Source of the DNA: Pseudomonadota bacterium
GTDB lineage: Bacteria; Pseudomonadota; Alphaproteobacteria; Rhizobiales; Methylopilaceae
NCBI GenBank assembly: GCA_023389135.1
Contig: JAEWEX010000151.1
Coordinates: 1 to 11,417, forward strand
Direction: 5' to 3'
Length of the DNA: 11,417 nt
A program made the translations under genes and the position numbers. This document shows positions 1 to 11,417 of this stretch, one piece after another. A model generated the notes under the pieces. That model was not told where the DNA came from, searched no databases, and worked only from the letters and a program-made list of their open reading frames with translations. The stretch's first letter is position 1; each line of letters starts with the position of its first letter.

Positions 1-1
1 G

Positions 2-319
2 CTCTACATCGTGCTTGGCTTCTTCATCGAGACGCTGTCGCTGATGGTGATCACGATCCCCATCGTCGCCCCCATCGTCATCGCGCTCGGCTTCGACCCG
101 ATCTGGTTCGGCGTGCTGCTGGTGCTGCTGATCGAGATGGCGCTGATCACGCCGCCGGTCGGCCTGAACCTCTATGTGGTGCAGGCGGTGCGCGGGCGCG
201 GCTCGCTGAACGAGGTGATCGTGGGCGCGATCCCCTATGTGCTGATCATGTTTCTTCTGGTGTGCATGCTGGTGGCCGCGCCCGACATCGCGCTCTACCT
301 GCCGCGCGCCATGGGCTGA
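2..319 (+). CDS. TRAP transporter large permease (DctM-like), C-terminal part
   Basis: The reading frame is open from the window edge (first full codon at base 2), so the start lies upstream. The roughly 105 visible residues are very hydrophobic and match the last part of DctM-type TRAP permeases: a conserved block GFFIETLSLMVITIPIVAPI, then LGFDPIWFGVLLVLLIEMALITPPVGLNLYVVQ, then a final membrane helix ending PDIALYLPRAMG. In TRAP systems this large inner-membrane subunit carries the ion-coupled transport path. It works with a small membrane subunit and a periplasmic binding protein, which would be expected upstream. The substrate, typically an organic acid, cannot be read from this fragment. 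The next gene starts 16 bp downstream, so the downstream enzymes are probably co-transcribed and may act on the imported compound. Family assignment is secure; substrate unknown. Confidence 0.93.
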   Translation, partial: LYIVLGFFIETLSLMVITIPIVAPIVIALGFDPIWFGVLLVLLIEMALITPPVGLNLYVVQAVRGRGSLNEVIVGAIPYVLIMFLLVCMLVAAPDIALYLPRAMG

Positions 320-335
320 GCGAGGAGACGCCGCG

Positions 336-659
336 ATGACACAGGGGACCGCCTTCCTGATGGTGCGCGCCACAGTGACCGACGAAGCCGACCGGGCGGG
401 CTTCGACGCCTGGTACCGCGACCACCACCTCGGCTTCGCCAGGGACACGCTCGGCGCCGTCCGCGCCAGCCGGTTCTGGTGCCGCAGCGACCCCGCGCTC
501 CATGTGGCGCTCTACGAATTCCCCGACATGGCCGCGCTTGAGCAGCGCATGGCGTCGTCCGGGCTCAAGGTGCTGCTCGCCGATTTCGACGGCGCGTGGC
601 CGCAGGTGGGGCGCACGCGGGAGCTGATGGAAATGGTTCAGGACACCGGTGCGGGCTGA
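336..659 (+). CDS. Small dimeric alpha/beta-barrel (EthD/DUF4286-like) protein
   Basis: This is a 107-residue cytoplasmic protein with no signal peptide or membrane segment. GAGGAG at 322-327 sits 8 bases before the ATG and fixes the start. The pattern is that of a ferredoxin-like dimeric alpha/beta barrel: strand (FLMVRATV), helix with DEADRAGFDAWYRDHHLGFA, strand (ASRFWCRSD), strand (HVALYEF), then helix (DMAALEQRM) and a C-terminal stretch. The W-Y-x-x-H-H element resembles the EthD and DUF4286-type families, some of which act in degradation or isomerisation of small organics, though many have no known reaction. It lies 16 bp after the TRAP permease and 35 bp before the reductase gene, suggesting one operon. 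The fold is inferred from sequence pattern only and the activity is unknown. Confidence 0.75.
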   Translation: MTQGTAFLMVRATVTDEADRAGFDAWYRDHHLGFARDTLGAVRASRFWCRSDPALHVALYEFPDMAALEQRMASSGLKVLLADFDGAWPQVGRTRELMEMVQDTGAG

Positions 660-694
660 CGCCCGGCCCGAGTCACGAGGCAGGAGACGCCGGC

Positions 695-1768
695 ATGGCC
701 GAGAAAGTCGCTCTGATCGCGGGCGCCGGCGGCATCGTCGGTCGCGCGCTCATGGAGGAGATCGCGGGCCGCGCGGACTGGCGCGCCATCGGCCTGTCGC
801 GCCACGCGCCCGACGCTCTGCCGCCGGGCCGGCATGTGCGGGCGGACCTGTTCGAGCCGGCGTCGCTGGAGGCGATCGGCGGCGACCTGGCGGAGGTCAC
901 GCACGTGTTCTTCACCGCCTACAGCCAGCGCGCCACGGGCGCGGAGGAGGACGCGCCGAACCTCGCCATGCTGCAGAACCTGGTGGAGGCGGTGGAGCCG
1001 GTCGCCCGCGGCCTGCGGCACATCCAGCTGATCCATGGCAGCAAGTGGTACGGCAGCCATTACGGCCCCTATCCCACGCCCGCGCGGGAGGACCAGCAGC
1101 GCCACCCCATGGGCGTCTTCTACTACGCCCAGCAGGACTGGCTGGCGGCGCGCCAGGCCGGCCGCGACTGGACCTGGTCCACGCTCAGGCCGCACGGCAT
1201 CTGGGGCTTCGCGCTGCGCAGCCAGCTCAACATGATGCAGGCGCTGGCGGTCTATGCGACCGTCATGAAGCACATGGGCCAGCCGCTGCACTATCCCGGC
1301 AAGGCGAGCGCGTTCGGCGCCGTCTACCAGTGCACGGAGGCGGCCCATCTGGCGCGCGCCATGCTGTGGGCCGCCTCCGAGCCGCGCGCCGCCAACCAGC
1401 CCTTCAACATGACCAATGGCGATTTCATCCGCTGGAAGACCGCATGGCCCGTGCTGGCGCGCTGGTTCGGGATGGAGCCCGGCGAGGTGAGAACGTTCGA
1501 CGTCGCCGCCTTCATGGCCGACAAGGAGCCGATGTGGGCGGAGATCCGCGCCCTGCACGGCCTGGCGGAGCACCGCATCAGCGACCTCACCACCTGGAAC
1601 GCCGCGATCAACTACATGTTCAACGCCGAATGGGACCAGATGTCGTCGCTGACCAAGGCGCGGCAGGCGGGCTGGGACGGCTTCGTGGACACCTGGGAGA
1701 TGATCCCGCGCCAGCTCGGCCGGCTCGCCCGAGACCGCATCATCCCCATGCCGCCGGGCGGCGGCTGA
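695..1768 (+). CDS. PRISE-like short-chain dehydrogenase/reductase (NAD(P)-dependent)
   Basis: A 357-residue atypical SDR. An upstream in-frame start at 596 exists, but it would overlap the previous gene. AGGAG at 682-686 precedes the ATG at 695, so 695 is chosen. The N-terminus is a Rossmann motif, GAGGIVG (Gly10, Gly13, Gly16). The classical Tyr-x3-Lys pair is absent. Instead there are HGSKWYG (Lys117) and FYYAQQD (Tyr143/Tyr144), followed by WSTLRPHGIWG. This is the signature arrangement of the progesterone 5-beta-reductase/iridoid synthase (PRISE) type, where Lys and Tyr sit in separate motifs. Family members reduce the C=C bond of enones with NADPH, and bacterial homologues are widespread with mostly unknown substrates. 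Being last in a run with a TRAP transporter and a small barrel protein, it probably acts on an imported carbonyl compound. Family likely; substrate unknown. Confidence 0.88.
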   Translation: MAEKVALIAGAGGIVGRALMEEIAGRADWRAIGLSRHAPDALPPGRHVRADLFEPASLEAIGGDLAEVTHVFFTAYSQRATGAEEDAPNLAMLQNLVEAVEPVARGLRHIQLIHGSKWYGSHYGPYPTPAREDQQRHPMGVFYYAQQDWLAARQAGRDWTWSTLRPHGIWGFALRSQLNMMQALAVYATVMKHMGQPLHYPGKASAFGAVYQCTEAAHLARAMLWAASEPRAANQPFNMTNGDFIRWKTAWPVLARWFGMEPGEVRTFDVAAFMADKEPMWAEIRALHGLAEHRISDLTTWNAAINYMFNAEWDQMSSLTKARQAGWDGFVDTWEMIPRQLGRLARDRIIPMPPGGG

Positions 1769-1867
1769 CGCCAGGCCGGCTACGACCGGGCAGTCGCGGC
1801 GACCGGCGCCGGCATCCACCCTGCGCGAATGGCGCAGCGGCGTCGCGGCGCTTCGCCATGCATTCCC

Positions 1868-1952
1868 TGGTGCCCGCCGAGGGACTTGAACCCCCACCCC
1901 ATTCGGGAACCGCCCTTGTGCGGTCGCGTCTTCCCCATTTCGCCAGGCGGGC
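1868..1952 (-). tRNA. Class II (Leu-like) tRNA-like gene with non-canonical anticodon loop
   Basis: Read on the minus strand, an 85-base element folds as a tRNA. The 7-bp acceptor GCCCGCC (1952-1946) pairs perfectly with GGCGGGC (1878-1872), followed by an A discriminator and an encoded CCA (1870-1868). The D stem GCG (1943-1941)/CGC (1928-1926) flanks a leucine-tRNA-like D loop. The T stem is GGGGG/CCCTC with the standard T loop TTCAAGT (1890-1884). An extra arm CCC-GAAT-GGG makes it class II; with the G1-C72 end this resembles tRNA-Leu. The anticodon stem ACCGC (1924-1920)/GCGGT (1913-1909) is intact, but it closes a 6-base loop, ACAAGG (8 bases if the last pair opens), with no T that could serve as the invariant U33. 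It contains CAA but not in a canonical position. It is either a decayed tRNA or a tRNA mimic with a non-decoding role. Decoding function is doubtful; the tRNA shape is clear. Confidence 0.8.
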
Positions 1953-2141
1953 TGAACCAGAGACCCGTTACGAACCAAACCTGGTGGCATTTCATGCTCT
2001 TGTCACAAAGGCTGCCAGCGGCGCCCGATTCCGTCAAGCGTCGCACATGGCTGTGCGCGGGCCCTTGGCGGCGAGCCCGCCATGCCGCGGTTCCGCCCTC
2101 TCCGACGGGCCCGCCGCCCCGCCGGTTTTCTTCCCCACGGT

Positions 2142-2167
2142 GGAACCTTGCGCGGGCGCGTGACGTT
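2142..2167 (+). promoter_or_regulatory. EcfG-type (general stress response) promoter motif
   Basis: GGAAC at 2142-2146 is followed by exactly 17 bases and then CGTT at 2164-2167. This matches the known consensus of alphaproteobacterial EcfG sigma factors (GGAAC-N16/17-CGTT), which are controlled by the PhyR-NepR partner switch. It lies about 60 bp upstream of the DUF3096 start and points towards it, which allows a leader of about 50 bases. Other GGAAC words I inspected in the window lack a correctly spaced CGTT. The match is seen directly; stress control is inferred. Confidence 0.62.
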
Positions 2168-2225
2168 GTTGGCATGAAAAGTCCCGCATTCGCCTTTCGG
2201 CTCACAAGGTTACGGAGAGACCCGC

Positions 2226-2363
2226 ATGTCACTGGATGTCGTGGCGATCCAGCCGCTCGTGGCGCTGATTGCAGGAGTTCTGATCCTGCTCATGCCCCGG
2301 CTGCTGAACTACATCGTCGCAATCTATCTGATCGCGATCGGCATCATCGGACTGACGAGCTGA
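2226..2363 (+). CDS. DUF3096 family small membrane protein
   Basis: A 45-codon gene starting at the ATG at 2226, preceded by GGAGAG at 2215-2220. The product begins MSLDVVAIQPLVALIAGVLI and continues LLMPRLLNYIVAIYLIAIGI, ending IGLTS. It is two short hydrophobic helices (about residues 7-23 and 28-43) separated by MPRLLN, the pattern and length typical of DUF3096 proteins. These are small inner-membrane proteins of unknown function, common in Proteobacteria. The match to the family is strong despite the short length, because nearly the whole sequence follows the family pattern (IQP-LxALIAG-LIL-xPRLLNYIVAIYL-IGI-GL). The EcfG-type promoter motif upstream suggests stress induction. The next gene begins 68 bp downstream on the same strand. 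Confidence 0.88.
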   Translation: MSLDVVAIQPLVALIAGVLILLMPRLLNYIVAIYLIAIGIIGLTS

Positions 2364-2431
2364 ACCATCACTTCCAATGAAGACGCCGGGCCGCCACGTG
2401 TCCGGTACAACCACCAGCGAAGGAGGCTGAC

Positions 2432-2788
2432 ATGGACGAGACCCGGCACATGCCGAACCCCGATCCCGAAAACCGCCGGCCCTACGACCCGGCCGATCCC
2501 GTGAACAATCCCCGCGTCGAGCCGGCGTCCAGCGGCATGGGCCGCTACTGGGTGATCGCCGTGCTGGCGCTGGGCATCATCGTCGCCGCGTTCGCCTTCT
2601 CCGGCGGCGGCACCGTCGAGGAGGAGGGCCGCGCGTCCGACGTCCCGATGGAGCAGACCACCCCGGCTCCGGGCGCGACGCCCGCTCCGGGCGCCGGCAC
2701 CCCGCCGGCCGCGGCCCCGGACACGCCGGCGGCCCCGGGCACGGACAACCTGCCCGCCGACAACGCTCCTCCGCCCGCCGCCGACTGA
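2432..2788 (+). CDS. Single-pass membrane protein with Pro/Ala-rich C-terminal tail
   Basis: 118 residues. A perfect AGGAGG (2421-2426) lies 5 bases before the ATG. Residues 1-36 are polar and rich in Pro, Asp and Asn (PDPENRRPYDPADPVNNP). Residues about 38-57 form one membrane helix (GRYWVIAVLALGIIVAAFAF). The remainder is a low-complexity tail built on Ala-Pro-Gly-Thr units, including near-tandem APGATPAPGAG, with acidic residues and no recognised domain. The topology is probably N-in, with the tail in the periplasm or wall space. Similar short proteins are common beside stress genes in Rhizobiales, but I recognise no named family. It follows the DUF3096 gene by 68 bp with no terminator visible between them, so they may share the upstream stress promoter. 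Real gene likely; function unknown. Confidence 0.82.
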   Translation: MDETRHMPNPDPENRRPYDPADPVNNPRVEPASSGMGRYWVIAVLALGIIVAAFAFSGGGTVEEEGRASDVPMEQTTPAPGATPAPGAGTPPAAAPDTPAAPGTDNLPADNAPPPAAD

Positions 2789-2811
2789 CGGCCGAGGCCT
2801 TCGGAGCTGAC

Positions 2812-2843
2812 GGAACCGTGGAGCGGAGACGCTCCGCGGTTCC
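2812..2843 (+). terminator. Long perfect-stem hairpin, probable terminator between convergent genes
   Basis: A 14-bp stem, GGAACCGTGGAGCG (2812-2825) paired with CGCTCCGCGGTTCC (2830-2843), closes a GAGA tetraloop with a single G-T wobble. It lies 23 bp after the stop of the Pro/Ala-tail gene and 18 bp before the stop of the convergent transglycosylase gene, so it could serve both strands. The following TGTCGTT is only a weak T tract. Confidence 0.7.
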
Positions 2844-2861
2844 TGTCGTTGCGGCGTCGGC

Positions 2862-4106
2862 TCACGACCGGATGCGGCGGATCAGCCCGGCGTCGGGGAA
2901 GCAGGTCGGGGCGATGCCGTTGGCGGCCTGCCAGCGGCCGATGGCCACCCGGGTGCGGAAGCCGACCAGGCCGTCGGCGCCGCCGACGTCATGGCCCATG
3001 GCCACCAGCCGTTCCTGCATGGCGCGCACGTCTCCTCGGGAGAAGCCGGCCATGGTCGCCCAGCGTCCGGAGATGCGCGCGTCGCCACGGATGCGGTCGG
3101 CCACATGGCCGACAAACAGGGCGTAAAGGTCAGATTCGTTGTAGGCCTTCAGCACATAGAAATTGTCGGTGACCATGAAGGCCGGTCCGAGCCGCCCGGC
3201 CGGCATCAGCAGGTGGCCGCGACCGCCGCGGCCGAAGCCCTGCAGCGCGCCGCCGCTGGTCGTCCGGACGCCGCCCTGCTGCCAGTCGGCGGGCGGTCGG
3301 CCCTGGTCAGGCCCCTCCAGCGTGCACGGCACGGCGTCGGGCACGCTCGCCTCCACGCCCCAGCCGCGGTCGGCCTTCCAGCCGTGGGCGGCAAGGTAAT
3401 TGGCGATGGAGCCCAGCGTGTCGGGCACCGAGTTCCAGATGTCGCGGCGGCCGTCGCCGTCGAAATCCACCGCGTATTTCAGGAAGCTGGTGGGCAGGAA
3501 CTGCGGCTGGCCGAGCGCGCCGGCCCACGAGCTCTTCAGCGCGTCCGGCGCAACATGGCCCTCCTCGAGGATTCTCAGGGCCGCGACCAACTCGGCGTAG
3601 AAGAAGTCGCGGCGGGTCGCCATGAAGGCCTTGGTGGCCAGCGCGCGCACGCCGGAATGGGGCAGGGCCGCCCGCCCGAACGCCGATTCGCGGCCCCAGA
3701 TCGCCACCACGATCTCGCGCGGAACGCCGTAGCGGCGCTCCACGGCGTCGAGCGTCCGGCTCCATTCGCGCACCAGCGCGCGGCCCGAGCGGGCGAGGCC
3801 GGCGAGCTGGTCCTCGGAGAAGTACGCGGCCGGGCTGCGGAACTCCGCCTGGCGCTGGGCGCCGGGCCTGGCCGGCGCGCCGGGCGGGGCGAGGTCGGGC
3901 AGCGACCAGTCCAGCGTGACGCCGGCAAGCGCGCGCTGGAACGTCGCCTGCGACACGCCCTGGCGGGCGGCATCGGGCCAGACGCGCGCGGAGAGCCATG
4001 TCCGGAACTCGCCCGCCACGCGGTCGCGATAGGGCGTTTGCGCCAGCGCCTGAGGCGCGCCCGCGATCATCGTCAGGGCGACCAGGCCAGCGAGCCATCT
4101 TCTCAT
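2862..4106 (-). CDS. Lytic murein transglycosylase, MltB family, with peptidoglycan-binding domain
   Basis: A 414-residue secreted enzyme that cleaves the MurNAc-GlcNAc bond of peptidoglycan to give anhydro-muropeptides. Two ATGs lie 6 bases apart (4112 and 4106). GAGGAG ends 1 base before the first and 7 before the second, so 4106 is preferred. Residues 1-23 are a signal peptide (MRRWLAGLVALTMIAG...ALAQ). The SLT_2/MltB catalytic domain spans about 28-340: IWGRESAFG holds the likely catalytic Glu140, with GALGQPQFLPTSF at 197-209, DFDGDGRRDIWN at 214-225 and GWGVE near 248-252. Residues about 352-413 form a C-terminal peptidoglycan-binding domain (GDVRAMQERLVAMGHDVGGADGLVG). No lipobox follows the signal sequence, so the protein should be soluble in the periplasm, unlike the E. 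coli MltB lipoprotein. It diverges from ppdK. Confidence 0.95.
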   Translation of the reverse strand: MRRWLAGLVALTMIAGAPQALAQTPYRDRVAGEFRTWLSARVWPDAARQGVSQATFQRALAGVTLDWSLPDLAPPGAPARPGAQRQAEFRSPAAYFSEDQLAGLARSGRALVREWSRTLDAVERRYGVPREIVVAIWGRESAFGRAALPHSGVRALATKAFMATRRDFFYAELVAALRILEEGHVAPDALKSSWAGALGQPQFLPTSFLKYAVDFDGDGRRDIWNSVPDTLGSIANYLAAHGWKADRGWGVEASVPDAVPCTLEGPDQGRPPADWQQGGVRTTSGGALQGFGRGGRGHLLMPAGRLGPAFMVTDNFYVLKAYNESDLYALFVGHVADRIRGDARISGRWATMAGFSRGDVRAMQERLVAMGHDVGGADGLVGFRTRVAIGRWQAANGIAPTCFPDAGLIRRIRS

Positions 4107-4418
4107 GCGCATGCTCCTCGTTTCCCGCCGGGGCGGACAGTAGGGCAATCGGGCCCGGCGGCAACCGCGGGCGGCGCAGGAAGACAGGCAGTGCCTCGGG
4201 ACGTCCCTCCGGGAACGCCGTTGCGGGCACGTCGCCCTGCTCCGGCGCGACCGGAGCGTCCGGCTTCCTCGCTCCGTGACCTTGCTGGTCGTTCCGGACG
4301 GTGACGGGAGAGCCGGGACGCCCCTTCGCCTTGCATTCGCCGCGGGGAAGTGAGACGACGCTGGCGGTCGCCGGCCGGCGACCTTCCGACCGCATTTTCC
4401 AAGGGACCAGACGGACCG
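4107..4418. other. 312-bp divergent intergenic region between the transglycosylase and ppdK genes
   Basis: This should carry the promoters of both divergent genes. I find no protein gene with a credible start, and no clear -35/-10 pair on either strand. The one distinct element is the perfect palindrome at 4366-4383, listed separately. Confidence 0.6.
4366..4383. repeat. Perfect 18-bp palindrome upstream of ppdK
   Basis: GGTCGCCGGCCGGCGACC equals its own reverse complement over all 18 bases. It ends 35 bp before the ppdK start codon. It could be the operator of a dimeric regulator, or a hairpin in the ppdK leader; a chance origin in GC-rich DNA is also possible. The symmetry is seen directly; the role is inferred. 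Confidence 0.6.
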
Positions 4419-7097
4419 ATGACCAAGTGGGTCTACAGCTTCGGGGACGGTGAGGCCGAGGGCCGGGCCGGCATGCGCGACCTTCTGGGCGGCAAGGGCG
4501 CCAACCTCGCCGAGATGGCGAGCCTCGGCCTTCCGGTGCCTCCGGGCTTCACGGTGACCACGGAGGTCTGCACCCACTATTACGACAACGGGCGGCAGTA
4601 TCCGGCCGAATTGCAGGCCGAGGTGGACGCGGCGCTGGCCGAGGTCGGGCGTGTCACCGGGCGCGCCTTCGGCGACGCGAGCAACCCGCTGCTGGTCTCG
4701 GTGCGGTCCGGCGCGCGGGCCTCCATGCCCGGCATGATGGACACGGTCCTCAACCTCGGCCTCAGCGACGTGACGGTGGAGGCGCTGGCGGCGCAGTCCG
4801 GCAACCGCCGCTTCGCCTTCGACAGCTACCGCCGCTTCATCCAGATGTATTCCGACGTGGTGCTGGGCGTGGAGCACCACGACTTCGAGGAGCTGCTGGA
4901 GCAGGTCAAGGACGAGCGCGCGGCGCTGGCCGACACCGACCTGGACGCCGAGGCGCTGGCGGAGGTGGTGGCGCGCTACAAGAAGCTGGTGGAGCGCGAG
5001 CGCGGCGAGCCGTTCCCGCAGGATCCGAAGGCCCAGCTCTGGGGCGCCATCGGCGCGGTGTTCGCGTCCTGGATGAACCAGCGCGCGATCACCTATCGCC
5101 GGCTGAACGACATCCCCGCCGCATGGGGAACCGCGGTCAACGTGCAGGCCATGGTGTTCGGCAATCTCGGCGACACGTCGGCCACCGGCGTCGCCTTCAC
5201 CCGCAACCCCTCCACCGGCGAGCGCGCGCTCTATGGCGAGTTCCTGGTCAACGCCCAGGGCGAGGACGTGGTGGCGGGCATCCGCACGCCGCAGGACATC
5301 ACCGAGGCCGCCCGCATCGGCGCCAAGTCCGACAAGCCGTCGCTGGAGACGGTGATGCCGGATACCTTCGCGGAACTGGTGGACATCGCCGGCCGGCTGG
5401 AGCGCCACTACCGCGACATGCAGGACCTGGAGTTCACCGTCGAGCGCGGCAAGCTGTGGATGCTGCAGACCCGCTCGGGCAAGCGCACCGCCAAGGCGGC
5501 GCTGAGGATCGCCGTGGAGATGGCGGCCGAGAACCTCATCACCCGCGAGGAGGGGGTCGGCCGGGTCGATCCGGCCGCGCTGGACCAGCTGCTGCACCCC
5601 ACCATCGACCCCAGGGCGGCGCGCAACGTCGTCGCCACCGGCCTTCCCGCCTCGCCGGGCGCGGCGTCGGGCGAGATCGTGTTCTCCGCCGACGAGGCCG
5701 AGAAGATGGCCGCCCAGGGCCGCAAGGTGATCCTGGTGCGCACCGAGACCTCGCCGGAGGACATCCACGGCATGCACGCCGCCCAGGGCATCCTGACGAC
5801 CCGCGGCGGCATGACCAGCCACGCCGCCGTGGTCGCCCGCGGCATGGGCAAGCCCTGCGTCTCGGGCGCCGGCACCATCCGCGTCGACGAGAAGGCCGGC
5901 ACGCTCACCGTCAAGGGCGAGGTGTTCTCCAAGGGCGCCGTCATCACCATCGACGGTTCCGCCGGGCAGGTGCTCAAGGGCGCGGTCGAGATGATCGAGC
6001 CGGAGCTGTCGGGCGAGTTCGCCACCCTGATGGAATGGGCCGACGGCGCGCGCCGCATGAAGGTGCGCACCAATGCCGAGACCCCGGCGGACGCGCGCAC
6101 CGCGCGCCGGTTCGGTGCGGAGGGCATCGGGCTGTGCCGCACCGAGCACATGTTCTTCGAGGCCGACCGCATCGTCGCGGTGCGCGAGATGATCCTGGCC
6201 GACGACGAGGCCGGCCGCCGCAAGGCGCTGGCCAAGCTGCTGCCGATGCAGCGCGCGGACTTCGTGGAGCTGTTCGAGATCATGCAGGGCCTGCCGGTCA
6301 CCATCCGGCTGCTGGACCCGCCGCTGCACGAGTTCCTGCCCAAGACCGAGCAGGAGATCGCGGAGGTGGCGAAGGCCATCGGCGCGAGCCCGGAGAAGCT
6401 GCGCCGGCGCGCCGGCGAGCTGCACGAGTTCAACCCCATGCTCGGCTTCCGCGGCTGCCGGCTGGCGGTGGTCTATCCCGAGATCGCGGAGATGCAGGCG
6501 CGCGCCATCTTCGAGGCGGCGGTGGAGGCCGGCAAGACCACAGGCGCGCCGGTGATGCCGGAGGTGATGGTGCCGCTGGTGGCGGCCCGCGCCGAGCTCG
6601 ACCAGGTCAAGGCCGTGATCGACGCCGCCGCGGCGTCGGTGATGAAGGAGACGGGCGCGCGCATCGACTACCAGGTCGGCACAATGATCGAGCTGCCGCG
6701 CGCGGCGCTGATGGCGGCCGACATCGCCGGTTCGGCGGAGTTCTTCTCGTTCGGCACCAACGACCTGACCCAGACCACGCTGGGCATCAGCCGCGACGAC
6801 GCCGGCACGTTCCTCGGGGCCTATGTGGCCAAGGGCGTGCTGCCGGCCGACCCGTTCGCCACCATCGACCGCGACGGCGTCGGCGAGTTGGTGCGGATCG
6901 CGGTGGAGCGCGGCCGCGGCGCACGGGCCGACATGAAGCTCGGCATCTGCGGCGAGCATGGCGGCGACCCTGCCTCGGTGGCGTTCTGCGAGGCGGTCGG
7001 GCTCGACTACGTCTCCTGCTCGCCGTTCCGGGTGCCCATCGCCCGGCTCGCGGCGGCGCAGGCGGCGCTGAAGCTGAAGCCCGCCAGCCAGGCCTGA
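4419..7097 (+). CDS. ppdK: Pyruvate, phosphate dikinase
   Basis: An 892-residue cytoplasmic enzyme interconverting pyruvate + ATP + Pi and PEP + AMP + PPi; its length is normal for the family. The frame is open from 4350, but homologous protein begins at the ATG at 4419 (MTKWVYSFGDGEAEG); a weak AAGGGA lies at 4401-4406. The N-terminal ATP-grasp part (about 1-340) has GGKGANLAEMASLGLPVPPGF and the SVRSGARASMPGMMD block (from Ser94). The swivelling phosphohistidine domain (about 390-520) has TRGGMTSHAAVVARG with the phosphorylated His468. The C-terminal PEP/pyruvate TIM barrel (about 530-880) has GLCRTEHMFF, SFGTNDLTQTT and LGICGEHGGD with the catalytic Cys844. All key residues are intact, so the enzyme should be active in gluconeogenesis or anaplerosis. 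It stands alone on its strand after a divergent promoter region. Confidence 0.98.
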   Translation: MTKWVYSFGDGEAEGRAGMRDLLGGKGANLAEMASLGLPVPPGFTVTTEVCTHYYDNGRQYPAELQAEVDAALAEVGRVTGRAFGDASNPLLVSVRSGARASMPGMMDTVLNLGLSDVTVEALAAQSGNRRFAFDSYRRFIQMYSDVVLGVEHHDFEELLEQVKDERAALADTDLDAEALAEVVARYKKLVERERGEPFPQDPKAQLWGAIGAVFASWMNQRAITYRRLNDIPAAWGTAVNVQAMVFGNLGDTSATGVAFTRNPSTGERALYGEFLVNAQGEDVVAGIRTPQDITEAARIGAKSDKPSLETVMPDTFAELVDIAGRLERHYRDMQDLEFTVERGKLWMLQTRSGKRTAKAALRIAVEMAAENLITREEGVGRVDPAALDQLLHPTIDPRAARNVVATGLPASPGAASGEIVFSADEAEKMAAQGRKVILVRTETSPEDIHGMHAAQGILTTRGGMTSHAAVVARGMGKPCVSGAGTIRVDEKAGTLTVKGEVFSKGAVITIDGSAGQVLKGAVEMIEPELSGEFATLMEWADGARRMKVRTNAETPADARTARRFGAEGIGLCRTEHMFFEADRIVAVREMILADDEAGRRKALAKLLPMQRADFVELFEIMQGLPVTIRLLDPPLHEFLPKTEQEIAEVAKAIGASPEKLRRRAGELHEFNPMLGFRGCRLAVVYPEIAEMQARAIFEAAVEAGKTTGAPVMPEVMVPLVAARAELDQVKAVIDAAAASVMKETGARIDYQVGTMIELPRAALMAADIAGSAEFFSFGTNDLTQTTLGISRDDAGTFLGAYVAKGVLPADPFATIDRDGVGELVRIAVERGRGARADMKLGICGEHGGDPASVAFCEAVGLDYVSCSPFRVPIARLAAAQAALKLKPASQA

Positions 7098-7107
7098 GGC
7101 GCGCCCT

Positions 7108-7145
7108 GCGCGCCCGTGCGTGAGCCGCCTCACTGGCCGGCGCGC
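7108..7145 (+). terminator. Possible two-part hairpin after ppdK
   Basis: GCGCGCC (7108-7114) can pair with GGCGCGC (7139-7145), enclosing an inner stem GTGAG (7120-7124)/CTCAC (7129-7133) with a CCGC loop and 5-base internal bulges. It starts 11 bp after the ppdK stop. No T tract follows directly, so terminator function is a weak inference. Confidence 0.35.
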
Positions 7146-7192
7146 GGGCGGGGGCCATATTTCCTCTGGGGCCGGCTCAAGAGGAGATGTCC

Positions 7193-7486
7193 ATGCGCAC
7201 CCTGATCGGTTTCGTGCTCGCCGTGGCGATGGCCTCGTCCGCACTTGCCCAGTCGCGGCCGTCCACGCTGTCCATGTCGTGCGCCCAGGCCCGCAGCCTG
7301 GTGCAGAGCCGGGACGCCATCGTGCTGTCCACCGGCGGGCGCACCTACGACCGGTTCGTGTCCGGCATCCATGCCTGCGCCCATGCGCAGTATCTGGAGG
7401 ACCGCTACGTGCCCACGGCGGACAATCCGCAATGCCCGATCGGCTATGTCTGCACGTCCAACCGGCCGTTCTGGCTGGACGACTGA
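7193..7486 (+). CDS. Small secreted four-cysteine protein, hypothetical
   Basis: 97 residues. ATGs occur at 7187 and 7193. GAGGAG (7181-7186) touches the first and is 6 bases before the second, so 7193 is taken. Residues 1-20 are a clean signal peptide (MRTLIGFVLAVAMASSALAQ) with an Ala-x-Ala-type cleavage site. The mature part, about 77 residues, has four cysteines (SMSCAQA, IHACAHA, NPQCPIG, YVCTSN), suggesting two disulfides in the periplasm. Conserved-looking blocks are SCAQARSLV, IVLSTGGRTYDRFV and VPTADNPQCPIGYVC. I recognise the pattern from small hypothetical proteins frequent in Rhizobiales; none has a function known to me. It follows ppdK by 95 bp and may have its own promoter, but none is evident. 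Confidence 0.85.
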   Translation: MRTLIGFVLAVAMASSALAQSRPSTLSMSCAQARSLVQSRDAIVLSTGGRTYDRFVSGIHACAHAQYLEDRYVPTADNPQCPIGYVCTSNRPFWLDD

Positions 7487-7500
7487 AACCGGGCCGGTCC

Positions 7501-7680
7501 TCACCGCCGCGACGTGGCGCCCGCCGGCATGCGGGCAAGCCGCTTGTCTTCCGGCTCCGGCTTGGCGCGGGGCAGGCGCAGCGTCTCCGCGGCGCTGCCG
7601 TGCGCGGCTGCGAGGCTCGCGGCGTGCAGGCCGGCCATGGCGACGGACAGGGCGAGCAGGGCGAGGCGCAGGACGGTCAT
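7501..7680 (-). CDS. Possible small exported protein, hypothetical
   Basis: A 59-residue frame on the minus strand, starting at the ATG at 7680. The first about 27 residues look like a signal peptide: MTVLRLALLALSVAMAGL, then HAASLAAAHG. The short mature part is basic and ends ETLRLPRAKPEPEDKRLARM...SRR. Its stop is 14 bp from the stop of the convergent four-Cys protein gene. No strong ribosome site is visible (only GGACC about 10 bases upstream), and no homologous family is recognised. The signal-like N-terminus and the lack of any competing gene in this stretch favour a real gene, but it could be chance. Confidence 0.5.
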   Translation of the reverse strand: MTVLRLALLALSVAMAGLHAASLAAAHGSAAETLRLPRAKPEPEDKRLARMPAGATSRR

Positions 7681-7807
7681 GACGCTGGTCCGTGGCGGCC
7701 GCTGCTGGCGCGAGTGCTGCAATCGCCGGCCGTGACCCTTGGTCGCCGCGGGCGCGATTGCGGTTCATCGCCGACGCAGAAAACCCGTCGCCCGCCGCCC
7801 TGCGCGC

Positions 7808-7832
7808 GCCGTTAACGGCCTCTCAAGGTTAA
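7808..7832. promoter_or_regulatory. Palindrome and TTAA pair upstream of the SleB-like gene
   Basis: GCCGTTAACGGC (7808-7819) is a perfect 12-bp palindrome. Its TTAA (7812-7815) is followed 13 bases later by a second TTAA within GGTTAA (7827-7832), about 80 bp before the hydrolase start. The words resemble CtrA half-sites, but the classical site has 7 bases between them, so CtrA control is only a suggestion. This AT-containing island stands out in a GC-rich intergenic region (7681-7909). Confidence 0.3.
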
Positions 7833-7909
7833 AGCCTCAAATTCTCGACATGTGTCGTCGCGACCACAGTGCCGCGACAGGTCGTCCCGCGTTGTTGGGA
7901 GTTGTTGCG

Positions 7910-9001
7910 ATGTTGCGTTCGCGTCCGTCCCGCAGGGTCCCGCTCGTCGCCGCCGCGCTGCTGGCCGGCGCGGGACTGTTCTCCTCCAATTCCGTGGTTG
8001 CCCTCCAGGACGTGGCGGCGCTGGCGGAGATCGAGGTCGCCGAGACCGCGCGGTGGCGCGCCCATTTCGTGGCCGCGCCGCCGGTTCTGGTCGCCCATGC
8101 CGCGCTGGAGAGTTTTGACCTCGGCCTGCACGGCCGGGCCTTCGGACCGAGCGAGGAGGCGGCCGACGACCGCGGCTTCGCGCTGGTGCGTTCGCCCGCG
8201 CTCTTGCCGCCGGCGCACATCGTCGCGTCGGAGCGCCCGGCCCGGGCCGGCGCGCGCGTCGGCTCCGCGTTCGGCGCGCTGGGCACGCCGGTTGCGCCCG
8301 GCATCCACCCCGCCGCGCTGATCGCCTCCTATGCCGGCATCGGCGAGCATGACGGGGCGACGCCCGGCCGGCTGCGCCTCGTGGCGCTGACGCCGGATGC
8401 CGTGACGCCTTCGGCCGCGACCGCGGCGGTGACCGTGCAGGAGGGAACCCTCACGGCGGAACTGCGCGGGTCGGTGGAGCACCGCCCGGCGGCGAGCACC
8501 GAGGCGGTCGCCGATGCACCGGCGGAGGTGGCCACGGCCACGCCTGCGGTGGCGACGCTGCGCACGGTGTCGAGCCCGGAGGAAATGGCCCGCGAGCTCA
8601 AGTGCATGGCCGAGGCGATCTATTTCGAGGCGCGCGGCGAGCCGGAGAGCGGCCAGTACGCGGTGGCCCAGGTGGTCATGAACCGGGTGCGGTCAGGCTA
8701 CTATCCCGACACCGTGTGCGGGGTGGTCTACCAGAACAAGCACCTGCGCAACCGCTGCCAGTTCTCGTTCGCCTGCGACGGCATCCCCGACCGGGTCAAC
8801 GACAAGCCGGCCTGGGCGCTGGCTTCGAAGATCTCGGTCGAGGTGGTCAAGAAGGACCACTTCATGCCCGAGATCGGGGCGGCGACCCACTACCACGCCG
8901 ACTACGTCAAGCCGCGCTGGATCTGGGACATGGACAAGCTCGACGTGATCGGCCGCCACATCTTCTACCGCGACCTCAGATGGGGCTCGGAGGAGGGCTG
9001 A
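7910..9001 (+). CDS. Cell wall hydrolase, SleB-like (Hydrolase_2 domain)
   Basis: 363 residues from the ATG at 7910, preceded by GGGAG at 7897-7901. In-frame codons run upstream to 7739, but that part is Arg-rich and lacks a ribosome site. Residues 1-31 look like a signal or anchor sequence (SRRVPLVAAALLAGAGLF). Residues about 32-225 are an Ala/Pro/Thr/Val-rich linker without recognised domain. The SleB-type Hydrolase_2 domain spans about 226-360: AEAIYFEARGEPESGQYAVA (candidate catalytic Glu240), VVMNRVRSGYYPDTVCGVVY, CQFSFACDG and ATHYHADYVKPRW. It carries cysteines at 232, 270, 283 and 289. SleB homologues are lytic transglycosylases; in non-sporulating alphaproteobacteria the role is wall remodelling rather than spore germination. 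The 3' end overlaps the convergent LysR gene by 26 bp. Confidence 0.92.
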   Translation: MLRSRPSRRVPLVAAALLAGAGLFSSNSVVALQDVAALAEIEVAETARWRAHFVAAPPVLVAHAALESFDLGLHGRAFGPSEEAADDRGFALVRSPALLPPAHIVASERPARAGARVGSAFGALGTPVAPGIHPAALIASYAGIGEHDGATPGRLRLVALTPDAVTPSAATAAVTVQEGTLTAELRGSVEHRPAASTEAVADAPAEVATATPAVATLRTVSSPEEMARELKCMAEAIYFEARGEPESGQYAVAQVVMNRVRSGYYPDTVCGVVYQNKHLRNRCQFSFACDGIPDRVNDKPAWALASKISVEVVKKDHFMPEIGAATHYHADYVKPRWIWDMDKLDVIGRHIFYRDLRWGSEEG

Positions 9002-9887
9002 CCCGCCCGTCGCGGTCGCCGCCGCGGCCCTCGAACAGGGGCTTGAGCCGGCCGAACTCCGCCGCCGCGAAGTCCAGGAAGGCCCGGACCCGGGCGCTGG
9101 ACCGAAGATCGGCATGGGTGAGCAGCCACAGCCCCTCGCCATGGCTGGTGTCGGCGTCGCTCAGCCGCACGAGGTCCGCGTCGTGGTCGCCGATGAAGCA
9201 GGGCAGCGGGCCGATGTCGGGCCCGGCCCGCACCGCCTCCGCCATGCCCATCACCGTATTGATGCGGTAGCACGGCTCGGTGCCGGTGCGGTCCCTGAGC
9301 CAGCCGTTGGGCCAGAACTGGCTCATGCTCTCGCCATAGCCGATCCAGTGCGCCCCGGGCAGCGTTTCGTGCGGTCCGTCGCGGCGTCCGTAGGCGGCGA
9401 ACGCGATGTCGGCGACCCTGCGCCCGACCAGCGTCTCCGGCGGGTTGGCGGTGGCGCGCACCGCGATGTCGGCGTCGCGACGCGACAGGTTCAGCGCATG
9501 GTTCGCCACCACCACGTCGAGCCGGATGTCCGGATAGGCCTGCTTGAAGCGCGCGAGCATGGGCGCCAGCGCATGGACGAACAGAGAATCCGGCGTGGTG
9601 ACGCGCAACTCCCCGGACGGCTTCAGGTCGCGGCCGGCGATGCGCCGCTCGAAGGCGGTGACGTCCTCGGCCATGCGCTCGGCGAGTTCCACCATCTCCT
9701 CGCCGGCCGGGGTCAGCGCATAGCCGGCGCGGCCGCGCTCGAACAGCCGCGCGCCCAGCCGCTTCTCCAGCGCGCCGAGGCGGCGGAAGACCGTGGAGGT
9801 GTTGACGCCGAGCGCCCCGCCGGCCCCCGCCAGCGAACGGGTGTCGGCCACCGCCTTGACCAGGCGGAATTCGTCCCAGGGAAGCAT
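8976..9887 (-). CDS. LysR family transcriptional regulator
   Basis: 303 residues from the ATG at 9887 (MLPWDEFRLVKAVADTRSLA), chosen because GGAGGG lies 10 bases upstream and the protein then begins as LysR proteins usually do. An ATG at 9911 would add 8 residues but has no ribosome site. The winged helix-turn-helix spans about residues 5-65 (SLAGAGGALGVNTSTVFRRL, then LEKRLGARLFERGRAGYALT). The effector domain runs from about 90 to 290 (GELRVTTPDSLFVHALAPML, DADIAVRATANPPETLVGRR). It is transcribed away from a DoxX-family gene with 126 bp between the starts, the usual layout for a LysR regulator controlling its divergent neighbour. The effector cannot be inferred. The C-terminal end overlaps the hydrolase gene tail to tail. 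Confidence 0.94.
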   Translation of the reverse strand: MLPWDEFRLVKAVADTRSLAGAGGALGVNTSTVFRRLGALEKRLGARLFERGRAGYALTPAGEEMVELAERMAEDVTAFERRIAGRDLKPSGELRVTTPDSLFVHALAPMLARFKQAYPDIRLDVVVANHALNLSRRDADIAVRATANPPETLVGRRVADIAFAAYGRRDGPHETLPGAHWIGYGESMSQFWPNGWLRDRTGTEPCYRINTVMGMAEAVRAGPDIGPLPCFIGDHDADLVRLSDADTSHGEGLWLLTHADLRSSARVRAFLDFAAAEFGRLKPLFEGRGGDRDGRVSPPPSPI

Positions 9888-10013
9888 TTGGCCGAAGCCC
9901 TCCGATTGCATGGACGCAATATCATGACGGATTCGATGCGCATTGTCGTGCGGCGGGGCCGGGTCTAGCTGTGGCGTCGACGGCCGCAAACGGCGCGGCC
10001 CATGGAGAGTTCG
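9888..10013. promoter_or_regulatory. Divergent promoter region of the LysR and DoxX genes
   Basis: This 126-bp space separates the two divergent starts and should hold both promoters and the regulator's binding site. The stretch 9917-9950 is AT-richer than its surroundings and contains the palindrome ATGCGCAT (9936-9943) flanked by CAAT at 9917 and ATTG at 9942. I cannot assign a definite LysR box. Confidence 0.4.
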
Positions 10014-10445
10014 ATGATCGACGCACGCACCGCGCCCTATGGCGCCCTCGTCCTCCGCGTGGCGCTGGGCGCCATGTGGATCGCCCACGGCCTCATGAAG
10101 GTGTTCGTGTTCACGCCCGCCGGGTTCGGGGGCTTCCTGGGCTCGCTCGGCTATCCGGCGCTGCTGGCCTGGCCGGTGATCCTGGCGGAGGTGGTCGGCG
10201 GCGCGCTGATCGTGGCCGGCCTGTGGGGCCGAGCGGTCTCGCTGGCGCTGGTCCCGGTGATGATCGCCGCGATGCTGGTCCACGTGCCCAATGGCTGGTC
10301 GTTCAGCGCCGCCGGCGGCGGCTGGGAATATCCCGCCTTCCTGATCGCCGCCAGCATCGCCCACGCCCTGATCGGCGACGGCGCCCACGCGCTGGCGCGC
10401 GATCCCGTGGCGGCGCGGCGGGGGACGCTCGTCGCGGCGGAGTGA
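10014..10445 (+). CDS. DoxX family membrane protein
   Basis: 143 residues from the ATG at 10014. GGAGAG (10004-10009) is 4 bases upstream; it lies inside the sequence following an alternative ATG at 10002, which itself has no ribosome site, so 10014 is preferred. Four membrane helices are visible at about 10-28, 50-70, 74-90 and 104-121. The family pattern is clear: LVLRVALGAMWIAHGLMKVF near the start, then WPVILAEVVGGALIVAGLWG. DoxX-type proteins are inner-membrane proteins often linked to oxidoreductase or redox-stress functions; the biochemical role of this subgroup is not established. It is divergently paired with the LysR gene, which probably controls it. Confidence 0.9.
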   Translation: MIDARTAPYGALVLRVALGAMWIAHGLMKVFVFTPAGFGGFLGSLGYPALLAWPVILAEVVGGALIVAGLWGRAVSLALVPVMIAAMLVHVPNGWSFSAAGGGWEYPAFLIAASIAHALIGDGAHALARDPVAARRGTLVAAE

Positions 10446-10460
10446 GCCGCACGCGCCGGA

Positions 10461-10497
10461 GACCGTCACCACGCGCGTTGACCGCGGGGTGACGGTC
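10461..10497. terminator. Inverted repeat between convergent DoxX and DUF2339 genes
   Basis: GACCGTCACC (10461-10470) pairs perfectly with GGTGACGGTC (10488-10497), with a 17-base loop that holds a further CGCG/CGCG pairing. It starts 15 bp after the DoxX stop and is followed by GTTCTC. A likely terminator for the plus strand, though without a strong T run. Confidence 0.5.
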
Positions 10498-10525
10498 GTT
10501 CTCACTGCGGACTACGATGAAATCC

Positions 10526-10552
10526 GCACGGTCCTCGCGCTTTAGGCCGTGC
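10526..10552. repeat. Short inverted repeat at the 3' end of the DUF2339 gene
   Basis: GCACGG (10526-10531) and CCGTGC (10547-10552) flank 15 bases that include the TAA stop of the minus-strand membrane gene. It may add to termination with the larger repeat at 10461-10497; it is short enough to be chance. Confidence 0.25.
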
Positions 10553-11417
10553 TGGCGTCGCCGGCGTTCCGCGCCGGGAACAGCAGGCGCTGGTAGACCA
10601 GCCCGATGCCCATCAGCACGATGCCGAGCCCGATGAAGGACAGCGCGCGCAGCACGCCCTCCAGGTCGGCCATGTCCGACAGGAACACCTTCGACACCGT
10701 GGCGACGACGACCGCGGCGGAGCCCAGCCGCAGCGCGCGCGAGCCGGTCCACAGTCCCGCCAGCAGCAGCGCGACGCCGAAGGCGAGCCACAGCACCGAA
10801 TAGGCCCACCATTCGGCGGCGCCGGTGACGCCCTGGTCGAGGAACGGGCGGTGCCATAGGGCGCGCAGCGTCAGCGTCGCCCAGGCCAGCGCCAGCGTCA
10901 GTGAGACCGCGCCGGCGGCGGTGACGTACCACCACGGACGCCGGCCTCGCGCCCGCAGCGCCAGCGCGCCGGCCGCCAGGGCCGGCAGCAGGTAGCCCGG
11001 CAGCAGGGCGTTGATCACGATCCCGGTGCCGACGGGCTCGCCGGTCAGCAACGGGTTGACCGCGACCAGCAGGCCCGCCGTGCCCAGCACCGCCGCGACG
11101 CCGCCCAGGGCGATGCCGCCCCAGTCCAGCACCCGGCTGGGGCTGCCGGCCGTGACGCGCTGCACGGCCAGCGCCAGCAGGCAGGCCATCATGACGTCGA
11201 GCCCGACCTCCGCCAGGGACGCGGATGCGGCGGCGATGTCGCCCCCGGTAGCCCAGTGGCGGATCTGGAAGGCGGCGAGCAGCGCGGCGAACAGCAGCGC
11301 CAGCCCCTCGAACAGCGCCCGCGCCCGGGCGGCGCCGCTGCGGGCGAACAGCACCGCGGCGCCGGCGAAGGCCGCGGCCGGCGCGCCATAGCCCCACAGC
11401 AGCGGGTTGAAGATGGG
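10542..11417 (-). CDS. DUF2339 family polytopic membrane protein, C-terminal part
   Basis: The frame runs from the TAA at 10542 to the window edge, so the N-terminus lies beyond it. Of the 292 visible residues nearly all are in hydrophobic helices (roughly eight). The opening PIFNPLLWGYGAPAAAFAGA, then VLFARSG, and the final block with ATVSKVFLSDMADLEGVLRALSFIGLGIVLMGIGLVYQRLLF are characteristic of the DUF2339 family: large inner-membrane proteins, usually 800-1000 residues, with many membrane helices and unknown function. The tail RNAGDASTA is polar. A GTG at 11354 is in frame but lies inside the conserved pattern, so it is not the true start. It is convergent with the DoxX gene. Confidence 0.9.
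   Translation of the reverse strand, partial: PIFNPLLWGYGAPAAAFAGAAVLFARSGAARARALFEGLALLFAALLAAFQIRHWATGGDIAAASASLAEVGLDVMMACLLALAVQRVTAGSPSRVLDWGGIALGGVAAVLGTAGLLVAVNPLLTGEPVGTGIVINALLPGYLLPALAAGALALRARGRRPWWYVTAAGAVSLTLALAWATLTLRALWHRPFLDQGVTGAAEWWAYSVLWLAFGVALLLAGLWTGSRALRLGSAAVVVATVSKVFLSDMADLEGVLRALSFIGLGIVLMGIGLVYQRLLFPARNAGDASTA

Follow-up and report, generated by a model that had tools for sequence, protein, structure and literature searches.

The window, the whole stretch of 11,417 nucleotides analysed here, holds a tRNA-Leu-like element between two protein-coding genes. The element lies at 1868..1952, where the first-pass annotation had rightly placed it, and ARAGORN assigns it to the minus strand, which that annotation had left unstated. 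It points towards a gene for a PRISE-like reductase and is flanked on its other side by a DUF3096 gene, beyond which follow genes for a lytic transglycosylase, pyruvate phosphate dikinase, a cell wall hydrolase, a LysR regulator, DoxX and a DUF2339 protein. The best named matches of the lytic transglycosylase come from Microbaculum, Kaustia, Rhodoligotrophos and Agaricicola (60-65% identity), which suggests that the host belongs to a sparsely sampled branch close to these genera. Four proteins near the element gave no phage family match. The features of the locus are:

695-1768, plus strand: PRISE-like reductase gene
1868..1952, minus strand: non-decoding tRNA-Leu-like element, 85 nt including the encoded CCA (ARAGORN, R1, RF00005)
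1868..1871, minus strand: discriminator A73 and encoded CCA
1879..1895, minus strand: T arm, GGGGG/CCCTC with loop TTCAAGT
1896..1908, minus strand: long variable arm with a 3-pair stem
1909..1924, minus strand: anticodon arm, 5-pair stem and 6-base loop ACAAGG at 1914-1919, without T33
1926..1943, minus strand: D arm, 3-pair stem and 12-base loop containing GGGG
1946..1952, minus strand: 5' strand of the acceptor stem, pairing with 1872-1878, 7/7 G-C
2226-2363, plus strand: DUF3096 gene

A GC-rich hairpin without a T run directly follows the encoded CCA (1790-1867, minus strand) and may terminate both of the convergent genes. A sigma-70-like promoter and a T-tailed terminator were looked for at the element, and none was found. 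When the promoter scan was set against shuffled sequences, the fraction at least as good was 0.22 for the element and at most 0.04 for 4 of 17 real tRNA-Leu genes; since the scan is clear for only these four, its empty result at the element says little.

Cloverleaf and anticodon loop

All 23 stem pairs of the element form (acceptor 7, D 3, anticodon 5, variable 3, T 5), the acceptor stem reading GCCCGCC/GGCGGGC and the anticodon stem ACCGC/GCGGT, with one G-U among the five pairs of the T stem. The intact helices, the acceptor stem of seven G-C pairs and the encoded CCA that had been claimed for the element are thus borne out, as is the six-base loop ACAAGG without U33, which appears in the sequence and in the predicted fold. 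The element has the class II cloverleaf with intact stems of a functional tRNA-Leu and lacks the seven-base loop with U33 of such a tRNA, leaving it without standard-loop decoding. Among the 32 positions invariant in 16 ordinary tRNA-Leu genes (alignment A3, read by hand), 31 are kept and T33 is lost. Of the LeuRS identity positions given in PMC9976931, the element retains A73, U8/A14, A15/U48, G18G19 and U54/A58; its longer D loop makes A20a ambiguous. At the 3' end, its final 30-34 bases agree at 90-97% with the corresponding end of several ordinary tRNA-Leu and tRNA-Thr genes.

A covariance model built from 16 ordinary tRNA-Leu genes (R1) scores the element at 80.5 bits (E 4.9e-18 for the window). 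The same model gives 78-102 bits for 107 tRNA-Leu genes of 23 related genomes and 65.5 bits for one more; the score of the element lies inside the range of real tRNA-Leu genes and its tRNA-Leu identity is beyond chance. The Rfam tRNA model (RF00005) reaches 35.4 bits, with a cut-off of 29, when only 1860-1960 is searched, and 55-65 bits for five ordinary tRNA-Leu genes; an Rfam scan of the whole window missed the element. The folding energy is ordinary (z -1.06, 31 of 200 shuffles folding at least as well), and the predicted fold is the form with the six-base anticodon loop.

The element was further compared with all 108 places that score as tRNA-Leu by R1 in the 23 related genomes. Every one of these has an anticodon loop of seven bases with T33, a pyrimidine at position 32 and GG or AA at positions 36-37, whereas the loop of the element, aligned as a deletion of U33, has A at 32 and G after A36. 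The D loop measures 11 bases in 106 of the 108 genes and 10 in the other two, as opposed to 12 in the element, and GGGG is absent from the first 26 bases of all of them; the D-loop GGGG is likewise absent from a larger set of 135 tRNA-Leu genes, mobile ones included. The element therefore departs from ordinary tRNA-Leu mainly in the anticodon loop, and in addition in a D loop one base longer.

As the element is known from a single contig, an ordinary tRNA-Leu altered by a sequencing or assembly error has to be considered. ACAAGG is at least four edits away from each of the seven loop types found in the 108 genes, so that no single wrong base can account for it, and its D loop exceeds those of all 108 genes in length; an error is accordingly very improbable. 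A second alternative comes from ARAGORN itself, which reports 1868-1952 (minus strand) as "tRNA-???" with a four-base anticodon, that is, an eight-base loop containing CAAG, as might suit an unusual decoding, frameshifting or quadruplet tRNA. Variants of loop length do occur in tRNAs of mobile elements, where 2 of 178 tRNAs from nine plasmid or viral stretches have a loop of six or eight bases. The eight-base reading, however, requires a stem pair to be opened and still places no U at 33, and the predicted fold has the six-base loop, which makes unusual decoding a highly unlikely explanation.

Decay or selection on the shape

The first-pass annotation had reasoned that random decay should strike the stems as well as the loop, and this holds in a neutral simulation in which random mutations were accumulated until a given number of loop sites had been hit (20,000 runs each). 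With four loop sites hit, a single run in 20,000 was left without a broken pair (0.00005), 12 pairs being broken on average; the corresponding fractions were 0.0017 for three sites, 0.016 for two and 0.14 for one. Decay of a different appearance is seen in a related genome, where an extra tRNA-Leu(GAG) (L189 67-153, minus strand; R1 65.5 bits) no longer forms all of its stem pairs, lacks CCA and carries an altered T loop, its anticodon loop being normal and an intact tRNA-Leu(GAG) being present in the same genome. This contrast is a single example from a fragmentary assembly. Taken together, the simulation, the conserved positions and the decaying copy favour selection having acted on all of the element except its loop.

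The main rival is a recently dead tRNA-Leu gene, perhaps derived from a mobile element, in which a template switch rewrote the anticodon hairpin and the remainder has not yet decayed. A single template switch in a hairpin can change the stem together with the loop and still yield a fully paired stem. The argument for selection is weakened accordingly, because one such event in a gene that died recently would produce the same pattern. Several further observations fit a dead gene: the promoter scans showed nothing at the element, and the related genomes carry ordinary tRNA-Leu of all five isoacceptor kinds, so that an additional copy would be dispensable, one of these genomes indeed holding the decaying extra copy described above. 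Against it stand the improbability of stepwise neutral decay in the simulation and the fact that no pair, and no invariant position of alignment A3 besides T33, has been lost. Overall, a dead gene has somewhat less than an even chance of being the correct explanation.

Relatives, the phage element and descent

According to the first-pass annotation, absence from close relatives would point to a pseudogene. This is in part what was found, since the nearest genomes examined hold no such element, and that too agrees with a dead gene. The covariance search that had been proposed yielded one distant relative in a phage and no set of orthologues in which compensatory changes could be counted. BLAST of 397 genomes of the order gave matches in 12 (E 1e-5 or better), 11 of them to ordinary tRNA-Leu or tRNA-Thr genes and one, in genome G087, to a tRNA-like element in a phage region for which ARAGORN makes no call. 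Among 385 genomes of the class, nine had a match at 1e-6, all to ordinary tRNA-Leu or tRNA-Thr genes; in both searches at most two candidates per genome were considered among the matches listed, so that a weak relative could escape. Within the families to which two of the nearest genomes belong, no such element was found (0 of 3 genomes with a match; 5 of 8 matching at tRNA-Leu(UAG) genes). R1, applied to 23 genomes, returned the G087 locus as the only non-decoding tRNA-Leu-like place among the matches listed (to about 47 bits), two low-scoring candidates in relatives proving to be a tRNA-Tyr and the decaying tRNA-Leu(GAG) described above, the loop of which is normal.

Searches by pattern and by neighbourhood gave a similar picture. 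A pattern combining the GGGG D loop and the T arm was found in one of 327 genomes of the order and one of 190 genomes of the class, both times G087, and its sole tRNA-like place among viral contigs was the phage of G087. The viral pattern scans returned this one phage as the only place resembling the element, one further match being a tRNA-Met call. No tRNA was called in 11 DUF3096 loci of relatives (11 of 20 genomes, the other nine giving no match) or in ten of their lytic transglycosylase loci, about 3-4 kb each. Scanning contigs with only the neighbouring lytic transglycosylase as the query gave no relative; a second scan, queried with an alignment of 32 transglycosylase homologues, yielded 80 loci without a tRNA-Leu call, in which matches to the element did not exceed 14 bases. 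Matches of the element in phage records were confined to its 3' half, and in 5 of 21 plasmid records a match covered at least 80% of the element, each time at a tRNA-Leu gene with a normal seven-base loop. A scan with words from the acceptor stem and D arm gave 18 contigs, with a tRNA-Leu at that place in two, both UAA with seven-base loops.

The one full-length relative found is the phage element:

L105 1959-2043 (the same in L091 and L190): phage element, in a tailed phage from the same order as the window

It follows a tRNA-Ser, a second tRNA-like gene and a tRNA-Arg and precedes HNH, terminase and portal genes. Compared with the window element it keeps 22 of 23 pairs, and its anticodon stem (ATCGC/GCGAT) is closed by a GCAA tetraloop and is thus non-decoding; it has T in place of A73 and no CCA. 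R1 scores it at 57.2 bits, and the Rfam tRNA model gives no match at E 1. Folded alone, the 85 bases are not predicted to form a cloverleaf; with 7 and 6 flanking bases the predicted fold is cloverleaf-like, with an additional outer helix of six pairs and a shifted D stem. The second tRNA-like gene beside it (L105 1462-1547) has a seven-base loop CCCGAAA with C at 33 and no ARAGORN call, and its copy in L091 gives a weak Rfam tRNA-Sec match (32.3 bits, cut-off 47). Among 61 genomes of the family of G087, the phage element was found in G087 only, and none was seen in the 12-20 kb around the terminase of four phage records whose terminases are related. Two partial matches to the phage element in a genome of that family were set aside, one (L146) reading as coding sequence without a tRNA-Leu model match and the other being an ordinary tRNA-Leu.

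Between the window and phage elements, 16 pairs are identical, six are changed on both sides with pairing kept and one is broken. The 5' half of the phage element scores 118 with the window element and at most 66 with 135 tRNA-Leu genes, and its full length 191 versus at most 158; the window element, in turn, scores at least 191 over its full length with 16 of the 135 ordinary tRNA-Leu genes, and up to 264. In a tree of 60 sequences with very few columns, the window element falls beside tRNA-Leu(UAA) whereas the phage element falls beside tRNA-Leu(CAA), with weak support, and holding both as one clade costs 5.5 log units (p-AU 0.366, not rejected). The comparison is therefore suggestive of common descent, which the tree neither supports nor rejects. 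If common descent is true, the six double changes would be direct evidence for selection on the shape after the loss of decoding; if the lines are independent, they would carry no information on selection after the loss. The phage element likewise combines mostly kept stems with a non-decoding loop, which speaks against a dead gene.

Over its full length, the element is about 80% identical to tRNA-Leu of actinobacterial megaplasmid tRNA arrays and 77% to an alphaproteobacterial tRNA-Leu(UAA), the latter lying outside the 98 tRNA-Leu genes of its own relatives, with which identity is at most 72%. That these best full-length matches are ordinary tRNA-Leu genes is consistent with a dead gene. Seven-base loops without T33 occur in 4 of 176 mobile tRNAs, as opposed to no loop oddities in the 108 related tRNA-Leu genes, and a mobile origin of the element, by phage or plasmid, is plausible from these comparisons. 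A second copy of the tRNA end, as at an integration site, was looked for within the window and not found. Among the mobile stretches, three Curtobacterium megaplasmids (L107, L108 and L111) each have 22 to 29 ARAGORN tRNA calls in 8 kb with a tmRNA call inside the array, a Paenibacillus plasmid array has a tRNA call with an eight-base anticodon loop (L112 3296-3365), and a 201-kb viral contig has one with a six-base loop (L304 1821-1892).

Interpretation and comparison with known systems

The reading tentatively preferred here is that the element is a gene for a tRNA-Leu-shaped RNA without normal codon reading, the shape of which has been selected, and that this RNA probably serves as a tRNA mimic (probability about 0.42). 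Decoding would have been lost first and the shape then kept by selection. The RNA would be processed like a tRNA, its acceptor, elbow and variable arm binding tRNA-handling proteins, and its retained identity positions suggest that LeuRS could charge it. Its most likely use would be that of a mimic, either as a leucyl-tRNA that never enters decoding or as a decoy for proteins that bind or cut tRNAs, and its descent may be from a phage or plasmid. That only one copy of the element is known argues against a functional mimic. Selection on the shape, as originally suggested for the element, gains from the simulation, the decaying copy and the phage relative, and loses from the absence of the element in the nearest genomes examined and from a possible template switch. 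A tRNA mimic and a recently dead gene are consequently about equally likely, and the sequence alone cannot separate them.

Two further readings can be weighed beside this one. L/F-transferase performs N-terminal leucylation, and a charged, non-decoding element could act as a leucyl donor in such a reaction or in the synthesis of lipids, cell wall or peptide products. The retained A73, CCA and LeuRS tertiary identity positions would suit a donor, and non-ribosomal tRNA roles exist in bacteria according to PMC8007984. However, the window proteins with a Pfam assignment include no tRNA-dependent transferase, and the phage relative lacks A73 and CCA; a leucyl donor is improbable. The loss of A73 and CCA in the phage relative also makes a charging role shared by both elements unlikely. 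Alternatively, the two elements may represent a small, phage-moved family of tRNA-Leu-shaped RNAs in Hyphomicrobiales-type hosts, in which decoding was lost once and the shape kept, the RNAs acting as decoys or mimics for tRNA-handling or tRNA-cutting proteins. One copy would then be chromosomal and keep intact charging signals, and the other would reside in a tailed phage, its anticodon loop being closed off by the GCAA tetraloop. Such a family is rather doubtful.

Should the RNA of the preferred reading be both transcribed and aminoacylated, it would be a natural leucyl-tRNA excluded from translation and would offer a handle on the tRNA shape outside decoding, with a bearing on whether phages spread tRNA mimics. 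If the gene is dead, it warns that a pseudogene may still show a complete cloverleaf and an encoded CCA and be listed as "tRNA-???" by annotation tools.

With ordinary bacterial tRNA-Leu (RF00005), the element shares the stems, the long variable arm, A73, CCA, the T loop and a model score within range, and it differs in its six-base anticodon loop without U33 and its D loop of 12 rather than 10-11 bases. According to PMC9976931, leucine charging in E. coli is decided by A73 and by contacts between the D and T loops, and an E. coli tRNA-Leu that lacks the anticodon arm and the variable arm still accepts leucine. Charging of the element would therefore be a fair inference, as A73, CCA and the tertiary positions are kept, and decoding would not.

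Several unusual bacterial tRNAs invite comparison. The tRNA-Other of Bacillus cereus, like the element a tRNA-like RNA and judged to be non-translational, keeps a Trp anticodon and is poorly charged with lysine; it is transcribed within a longer RNA, lies beside a genomic island, and its deletion has a demonstrated phenotype (PMC3399842). The element differs from it in having lost the loop. An unusual tRNA-Gly isoacceptor of Staphylococcus aureus, also tRNA-shaped, is cited for a non-canonical function and carries its variations in the D and T loops (PMC8007984), whereas the change in the element concerns the anticodon loop. The same source describes bacterial tRNA roles outside the ribosome. 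Phage tRNAs with anticodon-loop mutations directed against host anticodon nucleases resemble the element in having their changes concentrated in that loop (PMC10264068). These tRNAs are proposed to serve translation still, unlike the element, the loop of which cannot decode normally and which has no phage genes among the window proteins tested. Allo-tRNAs and allo-tRNA-like pseudogenes are likewise irregular tRNA-like genes with a long variable arm outside the normal set (PMC7609411). Their defining feature is an acceptor domain of 8/4 or 9/3, as opposed to 7/5 in the element, with its acceptor stem of seven pairs and T stem of five. The element belongs with the bacterial pseudo-tRNAs, as a case in which the anticodon loop was the part that was lost.
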